Part shown: piece by piece, positions 1-44,315 of the stretch
Position numbering within the stretch: the first letter of the stretch is position 1
How the letters are laid out: each line of letters starts with the position of its first letter
Assembly: GCA_016792935.1 (NCBI GenBank)
Contig: JAEUJS010000142.1
Coordinates: 1-44,315 of the forward strand
DNA: 44,315 bases
Source of the DNA: Archangium sp.
GTDB lineage: Bacteria; Myxococcota; Myxococcia; Myxococcales; Myxococcaceae
Direction of reading: 5' to 3'
Translations under genes and position numbers: made by a program
The notes under the pieces: generated by a model
What the model was told of the DNA's origin: nothing
Seen by the model: the letters and a program-made list of their open reading frames with translations, nothing else
Database searches by the model: none

Positions 1-1157
1 GACAGCTCGCCGGCAACGACTACCTCGAAGCTGCGAAGCACCGCCCCGCAACCGAGAACGACGAGAAGTACATGACCATGAAGGTCGGCTGGTACCGCGA
101 CGCGATTGCCGCCGAGTCACCGGGAAATCCGTACTGGAATACGGAGCAGCAGCTGCAGTTCCGCGCGATGCCGGAGAACACGAAGATCCCGCTCCTCTTC
201 GTCGGGGCGTTCTTCGAACCGTTCTTCATGGCGCAGCACGACACGTGGGATCGCCTCGCGACGAAACAAGAGAGCGTGTTCGTCATCGGCCCGTGGAATC
301 ACCTCGGCCTGACGTCAGGCGACGTCGATCTCTCGCTCGCGCCCGGCCGACTCGATCAGTGGCCCATCATGCTCGAGTGGTTCGATCACACGCTCAAAGG
401 CAAGCCGCTCATCACGCTCACCAAAGGCACCGTGCGCACCTGGGCCATCGGAGACGACAAGTGGGTCAACCATCGCGCGTGGCCCGAGCCGCAGATCCCC
501 GTGCAGCTCTTCAAGCTCGGAGGCGCGACCAAAGCGCAGTCGTGCAGCGGCGGCGTTCTCGGAGCGCCGAGCATGGACACCACTGATCAGGGCGTGACCT
601 ACACGTTCGATCCCGCGAACCCGGTGCCGACGCAGGGCGGAGCCTCGCTTCTCTCCTTCGCCTTCTTCCGCAACCTCGGCATCACGCCCGGCCCCGTCGA
701 GCAGGGAAAGACGTGTGAGCGCGATGACGTCATCACCTTCCGCTCCGAAGAATTCCCGAACGGCTCGCGGCTGAGCGGAGCGGGCAAGCTCGTGCTGAAC
801 GTCCGCTCGAGTGCGCCCGACACGGCGTTCGTCGCGCGACTGATCGCCGAGCAGAACGGAAAATCGGTCCTCGTGCGTGAGAACGCCGCGACGCTTCGTT
901 GGCCGCGCGCAGGAATGACGGAGCCGACTGCGCTCCCTGAGCCTGGAACTGTGCAGACCGTCGAGATCGATTTCTGGCCGATCGAATGGGTGCTGCCGGC
1001 TGGCGGCCGCTGGAGGATCGACGTCACGTCATCGAGCTTCCCCGCGCTGAACACGCACTCGAATCGTGCGACGCCGTGGCAGACCGAGACCGGCGCGGAC
1101 AAGGCTGAGCAGACGGTCGTGCTCGATGGGTCGTCGCTCACACTTCCGCTTCAGTGA
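1..1157 (+). CDS. CocE/NonD-family alpha/beta hydrolase, 3' part
   Basis: The reading frame is open from base 3 with no start, so this is the C-terminal ~384 residues of a longer protein. It looks like a member of the X-Pro dipeptidyl-peptidase S15/CocE family of serine hydrolases, which cleave acyl esters or amides. The alpha/beta-hydrolase part ends with the catalytic-His motif GPWNH at 288-302. The remainder, from about base 595, is a jelly-roll PepX C-terminal domain with typical RWRIDVTSSSFP and NTHSN stretches. The nucleophile serine lies upstream of the window. Where relatives carry an Asp in a GWYD motif, this protein reads GAFFEPF, putting Glu (bases 216-218) at the acid position. 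Substrate cannot be judged. The family call is fairly safe. Confidence 0.85.
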   Translation, partial: QLAGNDYLEAAKHRPATENDEKYMTMKVGWYRDAIAAESPGNPYWNTEQQLQFRAMPENTKIPLLFVGAFFEPFFMAQHDTWDRLATKQESVFVIGPWNHLGLTSGDVDLSLAPGRLDQWPIMLEWFDHTLKGKPLITLTKGTVRTWAIGDDKWVNHRAWPEPQIPVQLFKLGGATKAQSCSGGVLGAPSMDTTDQGVTYTFDPANPVPTQGGASLLSFAFFRNLGITPGPVEQGKTCERDDVITFRSEEFPNGSRLSGAGKLVLNVRSSAPDTAFVARLIAEQNGKSVLVRENAATLRWPRAGMTEPTALPEPGTVQTVEIDFWPIEWVLPAGGRWRIDVTSSSFPALNTHSNRATPWQTETGADKAEQTVVLDGSSLTLPLQ

Positions 1158-1436
1158 TCAACGCGCGACGACGATCGTGAAGCGCTCAGGCCCGGTGAGA
1201 TCGAACTGGTACCCACGCGTGACTTCCATCACGCACTCGCGCACCGACGCCTCACGCACGTTCTTGAACACCGGCCGCACGCTCTTCACCTTGCCGTGCT
1301 CGATCGCGATGCCCATCGTCACTTTGCCGCCGGCTTCGAGGCCACACGCCAGCACCGCATCGGTCAGCGCCTTGTTCTGCAGCGCGCTCTGAGACGGCAC
1401 CGAGGCAATCGCAACCAGCAGGGCCAGCGTGTTCAT
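1158..1436 (-). CDS. Small secreted protein, possibly TonB-C/AgmX-like
   Basis: 92 residues, starting at an ATG (1434-1436) that opens a hydrophobic signal peptide (MNTLALLVAIASVPSQS); the upstream in-frame extension would overlap the neighbouring gene and looks non-coding. The mature part has two cysteines framing a beta-strand pattern (ACGLEAGGKVTMGIAIEHGKV ... RECVMEV), which resembles the AgmX/TonB C-terminal fold seen in myxobacterial periplasmic proteins. That resemblance is by eye only. It lies 7 bases after the stop of the C92-like gene on the same strand, so the two are probably cotranscribed. Its stop meets the end of the convergent hydrolase gene with no gap. Function unknown. Confidence 0.65.
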   Translation of the reverse strand: MNTLALLVAIASVPSQSALQNKALTDAVLACGLEAGGKVTMGIAIEHGKVKSVRPVFKNVREASVRECVMEVTRGYQFDLTGPERFTIVVAR

Positions 1437-1443
1437 GCCTGCT

Positions 1444-2070
1444 CTAACGCCCGACTCCCGAGGCAGGTGCAAACGCGCGCGCCTCGTCCGCAACCACCTC
1501 GAACGACTCGTCTTCCGCGAGCGAACCCGGAGTGACCAGCGACTGGTCCGGCGAGATGCCGAGCTTCTTCGCCAACGCCAGCTCGAGCTTCCCCAAGGCC
1601 AGCGACTTCACCTGCTGTTGCTGACCGACGGTGCGATCGGCTCCCCGCGCGAAGGCCTTCACCACCAACTCGCTGCAGTAGATGCGCTCGTCGTCCCACC
1701 GGTACTTCGCGTCGTAGGGCTTGCCGAGCTGCTTCTTCGCTTCAGCCACCACGCGTCGCGCTTCCGCGTCGTCGAGATTCTTGGCGCGCAACACCGTCAC
1801 CCACTGCCCCTCTCCGCGCTGCCGCCAGGTCTCGATCGGCGTGCGCGAGACCGGAGCGATCGCCTCGATGACGAACACTCCATCGCTCGCCACTTCGACC
1901 ACGCCGACGTGCGAGAACTTCGAGTTGCTGGCCTTGCGGATCAGCGCCGAGCGCGACGACCTCGACGCCTGCAACACCACGTCACCGCTGCGCAATTCGA
2001 CGGCTTCCTGCGGCACCGCGGACACGCCGACGAGGACGCCCAGACACGCCAATCGGAACAAGATCCCCAT
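1444..2070 (-). CDS. YiiX/YebB-like NlpC/P60-type cysteine hydrolase (Peptidase_C92)
   Basis: 208 residues from the ATG at 2068-2070, chosen because it begins a signal peptide (MGILFRLACLGVLVGVSA); the longer reading frame upstream has no such signal. The order of motifs fits the C92/permuted NlpC/P60 group: an early SGDVVLQ strand, the FSHVGVVE block with the catalytic His, and YCSELVVKAF with the catalytic Cys. Relatives are cell-envelope cysteine hydrolases acting on peptide or lipid-amide bonds; the substrate here is unknown. It is the first gene of a probable two-gene minus-strand unit with the small secreted protein at 1158-1436. Its start is 82 bases from the divergent gene at 2153. 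Confidence 0.75.
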   Translation of the reverse strand: MGILFRLACLGVLVGVSAVPQEAVELRSGDVVLQASRSSRSALIRKASNSKFSHVGVVEVASDGVFVIEAIAPVSRTPIETWRQRGEGQWVTVLRAKNLDDAEARRVVAEAKKQLGKPYDAKYRWDDERIYCSELVVKAFARGADRTVGQQQQVKSLALGKLELALAKKLGISPDQSLVTPGSLAEDESFEVVADEARAFAPASGVGR

Positions 2071-2152
2071 GCCCTGCGTCCAGAGCAACGTGCGTGCCTC
2101 TGGTTCGCTCCCATCCGGCGTCGCCCCCAGGGGCTTTGCCCGAGGTACAGTC

Positions 2153-2854
2153 ATGTCCATGCGTTGGCTTCTGGTCGTCACCCTCCTCCCGCTCACGGCG
2201 CTCGCTCAGACCGAGGAGTGCAAGGACGCTTTCCTCGAGTGTCAGGACGACTGCACGCTGGAATTCGGCGGCTCGATTCAGGTCGCGGCGAAGAAGAAGT
2301 TCGAGAAGTGCTCGAAGAAGTGCTCCAAGACGGCCAACCGCTGCACCGAGCGCATTCTCGAAGCGAAGGCCGGCAACCTCGACGAAGGCGCGCTCGACGG
2401 CACGCCCACCAGCGACGCGGTCGACAAAGACGGCCTCCCGGAATCGAAGAAGAAGAAGAAAAAGAAGAGCGCCGATCCGCTCGACGACGAGCGCGAAGAC
2501 GACGAGCCGGTGAAGAAGAAGGATCCGCTCCTCGAGAGCGACGTGCCGAAGTCGAGCCGCACCACGCTCAAGAGCGACGAGCCCAAGCCAAGCAAGAGCG
2601 AGAGCGAGAGCGTCGCGAAGAAGGATGACCCTCCGAAGAAGGAAGTCATCGAGATGAAGATGACTCCCAGGGAAGAGTCGCGCTCGAGCAGCTCGAGCAA
2701 GAAGGACCCCGGAGACGATCTGCGCGACGACAAGCGCGCGTCTTCACCTCCGCCGCGCGAAGAGGAAGAGCCGCCGCCTCCGCCGAAGAAGAAGAAGGAA
2801 GAGCCTCCTCCCAAGAAGAAGGAAGAGGATCACGACGACCTGCGCTTCTACTGA
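2153..2854 (+). CDS. Secreted Cys-rich protein with long Lys/Asp/Pro-rich tail
   Basis: 233 residues. The ATG at 2153 opens a clear signal peptide (MSMRWLLVVTLLPLTALAQ). The first ~60 mature residues carry six cysteines in pairs (CKDAFLECQDDC, CSKKCSK, RC), consistent with a small disulfide-bonded or helical-hairpin domain. From about residue 85 to the end the sequence is low complexity: Lys runs, Asp/Glu clusters, a Ser run, then Pro-Pro-Lys-Lys repeats, ending in DDLRFY. The tail is probably disordered and may bind polyanions or the cell surface, though that is inference. I do not recognise the family. Translation of the same bases on the minus strand gives Ser/Phe/Gly runs and is a shadow. 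Confidence 0.75.
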   Translation: MSMRWLLVVTLLPLTALAQTEECKDAFLECQDDCTLEFGGSIQVAAKKKFEKCSKKCSKTANRCTERILEAKAGNLDEGALDGTPTSDAVDKDGLPESKKKKKKKSADPLDDEREDDEPVKKKDPLLESDVPKSSRTTLKSDEPKPSKSESESVAKKDDPPKKEVIEMKMTPREESRSSSSSKKDPGDDLRDDKRASSPPPREEEEPPPPPKKKKEEPPPKKKEEDHDDLRFY

Positions 2855-2856
2855 CA

Positions 2857-2888
2857 CGGCGAGTCTCCGCCTGCGGCTACGTTCGCCG
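2857..2888. terminator. Possible bidirectional hairpin between convergent genes
   Basis: Between the stops of the Lys-rich protein (2854) and carbonic anhydrase (2903) there is a two-tier inverted repeat: CGGCGA (2857-2862) with TCGCCG (2883-2888), enclosing CCGC (2867-2870) with GCGG (2873-2876). There is no T tract, so termination is a guess from position and symmetry. Confidence 0.3.
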
Positions 2889-2902
2889 GCAAGCTCGGAG
2901 CG

Positions 2903-3535
2903 TCAGAGGTTGTCGTAGCGGTACACCGGGTCGAGCACGCTCGCGTCTTTCACTTCAACGAGCGACTTCAAGTGACCGGTCTCGAGGCCGTAGACCCAAC
3001 CGTGGAGCACCGGCCGCTGCTCGTCTTTCCACGCCTTCTGGATGATCGAGGTCTTGGCGAGGTTGAGCACCTGCTCCGCGACGTTGAGCTCGACGAGGCG
3101 GTTGACGCGCTTCTCGTGATCTTTGATCGCGTCGAGCTCTTCGCGGTGAATGCGGTACACATCTTCGATGTTGCGCAGCCAGTTGTTGATGATGCCGAGG
3201 TTGGTGTGACCCTCAGCCGCGATCACTCCGCCGCACCCGTAGTGTCCGCAGACGATCACGTGCTTCACCTTCAAATAGTTCACCGCGAACTCGAGCACCG
3301 AGAGCAGGTTGAGATCGGTGTGCACCACCATGTTGGCGATGTTGCGGTGGACGAAGACCTCGCCTGGCTCCGTGCCGGTGATCACGTTGGCCGCGACGCG
3401 TGAATCGCTGCAGCCGATCCACAGGAACTCGGGCGCCTGCAGCTTGGCGAGGCGAGAGAAGTACTGCGGATCAGCCTTCACCCGTTCCGCAGCCCAGGCC
3501 CTGTTGTTTTCCAGCAGTCGTTTGAGTTCGCTCAT
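2903..3535 (-). CDS. can: Beta-class carbonic anhydrase
   Basis: 210 residues; reversible hydration of CO2 to bicarbonate in the cytoplasm. The zinc site is intact at the same residue numbers as E. coli Can: Cys42 and Asp44 in CSDSR, then His98 and Cys101 in HYGCGG. Asp44/Arg46 form the usual dyad. The start is the ATG giving MSELKRLLENNRAWA, which matches the family's N-terminus; the frame stays open much further upstream but that extension lies over ttcA on the other strand. It is divergent from ttcA with a 42-base gap, and convergent with the Lys-rich protein gene. Very secure call. Confidence 0.96.
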   Translation of the reverse strand: MSELKRLLENNRAWAAERVKADPQYFSRLAKLQAPEFLWIGCSDSRVAANVITGTEPGEVFVHRNIANMVVHTDLNLLSVLEFAVNYLKVKHVIVCGHYGCGGVIAAEGHTNLGIINNWLRNIEDVYRIHREELDAIKDHEKRVNRLVELNVAEQVLNLAKTSIIQKAWKDEQRPVLHGWVYGLETGHLKSLVEVKDASVLDPVYRYDNL

Positions 3536-3550
3536 CTCGTCCTCTTCAGC

Positions 3551-3565
3551 GGGGCGGTTTGCCCC
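3551..3565. promoter_or_regulatory. Short hairpin in the can/ttcA divergent gap
   Basis: GGGGC (3551-3555) pairs with GCCCC (3561-3565) around a GGTTT loop. It sits in the 42-base gap from which both genes must be expressed, so it falls in the leader of at least one transcript. No convincing -35/-10 pair was found here. Confidence 0.25.
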
Positions 3566-3577
3566 ATAGCACTCTCC

Positions 3578-4447
3578 ATGACCGAAACCGCTACCGAATT
3601 CCGACTGCGCTCCCGCCTGATGCGCACTGTCTACGACCACTCGCTGCTGCGCGAGGGCGATCGCGTGATGGTCTGCATTTCCGGCGGAAAGGACTCGCTG
3701 ACGATGTTGCATCTGCTGGAGCGAGCGCAGCGCGAGCTGCCCTTCTCGTTCGAGCTCATCGCGGTGCATCTCGATCAACGCCAGCCCGGCTACGACGGGA
3801 GCGCGTTGCGTTCCTGGCTCGGCGCGCGGAAGACGCCGTTCGAGATCCTCAGCGAAGACACGTACAGCGAAGTGGTGGCGCGCACTCCGGAAGGAGCGAC
3901 GTTCTGTGCCGCCTGTTCGCGGCTGCGGCGCGGAATTCTGTACACGGCCGCCGCGCGCCTCGGAGCGAACAAGATCGCGCTCGGCCACCACCGCGAAGAC
4001 ACGCTCGAGACGTTCTTGCTCAACCTCGTCTACTCGGGGCGCATGCAGGCGATGCCGGCGAGGTACCGAACCGACGACGGGCGCTTCGAGGTCATCCGTC
4101 CGCTCATCGAGTGCGCGGAGAAGGACATCGCCGAGCTCGCGCGCGCGAACGCGTTTCCGATCCTCCCGTGCAACCTGTGCGGGTCGCAGAAGGATCTGAA
4201 GCGGGACCAGATGGGCGCGCTGCTGGCGCAGCTGGAGAAGATGAATCCACACGTGCGGCAGTCGATGCTGGGCGCGTTGTCGAACGTGCGCGCGACGCAC
4301 CTGCTCGACGTCGAGCTCGACGCTGCGTGGAGTGCGCGGCCCGCGGAGATTCCTGCGCGCTCGGAGGCGAAGGAGACGGCGGTGCGCTTCGCCGCCCTGC
4401 CCGTTCATGGCTCGCACGTGGTCGAAACGCTCCTCCAACCGCCGTGA
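3578..4447 (+). CDS. ttcA: tRNA 2-thiocytidine synthetase TtcA
   Basis: 289 residues. TtcA thiolates cytidine 32 of certain tRNAs, using ATP to activate the base and an iron-sulfur cluster. The PP-loop ATP-binding motif SGGKDS is at residues 35-40. The two cysteine pairs that mark TtcA are present: FCAAC (Cys110/Cys113) and PCNLC (Cys198/Cys201). The GHHREDTLETFLLNL helix is also typical. The start at 3578 gives an N-terminus of ordinary family length. A GC-rich hairpin follows 11 bases after the stop. It is divergent from the carbonic anhydrase gene. Confidence 0.94.
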   Translation: MTETATEFRLRSRLMRTVYDHSLLREGDRVMVCISGGKDSLTMLHLLERAQRELPFSFELIAVHLDQRQPGYDGSALRSWLGARKTPFEILSEDTYSEVVARTPEGATFCAACSRLRRGILYTAAARLGANKIALGHHREDTLETFLLNLVYSGRMQAMPARYRTDDGRFEVIRPLIECAEKDIAELARANAFPILPCNLCGSQKDLKRDQMGALLAQLEKMNPHVRQSMLGALSNVRATHLLDVELDAAWSARPAEIPARSEAKETAVRFAALPVHGSHVVETLLQPP

Positions 4448-4458
4448 CGACGGACTCC

Positions 4459-4480
4459 CTCTCCCGCCCCCGCGGGAGAG
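4459..4480 (+). terminator. GC hairpin after ttcA, REP-like
   Basis: CTCTCCCGC (4459-4467) and GCGGGAGAG (4472-4480) form a perfect 9-bp stem with a CCCC loop, starting 11 bases after the ttcA stop. No T tract follows; instead a GGTTGGGGTGAGGG stretch does. The combination resembles a dispersed palindromic element common in proteobacterial intergenic DNA, so it may be a repeat, a Rho-independent-like terminator, or both. Confidence 0.5.
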
Positions 4481-4592
4481 GTTGGGGTGAGGGACAGTCG
4501 CGCGTTTGCTGCGACACGGTTGCAGCCTCCGTGACGCGAAGTTGTCACGCACCCTGCATCGCGAGTTCACGAGCGCCGCGCATGCTCCACGC

Positions 4593-5015
4593 ATGTTCAA
4601 GCACCGCACGACAGCTCGCAGTCACTGGGTCACCTGGGCCGTGCTCATCGCCGGGCTCGGACTCGTCGCCTTCCCCTTCATCGATGACCGCCCCGGCCTG
4701 CAGGCGTGGACCTGCATCGTCACCGGCGGCTTCTTCGCCCTCGGAGCCTTCTCCGCCCTGATGCTCAACCCGTCCTGGGGCATCGAGCTCGAGGGCCGCA
4801 CGCTGCGTTGGTGGCACGAAGGCAAGCGCATGCAGCGCACCGTCTCAGTCGACGACCTGCGCGCGGTGCGAGTGATTCACGACGCCGACTTCGCCGAGCT
4901 CGAGTCGTTGAGCGGACCGATGTCGGTGCCGCGCGACTGCCTCAAGGTGCCCGCGCAGGAATGGGCGGCCGGTCTGCACCAGCAGTTCCCGCACATCGAG
5001 CTCCGCGTCGAATAA
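4593..5015 (+). CDS. Small inner-membrane protein of unknown function
   Basis: 140 residues from the ATG at 4593 (MFKHRTTARSHW); the earlier in-frame ATG at 4506 would add a stretch lacking hydrophobic or domain character. Two membrane segments are visible, about residues 12-29 and 36-57, joined by a short RPGLQAW loop. The remaining ~80 residues form a soluble beta-rich domain (WGIELEGRTLRWWHEGKRM) ending in a helix. The layout of two N-terminal TM helices then a small PH-like domain recalls YcxB-like proteins, but this is only a layout match. It ends next to the convergent queG stop. Confidence 0.65.
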   Translation: MFKHRTTARSHWVTWAVLIAGLGLVAFPFIDDRPGLQAWTCIVTGGFFALGAFSALMLNPSWGIELEGRTLRWWHEGKRMQRTVSVDDLRAVRVIHDADFAELESLSGPMSVPRDCLKVPAQEWAAGLHQQFPHIELRVE

Positions 5016-6020
5016 TCAGGAAGCGCCCAGCTTCCCGAGCGCCCACGTCGCTGCTTCGACCACGTGAGGATTCGCATCGCTGCGCAGCTTCTCGAGCACG
5101 CCGCGCGCGCCCGTGTCCTTCACAGCACCGAGCGCGTAGGCCGCGTTTCTTCGCAAGCCATCGAAGCCTGCGCGTGCGAGCGCCGTTCCCGGAATCCACG
5201 CGTCGAACTCGGCCTTGCTCATCGCCGCGAGCGCACGAATCGACTCACGCGAAACCGAGCGCGGCTCGAAGCGCGACCCGCCCTTGATCGGAGTCACGTT
5301 GAGCGGACACACGTCCTGGCAGATGTCGCAGCCGAAGATGAAGCCGTTCAGCGCAGGTCGCAGCGACTCGGGCACGCTGTCTTCCGCGTTCTCGATCGTC
5401 TGGTACGAGAGACACGCGCCCGCATCGACCACGCGATCCTTCACGATGGCCGAGGTCGGGCACGCGTCGATGCAGATGCGGCACCGACCGCACGGATCTT
5501 CATCGAGCGGACTGGCGTACGCGTCGCATTCGACGTCGAGAATCATCGTCGCCAGCACCACCCACGAGCCGAAGTCGTGCGTGGTGAAGCAGCCATTCTT
5601 GGTGACGGTGCCGAGGCCCGCGCGCACGGCCCACACCTTTTCCATCACCGGATTCGCGTCGACCGCGCCGTAGTCGCTGACGCCCGCGAACGCCGTGCGC
5701 ACCGAGCGTCGCAGCGTGCGGAGTCGGTCGCGCATCGTCGCGTGGTAGTCGCGCCCGCGCGCATAGCGAGCGATCGGAGACGCATCGTCAGTGTGCCAGT
5801 AGTTGCAGACCAGCGAGACGACGGTCTTCGCGTTCGGCAGCAGCCGCGTGACGTCGAGTCGCTCCTCGACACGCTCGTTCATCCAATCGAGGTCGGCGTG
5901 ATGACCGGCCGCGAGCCAATCGAGCAACGTCTCCCGCGGAATCGGCTCAGCCCGCGACAGCCCGGCACGATCGAAACCTGCATCGTGCGCCAGCTGCAGC
6001 AGCCGCGCCGAAGAGATCAT
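5016..6020 (-). CDS. queG: Epoxyqueuosine reductase QueG
   Basis: 334 residues. QueG performs the last step of queuosine synthesis, reducing epoxyqueuosine in tRNA with a cobalamin cofactor and two [4Fe-4S] clusters. Cluster motifs are plain: CGRCRICIDACPTSAI (Cys177/180/183/187) and CDICQDVCP (Cys231/234/238), plus Cys203. A short HEAT-like repeat ends the protein (GLRRNAAYALGAVK, HVVEAATWALGKLG), as in known QueG. The ATG at 6018-6020 overlaps the upstream pduO stop as ATGA, which fixes the start; a GTG 15 bases upstream is the alternative. The neighbouring cobalamin adenosyltransferase is apt, since QueG itself needs cobalamin. Confidence 0.94.
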   Translation of the reverse strand: MISSARLLQLAHDAGFDRAGLSRAEPIPRETLLDWLAAGHHADLDWMNERVEERLDVTRLLPNAKTVVSLVCNYWHTDDASPIARYARGRDYHATMRDRLRTLRRSVRTAFAGVSDYGAVDANPVMEKVWAVRAGLGTVTKNGCFTTHDFGSWVVLATMILDVECDAYASPLDEDPCGRCRICIDACPTSAIVKDRVVDAGACLSYQTIENAEDSVPESLRPALNGFIFGCDICQDVCPLNVTPIKGGSRFEPRSVSRESIRALAAMSKAEFDAWIPGTALARAGFDGLRRNAAYALGAVKDTGARGVLEKLRSDANPHVVEAATWALGKLGAS

Positions 6021-6565
6021 TTCGGAGCGACCCACGGCACGTCCTTCACTCCCGCCGACAGGTTCGCGTAGCGCGCCATCGCGAAGAGGAGATCGGACAA
6101 CCGGTTCAGGTACACGACGACCTCTGCGCCGATGAGGCCTTCACGGTGCAGCGGAACGACGCAGCGCTCGGCTCTCCGACACACGGTGCGCGCGTGGTGC
6201 AACGCCGACGCGGCCTTCGAGCCACCGGGCAGAATGAACGCGGTGAGCGGAGGGAGCTCGAGATCGTACGAGTCGATCGCGTCTTCCATCGCCTTCACCC
6301 ACGCGTCCTTCACCTGGGGAATGTGCGACGCGGCCTTGCTGTCTTTCGGCGTCGCGAGGATCGAGCCGACGGTGAACAACTGGTCCTGCAGCGACTGCGC
6401 GAGGGGGTCCAGCTTGCCGAGGCCTTCTGCGCGCGCGACGCCGAGCACCGCGTTGAGCTCATCGACCTGGCCGTACGCATCGACGCGCGGATCGTCTTTG
6501 CCGACGCGGCCGCCGCCGAAGAGTCCCGTGTCTCCGCCGTCTCCGGTCTTCGTGTAGATCTTCAT
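6017..6565 (-). CDS. pduO: PduO-type cob(I)alamin adenosyltransferase
   Basis: 182 residues. It transfers the adenosyl group of ATP to cob(I)alamin to make adenosylcobalamin. The N-terminal ATP-binding signature KIYTKTGDGGDTGLFGGG is at residues 2-19, followed by VDAYGQVDELNAVLG. The C-terminal half has RRAERCVV and LNRLSDLLFAMARYAN, typical of the PduO trimeric fold. The start ATG overlaps the folA stop as ATGA and its own stop overlaps the queG start the same way, indicating tight translational coupling. Symbol given by family; it could equally be called MMAB/cobO-type. Confidence 0.93.
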   Translation of the reverse strand: MKIYTKTGDGGDTGLFGGGRVGKDDPRVDAYGQVDELNAVLGVARAEGLGKLDPLAQSLQDQLFTVGSILATPKDSKAASHIPQVKDAWVKAMEDAIDSYDLELPPLTAFILPGGSKAASALHHARTVCRRAERCVVPLHREGLIGAEVVVYLNRLSDLLFAMARYANLSAGVKDVPWVAPK

Positions 6566-7038
6566 GGCTTCCGTTCCAGATCGATGAAGGTGACGCCCGG
6601 AGTCTCCGCCGCCGTGCGCTTCACTTCGCGCCACTGGAGAGGATCCAGCGCCGGAAAAAATGTGTCGGCCTCGACCTGCTTGTCGATCTCGGTGAGGAAC
6701 ACGTGCGTCACCCTCGGCAGCGCGTCGGCGTAGACCTGAGCTCCTCCAATGATGAACGGGAGCGTGTCGTCGACGACCAGCTTCAACGCTTCATCGAGCG
6801 AGCCAACGGACTCACAGCCGAGGTACTCGGTGCGCCTGCTCGAGATGACGATGTTGCGCCGATTGGGCAAAGCCTTGCCGATCGACTCGTGCGTCTTGCG
6901 ACCCATGATGATCGCGTGGCCGGTGGTGAGCGCCTTGAAGCGCTTCAGATCTTCCGGCACGTGCCACGGGAGCGCCCCCTTGAACCCGATGCCGCGGTTG
7001 GGCTTCGCGATGCCCACGATGAGCGCGAGCGACTTCAT
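6562..7038 (-). CDS. folA: Dihydrofolate reductase
   Basis: 158 residues. It regenerates tetrahydrofolate with NADPH. The active-site block GALPWHVPEDLKRFK carries Trp25 and Asp30, matching E. coli Trp22/Asp27. MGRKTHESIGKALPNRRNIVISS and the NADPH-binding FIIGGAQVYADALP segment follow. I use the ATG at 7036-7038; a GTG at 7045-7047 would overlap the thyA stop as GTGA and give three more residues. The gene directly follows thyA, the enzyme that makes dihydrofolate, a classic pairing. Its stop overlaps the pduO start by four bases. Confidence 0.95.
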   Translation of the reverse strand: MKSLALIVGIAKPNRGIGFKGALPWHVPEDLKRFKALTTGHAIIMGRKTHESIGKALPNRRNIVISSRRTEYLGCESVGSLDEALKLVVDDTLPFIIGGAQVYADALPRVTHVFLTEIDKQVEADTFFPALDPLQWREVKRTAAETPGVTFIDLERKP

Positions 7039-7043
7039 GGGAG

Positions 7044-7892
7044 TCACACCGCGACGGGCGCCTTGATCGCCGGGTGCGGGTCGTAGTTCTCGAGCGTGAA
7101 ATCCTCGAAGACGAACTCGAACAAGTTCTTCCGCGCGGGGTTGAGCTTCATCTGCGGGAAGGTCTTCGGCGTGCGCGAGAGCTGCAGCTGCGCCTGCTCC
7201 AGATGATTCGAATACAGGTGCACGTCGCCAAAGCTGTGCACGAAGTCGCCGCCCTTCAGCCCCGCGGCCTGCGCGATCATCAACGTGAAGAGCGAGTAGC
7301 TCGCGATGTTGAACGGCACGCCGAGGAAGAGGTCCGCGCTGCGTTGATACAGATGGCAGCTCAGCTCACCGTCCTGCACGTGGAACTGAAAGAGCGTGTG
7401 ACAGGGAGGCAGCGCGACCTGATCGGCCTCCTTCGGATTCCAGCCGGTCACGAGCAGGCGACGTGACGCCGGCTTCTCTTTCAAGTCGTGCATCAGGCGC
7501 GCGAGCTGATCGACGCCGTCTTTCGCGTACGTGCCGTCGGCGTTGAGGGTCGCTCCGAAGTTGCGCCACTGGTGGCCGTACACGGGCCCCAGCTCGCCTT
7601 CTTTGCGGCCGAACTTCGCCGTCTGCTCCGCGGTGGCCCACTCGTCCCAGATGCTGACGCCCACGTCTTTGAGCGGCTGTACGTGCGTCTCGCCGCGCAC
7701 GAACCACAACAGCTCGTGGATGATCGACTTGAGGTGCACTTTTTTCGTCGTGAGGAGCGGAAACGACTCGCGCAGATCGAAGCGCAGCTGCCCGCCGAAG
7801 AGGCCGCGCGTGCCGACGCCGGTGCGGTCCTTTCGCTCGCGTCCCTTCTCGAGCACTTCCTTCATCAACTGCAGGTACGCGGCTTCGGACAT
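7044..7892 (-). CDS. thyA: Thymidylate synthase
   Basis: 282 residues. It methylates dUMP to dTMP using methylene-tetrahydrofolate. The catalytic Cys164 sits in [11 protein letters not shown]; the phosphate-binding Arg in [10 protein letters not shown], the [10 protein letters not shown] block and the [12 protein letters not shown] segment are all present. It is slightly longer than E. coli ThyA (264 residues), with a [15 protein letters not shown] insert in the usual small-domain position. It is the first gene of a minus-strand run thyA-folA-pduO-queG. The promoter must lie in the 81-base gap shared with the divergent iron-permease gene. Confidence 0.97.
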
Positions 7893-7936
7893 GCGCGAGA
7901 AGTACCACAGCCATTCGCCTGGCTACTCGCTGCCGG

Positions 7937-7966
7937 TTGACCGGGCCCCGTCATTTTGACATTCAT
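7937..7966 (+). promoter_or_regulatory. Candidate promoter for the cytochrome c-FTR1 gene
   Basis: TTGACC at 7937-7942 is a good -35 hexamer; 18 bases on, ATTCAT (7961-7966) is a weak -10. Transcription from it would begin at or very near the ATG at 7974, implying a leaderless message, which fits the lack of a Shine-Dalgarno sequence there. The -10 lies inside the Fur-box-like palindrome. Confidence 0.35.
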
Positions 7967-7974
7967 TCTCAAAA
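7954..7974. promoter_or_regulatory. Fur-box-like operator
   Basis: TTTTGA (7954-7959) and TCAAAA (7969-7974) are perfect inverted arms. On the minus strand the 15-base core is TGAGAATGAATGTCA, close to the 7-1-7 Fur consensus TGATAATNATTATCA (11 of 14 defined positions by eye). It abuts the start of an iron-permease gene, which is what Fur normally represses. No other sequence in the thyA/permease gap looks like an operator. Confidence 0.55.
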
Positions 7975-9782
7975 TGCAGCTCGCCGCCCTCCTCCTCCTG
8001 TTGAGCGCCACGCCCGAGACGACCGAGCGCTGGCACCGCGTGGTCGGGCTGCTCGAGTACCTCGAAGGCGACTACGCCAACGCCATCGCCACCGGAGATC
8101 GCGCCGAGCTCGAAGAACAAGGCGGCTTCGCGGATGAGATCGTCTCGCAGCTCCAGAACTCGGGAGCCGATGGCGCCGCGTACCTCGAGCGCGCCAAGGC
8201 GATTCAAGCGGCCATCGTCGCAGGGAAGCAGCCTCCCGAGGTGACGCCTTTGTGCGGAGCATTGGCGCGCGCCATCGTCCTCGACCAGGCGCTCGAGCGT
8301 TCACCCAGGCGCATTCCCTCGCTCGACGAAGGCCAGAAGAACTTCGCCGCCGCGTGCGCGTCGTGTCACGGCGCGACGGGAAAAGCGGACACCGAGCTCG
8401 CGAAGACGCTCGAGCCGCCTCCCGCCAACTTCCACGACGCGGAGCGCATGCGCACGTTGACGCCCTACAAGGTCTTCAACACCACCTCGTTCGGAATTCC
8501 GGGCACCGCGATGGTGGGCTTCCAAGCGCTCCCGGAAGACACGCGCTGGGCGCAGGCGTTCTACGTCTTCACGTTGCGCCAGAGCGCGTGTGACCACGTG
8601 CCTCCGCAGGTGAACATCGCCGAGCTCGCGACGAGCACCGACGTCGAGCTCGCCGCGAAATACGGAGAGAACGAAATCGCCTGTCTGCGCCGCGTCTTGC
8701 CCAGGCCCGAGAAAGAGCCGCTCCAGGTCGCGCAAGCGGGACTCGATCGCGCGCTCGAGCTGCACGCGAAGGGAGATCTCGACGGAGCACGCCAGGCCGT
8801 CGTCGATGCGTACCTGCAGGGTCTCGAGCCGGTCGAGCCGTTGCTCCGCTCACGAGATCCAGAGTTGGTGGCGCAGCTCGAGGCCGCCTTCACCCGCACG
8901 CGCGTCGCCGCACAGCGCAATCAGTTCTTCGAGAGCGAAGTGCTCGCTACGCGCGTGCTGTTGCAGAAGGCCGAACAGAGTCAGAGCAGCTCGAGCTTCT
9001 GGTCGGTGTTCATCACCGCGTTGCTGATTCTCCTGCGTGAAGGCTTCGAAGCCGTCGTCGTGGTCGGAGCGCTCCTCGCCGTGCTCAAGAAGATGGGTGC
9101 GACGCAGCAGGCCAACGTCGTCCACGCCGGCTGGGCCAGCTCGCTCGTCGTCGGAGCGCTCGCCTTCCTCTTCGCGCACAAGTTCTTCGCAGGTGCGAAT
9201 CGCGAGTGGATGGAGAGCGTCGTCTCGCTCGTCGCCGTCGGCTTCCTGCTCTACGCGGCGATGTGGCTCAACGCGCGCGCCAACATGAGCAAGTTCATGG
9301 GCGAGCTGCGTGGAGAGATGACCAAAGCCATCTCCGCCGGCAGCACAGCAGGGCTCTTCTTCATCGCGTTCTCATCCGTCGGGCGCGAGAGCCTCGAGAC
9401 CGCGCTCTTCTTGCAGGGCCTCGCCATCGATTCTCCCGACGGCGTGATGTGGGGAGCGGGCGCCGGCGTCATCGCGCTGCTCGGCCTCGTCGCCATGGTG
9501 CGCACCGTCGGCTTCAAGCTGCCGATGAAGACGCTCTTCAGCGCGAGCACCGTGCTGCTGGTCGTCACCGCGGTGGTGCTGCTCGGGAAGGGAATTCACG
9601 GGCTGCAGGAGCTCGCGGTGGTTCCGTTGCAGCCGGTGCCGTTCGTGCAGATCGACACGCTCGGAATCTTCCCCGACCTGTTCAGTCTGCTGCCTCAGCT
9701 CGCGTTGGCGCTCTCTCCACTCGTCTTCAAGTGGTGGGAGAAGCGACGCGTCACCACTGCACCAGGCCCCACAGCGACGTGA
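7974..9782 (+). CDS. Cytochrome c-FTR1 fusion, high-affinity iron permease
   Basis: 602 residues from the ATG at 7974, which opens a signal peptide; a TTG at 7956 is possible. Residues 20-110 are helical. Then comes a c-type cytochrome domain: heme motif CASCH at 128-132 and likely axial Met180 in GIPGTAMVGF. Residues 215-340 are a helical periplasmic linker. Residues ~343-590 are the FTR1 membrane permease with both iron-binding glutamate motifs, REGFE (355-359) and RESLE (471-475). FTR1 takes up iron after oxidation of Fe(II); the heme domain may pass on the electrons, by inference. A Fur-box-like site overlaps the start. The 3' end overlaps the convergent MFS/spermidine synthase gene by 32 bases. 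Confidence 0.88.
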   Translation: MQLAALLLLLSATPETTERWHRVVGLLEYLEGDYANAIATGDRAELEEQGGFADEIVSQLQNSGADGAAYLERAKAIQAAIVAGKQPPEVTPLCGALARAIVLDQALERSPRRIPSLDEGQKNFAAACASCHGATGKADTELAKTLEPPPANFHDAERMRTLTPYKVFNTTSFGIPGTAMVGFQALPEDTRWAQAFYVFTLRQSACDHVPPQVNIAELATSTDVELAAKYGENEIACLRRVLPRPEKEPLQVAQAGLDRALELHAKGDLDGARQAVVDAYLQGLEPVEPLLRSRDPELVAQLEAAFTRTRVAAQRNQFFESEVLATRVLLQKAEQSQSSSSFWSVFITALLILLREGFEAVVVVGALLAVLKKMGATQQANVVHAGWASSLVVGALAFLFAHKFFAGANREWMESVVSLVAVGFLLYAAMWLNARANMSKFMGELRGEMTKAISAGSTAGLFFIAFSSVGRESLETALFLQGLAIDSPDGVMWGAGAGVIALLGLVAMVRTVGFKLPMKTLFSASTVLLVVTAVVLLGKGIHGLQELAVVPLQPVPFVQIDTLGIFPDLFSLLPQLALALSPLVFKWWEKRRVTTAPGPTAT

Positions 9783-11802
9783 ACTCGTCGGTCCACAGCG
9801 GGCCGTGCGTGTTCAATTCCTCGAGCGTGGATGACTTCGCCGGAGCGACGTCGAGCTTCAACGCGTTCGCATCTTTCGACAGCAACACCCACAGCGATGC
9901 GATGGCCCAGTCTTCGTCGTTCTCGGTATCCACCACCAGCGAGTGCAGCGAGAACTCCTTCGCCTCGCGCGCGACGACGGGCATCAAGTCGAGGTAGCGA
10001 TTGCTGACGTGCAGCGCGAGCACCGACCGCTCGTTCTTCAAGTGCGAGAGGTAGAGCGCGAACGCTTCCTTCGTCAGCAGGTGCGTGGGCACCGAGTCGC
10101 CGCTGAACGCATCGACCACCAGCACGTCGTACGCGTTGGGCTGCTCACGCTCGAGCGACGTGCGCGCGTCTCCAGTCACGACTTCCGGTTTTCCGCCGGG
10201 CGCGCCGGAGAGGAACGTGAAGTGACCACCAGCGCCTTCCGCGAGCGCCACCACCGTGGGGCTGATTTCGTAGAAGCGGAAGGTGTCTCCTTCACGCGCG
10301 TAGCCGGCGATGGTGCCGACGCCGAGCCCGATGAGGCCGACTCTGCGCGGTGGCGGCAGCGACGCGAGGAGCCGCCCCACTCCACTTCCCGGCGCGTAGT
10401 ACGCGGTGGGCAGCCGGTGCTTCGAGGGCTTCAGCCCTGCGGCGCCCGCGGCAGAACCAGGGTCATTCAATTGAGACCCGTGCAACACGCGACCATGCAT
10501 CAACAACTTGCCGCGCGGGTCCTGCTCCACGCGGAGCACGCCGAAGAAGTCGCGACGCCGCTCGATGACGCCCGTGCCGCGCGTGGCGATGCTCCAACCG
10601 AAGAGGATCGCGAGCAGCGTGGCGATGGCGAGGAACACTTTCGGCAAACGCGCGTTGGGCTCACGCCGCGCGACCTCGATCGCCACCCACACCGGCAGCG
10701 CCGCGGCGCACAGCTGCAGCTCGTAGAAGTCACTGAGCACGCGCGGAGCGATGAGCGCGATGGAGACGCCTCCGACGGCGCCGCCCACGGACACAGATAA
10801 ATAGAATGCCGTCAGCTGGTGCTTCTCGGGCCGCAAGCCGACCAGTTCTCCGTGCGCGGTGACGCAGGCGACGGCGAGGAAGCCGAGGTAGCCGCTCAAC
10901 GCGAAGAGCGCGCTCGGCTCCGTGGGGAAGAAGAGCAAGACCGCGACGAAGAACCCGAACACGCCGAGCGCAGGCAGCGCCCACGTGCGGCGGTACCAAC
11001 GCTCGCTGTCGAAGGTGACCACGAAGCTCGCCAGGTAGATGACCAGCGGAGCGACCCACAGAAACGGAACCGGCGCGACGTCTTGCGTGAGGTGATTGGT
11101 CATCGCGAGCAAGAGCGCGCTCGGCAGCGCCGCGAGCACGATCCACCGCGCGACGGTCGAGGGTGTTGGTGATTGAGGAGTCGCAGTCTCCGCTTCTTCG
11201 CGAGCCGGAGCTGCGAACGCCACCGACCCACACAACACGACGAAGATCAGAAACGCTCCGCTCCACGCCCACGCGAGCGTCTTCAACGGCCAGAACGGCT
11301 CGAGCAACACCGGAAACGCGAGCAACCCGATGAGCGAGCCGATGTTCGACACCGCATAGAGCCGCATCGCGCGCGCCGCAGGCACCTTCTGCGCGACCCA
11401 CTGCTGCAGCAACGGGCCCGTCGACGAGAGCGCGAAGTACGGAAGCCCGACGGTCGAGGCGAGCAACACCAGCAACTCGCGCGTGGGCGCTTCACTGCCG
11501 ACGGGACGCCACGACGCGGAGGGAATCAGCGGTGTCCCCCACTCCATCACCATCACGATGACGCTCACGCCTGCGCACGTGAGCATCGTGAGGTGCGCGC
11601 GCTTTTCTCCAGCGTGACCGAGCCGCTTGATGAAGTGCGACCACGCGTAGCCCGCGAGCAGGACGACCTGAAAGAAGAGCAAGCAGGTCGTCCACACCGC
11701 GGGCGCGCCGCCGAACCACGGGAGCACGACCTTCCCGATGAGCGGCTGCACCAGAAACAGCAGGAAGGCGCTCAACACCACGGTGACTGAGATGCGACCC
11801 AT
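9751..11802 (-). CDS. Fused MFS transporter/spermidine synthase-like protein
   Basis: 683 residues. The first ~430 hold about 12 membrane helices (LFLVQPLIGKVVLPWFGGAP at the start is the hallmark of these fused proteins). The last ~230 form a Rossmann-fold polyamine-synthase-like domain: GLIGLGVGTIAGYAREGD binds the nucleotide, YEISPTV holds the acidic residue, and VTGDARTSLE plus VVDAFSGDSVPTHLL follow. Spermidine synthases transfer aminopropyl groups; for the membrane-fused type the substrate is not established. The only Met in a sensible position is at 11802; the long upstream extension runs antisense to the HDOD gene. It is divergent from that gene and convergent, with overlap, with the iron permease. 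Confidence 0.88.
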   Translation of the reverse strand: MGRISVTVVLSAFLLFLVQPLIGKVVLPWFGGAPAVWTTCLLFFQVVLLAGYAWSHFIKRLGHAGEKRAHLTMLTCAGVSVIVMVMEWGTPLIPSASWRPVGSEAPTRELLVLLASTVGLPYFALSSTGPLLQQWVAQKVPAARAMRLYAVSNIGSLIGLLAFPVLLEPFWPLKTLAWAWSGAFLIFVVLCGSVAFAAPAREEAETATPQSPTPSTVARWIVLAALPSALLLAMTNHLTQDVAPVPFLWVAPLVIYLASFVVTFDSERWYRRTWALPALGVFGFFVAVLLFFPTEPSALFALSGYLGFLAVACVTAHGELVGLRPEKHQLTAFYLSVSVGGAVGGVSIALIAPRVLSDFYELQLCAAALPVWVAIEVARREPNARLPKVFLAIATLLAILFGWSIATRGTGVIERRRDFFGVLRVEQDPRGKLLMHGRVLHGSQLNDPGSAAGAAGLKPSKHRLPTAYYAPGSGVGRLLASLPPPRRVGLIGLGVGTIAGYAREGDTFRFYEISPTVVALAEGAGGHFTFLSGAPGGKPEVVTGDARTSLEREQPNAYDVLVVDAFSGDSVPTHLLTKEAFALYLSHLKNERSVLALHVSNRYLDLMPVVAREAKEFSLHSLVVDTENDEDWAIASLWVLLSKDANALKLDVAPAKSSTLEELNTHGPLWTDEFTSLWGLVQW

Positions 11803-11888
11803 CGATCTGCTGAACCGTGTCAGTTTTTCGCGACCCACGCGCGGCAAATGACCCAGGGCCCGCGCTCGGAAGCGCACACAACGCGCAA

Positions 11889-11922
11889 ACCCTGCGGTGC
11901 ATGCGAGTTGCACCCGCAGGGT
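11889..11922 (+). promoter_or_regulatory. Stem-loop covering the HDOD gene's ribosome-binding site
   Basis: ACCCTGCGGTGCA (11889-11901) pairs with TGCACCCGCAGGGT (11909-11922): 13 base pairs with a single bulged C at 11913 and a 7-base loop. The 3' arm contains the Shine-Dalgarno CAGGG (11917-11921) four bases before the ATG at 11926. If that ATG is the start, the hairpin would hide the ribosome-binding site. Confidence 0.55.
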
Positions 11923-11925
11923 GAA

Positions 11926-12888
11926 ATGCAGAACAAGGCCCTCAACTACGGCCGCGGCGAATATGAGCTGCCGTCCGACACGGTCGACGTCGAGGCGACG
12001 CGAATCGAGCTGACGCAGTGGCTCGACGGCTTCCTCGCCAGGCCGACGTGCGAGCTGCCACGTCCTCCGCAGGTCGCGTTGGAAGTGCTGGCGCTGTCGA
12101 AGAAGCCCAACGCGCGCATCGAAGACATCGCGTCGGTGCTCGAACGCGAGCCGCTCCTTGCCGGGCGCGTGCTCAAGCTCGCCAACTCCGCGCTCTACGG
12201 CGGTGGTGTGGCGTGCGTGACGTTGAAGCAGGCGCTCGTGCGCATGGGCCTCGCCATCGTGCGCGACGTGGTGATGGAAGCCGCGATGCAGATGACGGTG
12301 ATTCACGCCGAAGGCTTGAACGCGACGCTCGAGTCGATTCGCCGGCACTCCAGCGCCGTGGCGTGGATCAGCCGCTTCGTCGCGCGCAACACCAGCATCG
12401 ACGCCGAGAACGCGTTCCTCGTCGGGCTGCTCCACGACGTCGGCATGTCGTACGCGCTCATCGCGCTCGCTGAGTTCGCGCGCATTCACCGCAAGCCTGC
12501 GCGGCTCGACGCAGCCAGCTGGCTCGCGGTGGAATCGGTGCACGAGCGCTTCAGTGAACACGTGTTGTCGAGCTGGGGGCTGCCTCCGTCGGTCAGCATC
12601 GTGCCCGGGCACCACCACACTCTGATGATGGGCGGCCGTCCGCATCCACAGGTCGCGGTGCTGATCGTCGCCGAGCAGCTCGCCGCCGACGCGAAGTGGA
12701 ACGTGCGGCCCGTCGTCGAGCAAGGTGACGATGGCATCGCGTTCTCACCAGGCGCCGAGAGCAGCTCTCGCGACGAGACCGAGCGCGCGCTGAAGGTGCT
12801 CGACCTCACGCAGCGCCACTACGAGCTCGTGCAGAAGGACACGCAGCGCGTGCTCGAGACACTCGCAGGTCAGTTCAAGACGAAGTGA
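11926..12888 (+). CDS. HDOD domain signalling protein
   Basis: 320 residues from the ATG at 11926, which has AGGG five bases upstream; an in-frame ATG at 11848 would add 26 residues rich in Cys/His/Pro. The HDOD domain spans roughly residues 45-250: PRPPQVALEVLALSKKPNA, then LEREPLLAGRVLKLANSALYG, GLLHDVGMSYAL and a VPGHHHTL block. HDOD proteins are HD-GYP relatives, usually without phosphodiesterase activity, acting as scaffolds in signalling. The GLLHDVG segment keeps an HD pair here, while the rest of an HD-GYP metal site is not seen. It leads a run with the methyltransferase (12-base gap) and the membrane protein. Confidence 0.88.
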   Translation: MQNKALNYGRGEYELPSDTVDVEATRIELTQWLDGFLARPTCELPRPPQVALEVLALSKKPNARIEDIASVLEREPLLAGRVLKLANSALYGGGVACVTLKQALVRMGLAIVRDVVMEAAMQMTVIHAEGLNATLESIRRHSSAVAWISRFVARNTSIDAENAFLVGLLHDVGMSYALIALAEFARIHRKPARLDAASWLAVESVHERFSEHVLSSWGLPPSVSIVPGHHHTLMMGGRPHPQVAVLIVAEQLAADAKWNVRPVVEQGDDGIAFSPGAESSSRDETERALKVLDLTQRHYELVQKDTQRVLETLAGQFKTK

Positions 12889-12900
12889 TACAAGCGCCGC

Positions 12901-13818
12901 GTGCGCGCCGACTGGCCGGAGTTGAGTGACCTGTTGCTCGACACGGATCCGCTGACGCTCGCGCGCAAGCCCGTGCTGCGTCGCGAAGTCGAAGCCACGC
13001 TGAAGAAACATGGCATGCGCGCCGCCGCTCGCATCGTGCGCGGCATTCCCGGCGGCGACGTGCTCGACCCCGCGTTCGTCGACGGAATCCTGGTGCGCTC
13101 ACACTGCGAGCTGCAGCGGCTCTCGTTCGAGTTCCGCAACGGCGAGCGACTGCTCCAGCTGCTTCGTCCTCTGATCAACGTGCTGCGCGAACGCACCACG
13201 GAGCGGCCCATTCGCATCGTCGACATCGGCTGCGGCATGGGCTTCGTGCTGCGTTGGCTCGCCGCGCACGCGCGACTGGGGAGCGACATCGAGCTGCTCG
13301 GCTGCGACTTCAACCCGACGTTGATTGGCCACGCGCAGTCGCTCGCGAAGGAAGAGATGTTGGCGTGCGAGTTCCGCGTCGCGAACGCCTTCACCCTCGA
13401 CCGCAAGGTGCACGTCTTTCTCTCGACCGGCGTGATTCACCACTTCCGCGGCGACTCGCTCACCGAGTTCTTCAAGAGCCAGGCGTCGGTGGAGCCGTAC
13501 GCGCTGCTCCACTGCGACATCAAGGCGTCGTGGGCCGCGCCGATCGGCTCGTGGCTGTTTCATCAGGCGCGCATGCGAGAACCGCTCGCACGACATGACG
13601 GCGTGTTGTCTGCCGTTCGCGCGCATCCCCGAGACGTGTTGTTGAACGCGGCGCGCACCGGAGGTCGCCCGCTGAAGTACGCGTTCTTCGACGGGCGGCC
13701 TTCGCTGTTGCCGATTCTTCGTTCGCTCAACACGCTGGTCGGCATTCGCGAGGAGATCCGCTCGGAATTCGTCAACGCGATCGGCCCACTCGCGCCGCGA
13801 CTCGAGGCGTTCGAATGA
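12901..13818 (+). CDS. Class I SAM-dependent methyltransferase
   Basis: 305 residues, starting at a GTG 12 bases after the HDOD stop. Motif I, IVDIGCGMG, is at residues 106-114, followed by LLGCDFNP (motif II acidic residue) and STGVIHHF (motif IV). A ~100-residue helical N-terminal region precedes the Rossmann fold, and a C-terminal region after residue 220 is not part of the standard fold. The substrate cannot be told. The final ATGA overlaps the start of the next gene, so the two are translationally coupled. Related proteins are often annotated only as methyltransferases. Confidence 0.85.
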   Translation: MRADWPELSDLLLDTDPLTLARKPVLRREVEATLKKHGMRAAARIVRGIPGGDVLDPAFVDGILVRSHCELQRLSFEFRNGERLLQLLRPLINVLRERTTERPIRIVDIGCGMGFVLRWLAAHARLGSDIELLGCDFNPTLIGHAQSLAKEEMLACEFRVANAFTLDRKVHVFLSTGVIHHFRGDSLTEFFKSQASVEPYALLHCDIKASWAAPIGSWLFHQARMREPLARHDGVLSAVRAHPRDVLLNAARTGGRPLKYAFFDGRPSLLPILRSLNTLVGIREEIRSEFVNAIGPLAPRLEAFE

Positions 13819-14351
13819 ACCTGATCATTCCGCTCTGTCTCGGCGTGCTCGCGTTCATCGATGGGACGTTGTGCGGCTTTCGATCAGCTGCCGGGCGGAA
13901 TCCGCGCATCTTCATGTGGCACTACTACCGGGCCGCGTTCGGGCGAGGAGCGGCGTTCGCGGCGGTGACCGTGCTCGCGTTCTCGGTCGTCGCGGTGGGG
14001 CTCGTGTTGCTCGGCCCCGAAGGAACGTGGGCCTCACTGCTCGAGAGCGCCACCGTGCTCGTTCACATCTACGGAGCGTTCGCCACGCTGACGCTCATCG
14101 CGCTCGGCCTGTATCTCATCGGCAGCTTCGACTTCGGCGTGCTCGCCTCGGTGCTGGTGCTGGGGCCGTTCACTCTGTTGCGACCGTGGACGATCATGCT
14201 CGGCGCGATCTACGCGGCGGCCACCGCGACGACCGTCATCGCCACCGTGTTCTCGCTCGCGGCGGGTGTGGTGATGTGGAACTTCGAGCGGCTCCTGGAT
14301 GTCGGTTCTCCACCCTGGCGTGGACTCGAAGGCGACCGCCGCAGGGCTTGA
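13815..14351 (+). CDS. Integral membrane protein coupled to the methyltransferase
   Basis: 178 residues with about four hydrophobic segments: residues 2-18, 46-66, 80-115 (one long or two short) and 120-158. Conserved-looking short motifs include FIDGTLCGFRSAAGRNPRIF near the N-terminus, where polar and charged residues interrupt the first hairpin. The start overlaps the methyltransferase stop as ATGA, pointing to joint function, perhaps modification of a membrane-bound substrate. I do not recognise the family. Confidence 0.7.
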   Translation: MNLIIPLCLGVLAFIDGTLCGFRSAAGRNPRIFMWHYYRAAFGRGAAFAAVTVLAFSVVAVGLVLLGPEGTWASLLESATVLVHIYGAFATLTLIALGLYLIGSFDFGVLASVLVLGPFTLLRPWTIMLGAIYAAATATTVIATVFSLAAGVVMWNFERLLDVGSPPWRGLEGDRRRA

Positions 14352-14394
14352 GTGCACGTTCGGTTCGAAGCTTCAGCAGCGCTAAGTTGATCCC

Positions 14395-15033
14395 ATGCTC
14401 GTCACCACGCTCACGCTGTTGGTCCTCGCTGACATCGCTCCGATTGGTCCCGCGAAGATCAAGGTGCGACCACCCGATGAGTGCAGCCGCGACACCGACT
14501 GCGAGCTGAGCACCTTCGAGGGGTGTTGCGGCACGTGCTGCCCGGGTCCACCGCACGCCAAACGCAAGGGGCTCGATGAAGCGCGTCGCTGCGCGGCGGT
14601 GGATTGCGCGATGCCTGACTGCGCGGCCGTGCGGTGCATGCGCGCTCCCGACAAGAGCGCGTACGTCGCGGTGTGCCGCGTCGGCCAATGCGTGGCGGTG
14701 TCGAAGTCGGAGATCCCGACCGCTCCACCGCCCGGTCCGGTGTGCCGCGCCGACAACGAGTGTCGCGTGGTGTTGAGCACGCCTGCACCAGGTCAGTGCT
14801 GTGGAACGCCGATGGCGCAATCGATCGACGCACCAATTCCCCTGCAACGACGCCCCGGTCCCACGCAGCCGAAGCAGGACGGAGACAAACCGGTGTTCGG
14901 CTTGACGCCGGGCAACAGCTCCGGAACTGGCTCAGCGCAGTGTGGCCCTTGTCCCCAGCCCGCAGGAATGCGAGCGCGCTGCACCAACACTGGTCAGTGT
15001 GTCCTGGCTCCCAACGTGCCTCCGGCGGGCTAA
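14395..15033 (+). CDS. Cys-rich secreted protein with two related Cys modules
   Basis: 212 residues, beginning with a short hydrophobic signal (MLVTTLTLLVLADIAP). Two related modules follow: ECSRDTDCELSTFEGCCGTCC ending in VGQCVAV, and VCRADNECRVV...GQCCGTP ending in TGQCVLA. Each has the C-x-x-D-x-x-C then CCG pattern common in secreted proteins of myxobacteria. The 20 or so cysteines must be mostly disulfide-paired, so an extracytoplasmic place is likely. A Pro/Gly/Lys-rich stretch separates parts of the second module. It lies 12 bases before the hybrid kinase start, on the same strand. No function is suggested by sequence alone. Confidence 0.75.
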   Translation: MLVTTLTLLVLADIAPIGPAKIKVRPPDECSRDTDCELSTFEGCCGTCCPGPPHAKRKGLDEARRCAAVDCAMPDCAAVRCMRAPDKSAYVAVCRVGQCVAVSKSEIPTAPPPGPVCRADNECRVVLSTPAPGQCCGTPMAQSIDAPIPLQRRPGPTQPKQDGDKPVFGLTPGNSSGTGSAQCGPCPQPAGMRARCTNTGQCVLAPNVPPAG

Positions 15034-15045
15034 CTTCTTCCCTCG

Positions 15046-16581
15046 ATGAGCGGGGGGAAGAAAAAGCAGAAGTCTGATCAAATCGCTCTGAGCGTCGTCG
15101 ACAGCGCGCTCGAGGGCTGTCAGGTGATCAGCCCCGAGTTTCGATACGTGTATGTGAACGATGCGCTGCTCACGATGGCGAAGCGCACGCGTGAGCAGCT
15201 GATCGGCAAGACGATGTCGGAGTGCTACCCCGGCATCGAGCACACTGAGATGTACGGGCTCATCAAGAAGTGCATGAGCGAGCGCACGCCGCAGCGCATG
15301 ACGAACGAGTTCACGTACCCCGATGGCTCGCAGGCGTGGTTCGAGCTGCGCATCGTGCCGGTGCCCGAGGGCGTGTGCGTGCTCTCGCTCGACATCTCGG
15401 AGATGCGCAAGCAGGCCATCAACCTCGAGCGCGCGCGTGATCAACTGCGGCAGGCACAGAAGATGGAAGCGATCGGCCGGCTCGCGAGCGGCATCGCGCA
15501 CGACTTCAACAACCTGCTGTCCGTCGTCCTCAACTACTCGGCGCTCTTGCGTGACGCGGTGCCGTCGGAGTTCCGCGCGGATCTCGATGAGATCGTCATG
15601 GCCAGCGAGCGCGGGGCTGCGCTGACGCACCAGCTGCTGGCCTTCGCGCGCGTGAAGCCGATTGCGTTGCGGGTGCTGGATCTCGGCGAAGTCGTCGCCG
15701 GGCTCGAGCCGATGTTGCGGCGACTGCTGCGCGAGAGCATCGAGTTCTCGGCGCACATCGACTCGAACCTGTGGCCCATCAAGGCCGACCCCGGGCAACT
15801 CGAGCAGGTGTTGATGAACCTGGTGGTGAACGCGCGCGACGCGATGGGTTCGGGCGGCAAGCTCGCCGTGCACGTGCGCAACATCGAGCTCGACGATCTC
15901 CACGCTGAGCTGCACTTCGGCATGACGCCCGGAGCGCACGTGATGCTCGAGGTCGTCGACACCGGCGCGGGCATGGACAAGGCGACGCAGGAGCGGATCT
16001 TCGAGCCGTTCTTCACGACCAAAGCAGTCGGCAAGGGGACCGGGCTCGGCCTCGCGACGGTGTTCGGCATCGTGCAAAACCTCGCCGGGAGCATCTGGGT
16101 GTACAGCGAGCCCGGGAAGGGCACGACGTTCAAGCTCTACTTCCCGCGCACCAGCGAGACGGCCATTCCGCTCGTGCCGTTGCCGCCGGCGACGCGACTC
16201 ACGGGGACCGAGACGGTGTTGGTCGTGGAAGACGAAGGTCCGCTCCGAGCGGTGGTGTGCGGCATCTTGAAGCGCGCGGGGTACACGGTGGTCGAAGCGA
16301 CCGATGGCGCCGCGGCGATCTCAGCGGTCGCCGGTCACGATGGCCCGATTCATCTGCTCGTCAGCGATGTGGTGATGCCGAAGATGAACGGACGCGAGCT
16401 GGCGGACGTGCTGCACGAGAAGCTGCCGAAGCTGAAGACGTTGTTCATGACCGGCTTCACGGAAGACGCGGCGCTGCATCAGCGGCTCGTTTCGCCGGGC
16501 GTGGCGCTGCTGCAGAAGCCGTTCAAGCCGGCGGCGTTGCTGCGGCGCGTACGCGAGTTGCTCGATCTGCCCGTGCAGTGA
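15046..16581 (+). CDS. Hybrid histidine kinase: PAS-HisKA-HATPase-receiver
   Basis: 511 residues, soluble (no membrane segment). A PAS domain occupies residues ~12-120 (ISPEFRYVYVNDALL, GKTMSECYPG, PDGSQAWFELRIVPV). The dimerisation/phosphoacceptor helix has His152 in IAHDFNN. The HATPase domain shows the N box LMNLVVNARDAM, G1 DTGAGMD, F box FEPFFTTK and G2 GKGTGLGL. The C-terminal receiver has acidic residues in VVEDEG, phosphoacceptor Asp441 in SDVVMPKMNG and Lys in QKPFKP. No output domain follows, so phosphate is probably passed on to, or drained from, a separate regulator. The stop abuts the stop of the convergent NUDIX gene with no gap. Confidence 0.93.
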   Translation: MSGGKKKQKSDQIALSVVDSALEGCQVISPEFRYVYVNDALLTMAKRTREQLIGKTMSECYPGIEHTEMYGLIKKCMSERTPQRMTNEFTYPDGSQAWFELRIVPVPEGVCVLSLDISEMRKQAINLERARDQLRQAQKMEAIGRLASGIAHDFNNLLSVVLNYSALLRDAVPSEFRADLDEIVMASERGAALTHQLLAFARVKPIALRVLDLGEVVAGLEPMLRRLLRESIEFSAHIDSNLWPIKADPGQLEQVLMNLVVNARDAMGSGGKLAVHVRNIELDDLHAELHFGMTPGAHVMLEVVDTGAGMDKATQERIFEPFFTTKAVGKGTGLGLATVFGIVQNLAGSIWVYSEPGKGTTFKLYFPRTSETAIPLVPLPPATRLTGTETVLVVEDEGPLRAVVCGILKRAGYTVVEATDGAAAISAVAGHDGPIHLLVSDVVMPKMNGRELADVLHEKLPKLKTLFMTGFTEDAALHQRLVSPGVALLQKPFKPAALLRRVRELLDLPVQ

Positions 16582-18066
16582 TCAGCGTTTGGTGACGCGC
16601 GTGCCGCTGAGCACGATCTTCTTCTCGTTCGCGAGCTTCTCGACGATCGCCACGGTGTTGCGCTCGGCGATCGGCCAGATGAACGACGCGACATCGTCGT
16701 AGGCCTTCGGCACTACGTCGCTGAGCTCCGCGCCCGCTGCGCCGAACGATTCGATCGCTTCCAGCACCTTCGCTTCACGCCACGCGCGGTGCATCGCGTA
16801 TTCGTGCAGCTTCGCGGGGCCGTCAGGCAGCACCGGGCCATGCGCGGGATAGATGGTGCGCACGGGCAAGTCGTTGAGCCGAGCCAGCTGCTTCAAGTAC
16901 TCCGCCATCTCGCCCTCGGGCGGATCGATCACGATGGTGCCGATGCCCGCGACCATGTCTCCGACGATCGCCGCGCGCGTCGCTTGATCGACGAACGTGA
17001 GATGCCCGCGCGCGTGACCCGGCGTGTGCAACACGTCCCACTTCATCTTCAGCGGACCGTTGAGCTCGATCACCTCGCCGTCGCTCAGCAAGCGCGCGAC
17101 CGGAACAGGACAGCGATCGGCAGTGCGCGCGTGCGCCCACACCGGCAGGCCCGTGCGTTTCACGAGTCGTTCCACGCCACCGAGGTGATCTCCGTGGTGG
17201 TGCGTCAGCACGATCGCGATCGGCTTCAGCCCTTCCGGCTTCAGCTGCTCGAGGAACGCCACGAGACGATCGACCTCCGCATCATCCGGAGAGCCGGGAT
17301 CGATCACGATGCACTCACCGGTCCCCAGCACGTAACAACTGGTGTGCGTCGCGGGCGGCAACGTCGGAGTCTGCAGCGGGAACAACATCACGCCGCGCTG
17401 GAACTCGATGCGCTCGGCGATGAAGCCGCTGGTGAGAAAGGGCGCGTTCGAAAGAGCGCGCGCCGCTGAAGGGACATCGACGAACGCGTTCATGCACCGA
17501 ATCGCGTGCAGGTTCGGAGGATGCAGCAGCGCCGTCCCCGCTTCCCACCGCTTCAGCGCGTCGGCTGGCGTGATCCACGCACCATCCGCGAGCTCGCCCT
17601 TCCAAACCGACGCGTGTTGATCGCTCGGCGCCTCAGCGAGGAAGAAGCGCGCATCGAACCCACGCGGCAAGTACGGCGGCGTGATCCACCGCCCGGCTTC
17701 GTGAAACGCCTCGGCACGCAGCGTCAGAGACTCGCGCTTCAACATCGCGTTGAACTCGATCTTCTCGTCGAGCACTTCTCGGCGCAGCGCATCGAGTCGC
17801 GACTGCGCGACCGTCTCGCGAACGAACAACACGCCCGTCTCTTCGAAGACCTCGCGCGCCGCCGCGACGATGAAGGAGCCATCGGTCTTGTCGACCTTGC
17901 CACCGGGGAACGCGAAGAACCCGCCGGCGAACGCGAGCTTCGCTTCACGCTCGAGCCAGAAGACCTCGACGCCTCCCACCACGCGCCTGAAGAGGATCAC
18001 CGCCGACGCATCACGCGGCGGACCACTCGGTGGAACCGAGGGGACTCCGGGCAGCGCTTCACTCAT
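16582..18066 (-). CDS. NUDIX hydrolase-metallo-beta-lactamase fold fusion
   Basis: 494 residues. Residues ~20-200 form a NUDIX domain of the NUDT19-like kind: FPGGKVDKTD and AAAREVFEETGVLF give the box with REVFEE intact; the box's upstream Glu appears replaced. A long helical insert follows, as in that group. Residues ~230-490 form an MBL-fold hydrolase resembling LACTB2: THHHGDHLGG, LHTPGHARGHL, VGDMVAG and AHGP supply the two-metal ligands, then a winged helix-like tail. NUDIX enzymes cleave nucleoside-diphosphate-X bonds (often CoA or ADP-ribose); LACTB2-like enzymes cut RNA or thioesters. Substrates here are unknown. Its start lies within the end of the HD gene (8-base overlap). Confidence 0.9.
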   Translation of the reverse strand: MSEALPGVPSVPPSGPPRDASAVILFRRVVGGVEVFWLEREAKLAFAGGFFAFPGGKVDKTDGSFIVAAAREVFEETGVLFVRETVAQSRLDALRREVLDEKIEFNAMLKRESLTLRAEAFHEAGRWITPPYLPRGFDARFFLAEAPSDQHASVWKGELADGAWITPADALKRWEAGTALLHPPNLHAIRCMNAFVDVPSAARALSNAPFLTSGFIAERIEFQRGVMLFPLQTPTLPPATHTSCYVLGTGECIVIDPGSPDDAEVDRLVAFLEQLKPEGLKPIAIVLTHHHGDHLGGVERLVKRTGLPVWAHARTADRCPVPVARLLSDGEVIELNGPLKMKWDVLHTPGHARGHLTFVDQATRAAIVGDMVAGIGTIVIDPPEGEMAEYLKQLARLNDLPVRTIYPAHGPVLPDGPAKLHEYAMHRAWREAKVLEAIESFGAAGAELSDVVPKAYDDVASFIWPIAERNTVAIVEKLANEKKIVLSGTRVTKR

Positions 18067-19345
18067 CGAGCTTCGCGTTCCCGAGGAGTCTCTCGACGAC
18101 CGCGCTCCCCGCCTTGAACTGATCAGGTCGCACGTACACGCGAGAGAGATGCACGCCGCCAGCGAAGCGCTCGAACAGCGGCGTGTACTTCTGCACGTCG
18201 GTCAGCTTGTTCGTCTGGCGGTCGAGCACGAAGAGCGACGTCGTCTCGCCCTCATCGAAGTACTTGCTCAAGATGCCGCGCGACTCGACGGTGAAGTGCT
18301 GCACACCTCCCGCATCGAGCGCCTTCGACAACTCGCTCAGATCGTACGCCTCGTCACGCTCGGTGAACTGCGCCACGCGCTTGAAGCCGCGCCGATGCGC
18401 GATGCGCTGTGCCCACTCGTTCTTCGACTTCCGCAGTCGCACGTGCAGCGCCATGTCGTCGCACTCGAGAAACGCCTCGGGGTCGGAAGGCACCTCGAAC
18501 TCGCCAGGCGCTTCCTCGTAGTAGCGCTTCAACATCCAGTCGAAGCTGACCGAGGTGTGGTGGAAATAGACCGACAGGAACATGTGGTAGCGGCTCAACA
18601 GAAAGTCTTCGAACGCGAAGACGGCCGCCTTCGACAACGCGAGCACCATTCGTCCGTCGCGTTCCACCGCGCTCAGGTTCTGCAGGATCCAATCGAGGTC
18701 GTACCGGCCGTAGTTCACGCCCGTGTAGAACGAGTCGCGGAGCAGGTAATCCATGCGATCGGCGTCGAGCTCTCCGCTCACGATCGCGCGCAACACGGGA
18801 GTCCAATCCACTCCGGCGATCGCGAAGTTCACCGCGCCGGGCGGCTTCACGCCCATCACCAACGAGGCGACGAGCGCGGAGTCGATGCCGAGCGGCGCAT
18901 ACGCCTCGTCGATGATGCGAGTCAGCTCGGAACGCACCAGCAGCATCGCGGTGAAGTCTTCGTGCGTCGCCTGACCGTCGGGCGATCCAACCCACGCCGG
19001 CAGCGAGAGCGTCGCGCGGGCAGGAGCGATCGACTCCGAAGAATGCGAGAGCGGCATGTGACCGATGTCGTGGCAGAGCACCGCGAGCCGCACGGCTGCG
19101 CGCAGACGATCTCGCTCACGAGGGCTCAGTGACGCGCGCGACGTGATGGCATCGAACAAGCGTGACGCGACGTGCATCGCTCCGAGCGAGTGCGCGTGGC
19201 GGGTGTGGGTCGCGCCAGGGAACGCGAGATCGCCGAAGCCGAGCTGACGTACGTGACGCAGTCGTTGAAACGTGCGGCTGTCGATCACCCGCGCCTCTTC
19301 GTCGCTGACCGTGATGCTTCCGTGAATGGGATCTCGAATGCGCAT
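18059..19345 (-). CDS. HD-domain phosphohydrolase, dNTPase-like
   Basis: 428 residues from the ATG at 19343-19345 (MRIRDPIHGSITV), the canonical opening of this SAMHD1/YwfO-like group; the frame continues upstream but over the divergent ATP-grasp gene. Metal ligands are His50 (TRHAHSLGAMH), His92/Asp93 (LCHDIGHMPLSHSSE) and probably Asp in DADRMDYLLRDSFYTG. The C-terminal half includes the FLLSRYHMFLSVYFHH helix. Such enzymes hydrolyse dNTPs or related nucleotides. The 8-base overlap with the NUDIX-MBL gene suggests the pair act together in nucleotide clean-up. The divergent gap to the ATP-grasp gene is only 38 bases and must hold both promoters. Confidence 0.88.
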   Translation of the reverse strand: MRIRDPIHGSITVSDEEARVIDSRTFQRLRHVRQLGFGDLAFPGATHTRHAHSLGAMHVASRLFDAITSRASLSPRERDRLRAAVRLAVLCHDIGHMPLSHSSESIAPARATLSLPAWVGSPDGQATHEDFTAMLLVRSELTRIIDEAYAPLGIDSALVASLVMGVKPPGAVNFAIAGVDWTPVLRAIVSGELDADRMDYLLRDSFYTGVNYGRYDLDWILQNLSAVERDGRMVLALSKAAVFAFEDFLLSRYHMFLSVYFHHTSVSFDWMLKRYYEEAPGEFEVPSDPEAFLECDDMALHVRLRKSKNEWAQRIAHRRGFKRVAQFTERDEAYDLSELSKALDAGGVQHFTVESRGILSKYFDEGETTSLFVLDRQTNKLTDVQKYTPLFERFAGGVHLSRVYVRPDQFKAGSAVVERLLGNAKLDE

Positions 19346-19383
19346 CGCTGAGCCGCGTGGTACACGAGTCGTCACTTCTTCGC

Positions 19384-20514
19384 ATGCGCATCGCGATCCT
19401 TCACAACCACGACCATGCGCTCCTCGAAGAGGATCCCGGGCGCGAAGCCAGAGAAGACGTGCTCCGCGTCGCGAGCGCCATGCAGACCGCGCTCGGCAAG
19501 CACCCCAGGCACACCGTCTCGCTCTACGGCGTCGAAGGTGACCTCCTCGGTCTCCACGAAGCGATCTCGAGCGACAAGCCCGACGTCGTCGTGAACCTCT
19601 GCGAGTCACTCGCGGCCGATTCGCGCGGCGAGATGTTGGTGCCCGCGATGTTGGAACTGCTCCAGGTCCCGTACACCGGCAGCTCCGCGCTCTCGCTCGC
19701 GCTCGCTCTCCACAAGAACAAGGCGAAAGAGATCCTCAAGGCGCGCGGCGTGCCCACGCCGGAGTTCTGCGTCATTCAGCACGTCGAAGAGCTCGCCTCG
19801 ATCGATCTCCCGTTCCCGCTCATCGTGAAGCCGTCACGCGAAGACGCGTCGGTGGGCATCGACTTCGACTCGGTCGTATCCAGCCGTCAGGGTCTGGGAA
19901 GAGCCGTCGCGCGCACGCTGCGCACCTTCCGTCAGCCCGCGCTCGTCGAGCGCTTCATCGAGGGCCGCGAGATCTACGTGCCGATTCTCGGCAACGCGCC
20001 GCGCCGTCCGCTCCCGCTCTCAGAGATTCGGTTCGGCGCCGCGTTCAACGGCAAGCCGAACGTCGTCAGCTATCGCGCGAAGTGGGACACGCTCTCTGCC
20101 GAGTGCATCGAGAGTCCGTCCGAGACCGCGTCGCTCGGAAAAGAACTGACCGCGCGCTGCATGGCCGTCGCTGAGGCGGCGTTCGAAGCGCTCGAGTGCC
20201 GCGACTATGGTCGCGTCGATCTTCGCGTCGATTCCAGCGGTCAACCGTGGGTCATCGACATCAACCCCAACTGCGATCTCCACCCGCAGGCTGGGTTCGC
20301 CAGAGCCGCGGAGGCCGCCGGCCTCTCGTACGCCGATCTGGCACTGCACCTGGTGGATCTCGCGTGGGAACGTCGTCATGGAAATCAGGCCCCTCGCCTC
20401 GGGCGACCGCCAGCCGCTCGCCGAGCTGCTGAGCCGCATCGAGACCTTCACGCCGGACGAGGTGTCGTGCGCGCTCGAAGTCATCGACGCCGCGCTCACG
20501 CCCAACAACCGTGA
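19384..20514 (+). CDS. ATP-grasp ligase, D-Ala-D-Ala ligase-like
   Basis: 376 residues as read, from the ATG at 19384 (MRIAILHNHDHAL). Features of the D-Ala-D-Ala ligase family are in order: VVNLCESLAADSRGEMLVPA, YTGSSALSLALALHKNKAKE, LIVKPSREDASVGID, LVERFIEGREIYV and the metal-binding DINPNCDLHP near residue 300. The fold appears complete by about residue 333 (LHLVDLAWERR). The last ~45 residues are Arg/Pro/His-rich and lie wholly over the start of the GNAT gene in another frame; they look like an out-of-frame reading rather than real protein. Either the true gene ends by frameshift into the GNAT, or the overlap is genuine. The ligated substrates are unknown. Confidence 0.85.
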   Translation: MRIAILHNHDHALLEEDPGREAREDVLRVASAMQTALGKHPRHTVSLYGVEGDLLGLHEAISSDKPDVVVNLCESLAADSRGEMLVPAMLELLQVPYTGSSALSLALALHKNKAKEILKARGVPTPEFCVIQHVEELASIDLPFPLIVKPSREDASVGIDFDSVVSSRQGLGRAVARTLRTFRQPALVERFIEGREIYVPILGNAPRRPLPLSEIRFGAAFNGKPNVVSYRAKWDTLSAECIESPSETASLGKELTARCMAVAEAAFEALECRDYGRVDLRVDSSGQPWVIDINPNCDLHPQAGFARAAEAAGLSYADLALHLVDLAWERRHGNQAPRLGRPPAARRAAEPHRDLHAGRGVVRARSHRRRAHAQQP

Positions 20515-20845
20515 CTATCAGGTGCGCTGCGCGATCCGCGACACGCGGGTCGTCGGCTACGTCTGCTACGGCCCCACGCCGATGACCGACGGCACGTTCG
20601 ATTTGTATTGGATCGCGTCGGACCCTCTGGTGCGCGGACAAGGCGTCGGAGCGGCGCTCGTCTCTGCGATGGAAGGCGACATTCGCCGTCGCAAGGGCCG
20701 CCTGATTCGCGTCGAGACGTCCGCGATGGAAGCGTACGGCCCGACGCGCGGCTTCTACGCGGCGATGCAATACAAAGAGGAGTCGCGCTTTCGTGACTTC
20801 TACAAGCCCGGCGAAGACCTGATCATTCTGGCGAAACGGTTGTGA
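20378..20845 (+). CDS. GNAT-family N-acetyltransferase
   Basis: 155 residues from the ATG at 20378 (MEIRPLASGDRQPLAELLSR), the natural beginning of the domain. The acetyl-CoA pyrophosphate loop is VRGQGVGAALV, and the final strand/helix VETSAMEAYGPTRGFYAAM is typical. It starts 137 bases before the stop of the ATP-grasp gene, in the +1 frame relative to it, so the two are coupled or parts of one fusion. An amino-acid- or peptide-like substrate shared with the ligase is plausible but inferred. Its end overlaps the convergent vWA gene by 23 bases. Confidence 0.88.
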   Translation: MEIRPLASGDRQPLAELLSRIETFTPDEVSCALEVIDAALTPNNRDYQVRCAIRDTRVVGYVCYGPTPMTDGTFDLYWIASDPLVRGQGVGAALVSAMEGDIRRRKGRLIRVETSAMEAYGPTRGFYAAMQYKEESRFRDFYKPGEDLIILAKRL

Positions 20846-21872
20846 CCGCTTCTTCGACGGGTTCGCACGTCACGCTCACGCGCACGATGGGATTCATCGC
20901 GGTCAAAGCCCCCTGGGGCGACGACGTTGGGTGGCGAATCGCTTTGGCGCACCAGTCTCCGCGCAACACCAGCTCTCCGCGCTGCTGACTCGTCCACGTC
21001 CACCCGTTCGTTCCGCTCGCGTCTTGTGGCACGAAGACGCCGTCGAGCATCACGGTGATGGTGCCGTTCGCGTCGGGCGCGCTCGGAGAGGTGAAGACGC
21101 ACGAGCTCAGCTCGTCGCGAATCGAGGCGAACGCGCTCTGCAGCTGCGCGGCGTCGAGCGCGGAGACGGAGTGAGGCGCGCCTCCACCGGCGAGCGCCAT
21201 CGCGTCGAGCAGCGTGGTTGCGGTGACGTCGCCTCCGATGCCGATGATCCACGTGGGGATTCCGTCGCTCGCGTGTGCAGAGAGCCGCTCGAGCGTGCGC
21301 GCGTCGTCGATGCAGCGCTGCGCGGTCGTGCACGATGTTCCACTCGGGCACGCGCACGACGAGGGATTGAGCGACGCGTTGCAGTTCGGCAAGCCGTCGG
21401 TCGCGAGCACCATCGCGCGTGGCTTCGTCGAAGTGAAACCAGCGGCTGCGACGTCGAGCGCTTCGGCCGTCGGCGTTCCACCCACCAACGTCGAGGTGCG
21501 AACGGTCGAGAGCAGCGCGCTCACCTGCCCTGTCGCCGGCACGAACTCCGGAGCGACCGGCACGCGACACTCGGCCGCCGAGCCCGCTGCGGGAAACAGG
21601 GTCATGCCGAGCGCCATCGTCTCGCTCGTCGTCGGCAAGGTGCTCTCGAGCGCGGAGACCAGCGTGGACCAGCGCGTGCCGTTTCCAAACGCCGACGACA
21701 TCGAGCCCGAGCGATCGAGCACCAACATCACTTCGGGCACCGACGAGGTGAGCGTGAAGTCGCCGGCGATGCATTCCACCTGCTCGGCGAGTGAGTAGGC
21801 CGGGACCAGACGGGTTCGGTCGCAGGCGGTCAGCGAGACGGCCACCAGCAACACCACGAACTGTGAAGACAC
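20823..21872 (-). CDS. vWA-domain lipoprotein
   Basis: 349 residues from a GTG at 21870-21872, picked because it starts a lipoprotein signal (VSSQFVVLLVAVSLTAC, lipobox LTAC). The von Willebrand A domain follows, with MIDAS motif DRSGS in VMLVLDRSGSM, the Thr in GGTPTAEAL and the Asp in MVLATDGLPNC. Several Cys-rich insertions lie in the second half (SSCACPSGTSCTTAQRC). Such myxobacterial lipoproteins bind metal-dependent protein ligands at the envelope; the partner is unknown. The GTG is 58 bases from the divergent small gene at 21931; the longer reading frame from 21926 would crowd that gene. Confidence 0.82.
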   Translation of the reverse strand: MSSQFVVLLVAVSLTACDRTRLVPAYSLAEQVECIAGDFTLTSSVPEVMLVLDRSGSMSSAFGNGTRWSTLVSALESTLPTTSETMALGMTLFPAAGSAAECRVPVAPEFVPATGQVSALLSTVRTSTLVGGTPTAEALDVAAAGFTSTKPRAMVLATDGLPNCNASLNPSSCACPSGTSCTTAQRCIDDARTLERLSAHASDGIPTWIIGIGGDVTATTLLDAMALAGGGAPHSVSALDAAQLQSAFASIRDELSSCVFTSPSAPDANGTITVMLDGVFVPQDASGTNGWTWTSQQRGELVLRGDWCAKAIRHPTSSPQGALTAMNPIVRVSVTCEPVEEAVTTVSPE

Positions 21873-21930
21873 TTCGACCTCGACTTCACTTCCCGCTGCA
21901 TTCGTGACCCGATGTGTGCCCGACATTCAC

Positions 21931-22299
21931 ATGCCGCTGCCCACGCACCAGGATCTCCAGAAGTACGTGCCTTCGACGTGGCCACGCAGGTCGATTCATC
22001 GCCTGCGCATCGAGCCCGCGAATCCGCTGTATCCGTTCTCGTGCGAGACGCTCGATCTGAAGTCGAAGAAGTCCGTCGAGCCCGGCGTCTTCGAGATCGG
22101 CAGCTTCCACGCGCGCACGTGGTTGATCATCGATGCTGACGGAACGCAGAGAGACGTGACGGAAATCCAGGCGCTCCTCGCGCTCGGAGCTGACAAGGCG
22201 CTCATGGCGCTCGAGCTCGGAGACGCCGCCGTCTCGCTGCTCTCTGGAGATCTCATCAACGCGCGGCAGCAGTGGCTGCGCCACCGGGACGGGCGCTGA
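21931..22299 (+). CDS. Small soluble protein coupled to the ceramidase gene
   Basis: 122 residues from the ATG at 21931 (MPLPTHQDLQKYVPS); a GTG at 21904 is the alternative. It has no membrane segment or signal peptide. There is a beta-rich middle (PFSCETLDLKSKKSVEPG, HARTWLIIDADGTQRDV) and a helical end (ALLALGADKALMALELGD). Not recognised. The stop is one base before the ceramidase ATG, so the two are surely cotranscribed and probably work together. Confidence 0.7.
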   Translation: MPLPTHQDLQKYVPSTWPRRSIHRLRIEPANPLYPFSCETLDLKSKKSVEPGVFEIGSFHARTWLIIDADGTQRDVTEIQALLALGADKALMALELGDAAVSLLSGDLINARQQWLRHRDGR

Positions 22300-22300
22300 C

Positions 22301-23008
22301 ATGTGGGAAGGCTGGGAGCTCGCGACGTGCATGCCCAACGACTGCTTCTGCGAAGCGGTGCGTGACGGCGCGATTCGTCAACCGTCGAACACGTGGTCGA
22401 GCCTGACGTTCTGCGTCGCGACGTTCGTGATGATGCCGGCGTTGCTGCGCGGAGAAGTGGGACGACTCACGAAGCTCGAAGCGTGGCTCTTCGCGATCGC
22501 CGTGTTTCTCGTCGGCGTGACGAGCGCGTTCTACCACGCGAGCCTGAGCTTCTTCGGCCAGTACCTCGACGTGCAGTCGATGTACCTGCTCGTGGTGCTC
22601 GCGTTCTCTGTGAATCTCGATGCGCTGCGACCGGGAAAGCCGAAGCAGTTCCTGCTCACGTACGTGTCGATCAACGTCATCTTCGGCGTCTTGCTGGTCT
22701 TCGTGCCCGCCTTCCGCCGGTTCGCGTTCGCTGGCGTCATTCTCTCGGTCATCGCGACCGAGGTGATTCTGCGTCAGAGAAAGCTCCGCGACTGGAACGC
22801 CAAGCCGCTCATCGCCGCTGCCGTGCTGCAAGGCATCGCGTTCGTCATCTGGAATCTCGATCGAGCGCACATCGTCTGCGACCCGACGTTCCCGATTCAG
22901 GGTCACGCGGTGTGGCACACGCTCGGAGCCTGCGCGTCCTTCGCGCTGTGGCGCTACTTCACCAGCGCGAGCGCGAGCGTCACTTCCAGACCACCAGCCA
23001 CGAGCTGA
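22301..23008 (+). CDS. Alkaline ceramidase-like membrane hydrolase (CREST family)
   Basis: 235 residues with about seven membrane helices. The zinc-amidase set of the CREST superfamily is fully present and spaced as in human ACER3: Glu18 in CFCEAV, Ser75 and His79 in SAFYHASL, Asp90 in QYLDVQS, and His202/His206 in HAVWHTLGA. NTWSSLTF near residue 30 is the usual helix-1 signature. Alkaline ceramidases split ceramide into sphingosine and fatty acid in the membrane. Some myxobacteria make sphingolipids, so the substrate could be own or prey lipid (inference). It is one base after the small gene at 21931 and overlaps the convergent PNGase-like gene by 29 bases. Confidence 0.88.
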   Translation: MWEGWELATCMPNDCFCEAVRDGAIRQPSNTWSSLTFCVATFVMMPALLRGEVGRLTKLEAWLFAIAVFLVGVTSAFYHASLSFFGQYLDVQSMYLLVVLAFSVNLDALRPGKPKQFLLTYVSINVIFGVLLVFVPAFRRFAFAGVILSVIATEVILRQRKLRDWNAKPLIAAAVLQGIAFVIWNLDRAHIVCDPTFPIQGHAVWHTLGACASFALWRYFTSASASVTSRPPATS

Positions 23009-24695
23009 GGACGATGTTGCCGAGCGAGGCGTTGACGGGCGCTCCGTTGAAGCGCGTGGTGTACGTCAGCGTGTTCATCGCGCCCTTCGTCACGTCGGAC
23101 GTCACGTCGACCACGTACGGCGCGACGTCTTCACCGGGACACCACCCGCCACGACCGTAGTACCAGGTGCCGTGTTGGTTCGGCACGACGCCGCGGTCGA
23201 CACGCTCGAGGCAACCACTCTCGGTCTGCGCTCCGGGGAACGACTGCACGTGTTCGACGCCGTTCACCACGAAGTGATGGGCGTGGTTGCAGAACTCCGC
23301 GCAGTTGGTCGGCTGCACTCCGCCGTGACCGGTCACCAGAGTCACCAACTCGACCTTCCGCGCGTCGGCAGGAATCAGCACGTTCATCGGCGCCTTCGCG
23401 GAGTCGTACATCGCGTTCCAATCACCGCCGCTCCACAGCGGAGTCGCGCTCACCGGTCGCATGCCGCGCCCCGCGTTCGAGTACCGCAGCGAGAGCGTGA
23501 CCGTGTAGTCGGTCGAGCGCGGATCGAACTGGCCTGACGCCCACCACTGCAATCGCGCGGGCCCGGTGGGAAGCGCGGCGAGCTGCTGCGAGATGTCGGT
23601 CACCCAACGCCCTTCACGCCAATACGGAGTGATCCACCGCGCGACTTCCTGCGTGCACATGCCGGGAGCGGTGCACACCCGCAGATGCGAGAGGTAATCC
23701 CACGCGCCGCACAGCGCGTTCATGTGCTGAGGACATTCGATCGAGAGATCCACCTCCAGCGTGTCGAAGCCCGTCGGATCCGGAAGCATCACGTCCGTCT
23801 CGAGGGTGTCGTGCACGATCTGCTTGCTCGCGATGGTCACCACCGTCGCGCTCTGCGTCGTGAGCCGTTGCGCGCGCGCGAACTCGAACTCGAAGAACTT
23901 CACCTCGTTCGCGAGCAACGGAAGCTCAGGAATCACTCCACCCTGACCGAGCCGGCCGAGCATTCCGACTTCACGAATGCGCTGCGCGCGATCGATGGCG
24001 AACGCGGTGAGCCCATTGCCGAGGTACATCGGCTGATTGGCGATGCGCGCGGCGATCATCCGCCCGGCCCAATCCGTCACGAGATCGAAGCGCGTGGTGA
24101 CGAAGTGCACGTGCGTGAGCCAGTACGCGCGGTCCGCCGGAGCGACCGTCGACAACTGCTGTTCCCACACCGCGCGCGCAGCGTCGAAGCCAGTCGGATC
24201 CGACAAGAAGCCGAACACGTAGTGCACGTGGCGCGGCGACGCGGCGATCAACGACGTGATCGGCTGGTCGAACAGCGCGCGCGTGGAATTCGCTCGCAGC
24301 AACACGACGACTGAGTCGTCTCCAGTCCATTCCTCGGAGAACACCCACGGCCCGTGCGTGGTCGGCAGCGTGAAATCGGCAGCGAGATCGCGCACCGCGG
24401 TGCCGCCCGCCGACGTGTCGAACGGGCGCGTCGGAGCCGCGCGCGCGCACTTGCGAATCGCGAAGCAGTCGAAGGCCGCGGCATCGAGACACGTCGCGCG
24501 CGGCTCGGCGCAGCCGGTCTCACACACGACTTGATCGATCATTCCCGGGCACAGCAGCGCCGCGGTGGCGCAGCGATCGCCACACGAAAAGCCGGCGTCG
24601 GCGACAAACACGCTCGTCGCGCCGTGCTCGAGGGAAGGCGCCGCCTGGACGCAGCCGACCGCGAACGATGCGCACAACACGATGAAGTACTTCAC
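22980..24695 (-). CDS. PNGase F-like peptide-N-glycosidase, exported
   Basis: 571 residues from a GTG at 24693-24695, with GAGGGA seven bases upstream and a signal peptide (VKYFIVLCASFAVGC, a weak lipobox). Residues ~25-75 are Cys-rich; ~80-290 resemble a redoxin-like or unknown domain. From ~310 on it matches the two beta-sandwich domains of Elizabethkingia PNGase F as I recall that sequence: IECP...CGAWDY (catalytic Asp60 equivalent), ARWITPYW, GHG...NCAEFC (Glu206 equivalent) and GRGGWCPG (Arg248, Trp251). Arg61 is Tyr here and the Glu118 position looks like Gln. PNGase F removes N-glycans from glycoproteins. Export fits action on outside substrates. The 3' end overlaps the ceramidase gene. 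Confidence 0.82.
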   Translation of the reverse strand: MKYFIVLCASFAVGCVQAAPSLEHGATSVFVADAGFSCGDRCATAALLCPGMIDQVVCETGCAEPRATCLDAAAFDCFAIRKCARAAPTRPFDTSAGGTAVRDLAADFTLPTTHGPWVFSEEWTGDDSVVVLLRANSTRALFDQPITSLIAASPRHVHYVFGFLSDPTGFDAARAVWEQQLSTVAPADRAYWLTHVHFVTTRFDLVTDWAGRMIAARIANQPMYLGNGLTAFAIDRAQRIREVGMLGRLGQGGVIPELPLLANEVKFFEFEFARAQRLTTQSATVVTIASKQIVHDTLETDVMLPDPTGFDTLEVDLSIECPQHMNALCGAWDYLSHLRVCTAPGMCTQEVARWITPYWREGRWVTDISQQLAALPTGPARLQWWASGQFDPRSTDYTVTLSLRYSNAGRGMRPVSATPLWSGGDWNAMYDSAKAPMNVLIPADARKVELVTLVTGHGGVQPTNCAEFCNHAHHFVVNGVEHVQSFPGAQTESGCLERVDRGVVPNQHGTWYYGRGGWCPGEDVAPYVVDVTSDVTKGAMNTLTYTTRFNGAPVNASLGNIVLSSWLVVWK

Positions 24696-24730
24696 GACCT
24701 CTTCCCTCTCAGACTTCGAGGTGCGTGTCA

Positions 24731-24754
24731 GCCCGCACCGCAAACTTTGCGGGC
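24731..24754. promoter_or_regulatory. Nested palindromes in a divergent gap
   Basis: Two alternative inverted repeats share bases between the PNGase-like gene and the receiver gene: CCGCAAA-C-TTTGCGG (24738-24752), and GCCCGCA (24731-24737) with TGCGGGC (24748-24754). The tight inner palindrome is the size of a dimer operator; in RNA the two pairings exclude each other. The gap is 95 bases and must hold both promoters; no clear -35/-10 was found. Confidence 0.4.
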
Positions 24755-24790
24755 AACCCGAATGACGCGCGGGGCAGGTCGCGTGCGCGC

Positions 24791-25161
24791 ATGAGTTCCG
24801 TCGTATTGATCGTCGACGATGAACGCGCGGTCGCTCTCGCGCTGTCCCGTCAGCTGCGCGCCCTGGGGCGAACGTCATGGTGCTCGACGACCCCACCGAG
24901 GTCGAGGCGACGGTCGCCGCCAATGAAGTCAGCGCGATCATCTGTGACAAGCGCATGCCGATTCGCTCCGGCGTCGACGTGCTGCTGGCGATCAAGCAGC
25001 GGTTTCCAGAGATCGCCCGCTGCCTCCTCACCGGCTCGCTCAGCGAGCTCACCCAGGACGAAGTCGAGCGTCTCGGGCCGTGCGTGCTGATCAGCAAGCC
25101 GTGGACGCAGCACGATCTGACCACCCTCATTCGCGGCTGGAAGCTCGGTCAGAACGCATAG
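24791..25161 (+). pseudogene. Receiver-only response regulator, frameshifted
   Basis: The ATG at 24791 begins a receiver domain (MSSVVLIVDDERAVALALSR) that goes off frame at the G4 run 24865-24868. The rest continues in the next frame to 25161: MVLDDPTEVEATV, then IICDKRMPIRSG with the phosphoacceptor Asp, the switch Thr/Ser in LLTGSL and the Lys in ISKPW. Adding one G to the run (LRALGANVMVLDD) restores a normal ~124-residue receiver with every key residue. That makes a recent one-base loss or a sequencing error likelier than decay. No output domain. The first porin gene begins 12 bases later, so the two are probably cotranscribed. Confidence 0.75.
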
Positions 25162-25172
25162 AGTCGCGCGCC

Positions 25173-26660
25173 ATGTCGCTGCGCCACCTCGCATTCGTCG
25201 TGATCATCTCGACGCCCGCGCTCGCAGGCGAAGACGCCGGCATCGACCCCGCCGACCTGCTCCGTCGCATCGAAGCCCTCGAAGCGGAGCTCGCGAAGCG
25301 CCCAACGAATCCTCCGCCGCCACCTCCGCCGACACAGACCGTTCCCGACGCGCAGCCGCTCGATGTGACCGAGCCTCCGTTCTCGAAGTTCGACTGGTCG
25401 TGGCTCAACGGCTCGAACTACCAGCCCGCGTCGCTCCTGAAGATCGGCCCGGTGGTTCCCACGTTCTTCGTCGACGCTGACTACGCGTGGCAGTTCAGCA
25501 ACCCGGCTGACCACACCATCTTCCCGACGACGACCGCCGCGCGTCACTCCGAGTTCAGTTTGAACCTCGCGTACCTCGGCTTCGAGCTGCTCGCGAACGG
25601 CATCGACACGCCCTTCGGTGGCCCGATCGGACGCTTCGAGGTTCAGATGGGCAGCTACATCGCGACCATTCACGGGCAAGACGCGACGCTGCAGCGCGGC
25701 TCGTTCCTCTCGAACCCGACGCTGAGCTACGTGAAGCAGGCTGGCGCGGGCTGGCACTTTCACTGGCTGCACGGCGTCAACATCGAGCTGGGCATCTTCC
25801 CCTCGTACATCGCGCTCGAGAGCTTCACGCCGCAAGAGAACTGGAACTACACGCACCCGTTCGTCTCTGACTTCACGCCGTATTACTTCTCGGGGCTGCG
25901 CACGCAGCTGTTCCTCCTCGAGAACCAGAAGCTCGAGCTGTGGTTGGTGAACGGCTGGCAGAGCTTCGGGCGCTGGCACGACGCGCTCACCGGCGGTTAC
26001 CTCTACAACGTGCGTCACTCGAACTGGTTTTCGTTCACGCACACGCTCTACGCAGGCCAGGAACAGACGCGCGCTTCTGATCCGAACAGCCAGAGCTTCC
26101 GCGTGTACACCGACAACTACGCGCAGGTGTTGCTGCTCAATCAGCTCGACCGTGGCTTCTTCCAACGCCTGGCGCTCTGTCTGGTCGCCGACGCCGGCTA
26201 CGAATTTCGCGGGCCGACCGCGGGTGAGATCGTCGATGGCCGCCGCACGCCGCCCAACGGACCGATGGTCGGTGGCTCGCTCACGCTGCGCGCGGAATGG
26301 ACGCGCTGGTTGATGACCACGCTGCGCGGAGACGTCTTCTACGACCGCAGCTCCGCCGTGGTGTACCCGCTGCCGCTCGGAAATCTGTACACGCTCCCCG
26401 GCAACGGCAGCACCGTGAATCCCTTCGAGTTCCTCGGAGGCGGCTTCACCGCGACCATCGACCTGCGCCCCAGCCCGTGGCTCGTGTTGCGCGTCGAATA
26501 CGCGCACCGCGCCGCGAATCAGCCGTATTTCTCCGGACCCGCAGGAATCACCGGCCCCAACGGCCTGCCTCCCGTCGACGACGCCGCGCGCGCAGCCTTT
26601 TCGCCGGACCTGAGAACGACCGATGACCGCGTCGTCGCGAACGTCACGCTCCGCATGTAG
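25173..26660 (+). CDS. Outer-membrane beta-barrel porin, OmpL-like (BBP2), copy 1
   Basis: 495 residues with a signal peptide (MSLRHLAFVVIISTPALA). A short coiled-coil-like helix (ADLLRRIEALEAELAKR) and a proline run come before the barrel, like the trimerising N-terminus of some porins. The barrel has alternating strands with many aromatics. Signature pieces are VDADYAWQFSNPADH, NVNLAY-type strands, IELGIFPSYIALES and LWLVNGWQSFGRW; these recall the BBP2/OmpL-like porins that also sit beside kdp genes in Bacteroidetes. It ends with strand VVANVTLRM, Met instead of the usual terminal Phe. Predicted role: passage of ions, perhaps K+, through the outer membrane. Follows the receiver gene. Confidence 0.82.
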   Translation: MSLRHLAFVVIISTPALAGEDAGIDPADLLRRIEALEAELAKRPTNPPPPPPPTQTVPDAQPLDVTEPPFSKFDWSWLNGSNYQPASLLKIGPVVPTFFVDADYAWQFSNPADHTIFPTTTAARHSEFSLNLAYLGFELLANGIDTPFGGPIGRFEVQMGSYIATIHGQDATLQRGSFLSNPTLSYVKQAGAGWHFHWLHGVNIELGIFPSYIALESFTPQENWNYTHPFVSDFTPYYFSGLRTQLFLLENQKLELWLVNGWQSFGRWHDALTGGYLYNVRHSNWFSFTHTLYAGQEQTRASDPNSQSFRVYTDNYAQVLLLNQLDRGFFQRLALCLVADAGYEFRGPTAGEIVDGRRTPPNGPMVGGSLTLRAEWTRWLMTTLRGDVFYDRSSAVVYPLPLGNLYTLPGNGSTVNPFEFLGGGFTATIDLRPSPWLVLRVEYAHRAANQPYFSGPAGITGPNGLPPVDDAARAAFSPDLRTTDDRVVANVTLRM

Positions 26661-26665
26661 CAGGC

Positions 26666-26706
26666 GTCTTGATGCCGTCTTGATACGCGCGAGCCCCGCT
26701 TTGACG
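26666..26706 (+). promoter_or_regulatory. 11-bp-phased direct repeat and -35, kdp-porin promoter
   Basis: GTCTTGAT occurs at 26666-26673 and again at 26677-26684, an 11-base period typical of OmpR/PhoB-family binding sites. Sixteen bases further is TTGACG (26701-26706), a good -35; the -10 near 26724-26729 is weak, as expected of an activated promoter. The next gene (26740) starts a run ending in kdpDE, and KdpE belongs to the OmpR family, so this is a candidate KdpE site. Confidence 0.45.
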
Positions 26707-26739
26707 CGGGCCTGATCTCGCAATGGCTACATCGGAGCC

Positions 26740-28134
26740 ATGAAAACGCTCCGTCACGCCATCCTCTTTCTCGCGCTCGGCACCGCCGCGTGGGCCCAGG
26801 AAGATGCAGGTCCCGCAGCTCCAGCCGAAGCCGTCGCCGTCGATGCGGGCATCGCGCCCGTCGTTGCCGAGAACAACGCGTCTGACTTTGCGCCGGCGGT
26901 GACGCCGTTTGGCTTCGCCGATTTCTCGTGGGTGCCGGGCAACTACGGCGGGCCGGTGCGCCCGATGACGTGGGGCCCGTTCTCGGGCGAGTTCCGCGCT
27001 GACGTCGTCTACCACCACAGCTTCGCCAACCCGTCGGACAACACCATCTCGGGCTCGAGCGAAGTCTTCCGCCACGGCGAAGTGCAGGTCACCCAGCTCG
27101 GGATCGGCGGCGACTTTTATTACAAGGGCGCGCACGGCCGGCTGATGACCCAGTTCGGCATGTACTCGCAGACCACGCCGCGCAACGACGCGAGCCCCGC
27201 GCGTGGTCAGTGGAACCTCGCCGACGCGTACCGCTACATCTCCGAGGCGTACGCCGGGTACCACTTCGACGTGCTCGCGGGCATCAACGTCCAGGCGGGC
27301 ATCTTCATGAGCTACATCGGGCTCTGGAGTTATTACAACTTCGACAACTGGACGTATCAGCCCTCGTACGTCAGCTCGAACACGCCGTGGTTCTTCAACG
27401 GTGTTCGCGCGCAGATCTACGTCAACGACAAGCTGAAGATCGAACCGTGGCTGGTGAACGGCTGGCAGTCGTACGGCCGCTTCAACAACGGCATCGGCGG
27501 CGGCGGGCAAATCGTCTGGCGCCCGAACGGCAACTTGAGCTTCGTCAGCAACAACTACTTCGGCACCGACACGCTCGGAAACGCGATGCGCTACCGCATT
27601 CACACCGACGACTCGGCGATGGCGAAGTACTACGAGAACAAGGGCGGCATCTTCAGCAAGGGCGCCGTCTCGCTCACCCTCGACGCAGGCTGTGAGTTCG
27701 GCGGCGGCGTCACCTGCGACACGCAGTTCTTCTACGGCTTCATGGCGTACCACCGCGCGTGGTTCTTCAACGACAAGGCCGCGCTCACCGTGGGCGGCGG
27801 AGCGATCAACAACCCGGGCCGCTACCTGGTGTTGCTGCCGCCCATCAACGGAACGACGGCGGCGTCGGGCACTCCGTACTTCACGGCGAACCCGGGCGAT
27901 CCGTACATGGCGTGGGACTTCCAGATCACCACCGACATCTTCCCCGTGCCGTACGTGAACGTGCGCGCCGAGTTCAACCACCGCGCGGCGAGCGTGCCGT
28001 ACTTCAGCGGTCGCGGAGGCGTCACGCCGCCGGGTGGAAATCAGGGCGCGCCCGGCTCGCTCGTCGATGGCTGGACGCCCGATCTCGTGCCCACCGAAGA
28101 CCGGCTCACCGTGTCGCTGTCGGTGAAGATTTGA
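26740..28134 (+). CDS. Outer-membrane beta-barrel porin, OmpL-like (BBP2), copy 2
   Basis: 464 residues with signal peptide MKTLRHAILFLALGTAAWA. It is a diverged paralogue of the upstream porin: PWLVNGWQSYGRF against LWLVNGWQSFGRW, and FNHRAASVPYFSG against YAHRAANQPYFSG, at matching places. It lacks the coiled-coil/proline N-terminal part and has an Ala/Glu/Asp-rich linker instead. The barrel ends in LTVSLSVKI. The kdp genes follow on the same strand (9 bases to the next small ORF), so it is probably the first gene of the kdp transcript and regulated by potassium supply. Role as an outer-membrane K+ entry pore is inferred from family and context. Confidence 0.82.
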   Translation: MKTLRHAILFLALGTAAWAQEDAGPAAPAEAVAVDAGIAPVVAENNASDFAPAVTPFGFADFSWVPGNYGGPVRPMTWGPFSGEFRADVVYHHSFANPSDNTISGSSEVFRHGEVQVTQLGIGGDFYYKGAHGRLMTQFGMYSQTTPRNDASPARGQWNLADAYRYISEAYAGYHFDVLAGINVQAGIFMSYIGLWSYYNFDNWTYQPSYVSSNTPWFFNGVRAQIYVNDKLKIEPWLVNGWQSYGRFNNGIGGGGQIVWRPNGNLSFVSNNYFGTDTLGNAMRYRIHTDDSAMAKYYENKGGIFSKGAVSLTLDAGCEFGGGVTCDTQFFYGFMAYHRAWFFNDKAALTVGGGAINNPGRYLVLLPPINGTTAASGTPYFTANPGDPYMAWDFQITTDIFPVPYVNVRAEFNHRAASVPYFSGRGGVTPPGGNQGAPGSLVDGWTPDLVPTEDRLTVSLSVKI

Positions 28135-28142
28135 GTCATGCC

Positions 28143-28358
28143 ATGCGCACGCCACGCGACATCGCCGGCTTTCTGCTGCCGTTGGTGGTGCTGATCATCT
28201 CGCTGTCGGTGGTCATCGCGCGCAACACGGGAGTGCCGATCTCGTCGCTCGAGTTCGGCCTCGCCTGTGGCTTCGGTTCCATCTCGTTGTTGGTGCTGGT
28301 GCTGTCGATTCCAGGCAGCAGCGGCAAACCAGGAAAGGACGGTGAAAGCGATGAATGA
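28143..28358 (+). CDS. Small two-helix membrane protein in the kdp operon
   Basis: 71 residues from the ATG at 28143 (MRTPRDIAGFLLPLVV), 9 bases after the porin stop. Two membrane helices, residues ~8-26 and ~39-57, are joined by NTGVPISSLEF; a short charged tail (SGKPGKDGESDE) ends it. Codon use matches the neighbours and the hydrophobic pattern is clean, so I take it as real. It overlaps the next tiny ORF by 8 bases. Not a recognised Kdp subunit; its place suggests an accessory role. Confidence 0.6.
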   Translation: MRTPRDIAGFLLPLVVLIISLSVVIARNTGVPISSLEFGLACGFGSISLLVLVLSIPGSSGKPGKDGESDE

Positions 28359-28434
28359 CGCGGTCGCCCTGCTCACCTTCGCCGGTCTCTTTCTGTTGAG
28401 CCGGCTCTTCGTCGCGCTCTGCAAGCGCGTCTGA
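28351..28434 (+). CDS. 27-residue single-helix membrane peptide upstream of kdpF
   Basis: Reads MNDAVALLTFAGLFLLSRLF then VALCKRV and stops at 28434. AAGCGATG supplies little Shine-Dalgarno, but the start lies in the end of the previous gene (8-base overlap), so coupling is likely. One membrane helix followed by a positive end. Similar tiny ORFs with an ALC-type ending occur ahead of kdpF in other bacteria as I recall, but they are rarely annotated. Its size and shape mimic KdpF, so a lipid-like or regulatory subunit of the pump is possible. Confidence 0.55.
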   Translation: MNDAVALLTFAGLFLLSRLFVALCKRV

Positions 28435-28451
28435 CTCCAAAGGGGTCTTCG

Positions 28452-28544
28452 ATGTCGATTCTCGTGTGGATGGGAGGAGCGCTCGCCCTGGCGCTCCTCG
28501 GTTACCTGTTCTTCGCCCTGTTGTTCCCGGAGAAGCTGTCATGA
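28452..28544 (+). CDS. kdpF: K+-ATPase subunit KdpF
   Basis: 30 residues: a single membrane helix with [16 protein letters not shown], close to the known KdpF pattern (E. coli LLGYLVYALINAEAF). KdpF stabilises the KdpFABC complex at the KdpA surface. The Shine-Dalgarno AGGGG (28441-28445) is 6 bases before the ATG. The stop overlaps the kdpA start as ATGA. It is too short to be found by ordinary gene callers. Confidence 0.88.
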   Translation: MSILVWMGGALALALLGYLFFALLFPEKLS

Positions 28545-30193
28545 CTGCGCATGCGTGGTTGGAGTTCGGCGCGTGGTTGGCGCTGCTCCTCGCGGTCGCC
28601 TGGCCGCTGGGAGAATTGTTGGCGCGTGTGCTCGGCGAGTCCGCGCCGACGCGCTTCGAACGCGGGCTGCTCCGCGTCGCCGGCGTCGACGCCAACGCGC
28701 CGATGGACTGGGCGACCTACGCGAAGGCCGTGCTCGTCTTCAACGTGCTCGGCGCGCTCGTCGTCTTCGCGCTGCAGCGGCTGCAGGCGTCGCTGTGGCT
28801 CAACCCCGCGGGGCTCCCCGCCGTGCCCACCGATGTGGCGTTCAACACCGCGGTCAGCTTCGCCACCAACACCAACTGGCAGGCCTACGGCGGCGAGTCG
28901 ACCATGAGCCACCTCGTGCAGATGGCCGCGCTGACGACGCAGAACTTCGTGTCGGCGGCGACGGGCATCGCGGTGTTCCTCGCGCTGGTGCGTGGACTGA
29001 CGCGAGCGCAGACCGACTCACTCGGAAATTTCTGGTTCGATCTCACCCGTTCCACGCTGGTGCTCTTCGCCATCGCGGTGCCGGTGACGCTGCTCCTGAT
29101 GGCGACGGGTGTTCCGCAGACCCTGCTCGGGGTGAGTGATGGTGCGTCGACTGGCCCCGTCGCGTCGCAGGTCGCGATCAAACAGCTCGGCACCAACGGC
29201 GGCGGCTTCTTCAACGTGAACTCCGCGCACCCGCTCGAGAATCCGTCGCCTGCGTCGAACCTGCTCGAGTCTCTGTCGATTCTGATCATCCCCGCGGCGC
29301 TGTGCTTCACGTTCGGCCGGCTGGTGAAAGATCGCCGCCAGGGCCTCGCGCTCATCGCGGCGATGCTCGTCATCTTCATTCCCTTCACGCTCGTCGGGCT
29401 GTGGTCGGAACAAGCGGGCGTGCCGCAGCTGAGCGCGCTCGGTGTCGACGCGAGCGCCGGTCACCTCGAAGGCAAAGAAGTGCGCTTCGGCACGGTCTCG
29501 TCGGTCATCTGGTCGACCGCGACCACGGCCGCGTCGAACGGCTCGGTCAACGCGATGCACGACAGCTTCACGCCGCTCGCCGGCCTGGGGCCGATGGTGC
29601 TCATGCAGTTGGGAGAGATCGTCTTCGGCGGCGTCGGCTCCGGGCTCTACGGAATGCTGCTCTACGTGTTGGTGGCGGTCTTCATCTCCGGGCTGATGGT
29701 GGGGCGCACGCCCGAGTACCTCGGCAAGAAGATCGAAGGCCGGGAGATCAAGATGGCGGCGCTGGGCATCCTGCTTCCCTCGGCGGCGGTGCTCGTCGGC
29801 GCGGCCGTGGCCACCGTCGTCGGCGCCGGGGCCATCGCCAACCCGGGCGCGCACGGCTTCTCGGAAATCCTCTACGCGTTCAGCTCGGGCTCGAACAACA
29901 ACGGCTCGGCGTTCGGCGGCCTGACGGTGAACGGCACGTTCTACGCGGTGGCCATCGGCCTCTGCATGTGGGTGGGCCGCTTCTTCGTCATCATCCCCGT
30001 GCTCGCCATCGCGGGCTCGCTCGCCTCGCGCAAGAAGGTCGCCATCTCGGCGGGCACCCTGCCCACGCACACGCCGCTCTTCGTCGCGCTGGTGGTCGCC
30101 ACCATCGTGCTGGTCGGCGCGCTCACCTTCATTCCCTCGCTCGCGCTGGGTCCCATCGTCGAGCACCTGCAGATGATTGGAGCCTCGTCATGA
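28541..30193 (+). CDS. kdpA: K+-ATPase channel subunit KdpA
   Basis: 550 residues. KdpA is the K+-selective, channel-like subunit of the high-affinity KdpFABC pump in the inner membrane. The four selectivity-filter repeats are recognisable: [31 protein letters not shown], a third at [15 protein letters not shown], and a fourth at [13 protein letters not shown]. About ten membrane helices alternate with them. The ATG at 28541 overlaps the kdpF stop, and the stop overlaps kdpB as ATGA. Length matches E. coli KdpA (557). Very secure. Confidence 0.97.
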
Positions 30194-32259
30194 GCGCCAC
30201 CACCGCCCGCCCGCTGTTCGAGAGCGCCCTGGTCAAACGCGCCGTCGTCGACTCGTTCAAGAAGCTCGACCCGCGCCGCATGGTGAAGAACCCGGTGATG
30301 TTCGTGGTCGAGGTCGGCAGCCTCTTCACCACCATTCTCGGGCTCCACGCGCTCATCACGCACCACGGAGACACCAGCGCCGCCTTCGTGCTCGCCGTGT
30401 CCGCGTGGCTGTGGTTCACGGTGTTGTTCGCCAACTTCGCCGAAGCGATGGCGGAAGGGCGCGGCAAGGCGCAGGCTGATGCCTTGCGCAAGGCACGGCA
30501 AGACGTGCAGACGCGCCGCCTCGCTTCTGCGACACGCGGAGCGACGTTCGAGAAGGTCTCGTCGGCGATTCTCAAGAAGGGCGACCACGTGCTCGTCGAG
30601 CCCGGCGAGCTGATTCCTGCCGACGGTGAAGTCGTCGAAGGCATGGCGTCGGTGGATGAGAGCGCCATCACGGGTGAGTCCGCTCCGGTGATTCGCGAGA
30701 GCGGTGGAGATCGCTCGGCCGTCACCGGTGGCACTCGCGTGCTGTCGGATTTTCTGGTCGTGCGCATCAGCGCCGAGCCGGGTCAGACCTTCCTCGATCG
30801 CATGATCTCGATGGTCGAAGGAGCGAAGCGCAGCAAGACACCCAACGAGCTCGCCCTCGACATTCTCCTCGCCGCGCTGACCATCGTGTTCCTGCTCGCG
30901 ACGGTGACGCTGCGCCCGTTCTCGGCGTTCGCAGTGAATCAAGCCGGCAGCGGAACGGTGGTGAGCCTCACGGTGCTCGTCGCGCTGCTGGTGTGTCTGA
31001 TTCCGACCACCATCGGCGGGCTGCTCTCGGCCATCGGCATCGCGGGCATGGATCGCCTCGTTCAGGCCAACGTCATCGCCACGAGTGGACGTGCCGTGGA
31101 GGCCGCGGGCGACGTCGACGTGTTGTTGCTCGACAAGACCGGCACCATCACGCTCGGCAATCGGCAGGCGTCGGACTTCATTCCGGCTCCGGGTGTGACG
31201 GTGAAGGACCTCGCCGACGCCGCCCAGCTGGCGTCGCTGGCCGACGAGACGCCGGAAGGGCGCAGCATCGTGGTGCTCGCCAAGCAACACGGCCTGCGTG
31301 GACGCGAGCTCGCTGAGCTGCAGGCGACCTTCGTGCCGTTCACCGCGCAGACGCGCATGAGCGGCGTCGATCTCCAGGGCCGTCAGGTGCGCAAGGGAGC
31401 GGCCGACGCGATCGCGAAGTTCCTCGAGGAAAAGGGGCAATCGCTGCCGGCCGCGGTGCGTGACGTGGTCGTCGAGACGGCGAAGCAGGGCGCGACTCCG
31501 CTCGTCGTCGCCGACGGCGCGAAGGCGCTCGGCGTGGTGAAGCTCAAAGACGTCGTGAAGGGCGGCATCAAGGAAAAGTTCGCCGAGCTGCGCCGCATGG
31601 GCATTCGCACCGTGATGATCACCGGTGACAACCCGCTCACCGCCGCGGCCATCGCTGCCGAGGCCGGCGTCGACGACTTCCTCGCCGAAGCCACGCCCGA
31701 GCAGAAACTCACCAAGATCCGCGACTACCAGACGCGCGGACACCTCGTGGCCATGACCGGAGATGGCACCAACGACGCTCCCGCGCTCGCGCAGGCCGAC
31801 GTCGCAGTGGCGATGAACACCGGCACGCAGGCGGCGAAGGAAGCCGGGAACATGGTCGACCTCGATTCCAACCCGACCAAGCTCATTCGCATCGTCGAGA
31901 TCGGCAAGCAGATGTTGATGACGCGCGGCTCGCTCACCACCTTCAGCATCGCCAACGACATCGCGAAGTACTTCGCGATCATCCCCGCGGCGTTCGCCAC
32001 CACCTACCCGGCCCTCAAGGTGCTCGACATCATGCGCCTGCACTCGCCCACCAGCGCGGTGATGTCGGCCGTCATCTTCAACGCGCTCATCATCGTGGCG
32101 CTCATTCCACTCGCGCTGCGCGGCATCAGCGCGAAGCCGGCGCCCGCGGCCCAGGTGCTCACGCGCAACGTGCTCATCTACGGCCTGGGCGGCGTCGTGT
32201 TGCCATTCCCGTGCATCAAGATCATCGATCTGACGCTCGGCGCTCTGGGGGTCGCATGA
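30190..32259 (+). CDS. kdpB: K+-ATPase catalytic subunit KdpB
   Basis: 689 residues, a P1-type ATPase energising K+ uptake. The phosphorylated Asp315 is in DKTGTITLG (E. coli Asp307). The actuator loop is [11 protein letters not shown], the nucleotide domain has [13 protein letters not shown] and KGAADAI, and the hinge reads [31 protein letters not shown] with [22 protein letters not shown]. The N-terminus [18 protein letters not shown] is ordinary. The start overlaps kdpA and the stop overlaps kdpC, both as ATGA, so the subunits are made in step. Confidence 0.97.
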
Positions 32260-32825
32260 TTCGCCCTGCACTCGTGTTGTTGACGTTCTTCACGCTGGTC
32301 ACCGGCGTGGCGTGGCCACTCGCGCTCACGGTGTTCGACGACGGCAAGCTCGCGCCCGGCGCGGTGACGATGAAGGTCTTCGATGGCCCGGGCGATTTCT
32401 GGAGCCGGCCGAGCGCCGGCACGCCGACGGCGAGCAGCGGCAGCAACCTCGGGCCGACGAACCCCGCGTTCCTCGAGGCGGTGAAGAAGCGCGTGGAAGC
32501 GATGCGCGCAGCGCACCCCACGCAGAGCGGGCCGGTGCCAGCCGAGCTCATCACCGCGAGCGGGAGTGGATTGGATCCCGACCTCAGCGTCGCTGGCGCG
32601 AAGTACCAGCTCGATCGCGTCGCGCTCGCTCGCGGTGTGACGCGCGCGAAATTGGAAGAGCTCGTCGACGCGCACACCCAGCCGCGCTTCATCGGCATCT
32701 TCGGAGAGCCGCGCGTCAACGTGACGCGACTGAACCTCGCGCTCGCGGCCCTCGCCCCGCTCGCCGCGACGCCACCGCCACCCACGCCCGACGCCACGCT
32801 CGATGCCGGAGCGCCCCCACCGTGA
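32256..32825 (+). CDS. kdpC: K+-ATPase subunit KdpC, with shortened neck and Pro tail
   Basis: 189 residues. KdpC, with one N-terminal membrane helix ([20 protein letters not shown]), helps ATP binding to the complex. [41 protein letters not shown] and [14 protein letters not shown] are conserved. The stretch between helix and RPSA is some 18-20 residues shorter than in E. coli, lacking the GS.LIGQ.F segment. A Pro/Ala-rich tail of about 20 residues ([13 protein letters not shown]...) is extra, so total length is unchanged. Start overlaps kdpB as ATGA. Confidence 0.94.
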
Positions 32826-32840
32826 GCGGGCGCCTCGAGT

Positions 32841-32865
32841 CCGTCTTCCCAACTGAGGAAGACGG
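32841..32865 (+). terminator. Hairpin between kdpC and kdpD
   Basis: CCGTCTTCC (32841-32849) and GGAAGACGG (32857-32865) form a perfect 9-bp stem with a 7-base loop, 15 bases after the kdpC stop. No T tract follows. It could partly stop or stabilise the kdpFABC message before kdpDE, letting pump subunits outnumber regulators. The rest of the 178-base gap shows nothing else clear. Confidence 0.5.
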
Positions 32866-33003
32866 TCGTGGTGAGGGGCCGAGCGAGCCGTCAGCCAACC
32901 GTGATTGGCGTCACGCGACGCGCCTCCCTCGGCGCTCGTGTGGCGAGCTCGCAGCTCGACTCGGCCCCTCACCCCGGCGCTTCACTCAGGTAGAGAGACC
33001 GGC

Positions 33004-35679
33004 GTGACGTCTGACGCCGCCGACCGCCGCCCTGATCCCGACGCGCTGCTCAAGCGCGTCACGGCCGAGGCGAGCACGCGCGCGCGGTTGAAGATCTTCT
33101 TCGGCTTCGCTCCGGGCGTCGGCAAGACGTTCGCGATGCTCGAATCGGCACACCGGCTCATCGCCCAGGGTGTCTCGGTGGTGGTGGGCATCGTCGAGAC
33201 GCACGGCAGATCGGAGACCGCGGCGCTGCTCGAAGGCCTCGAGGTTCTGCCGCGCAAGAAGCTCGAGTACCGCGGCACCACGCTCGAGGAATTCGATCTC
33301 GAGCGCGCGCTCGCCCGCAAGCCGCAGGTCCTGCTCCTCGACGAGCTGGCGCACACCAACGTGCAGGGCAGCCGCCACGAGCGCCGCTGGCAAGACGTGC
33401 TCGAGCTGCTCGACGCGGGCATCGAGGTGCACACCACGCTCAACGTGCAGCACGTCGAGAGCCTCAACGACGTGGTGGAACAGATCACCCGCGTGCAGGT
33501 GCGCGAGACCGTGCCTGACGCGCTGCTCGAGCGCGCCGACGGCATCGAGCTGGTCGACCTGCCGCCTGAAGAGCTCCTCAAGCGGCTGCGCGACGGAAAG
33601 GTGTACCTGCCCGAGCAGGCGCGGCGCGCGGGCGAGCACTTCTTCCGCGAAGGCAATCTCCTCGCGCTGCGTGAGCTGGCGCTGCGTCGCACCGCCGAGC
33701 GCGTCGACCGCGCCGTGCAGGACTACCGCAAGCTCCACGAGATCCAGACCACGTGGCCCGCGGGCGAGCGGTTGCTGGTGTGCGTCGGACCCGCTCCGGC
33801 GTCAGCACGGCTCGTGCGAGCGACGCGTCGCATCGCCGCTGGTCTGCGCGCGCCCTGGTACGCGGCCTGCGTCGCCAACCCCGTCGCGCCGCTGGCGAAG
33901 GAAGATCAGGCTCGCCTCGAAGCGCACCTCGAGCTCGCGCAGTCACTCGGTGGCGAGGTCGTGCGCCCCTCGGGCACCGCCATCGCCGAGGAGCTGTTGT
34001 CGTGGGCGCGCGCGCACAACGTCACCCGCATCCTGCTCGGAAAACCCACCCACACGTGGTGGCGCGATCGACTGCGCGGCTCACTGCTCGACGCCATCGT
34101 GCGAGGGAGCGGAGACATCGACGTGCTCGTCATCTCCGGCGACGCCGAAGATCCACGGCCGCGTGAGGCGAGCGCTCCGACAGAACGCGCGCCGTGGTGG
34201 GCGTGGGTCACCAGCGTCGCGGCGATCGCCGTCACCACCGGCGTGAACTTCCTGATGCACCACGAGTTCAAGGTGCCCGACCCTGAGGTGCTCTTCCTCG
34301 CGACCATCATGTTGGTGGCGGCGGCGTTCGGTCGGGGGCCGTCGCTCCTCGCGTCGGCGCTCTCGGTGGCGGCGTACGACTTCTTCTTCGTGCCGCCCTA
34401 CTTCACCTTCACCGTCACCGACTCACGGTACGTGCTCACCTTCACGATGATGTTCGTGGTGGGCGTGGTGACCTCGACCCTCGTGAGCCGCATGCGTGGG
34501 CAGGAACGCGAGGCGCGGTCGCGAGAGACCGACACGCGGGCGTTGCTCTCGCTCACGCGCGACGTGGGGCACGCCTCGACCGTCGCCGAACTGGCGCGCG
34601 CGCTGTCGTCACACGTCGTCGAGGCCGTGGGCGGGAGCGTGGTGGTGCTGATGCCCGGCGCCGGCGGCCTGAGCGTCATCGGCAGCTCTCCGGAAGGCAC
34701 CACGCTCGAGAAGACCGACCTCGGCGTCGCGCAGTGGACACACGAGCACCAACGCGAAGCCGGGCTCTCGACGCCCACGCTCTCGGGGGCGCGCGTGCTG
34801 GCGTTGCCCATCGGCCGCGCCTCGGGCGTGCTCGCCTGGAGGCCGGGCAGAGAAGACCTCGACCCACAGCGCCGCGCGCTCCTCGACGCCTTCAACCGCC
34901 AGGCGGGGCTCGCGCTCGATCGCCTGCAGTTCGGAGAGGCCGCGCGCACCGCCGCGCTCAAGGCCCGCACCGAAGAGCTGCGCAGCTCGCTCTTGTCCAC
35001 GGTGTCGCACGACCTCCGCACGCCGCTCGCGGTCGTGACCGGCGCCGCGAGCACGCTGCGCGATGACCGCGAGCTGTCCGACGACAACCGGCAGCAGCTG
35101 GTGGAGACCATCGTCGACGAAGCCGAGCGCCTCGAACGCGTGGTGCGCAACCTGCTCGACATGACCCGGGTGCAGGCGGGCGCGCTCAAGGTGAAGAAGG
35201 AATGGGTGCCGGTGGACGAGCTCATCGGCTCGGCGCGCACGCGCTTGAGCAAGGTGCTCGCCGGGCGCGACATCACCACGCGCGTGTCACCCGACGCGCC
35301 CTTCGTGCACGCCGACCCCGCGCTCTTCGAACAGGTGCTCTTCAACCTCCTCGACAACGCGGCGAAGTACACGCCGGCCGGCTCTCCGCTCGAGCTCGAG
35401 GTGACTCGACGTGACGAGACCACGCGGCTCGCGGTGAGCGATCGCGGCCCCGGTGTGCCCGAAGAAGAGCGCGAGCGCCTGTTCGACAAGTTCTACCGGG
35501 GGCCTTCGGCGCAGGCGGCTCCGGGCGCGGGGCTGGGGCTGGCCATCTGCCGCGGCATCATCGAAGCGCACGGCGGCACCCTGCACGTCGAGGGGCGCGA
35601 GGGCGGCGGCGCGACGTTCGTGATCACCGTGCCGCGCGACGGTGAGCCGCCGCAGATTCCGACCGAGGAGGCGACATGA
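33004..35679 (+). CDS. kdpD: K+-sensing histidine kinase KdpD
   Basis: 891 residues from a GTG at 33004, with GAGAG upstream; the frame is open earlier but that part crosses the gap. KdpD senses low K+ and phosphorylates KdpE. Order: KdpD N-domain with Walker A GFAPGVGKT (34-42) and LLLDELAHTN; a Usp-like domain (~245-375) with ILLGKP; four membrane helices of DUF4118 (~397-495); a GAF-like domain (~510-650); HisKA with His669 in STVSHDLRTPLAVV; HATPase with NLLDNAAKY, DRGPGVP and GAGLGLAI. Length and layout match E. coli KdpD (894). The stop overlaps kdpE as ATGA. Confidence 0.96.
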   Translation: MTSDAADRRPDPDALLKRVTAEASTRARLKIFFGFAPGVGKTFAMLESAHRLIAQGVSVVVGIVETHGRSETAALLEGLEVLPRKKLEYRGTTLEEFDLERALARKPQVLLLDELAHTNVQGSRHERRWQDVLELLDAGIEVHTTLNVQHVESLNDVVEQITRVQVRETVPDALLERADGIELVDLPPEELLKRLRDGKVYLPEQARRAGEHFFREGNLLALRELALRRTAERVDRAVQDYRKLHEIQTTWPAGERLLVCVGPAPASARLVRATRRIAAGLRAPWYAACVANPVAPLAKEDQARLEAHLELAQSLGGEVVRPSGTAIAEELLSWARAHNVTRILLGKPTHTWWRDRLRGSLLDAIVRGSGDIDVLVISGDAEDPRPREASAPTERAPWWAWVTSVAAIAVTTGVNFLMHHEFKVPDPEVLFLATIMLVAAAFGRGPSLLASALSVAAYDFFFVPPYFTFTVTDSRYVLTFTMMFVVGVVTSTLVSRMRGQEREARSRETDTRALLSLTRDVGHASTVAELARALSSHVVEAVGGSVVVLMPGAGGLSVIGSSPEGTTLEKTDLGVAQWTHEHQREAGLSTPTLSGARVLALPIGRASGVLAWRPGREDLDPQRRALLDAFNRQAGLALDRLQFGEAARTAALKARTEELRSSLLSTVSHDLRTPLAVVTGAASTLRDDRELSDDNRQQLVETIVDEAERLERVVRNLLDMTRVQAGALKVKKEWVPVDELIGSARTRLSKVLAGRDITTRVSPDAPFVHADPALFEQVLFNLLDNAAKYTPAGSPLELEVTRRDETTRLAVSDRGPGVPEEERERLFDKFYRGPSAQAAPGAGLGLAICRGIIEAHGGTLHVEGREGGGATFVITVPRDGEPPQIPTEEAT

Positions 35680-36365
35680 CTGGCACTGGCCCGTTGATTC
35701 TCCTCGTCGACGACGAGGTGCAGATGCGGCGCTTCTTGCGCGCGGCGCTCACCAGCCAGGGCTACCAGCTGCTCGAAGCCGAGAAGGGCGCCGAGGTGGT
35801 CGGCCTCGTCGCGTCGCACAACCCCGATCTCGTCCTGCTCGATCTCGGCCTGCCCGATCTCGACGGCCTCGAGGTGACGCGCAAGGTGCGTGAGTTCAGC
35901 CGCGTGCCCATCATCGTCATCTCGGCGCGCGGTCGCGAAGATGACAAGGTCATCGCGCTCGACGCGGGCGCCAACGACTACGTCACCAAGCCGTTCGGCA
36001 TCAACGAGCTCCTCGCGCGGCTGCGCGTGGCGTTGAGAGATCGCCAGACGGGAGAAGCAGAGCCCGCCAACATCGAGCTGCGCGGGCTGTCGATCGACTT
36101 CGCGCGCCACGAGGTGAAGCGTGACGGTGAGTTGATCAAGCTCACTCCGCTGGAATTCAAGTTGCTCGCCTGTCTCGCGCGGCACGCCGGCAAGGTGCTC
36201 ACGCATCGCCAGCTGCTCAAAGAAGTGTGGGGACCGACGCATGGCGAGCAGACGCACTACGTGCGCGTGTACATGGCGAACCTGCGCAAGAAGCTCGAGC
36301 CCGATCCTTCGGCGCCGAAGTACCTCCTCACCGAGGCGGGCGTCGGCTACCGCCTGAAGGACTGA
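35676..36365 (+). CDS. kdpE: OmpR-family response regulator KdpE
   Basis: 229 residues. Receiver domain with Asp12/Asp13, phosphoacceptor Asp56 in LVLLDLGLPDLDG, the Ser in VISARG and Lys104 in YVTKPF; then a winged-helix DNA-binding domain (LTPLEFKLLACLARHAG, VRVYMANLRKKLEPDP, GVGYRLKD). It activates kdp transcription when phosphorylated by KdpD. The start overlaps kdpD as ATGA. The phased repeat at 26666-26684 is its best candidate site in the window. Confidence 0.96.
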   Translation: MTGTGPLILLVDDEVQMRRFLRAALTSQGYQLLEAEKGAEVVGLVASHNPDLVLLDLGLPDLDGLEVTRKVREFSRVPIIVISARGREDDKVIALDAGANDYVTKPFGINELLARLRVALRDRQTGEAEPANIELRGLSIDFARHEVKRDGELIKLTPLEFKLLACLARHAGKVLTHRQLLKEVWGPTHGEQTHYVRVYMANLRKKLEPDPSAPKYLLTEAGVGYRLKD

Positions 36366-36374
36366 AGGCTCGCG

Positions 36375-36710
36375 ATGAACTGGCTGTGCATCGGCGGGTT
36401 GTTCGTCATCACCGCGCTCGCGGAGATCGTCGGCTGCTACCTGCCCTGGCTCGTCCTGCGCAAGGGCGCCTCGGCGTGGCTCCTCGTTCCGGCCGCCGCG
36501 AGCCTGGGCGCCTTCGCGTGGCTGCTGACGTTGCACCCTTCCGCGGCGGGGCGCACCTACGCGGCGTACGGAGGCGTCTACGTCAGCGTCGCCATTGTCT
36601 GGCTGTGGGCCGTCGACGGTCAGCGCCCGACCGCCTTCGACGTGGTAGGCGCGCTCATCGCGCTCTGCGGCATGGCCGTCATCGTCTTCGGCGCGGCACG
36701 GCACGAATGA
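36375..36710 (+). CDS. YnfA/UPF0060 small membrane protein
   Basis: 111 residues, four membrane helices. [19 protein letters not shown] and [20 protein letters not shown] followed by [19 protein letters not shown] are the family hallmarks. YnfA proteins are SMR-like; the E. coli and Shigella forms are linked to efflux of cationic compounds, with no firm role known here. It lies 9 bases after kdpE, so it is probably in the same transcript. Confidence 0.93.
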
Positions 36711-36715
36711 CCGGG

Positions 36716-36773
36716 TCGAAGTTCACCACGCGCAAACGTTTCGCCGGTCCCGCGCTGGACCGTCGAACTTCGA
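36716..36773. promoter_or_regulatory. Inverted repeat ahead of the orphan kinase
   Basis: TCGAAGTTC (36716-36724) and GAACTTCGA (36765-36773) are perfect 9-base arms 40 bases apart, within the 80-base gap before the kinase start at 36791. The right copy is itself nearly palindromic (TCGAACTTCGA, 36763-36773). The spacing suggests two operator half-sites rather than a hairpin. Confidence 0.35.
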
Positions 36774-36790
36774 GCGTTACCTATCCAGAC

Positions 36791-37699
36791 ATGAGCTTGG
36801 TGCGTCGCGCAGCGCTCATCGCAGGGAGCTACATCGCGCTGGCGACGCTCTGGATCCTCGGCACCGGCGCCCTCGCGCGCTCGCTGACGAACTCGGCCGA
36901 TGAGCTGGAGCGCTTCGAGCGGTACAAAGGCCTCATCTTCGTCGGCGGCACGGGGCTGCTGCTGCTGCTCGCGTCGTGGTTCGTGCTGCGACGGCTGCAG
37001 GCCGATCTCGTGCGCGACGCCGAGGCGCGCGAGACCATGTTGGAGCTCGAGCGACACTCGCAGTCTGGTCTCTTCGTCAGCTCCATCGTGCACGACGCGA
37101 ACAACGTGGCGACCGTGGTGTCGGCCGCCCTTCACGAGCTCGCGCGCGGCGCACGCGATCAGCAGGCGCGCGAAGCGGTGAGCGACGCCCAGACCTCGCT
37201 CGACAAGTTGCAGAGCCTGTTTCGCGATCTCAAGACCATGGGCCGGTTCGAGCGCGCGTGCGTCCAGCCGCGCGAGCTCGTCGGGCTGGTCGAGAAGACG
37301 GTGCGGCTGCTCCGCGGTCACTCCCTCGTCAAACACTGTCGAATCGTCGTCGTCGCGCCCGAGCCCATCACGATGCCGCTCGATTCCGGCCTCGTCGATC
37401 AGATGTTGATCAACCTCGTGCTCAACGCCGCCGACGCGACGCAGGGGCGCGGACGCGTCGAGGTACGCATGTTCAAGGAAGGCGACAGCGCGCGGCTCGA
37501 GGTGCACGACGACGGCCCGGGCGTGCCGGCAGAGGCGCAAGCGCAGCTCTTCCATGCCTTCAAGACCACCAAGGCCCACGGCACGGGCCTGGGCCTGCTC
37601 TCGGTGCGGGAATGCGCGACCCGCCACGGCGGCGCGGTCAACTACGTGACCTCGCCGCTCGGCGGTGCGTGCTTCACGGTGAGCCTGCCGGTCGCCTGA
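36791..37699 (+). CDS. Membrane histidine kinase, orphan
   Basis: 302 residues from the ATG at 36791. Two membrane helices (about 8-28 and 47-66) enclose a very short outer loop of under 20 residues, so it probably senses something in the membrane or inside. The phosphoacceptor is His101 in IVHDANN, a variant of the HDFNN box of NtrB-like kinases. N box LINLVLNAADAT, G1 DDGPGVP and G2 GTGLGLL are intact. No regulator is encoded next to it. It lies 80 bases after the YnfA-like gene and converges on kup (3-base gap). Confidence 0.88.
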   Translation: MSLVRRAALIAGSYIALATLWILGTGALARSLTNSADELERFERYKGLIFVGGTGLLLLLASWFVLRRLQADLVRDAEARETMLELERHSQSGLFVSSIVHDANNVATVVSAALHELARGARDQQAREAVSDAQTSLDKLQSLFRDLKTMGRFERACVQPRELVGLVEKTVRLLRGHSLVKHCRIVVVAPEPITMPLDSGLVDQMLINLVLNAADATQGRGRVEVRMFKEGDSARLEVHDDGPGVPAEAQAQLFHAFKTTKAHGTGLGLLSVRECATRHGGAVNYVTSPLGGACFTVSLPVA

Positions 37700-37702
37700 G
37701 CC

Positions 37703-39676
37703 TCACAGGTCGACCTGCATGCCCAGCTCGACCACGCGGCCGGGCGGAATGCCGAAGTAGCTCGTCGCCGGCAGCGCGTTGCGCGACACGAAGGCGAACA
37801 GCAGCTTGCGCCACACCATCATCGGCGACTTGCCGTTGGTGAGGAGCGTCTCGCGCCCGAGGAAATACGAGGTGGTCGACGGCTCACACACCAGGTTGCT
37901 CTCGCGCGCACGAATGAGGATCTTCGGCACGTTCGGCGTTTCCATGAAGCCGGTGTGCCAGAGCACGCGGAAGAAGCCGTTGCCCAGATCCTCGACGCTG
38001 ATCTGTTCCTCTTTTGCGACGGTCGGCACGTCTTCGGGGATGATCGACAACAACACCACCTGCCGGTGCAGCACCTGGTTGTGCTTCAAGTGGTGCAGCA
38101 ACACCGGTGGCGTGCCGTCGGGGTTGCCAGCCATGAACACCGCGGTGCCACGCACGCGATGCGGCTTGGTGGCCTCGAGATCTTCGAGCAGCGCCGACAG
38201 CGGCATGACCGACTGCGTGAAGCGCACGGCCAGTTCCTTGCGGCCCCGCTTCCACGTCGTCATCAGCGCGAACATGCCCACGCCGACCGCGATGGGGAAC
38301 CAGCCACCCTCGAAGAACTTGAGCGCGTTGGCGGCGAAGAACGGAATGTCGAACGCGAGGAAGAGCACCAGCAGCGGCAGCGCCTTCCACATCGCCCACT
38401 TCCAGTTCTTGAGCGTCACCACGAAGTAGACGAGCGAGGTGATGCCCATCGTGCCCGTGACCGCGATGCCGTAGGCGGCGGCAAGCGCGGTCGATTCGCG
38501 GAACACCAACACCAGGCCAAGACAGCTCACCATCAGCGCGACGTTCACTTCGGGGATGAAGATCTGCCCTTCATTCACCGCCGAGGTGTGCACGATGGTG
38601 ACGCGCGGCATGTACCCGAGCGCGACGGCCTGACGGGTGAGCGAGAAGGCCCCGCTGATCAGCGCCTGCGAGGCGATGACCGTGGCCGCCGTGGCCAGAC
38701 CGACCATCGGGTAGAGCGCGAACTCGGGCACGATGGCCCAGAACGGCTTCTCGACCCAGCCGTGCTCGAGCAGAAACGCACCTTGACCGAAGTAGTTCAG
38801 CATCAAGGCCGGGAGCACGATCGCGAACCAGCCGGCGCGAATGGGCTTCGCTCCGAAGTGGCCCATGTCGGCGTAGAGCGCTTCACCACCGGTGATGCAC
38901 AACACGACCGAGCCGAGCACCTTGAACGCGCGCCCCGGGTCGGTCTTGAAGACCTCGACCGCGTAGCCGGGCCAGATGGCCTTCAAGATCTCCGGGTTGT
39001 TGATGATGCCCTTCAACCCCAGCCCGCCGATCACGCAGAACCACACCAGCATGATGGGCCCGAAGGCCTTGCCGATCTTGTCCGTGCCGCGCTTCTGCAC
39101 GAGGAAGAGCGCCAGGAGGATGAGCAGCGTCAGCGGGACGACCCAGCGATCGAAGGTGTGGGTCGCCACGCTCAGGCCTTCGACCGCCGAGAGCACCGAG
39201 ATGGCTGGCGTGATGATGCCGTCGCCGTAGAGCAGCGCCGCGCCGAACAACGCCGCCAGCACCACCGCCCCGCGCACGCGGCTCTCAGCCTTGTGGGGGA
39301 TCAGCGCCAACAACGCGAAGATGCCGCCCTCGCCCTTGTTGTGCGCCCGCATGATGAACGACAGGTACTTCACGGTCACCACCATGGTGAGTGACCAGAA
39401 GAAGAGCGAGAGCAGCCCCATCACGCTCTCGTGGCCGACGACCAGCGAGTGCGGCTTGGTCACGCCCTGCGCGTCCTTCGAGAAACATTCCGCGACGGCG
39501 TAGAGCGGGCTGGTGCCGATGTCGCCGAAGACGATCCCCAACGCTCCGAGCGCGAGCGGGAGCAGCTTCTTCTCGTGACCGTGACCGTGGCCGCTACTGC
39601 TGGGTTCGCCCTTCGATTCGGCGCTCGGCGGCGTGGCCGCAGCCGGCTCAGGAGAGGCACTCATTCGCGGGCTCAT
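37703..39676 (-). CDS. kup: Low-affinity K+ uptake protein Kup
   Basis: 657 residues from the ATG at 39674-39676 (MSPRMSAS), with GGGAG upstream; an ATG 12 bases later is the alternative. Kup is a K+/H+ symporter of the KUP/HAK/KT family. ALGIVFGDIGTSPLYA is the family signature, followed by KYLSFIMRAHNKGEGGIFAL, YGDGIITPAISVLSAVEGL and a dozen membrane helices; a ~180-residue cytoplasmic end follows. The N-terminus carries a Ser/Pro/Gly-His-rich leader (SGHGHGHE) absent from most Kup. It lies next to the kdp operon but on the other strand. Confidence 0.96.
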   Translation of the reverse strand: MSPRMSASPEPAAATPPSAESKGEPSSSGHGHGHEKKLLPLALGALGIVFGDIGTSPLYAVAECFSKDAQGVTKPHSLVVGHESVMGLLSLFFWSLTMVVTVKYLSFIMRAHNKGEGGIFALLALIPHKAESRVRGAVVLAALFGAALLYGDGIITPAISVLSAVEGLSVATHTFDRWVVPLTLLILLALFLVQKRGTDKIGKAFGPIMLVWFCVIGGLGLKGIINNPEILKAIWPGYAVEVFKTDPGRAFKVLGSVVLCITGGEALYADMGHFGAKPIRAGWFAIVLPALMLNYFGQGAFLLEHGWVEKPFWAIVPEFALYPMVGLATAATVIASQALISGAFSLTRQAVALGYMPRVTIVHTSAVNEGQIFIPEVNVALMVSCLGLVLVFRESTALAAAYGIAVTGTMGITSLVYFVVTLKNWKWAMWKALPLLVLFLAFDIPFFAANALKFFEGGWFPIAVGVGMFALMTTWKRGRKELAVRFTQSVMPLSALLEDLEATKPHRVRGTAVFMAGNPDGTPPVLLHHLKHNQVLHRQVVLLSIIPEDVPTVAKEEQISVEDLGNGFFRVLWHTGFMETPNVPKILIRARESNLVCEPSTTSYFLGRETLLTNGKSPMMVWRKLLFAFVSRNALPATSYFGIPPGRVVELGMQVDL

Positions 39677-39833
39677 AGCGCAAAGACTCCCTTCGCCCAG
39701 CCCATTCGCGAAACCTCGGCAGTGACGGCCGGTTACCGCGCCATCGATGAGGTCCGTGAAAGGGGCGTTGGTGTCGGGACGTGGTAGATCTGGCCACACT
39801 GACGTTGACGTTCCCGCTTGGGGGCAACGCAAG

Positions 39834-41405
39834 ATGGCTGAGGCTGAAGTCGATCCGCTCGTAGGTCAGGTCTTGAGCGGCCGCTTCGAGATCGTGGCGC
39901 CGATCGGCATCGGCGGAATGGGCCGCGTCTACAAAGCCGTGCAACAGCCGCTCGGCCGCGAGGTCGCGCTCAAGGTCTTGAACCCCCGCTACGACGGCAC
40001 GAAAGATCCCGGCTTCGAACGCCGCTTCTTCCTCGAAGCGTCGATGACCGCGAAGTTGAAGCACCCCAACACCATCACGGTGCACGACTACGGCCGCACC
40101 GACGACGGCATCTACTTCATCGCGATGGAGTTTCTGGAAGGCGACACGCTCCAGAAAGTCCTCTCAGAGAACGGCCGCCTGCCGTGGCCGCGCGCGCTGT
40201 TCATCGCCGGTCAGGTCGCGCGCTCGCTGCGTGAAGCGCACAAGCTGGGACTCGTTCACCGCGATCTCAAACCCGCGAACGTGATGTTGATGACCGAGGG
40301 CACCGGTGGAGACACCGTGAAGGTCCTCGACTTCGGCCTCGTGAAGTCGTTCACGCCCGAGAAGCCCAAAGAAGACGAGGTCGATCGCACCGGCCTCACG
40401 CAAGCGGGCGTCCTGCTCGGCTCTCCGCTCTACATGGCGCCCGAGCAGGCGCGTGGTGAAGCCGACCCGCGCACCGACATCTACGCGCTCGGCGTTCTGA
40501 TGTTCCAGACCATCGCCGGTCGTCCTCCGTTCGTGAGCAAGGAGTCGATCGACGTCATCGTCAAACACATCCGCGAGAAGCCGCCTGAGCTGCGCTCGCT
40601 CGTTCCCGAAGTGCCGATCGAGGTGAACTCGCTGGTCATGAAGTGTCTGGAGAAAGAGCCGCCCGCGCGCTTCCAGACGATGGACGAATTGCTCGACGCG
40701 ATGCGCATGGCGACCGCGGGCCAGGGACTCTCGGGCGCCTTCGCTGATCCGCGCACGCAGTCGGGCCTCTACCCGCGCACCAGCACGCCGCACCACCCGG
40801 TCGTCAATCTGCCGGGGAGCGCGACGCCGAACTCCGTCAGCGCCGAAGACATCAAGAGCCTCGAGGTGGACATCGCCGAGAGCGGAGCGCGCCGCCGAAG
40901 CCGCATGCCGATGATCCTCGGCGTCAGCGGCGTGATCGCGCTCGGAGCGATCGTCGGTGGCTTCGCCGCGTGGAAGGCGATGAAGAGCGAGCCGAAGGTG
41001 ACGCCTCCGAAAGATCCGGTCGTCATCGTTCCCAAGATCGATCCACCTTCGATCGTCGACGTGAAGTTCGACATCGACAGCGAGCCGAAGGGCGCGACCG
41101 TGCTGCGCAATGGACTCAAGATCGGCGTGACGCCCTTCTCACTCACCCTGCAACGCAAGGACTCAGCGGCGCTGCAGCTCGAGCTCTCGTACGTGCTCGA
41201 AGGCTACGAGCCCGCGAACGTCGTCGCGCAGGGGAGCGAAGGCATCGTCAGCGTCAGCCGCGCGCTCGTGAAGAAGCCAGAGCCGGTCGTGAACACCAAC
41301 AACCGGCCTCCGAAGAATCCCAAGAACCCCAAGAATCCGAAGAATCCGAAGGACCCGAAAGATCCGAAGGACAACCCCGAGGGCTACAAAGACGACCCGT
41401 ACTGA
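39834..41405 (+). CDS. Ser/Thr protein kinase with TM segment and PEGA domain
   Basis: 523 residues from the ATG at 39834. Kinase domain at ~17-285: glycine loop IGIGGMGRVY, Lys47 in VALKVL, HRDLKPAN (142-149), DFG (166-168), SPLYMAPEQ. All catalytic residues are present. A ~65-residue linker leads to a membrane helix at ~359-380 (MILGVSGVIALGAIVGGF), then a PEGA domain (DSEPKGATVLRNG) outside, and a tail of seven Lys-Asn/Asp-Pro repeats (41313-41375). It is of the PknB-like type widespread in myxobacteria. The target is unknown. Divergent from kup; the 157-base gap carries a tandem GACGTTGACGTT but no clear operator. Confidence 0.93.
   Translation: MAEAEVDPLVGQVLSGRFEIVAPIGIGGMGRVYKAVQQPLGREVALKVLNPRYDGTKDPGFERRFFLEASMTAKLKHPNTITVHDYGRTDDGIYFIAMEFLEGDTLQKVLSENGRLPWPRALFIAGQVARSLREAHKLGLVHRDLKPANVMLMTEGTGGDTVKVLDFGLVKSFTPEKPKEDEVDRTGLTQAGVLLGSPLYMAPEQARGEADPRTDIYALGVLMFQTIAGRPPFVSKESIDVIVKHIREKPPELRSLVPEVPIEVNSLVMKCLEKEPPARFQTMDELLDAMRMATAGQGLSGAFADPRTQSGLYPRTSTPHHPVVNLPGSATPNSVSAEDIKSLEVDIAESGARRRSRMPMILGVSGVIALGAIVGGFAAWKAMKSEPKVTPPKDPVVIVPKIDPPSIVDVKFDIDSEPKGATVLRNGLKIGVTPFSLTLQRKDSAALQLELSYVLEGYEPANVVAQGSEGIVSVSRALVKKPEPVVNTNNRPPKNPKNPKNPKNPKDPKDPKDNPEGYKDDPY
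41313..41375 (+). repeat. 9-base in-frame tandem repeat (Lys-Asn/Asp-Pro)
   Basis: Seven 9-base units code for KNP four times, then KDP, KDP and KDN near the end of the kinase. Third codon positions vary between units (ccc/ccg, aat/aac), so the repeat is old or selected at protein level rather than a fresh slippage product. Confidence 0.8.
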
Positions 41406-41432
41406 GCGCACCATCACCGCAGGTGAGGTCGT

Positions 41433-41930
41433 CTACTGCTCGGCTTCGCGGAGCGCGCCGTCGAGGAAGCTGCGCAGTTCGTACATCTGCTCCGAGCCGA
41501 ACCCCTGGCCCACGTAGGCCGCGCCGTAGCTGAAGCCGCCGCCGAAGAGCATCGCTGCGAGAATGAGCGTGGGTGTCAGGAGCGCGCCGCCCAACATCCA
41601 TTGGCTGGTCAGCCACACCGCCGCGCCGACCGACAACAAGCCGAACAGGAGCTGGATGCCGACGAAGAGCGTCCACAGCTGCGGGTGCGGCGAGAAGGTG
41701 GCTGACAGCCGCGTGCCGCCACCGGCTCGCTCGTCGAGTTGCACGTCGAGGTGCGGTGTCCAGAAGTGGCGCCTGGCGTCGACGATGGTGAGCAGCACGG
41801 TGCGGCGGAAGACCGAACCGGTCACGTTGCTGCCGTCCAACGCGAGGTGGTGGCGCACCTTCTCGGTGATGGTCTCCGGCGACTGAGCGAGCTCCAACGT
41901 GAAGCGAGGTCTGGCGCGGGGTCTCTCCAT
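41433..41930 (-). CDS. Two-helix membrane protein of unknown function
   Basis: 165 residues from the ATG at 41928-41930 (MERPRARPRFTLELAQ). The first ~85 residues are a soluble beta-rich domain (SPETITEKVRHHLALDG, DVQLDERAGGGTRLSATFSP) that looks SRPBCC-like in its strand pattern. Two hydrophobic stretches follow, ~90-110 and ~118-138, and a short helix ends the protein. It converges with the kinase gene, 27 bases away. The next gene on its strand stops 62 bases upstream of its ATG. Not recognised. Confidence 0.6.
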   Translation of the reverse strand: MERPRARPRFTLELAQSPETITEKVRHHLALDGSNVTGSVFRRTVLLTIVDARRHFWTPHLDVQLDERAGGGTRLSATFSPHPQLWTLFVGIQLLFGLLSVGAAVWLTSQWMLGGALLTPTLILAAMLFGGGFSYGAAYVGQGFGSEQMYELRSFLDGALREAEQ

Positions 41931-41992
41931 GGGTGCGTGGAGCCTACCGCGCGAACATTCCGGGACGACGCCGCGCCGACCTCGCTGCGTGA

Positions 41993-42601
41993 TCACTCGA
42001 TCGCGTCGGGCGCGGGCTTGTGCGCCTTCTTCTTCTTCTTCCCGTCTGCGAACTCACCCAGATACGTGCCGTCGTCGGAGTACTTGTTCGAGCACTCCTT
42101 GCGGCCGTTCTTGGCCTGCACCAGCACCGCGAACTCCCCGCGTGTGCGATCGGGCACCTTCACGTAGGCCGCGGCGAGCTCGTCGCACGTCGGCAACGTT
42201 CCGTAGCCCTGGCACATCAACATCACCTTGGGCCCCAGCTCGTCCTTCGCCTTCTCCATGCCGCCGTCGGTGTCGAAGATCTCGATCAGCTCGAACATGT
42301 CGTTCATGTCGAGCACGAAGGCTTCGGGGCACCCGAGCTGACGCGCTTCTTCCGCGCCGGGAGCGTTCAAGCCCTTGGTCGCCAATGACGCGCCCTTGCC
42401 GATCGCCTTCAAGACCTTCTGACCGTTCTCACTCTGCGCGGCCTGCCAGATCACGATGCCGCTGATCACCAGCACGATGATCATCAGGCCGCCGGCGACG
42501 GCGAGCGCGACGAGACAGCCGCGCGAACAGCCACTGGGCTTCGCTTGATTGGTCTGATTCGGATTCGGCTGGGGTGAAATCGGCGGCGGTTGCGGAGTCA
42601 T
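41993..42601 (-). CDS. Single-pass membrane protein with Cys-containing outer domain
   Basis: 202 residues from the ATG at 42599-42601. A Pro/Asn/Gln-rich N-terminal arm (~24 residues) precedes a Cys pair (GCSRGC) and a membrane helix at ~30-51 (LVALAVAGGLMIIVLVISG). Outside comes a helical region and a domain with Cys in QLGCPEAF, LMCQGYGTLPTCDEL and KECSNKY. A Lys run (KKKKKAHK) ends it. Not recognised. Its start is 51 bases from the divergent TonB receptor gene. Confidence 0.65.
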   Translation of the reverse strand: MTPQPPPISPQPNPNQTNQAKPSGCSRGCLVALAVAGGLMIIVLVISGIVIWQAAQSENGQKVLKAIGKGASLATKGLNAPGAEEARQLGCPEAFVLDMNDMFELIEIFDTDGGMEKAKDELGPKVMLMCQGYGTLPTCDELAAAYVKVPDRTRGEFAVLVQAKNGRKECSNKYSDDGTYLGEFADGKKKKKAHKPAPDAIE

Positions 42602-42638
42602 GTCCCCTCGGCCTTTCGCTGGCGTTTTCGCAGCGAGT

Positions 42639-42644
42639 GATAAT
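42639..42644 (+). promoter_or_regulatory. Candidate -10 of the TonB receptor gene
   Basis: GATAAT lies 8 bases before the receptor ATG at 42653, in a 51-base divergent gap. No good -35 is seen at 16-18 bases upstream. If used, the message would be nearly leaderless. Confidence 0.3.
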
Positions 42645-42652
42645 CTCACTTC

Positions 42653-44315
42653 ATGCCGTGTCGTGCTCCCTTTCTCCGCGCGGCGTTGCTGATCGCCGCC
42701 CTCCTGAGTCCGGCAGTCGCACTCGCTGACGCGCGCACCGAGGCGCGTCGCCACTTCAAGACCGGCATGGCGTTGATCGCCGACGGCAAGGTCGACGACG
42801 GCATCGGCGAATTGCTCGAGGCGTACAGCATTCGCCCGCACCCCAACGTGCTCTTCAACATCGCCAAGGCGTACGAGAGCGCGGGCCGTACCACCGACGC
42901 GCTCGGCTATTACAACCGCTACCTCGAGACGAACCCGCCCGACGCCGACAAGGTGCGCGCGGTGGTGACGAAGCTCGAGAGCACGATTCCGAAGAAGCCT
43001 GATCCCGTCGTCGAGCCCCTCGTCGATCCCAAACGGCCCACCGTCGTCCAGCCGCAGGTCGACGACAAGACGGTGCAGCGCTTGAACGAGCTCGCGGATC
43101 GCCTCGAGCGCGCGGTCGCGAAAGCCGAAGCGGCGCCCGAGCCAAAAGACGCGCTCCCCGACGGCAAGCCCGGTGCTGGAGCCGCCGCCGTCGAAGAAGA
43201 CTTCGGCGTTCCCTACGAAGAGACCGTCGTCGCCGCGTCACGTCGCGCGCAGGCCACCATCGAAGCGCCCAACGCCATCACCATCATCAGCGGCGACGAA
43301 ATTCGCGCCTCGGGCCTGCTGACGCTGCCGGAAATTCTGCGCCGCGTGCCCGGAGCCGAAGTCATGGTGATGGGCGTCACCTCGGCCAACGTCTCGTTCC
43401 GTGGCTTCAATCAGCGCATCGCCAACAAGGTGCTGGTGCTCGTCGACGGCCGGCCGGAGTACCAGGACTTCCTCGGCGTCACGCTGTGGCCGGTGCTGCC
43501 GGTCGGGCTGGAGGAGATCGAACGCGTCGAAGTCATCCGCGGCCCCGGTTCAGCGCTCTACGGCGCGAACGCGATGTTGGGCGTGGTGAACATCATCACC
43601 CGCGCTCCGGGAACTGGTCCGCGTGCTGAAGCGACGGGCTTCGCCGGCAACAGCAACATGGCCGGAGCGAGCTTCGTCGCCAGCGGCGGAGACAAGGTGC
43701 GTTTCCGCGCGTCGGTCGGCTATCAGCAGGCCAACAAGTACAGCCGCGACTACGAGAACGGGCGCGCTGACGTCGTCTCGCGCGTCGATGATCCCAACCT
43801 CGGGCTTCGCTCTGCTCGCGCGAACGTCACGGCCTTCTACGCCATCAACAAGGACTTCTCGATCGCGCTGTCCGGCGGCGTGAATCGCCTCTTCACCGAG
43901 CTGTACGCGCTCGGTCTGTTGCGCAACTTCTTCCTCGACGGACTCGGTGGCTACGCGAAGGCCGACTTCACCGCGGGTCCCGTGAAGGTGCGCTTCTTCT
44001 GGAACCACTCGGAGTTCAACGCGGGGCCGCAGTACGAGCCGGTTGGTCAACGTTCACTGGCGACCAAGCTCGAGACCAACGTCTTCGACGGTGAAGCGCT
44101 CTTCCAGAAGGAGTTCCAGCTCGGAGGCACGCACGTCCTCGCCATCGGTCTCTCGGGTCGCTTGAAGCGCGTCGGCTGGGGCTACATCGGCAGACTGCGC
44201 GAGGAATTCCACGCCGCGGCCTTCGTGCAGGACGAGTGGCGCATCATCAAGCCGCTCACCGTCACCGCGAGCTATCGCATCGATCGCCACCCGCTCCTCG
44301 ACAACGGCAAGCCTG
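42653..44315 (+). CDS. TPR-TonB-dependent receptor, 5' part
   Basis: 554 codons are visible and the gene runs past the window end. It has a signal peptide (MPCRAPFLRAALLIAALLSP). Residues ~25-105 form TPR-like repeats (HFKTGMALIADGKVDDGIGE, NVLFNIAKAYESAGRTTDAL). A Pro-rich linker and a coiled helix (LNELADRLERAVAKAE) follow. Then comes a plug domain from ~180: TVVAASRRAQATIEAPNAIT, the LPEILRRVPG box, VDGRPEYQD, and VEVIRGPGSALYGANAMLGV. The barrel starts after ~320. These receptors take up iron-chelates, cobalamin or glycans using TonB energy. The TPR portion at the N-terminus is a myxobacterial feature; substrate unknown. Confidence 0.9.
   Translation, partial: MPCRAPFLRAALLIAALLSPAVALADARTEARRHFKTGMALIADGKVDDGIGELLEAYSIRPHPNVLFNIAKAYESAGRTTDALGYYNRYLETNPPDADKVRAVVTKLESTIPKKPDPVVEPLVDPKRPTVVQPQVDDKTVQRLNELADRLERAVAKAEAAPEPKDALPDGKPGAGAAAVEEDFGVPYEETVVAASRRAQATIEAPNAITIISGDEIRASGLLTLPEILRRVPGAEVMVMGVTSANVSFRGFNQRIANKVLVLVDGRPEYQDFLGVTLWPVLPVGLEEIERVEVIRGPGSALYGANAMLGVVNIITRAPGTGPRAEATGFAGNSNMAGASFVASGGDKVRFRASVGYQQANKYSRDYENGRADVVSRVDDPNLGLRSARANVTAFYAINKDFSIALSGGVNRLFTELYALGLLRNFFLDGLGGYAKADFTAGPVKVRFFWNHSEFNAGPQYEPVGQRSLATKLETNVFDGEALFQKEFQLGGTHVLAIGLSGRLKRVGWGYIGRLREEFHAAAFVQDEWRIIKPLTVTASYRIDRHPLLDNGKP

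Follow-up and report, generated by a model that had tools for sequence, protein, structure and literature searches.

Introduction

K+ is generally assumed to cross outer membranes freely. For phosphate, OprP is a nutrient-specific porin that is induced together with the high-affinity uptake system Pst; we know of no porin in the kdp operon of E. coli. The regulator KdpE of E. coli binds the sequence TTTATA-N5-TTTACA (PMC3264566). Barrels of the BBP2 family (OmpL-like putative beta-barrel porin-2, PF07642) have been connected with ammonium: OmpL-like proteins are associated with Amt in the glnK-amtB-ompL clusters of Flavobacteriales and viruses (PMC8115048); in Kuenenia, the level of a BBP2 porin goes up when ammonium is limiting (PMC7438415).

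Gene order of the locus

The window, that is, the whole stretch of DNA that was analysed (44,315 nucleotides), carries two BBP2 genes and a complete Kdp operon, all on the plus strand. Porin copy 1 (25173-26660, 495 aa, subclade B1) is separated by 79 bases from porin copy 2 (26740-28134, 464 aa, subclade B2). These are followed in line by a 71-aa small ORF (28143-28358), which starts eight bases past the copy 2 stop codon, a 27-aa single-TM ORF (28351-28434), kdpF (28452-28544), kdpA (28541-30193), kdpB (30190-32259, with relatives that stand in line with kdpA), kdpC (32256-32825), the sensor gene kdpD (33004-35679) and the regulator gene kdpE (35676-36365). The KdpE protein is a full-length relative of E. 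coli KdpE, which is its best match (4kny, E 2e-70), and keeps the recognition region HYxRxYM..LRxKLE. The original prediction had placed two diverged barrel paralogues in tandem directly before kdpFABCDE on the same strand, and the ORFs, their BBP2 matches and an identity of 31% over 442 columns bear this out.

The 71-aa ORF contains TM-like stretches and has no relative in the loci compared. The 27-aa ORF (MNDAVALLTFAGLFLLSRLFVALCKRV in the window, MDLVLVLVTVGFFALAWAYTHGCERL in a typical relative) immediately precedes kdpF in the majority of the order's kdp operons, whether or not a porin is present (~50 loci, e.g. L058, L059, L060, L074). It has no match in Pfam or NCBIfam and could represent a small subunit of Kdp that has no name yet. 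A gene for a Kup-type K+ transporter is located near the cluster on the minus strand (37703-39541), and such a gene is also found near porin-kdp loci in L121, L127, L131, L160 and L197. On the other side, a receiver-domain gene (24791-25161) stops 11 bases short of copy 1; its initial portion lies in a different frame, and it is either a broken gene or an assembly error.

Family and predicted fold of the porins

Copies 1 and 2 score 128.2 and 126.4 bits, respectively, against the BBP2 model (cut-off 26.2) and cover its positions 7-318 and 9-321 out of 339. In a Pfam search at E 0.1, BBP2 is the only family reported for the two proteins, with no match to Phosphate-selective porin O and P (PF07396), and NCBIfam gives neither of them a name. 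There is no third BBP2 protein above the cut-off in the genome (8.8 Mb draft, ~81% complete). The blocks WLVNGWQS(F/Y)GR and HRAA..PYFSG, noticed originally as common to both proteins, are indeed present in both, as are the Sec-type signal sequences (MSLRHLAFVVIISTPALAG and MKTLRHAILFLALGTAAWAQ, read by eye from the sequence).

A sequence search against solved structures gave no meaningful relatives of either protein. AlphaFold2 models both as 16-stranded barrels with moderate confidence (mean pLDDT 75 and 70, pTM 0.76 and 0.72 for the two models), and the models are matched by Foldseek to OprP, OprO, OmpT, Omp32, OmpF, PorB and others, with E values of ~1e-6 to 1e-10 and a probability of 1.0 for the fold matches to porins. 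Structure prediction had been proposed as a check of the two barrels; a protein with no barrel is excluded at the level of prediction, and both proteins are predicted outer-membrane porins.

The inward-facing charges, assigned by strand alternation, are balanced, with ~13 acidic and ~13 basic residues. By the same assignment, the strongly conserved acidic and basic residues both point inward in nearly equal numbers. The predicted net charge of the barrel is about -4 for copy 2 and -7 for copy 1. Because the inward charges are balanced and the net charge of copy 2 is only about -4, nothing in the models marks a K+-selective pore.

The N-terminal region varies. Copy 1 has a short coiled coil and a Pro-rich linker between the signal peptide and the predicted barrel, while copy 2 is without a coiled coil. 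The suggestion that such an N-terminus is special to copy 1 does not hold: a coiled coil is scored in 42 of 81 copy-2-type relatives, some copy 1 orthologues are without one, and it varies within both subclades. This element could also be read as a structural anchor, made when turgor changes, with a coiled coil extending to the cell wall as it does in the attachment porin OmpM1. OmpM1 is among the fold matches, and the coiled coil recurs in about half of the copy-2-type relatives; its absence from the other half and from copy 2 itself, together with a barrel kept at ~56% mean column identity across phyla, makes the anchor very improbable.

Association with kdp across phyla

A phylogenetic profile against kdpA had been set beforehand as a test of the pairing. 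Co-occurrence was found in Myxococcales, Acidobacteriota and Gemmatimonadota, and its absence is excluded. In the order-wide survey of 145 Myxococcales genomes, the order being so called since Corallococcus and Myxococcaceae are among its named relatives, kdpA is present in 97 and BBP2 in 86; 78 genomes have the two together (odds ratio 20, p 1e-13). Within 5 kb of kdpA there are 66 BBP2 genes, distributed over 61 genomes and all on the upstream side of kdpA; five genomes, the one of the window included, have two BBP2 genes near kdpA. In 36 of the 97 genomes with kdpA no BBP2 gene is near it, and the porin is therefore not required for Kdp. An ammonium transporter is present in 129 of the 145 genomes and, among the BBP2 neighbourhoods read, stands beside BBP2 only in L086.

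The Acidobacteriota survey (149 genomes drawn evenly) gave an odds ratio of 18 (p 2e-12), and 14 of the 66 BBP2 genes are beside kdpA, against ~0.2 expected by chance. Another 18 of the 66 are beside an ammonium transporter gene (L201-L218), and none is beside both. In L214-L218 Amt is followed by BBP2, and a KdpD-like gene is in divergent orientation. Among 121 Gemmatimonadota genomes, 28 of them with kdpA, the odds ratio is 22 (p 5e-10), and BBP2 is found 2.7-3.4 kb from kdpA in 22 of the 28, downstream and on the same strand in 21 of these. Such a distance agrees with a location between kdpC and kdpD, and this location was seen directly in L181 and L197.

These p-values are too small, because the genomes were treated as independent and their shared ancestry was ignored; the change of position between phyla, taken with the tree described below, is the stronger evidence. 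BBP2 precedes kdp in Myxococcales and Acidobacteriota but stands between kdpC and kdpD in Gemmatimonadota, and the link therefore originated or was retained on more than one occasion. A frozen neighbourhood, i.e. adjacency without a functional link, would agree with the many genomes that have kdp without the porin and the some that have the porin without kdp, but the differing position and the fidelity to the partner on the tree leave it hardly credible.

When 84,980 species genomes were scanned with the alignment of copies 1 and 2 as the query, 553 relatives were confirmed, and the best 80 of these 553 were kept. They come from Myxococcota, Acidobacteria, Gemmatimonadetes, Planctomycetes, Bdellovibrionales and other MAGs, and kdpA is present in the DNA around the porin at 45 of these 80 loci. 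The named loci were chosen for their likeness to the porins, and they show that the arrangement recurs rather than how frequent it is. L138 has the order of the window (copy-1-type, copy-2-type, kdpABC on one strand), and L160, L134, L130 and L124 each have a pair of BBP2 genes, close to kdp genes or to one another; in L160 and L134 copy-1-type genes are beside the copy 2 type or kdp.

Other surroundings were also seen. In L232, L233 and L239, with no kdpA in the DNA examined there, BBP2 is beside KdpE-like regulators; in two of them, L232 and L239, it has as a further neighbour a sensor-like protein that resembles the membrane part of KdpD. For the Bacteroidetes, where such porins had originally been said to sit beside kdp, the analysis covered two Bacteroidota plasmid BBP2s, and neither is beside kdp.

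Subclades and partner fidelity

In a maximum-likelihood tree of 81 BBP2 proteins, copy 2 groups with an often kdp-linked clade, and copy 1 with unlinked genes of other genera, to which it is up to 73% identical. Among the genomes of the order, no B1 member other than copy 1 is near kdp, and the close orthologues of copy 1 are situated away from kdp in six genomes. A recent tandem duplication was considered and rejected: the copies belong to separate old subclades, each being closest to genes of other genomes.

In a FastTree phylogeny of 121 proteins, one clade of 86 (support 0.95) holds 54 of the 56 kdp-linked porins and no Amt-linked member, with copy 1 inside this kdp-associated branch; the remaining two kdp-linked porins are divergent long-branch members outside it. 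The partner changes between K+ and NH4+ only twice on the tree, compared with a mean of 17.9 and a minimum of 13 after shuffling. For this test L086, whose neighbour is Amt, and L231, whose neighbour is a PII-like gene, were labelled manually as ammonium-linked; L079, which lies between kdpC and kdpD with its kdpA on another contig, received no label. A divergent BBP2 group occurs in four genomes (L097-L100), followed by genes of unknown role where the DNA extends, and another divergent BBP2 (L104, 6023-7465) is beside ABC permease genes that, read by eye, resemble those of polyamine uptake.

The partner data bear on a further reading, a general osmotic-stress porin. Kdp also answers osmotic upshift, and KdpDE responds to salt stress; a barrel co-induced with it could be a general diffusion pore or a carrier of counter-ions or compatible solutes for envelope adjustment rather than for K+ supply. 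Both the balanced interior charges and a fold that is common to general and anion-selective porins are compatible with it. The sister branches, however, pair with an ammonium transporter and not with osmolyte uptake, which points to scarce small cations, and the kdp-linked members belong nearly all to one clade of high partner fidelity. We regard the osmotic-stress porin as unlikely.

A KdpE-type box between the porin genes

The gap between the porin genes holds TTGATG-CCGTC-TTGATA, i.e. two TT-led 6-base direct repeats, 5 bases apart, upstream of copy 2. The half-sites of this first pair (26668-26685, plus strand, CTTGATG-N4-CTTGATA) start at 26668 and 26679, and the pair has the geometry of the E. 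coli KdpE site, with the same 11-base period and TT leading each half-site (PMC3264566). A second, weaker pair (26700-26717, plus strand, TTTGACG-N4-CCTGATC) starts at 26700 and 26711, again 11 apart, and is like the second pair in L121. The sequence CTTGAT-N5-CTTGAT has a single exact match in the whole 8.8 Mb genome, the site in the porin gap, and no match to the box is present elsewhere in the window. Between 24600 and 28700, a sigma-70 consensus scan found no promoter, and terminator-like matches are at shuffle level.

The scoring scheme for the box was fitted by eye after examples had been seen, so that the fair test is the comparison between periods and not the absolute count: at period 11 the strict box stands before 11 of the 28 copy-2-type genes directly upstream of kdpA, compared with counts of 0-1 for other periods. 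It is also found before 9 of 51 other copy-2-type genes and in one of 360 control upstream regions, from which those adjoining kdp and porin genes had been removed. Only strict matches were counted; at looser score thresholds the signal is lost in the background (10.5). The box precedes porin-less kdp operons as well (L059, L108, L070, L072, L061). There is no box before the six unlinked B1 orthologues, nor before the Myxococcaceae class A porins (32 regions), so the control element of the latter, if any, differs.

As the candidate box in the porin gap has the E. coli KdpE geometry and is unique in the genome, copy 2 is probably the first gene of a KdpE-controlled operon, with copy 1 upstream of the putative site. 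No exact 6-base repeat at period 10-12 is present in the 120 bases upstream of copy 1 (before 25173). The original prediction, in which both porins were built into the kdp operon, is thus upheld for copy 2, placed inside the unit headed by the KdpE-type box. For copy 1 it is weakened by the location upstream of the box and by the close orthologues away from kdp, though the same order is found in L138.

Copy 2 alone might then belong to the Kdp system, and copy 1 would be a neighbour with an unrelated function that shares a transcript with the disrupted-frame receiver gene located 11 bases before it. This reading is compatible with the explanation given below for copy 2, and agrees with a box that lies between the copies and is absent before the copy 1 orthologues away from kdp. 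The recurrence of the one-strand order copy 1, copy 2, kdpABC in L138, the copy-1-type genes beside copy 2 or kdp in L160 and L134, and the position of copy 1 within the kdp-associated branch speak against it. An unrelated copy 1 is a serious possibility, which we put somewhat below an even chance.

Proposed function

The explanation that we favour, and consider fairly probable, is that the porins supply the Kdp pump as entry pores in the outer membrane and are induced with it at low K+. Under K+ limitation KdpD would activate KdpE, which may bind the direct-repeat box (26668-26717) and switch on copy 2, the downstream small ORFs and kdpFABCDE. The 16-stranded barrel would then raise the K+ permeability of the outer membrane and let the periplasm feed the high-affinity pump; by analogy, the logic would be that of OprP with Pst. 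Lined by both acidic and basic residues, the barrel is probably cation-permeable and not strictly K+-selective. Copy 1 would be an older paralogue of the same K+-associated branch, beside the unit, transcribed from its own upstream region or together with the unit, and its role is probably a related one.

The computation establishes the family, the adjacency and its conservation across phyla, the fidelity to the partner, and the position and geometry of the box, whereas KdpE binding, induction at low K+ and the identity and direction of the ion are inferred. The computational results uphold the original idea of a dedicated outer-membrane K+ route made together with the pump as far as the gene-level and regulatory association goes (three phyla, fidelity on the tree, a candidate KdpE-type site); on K+ selectivity they give no indication, the predicted inward charges being balanced. 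The Amt-linked sister branches and the ammonium-responsive BBP2 of Kuenenia fit a role of the family in the entry of small monovalent cations. It is a more speculative and rather doubtful step to regard BBP2 proteins as partner-matched, ion-specific outer-membrane channels for the similar-sized K+ and NH4+, with one branch serving Kdp and co-regulated with it, sister branches serving Amt, the pore itself discriminating, and the outer membrane acting as a regulated barrier in many diderm phyla.

That an old, apparently regulated porin-Kdp pairing has been kept in Myxococcota, Acidobacteriota and Gemmatimonadota implies that, in these bacteria, K+ supply can be limited by the outer membrane. For BBP2, a large and uncharacterised family of Pfam, it also provides a substrate class open to direct testing, and the promoter element can be used to find further members of the KdpE regulon.

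Comparison with known systems

A literature search, thin on subscription journals, found no description of BBP2 with kdp, and the novelty of the association is provisional. The Pfam description of BBP2, whose curated cut-off the porins of the window exceed by ~100 bits, names no substrate; the present analysis defines within it a kdp-associated branch that has a KdpE-type promoter element. With kdpFABC-kdpDE of E. coli the locus shares the pump, the sensor, the regulator, the KdpE protein and the half-site geometry of the promoter, but E. coli has no BBP2 match over the cut-off (control search). The phosphate and pyrophosphate porins OprP and OprO (PF07396) are alike in the 16-stranded barrel and are among the top fold matches; they differ in sequence (~9-10% identity, with the porins of the window outside PF07396) and in the partner, which here is K+ uptake. 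In the glnK-amtB-ompL clusters and in Kuenenia, a BBP2/OmpL-like porin is likewise tied to the import of a scarce monovalent cation, whereas the partner there is ammonium uptake and not Kdp, and the Amt-linked BBP2s fall outside the kdp-associated clade.
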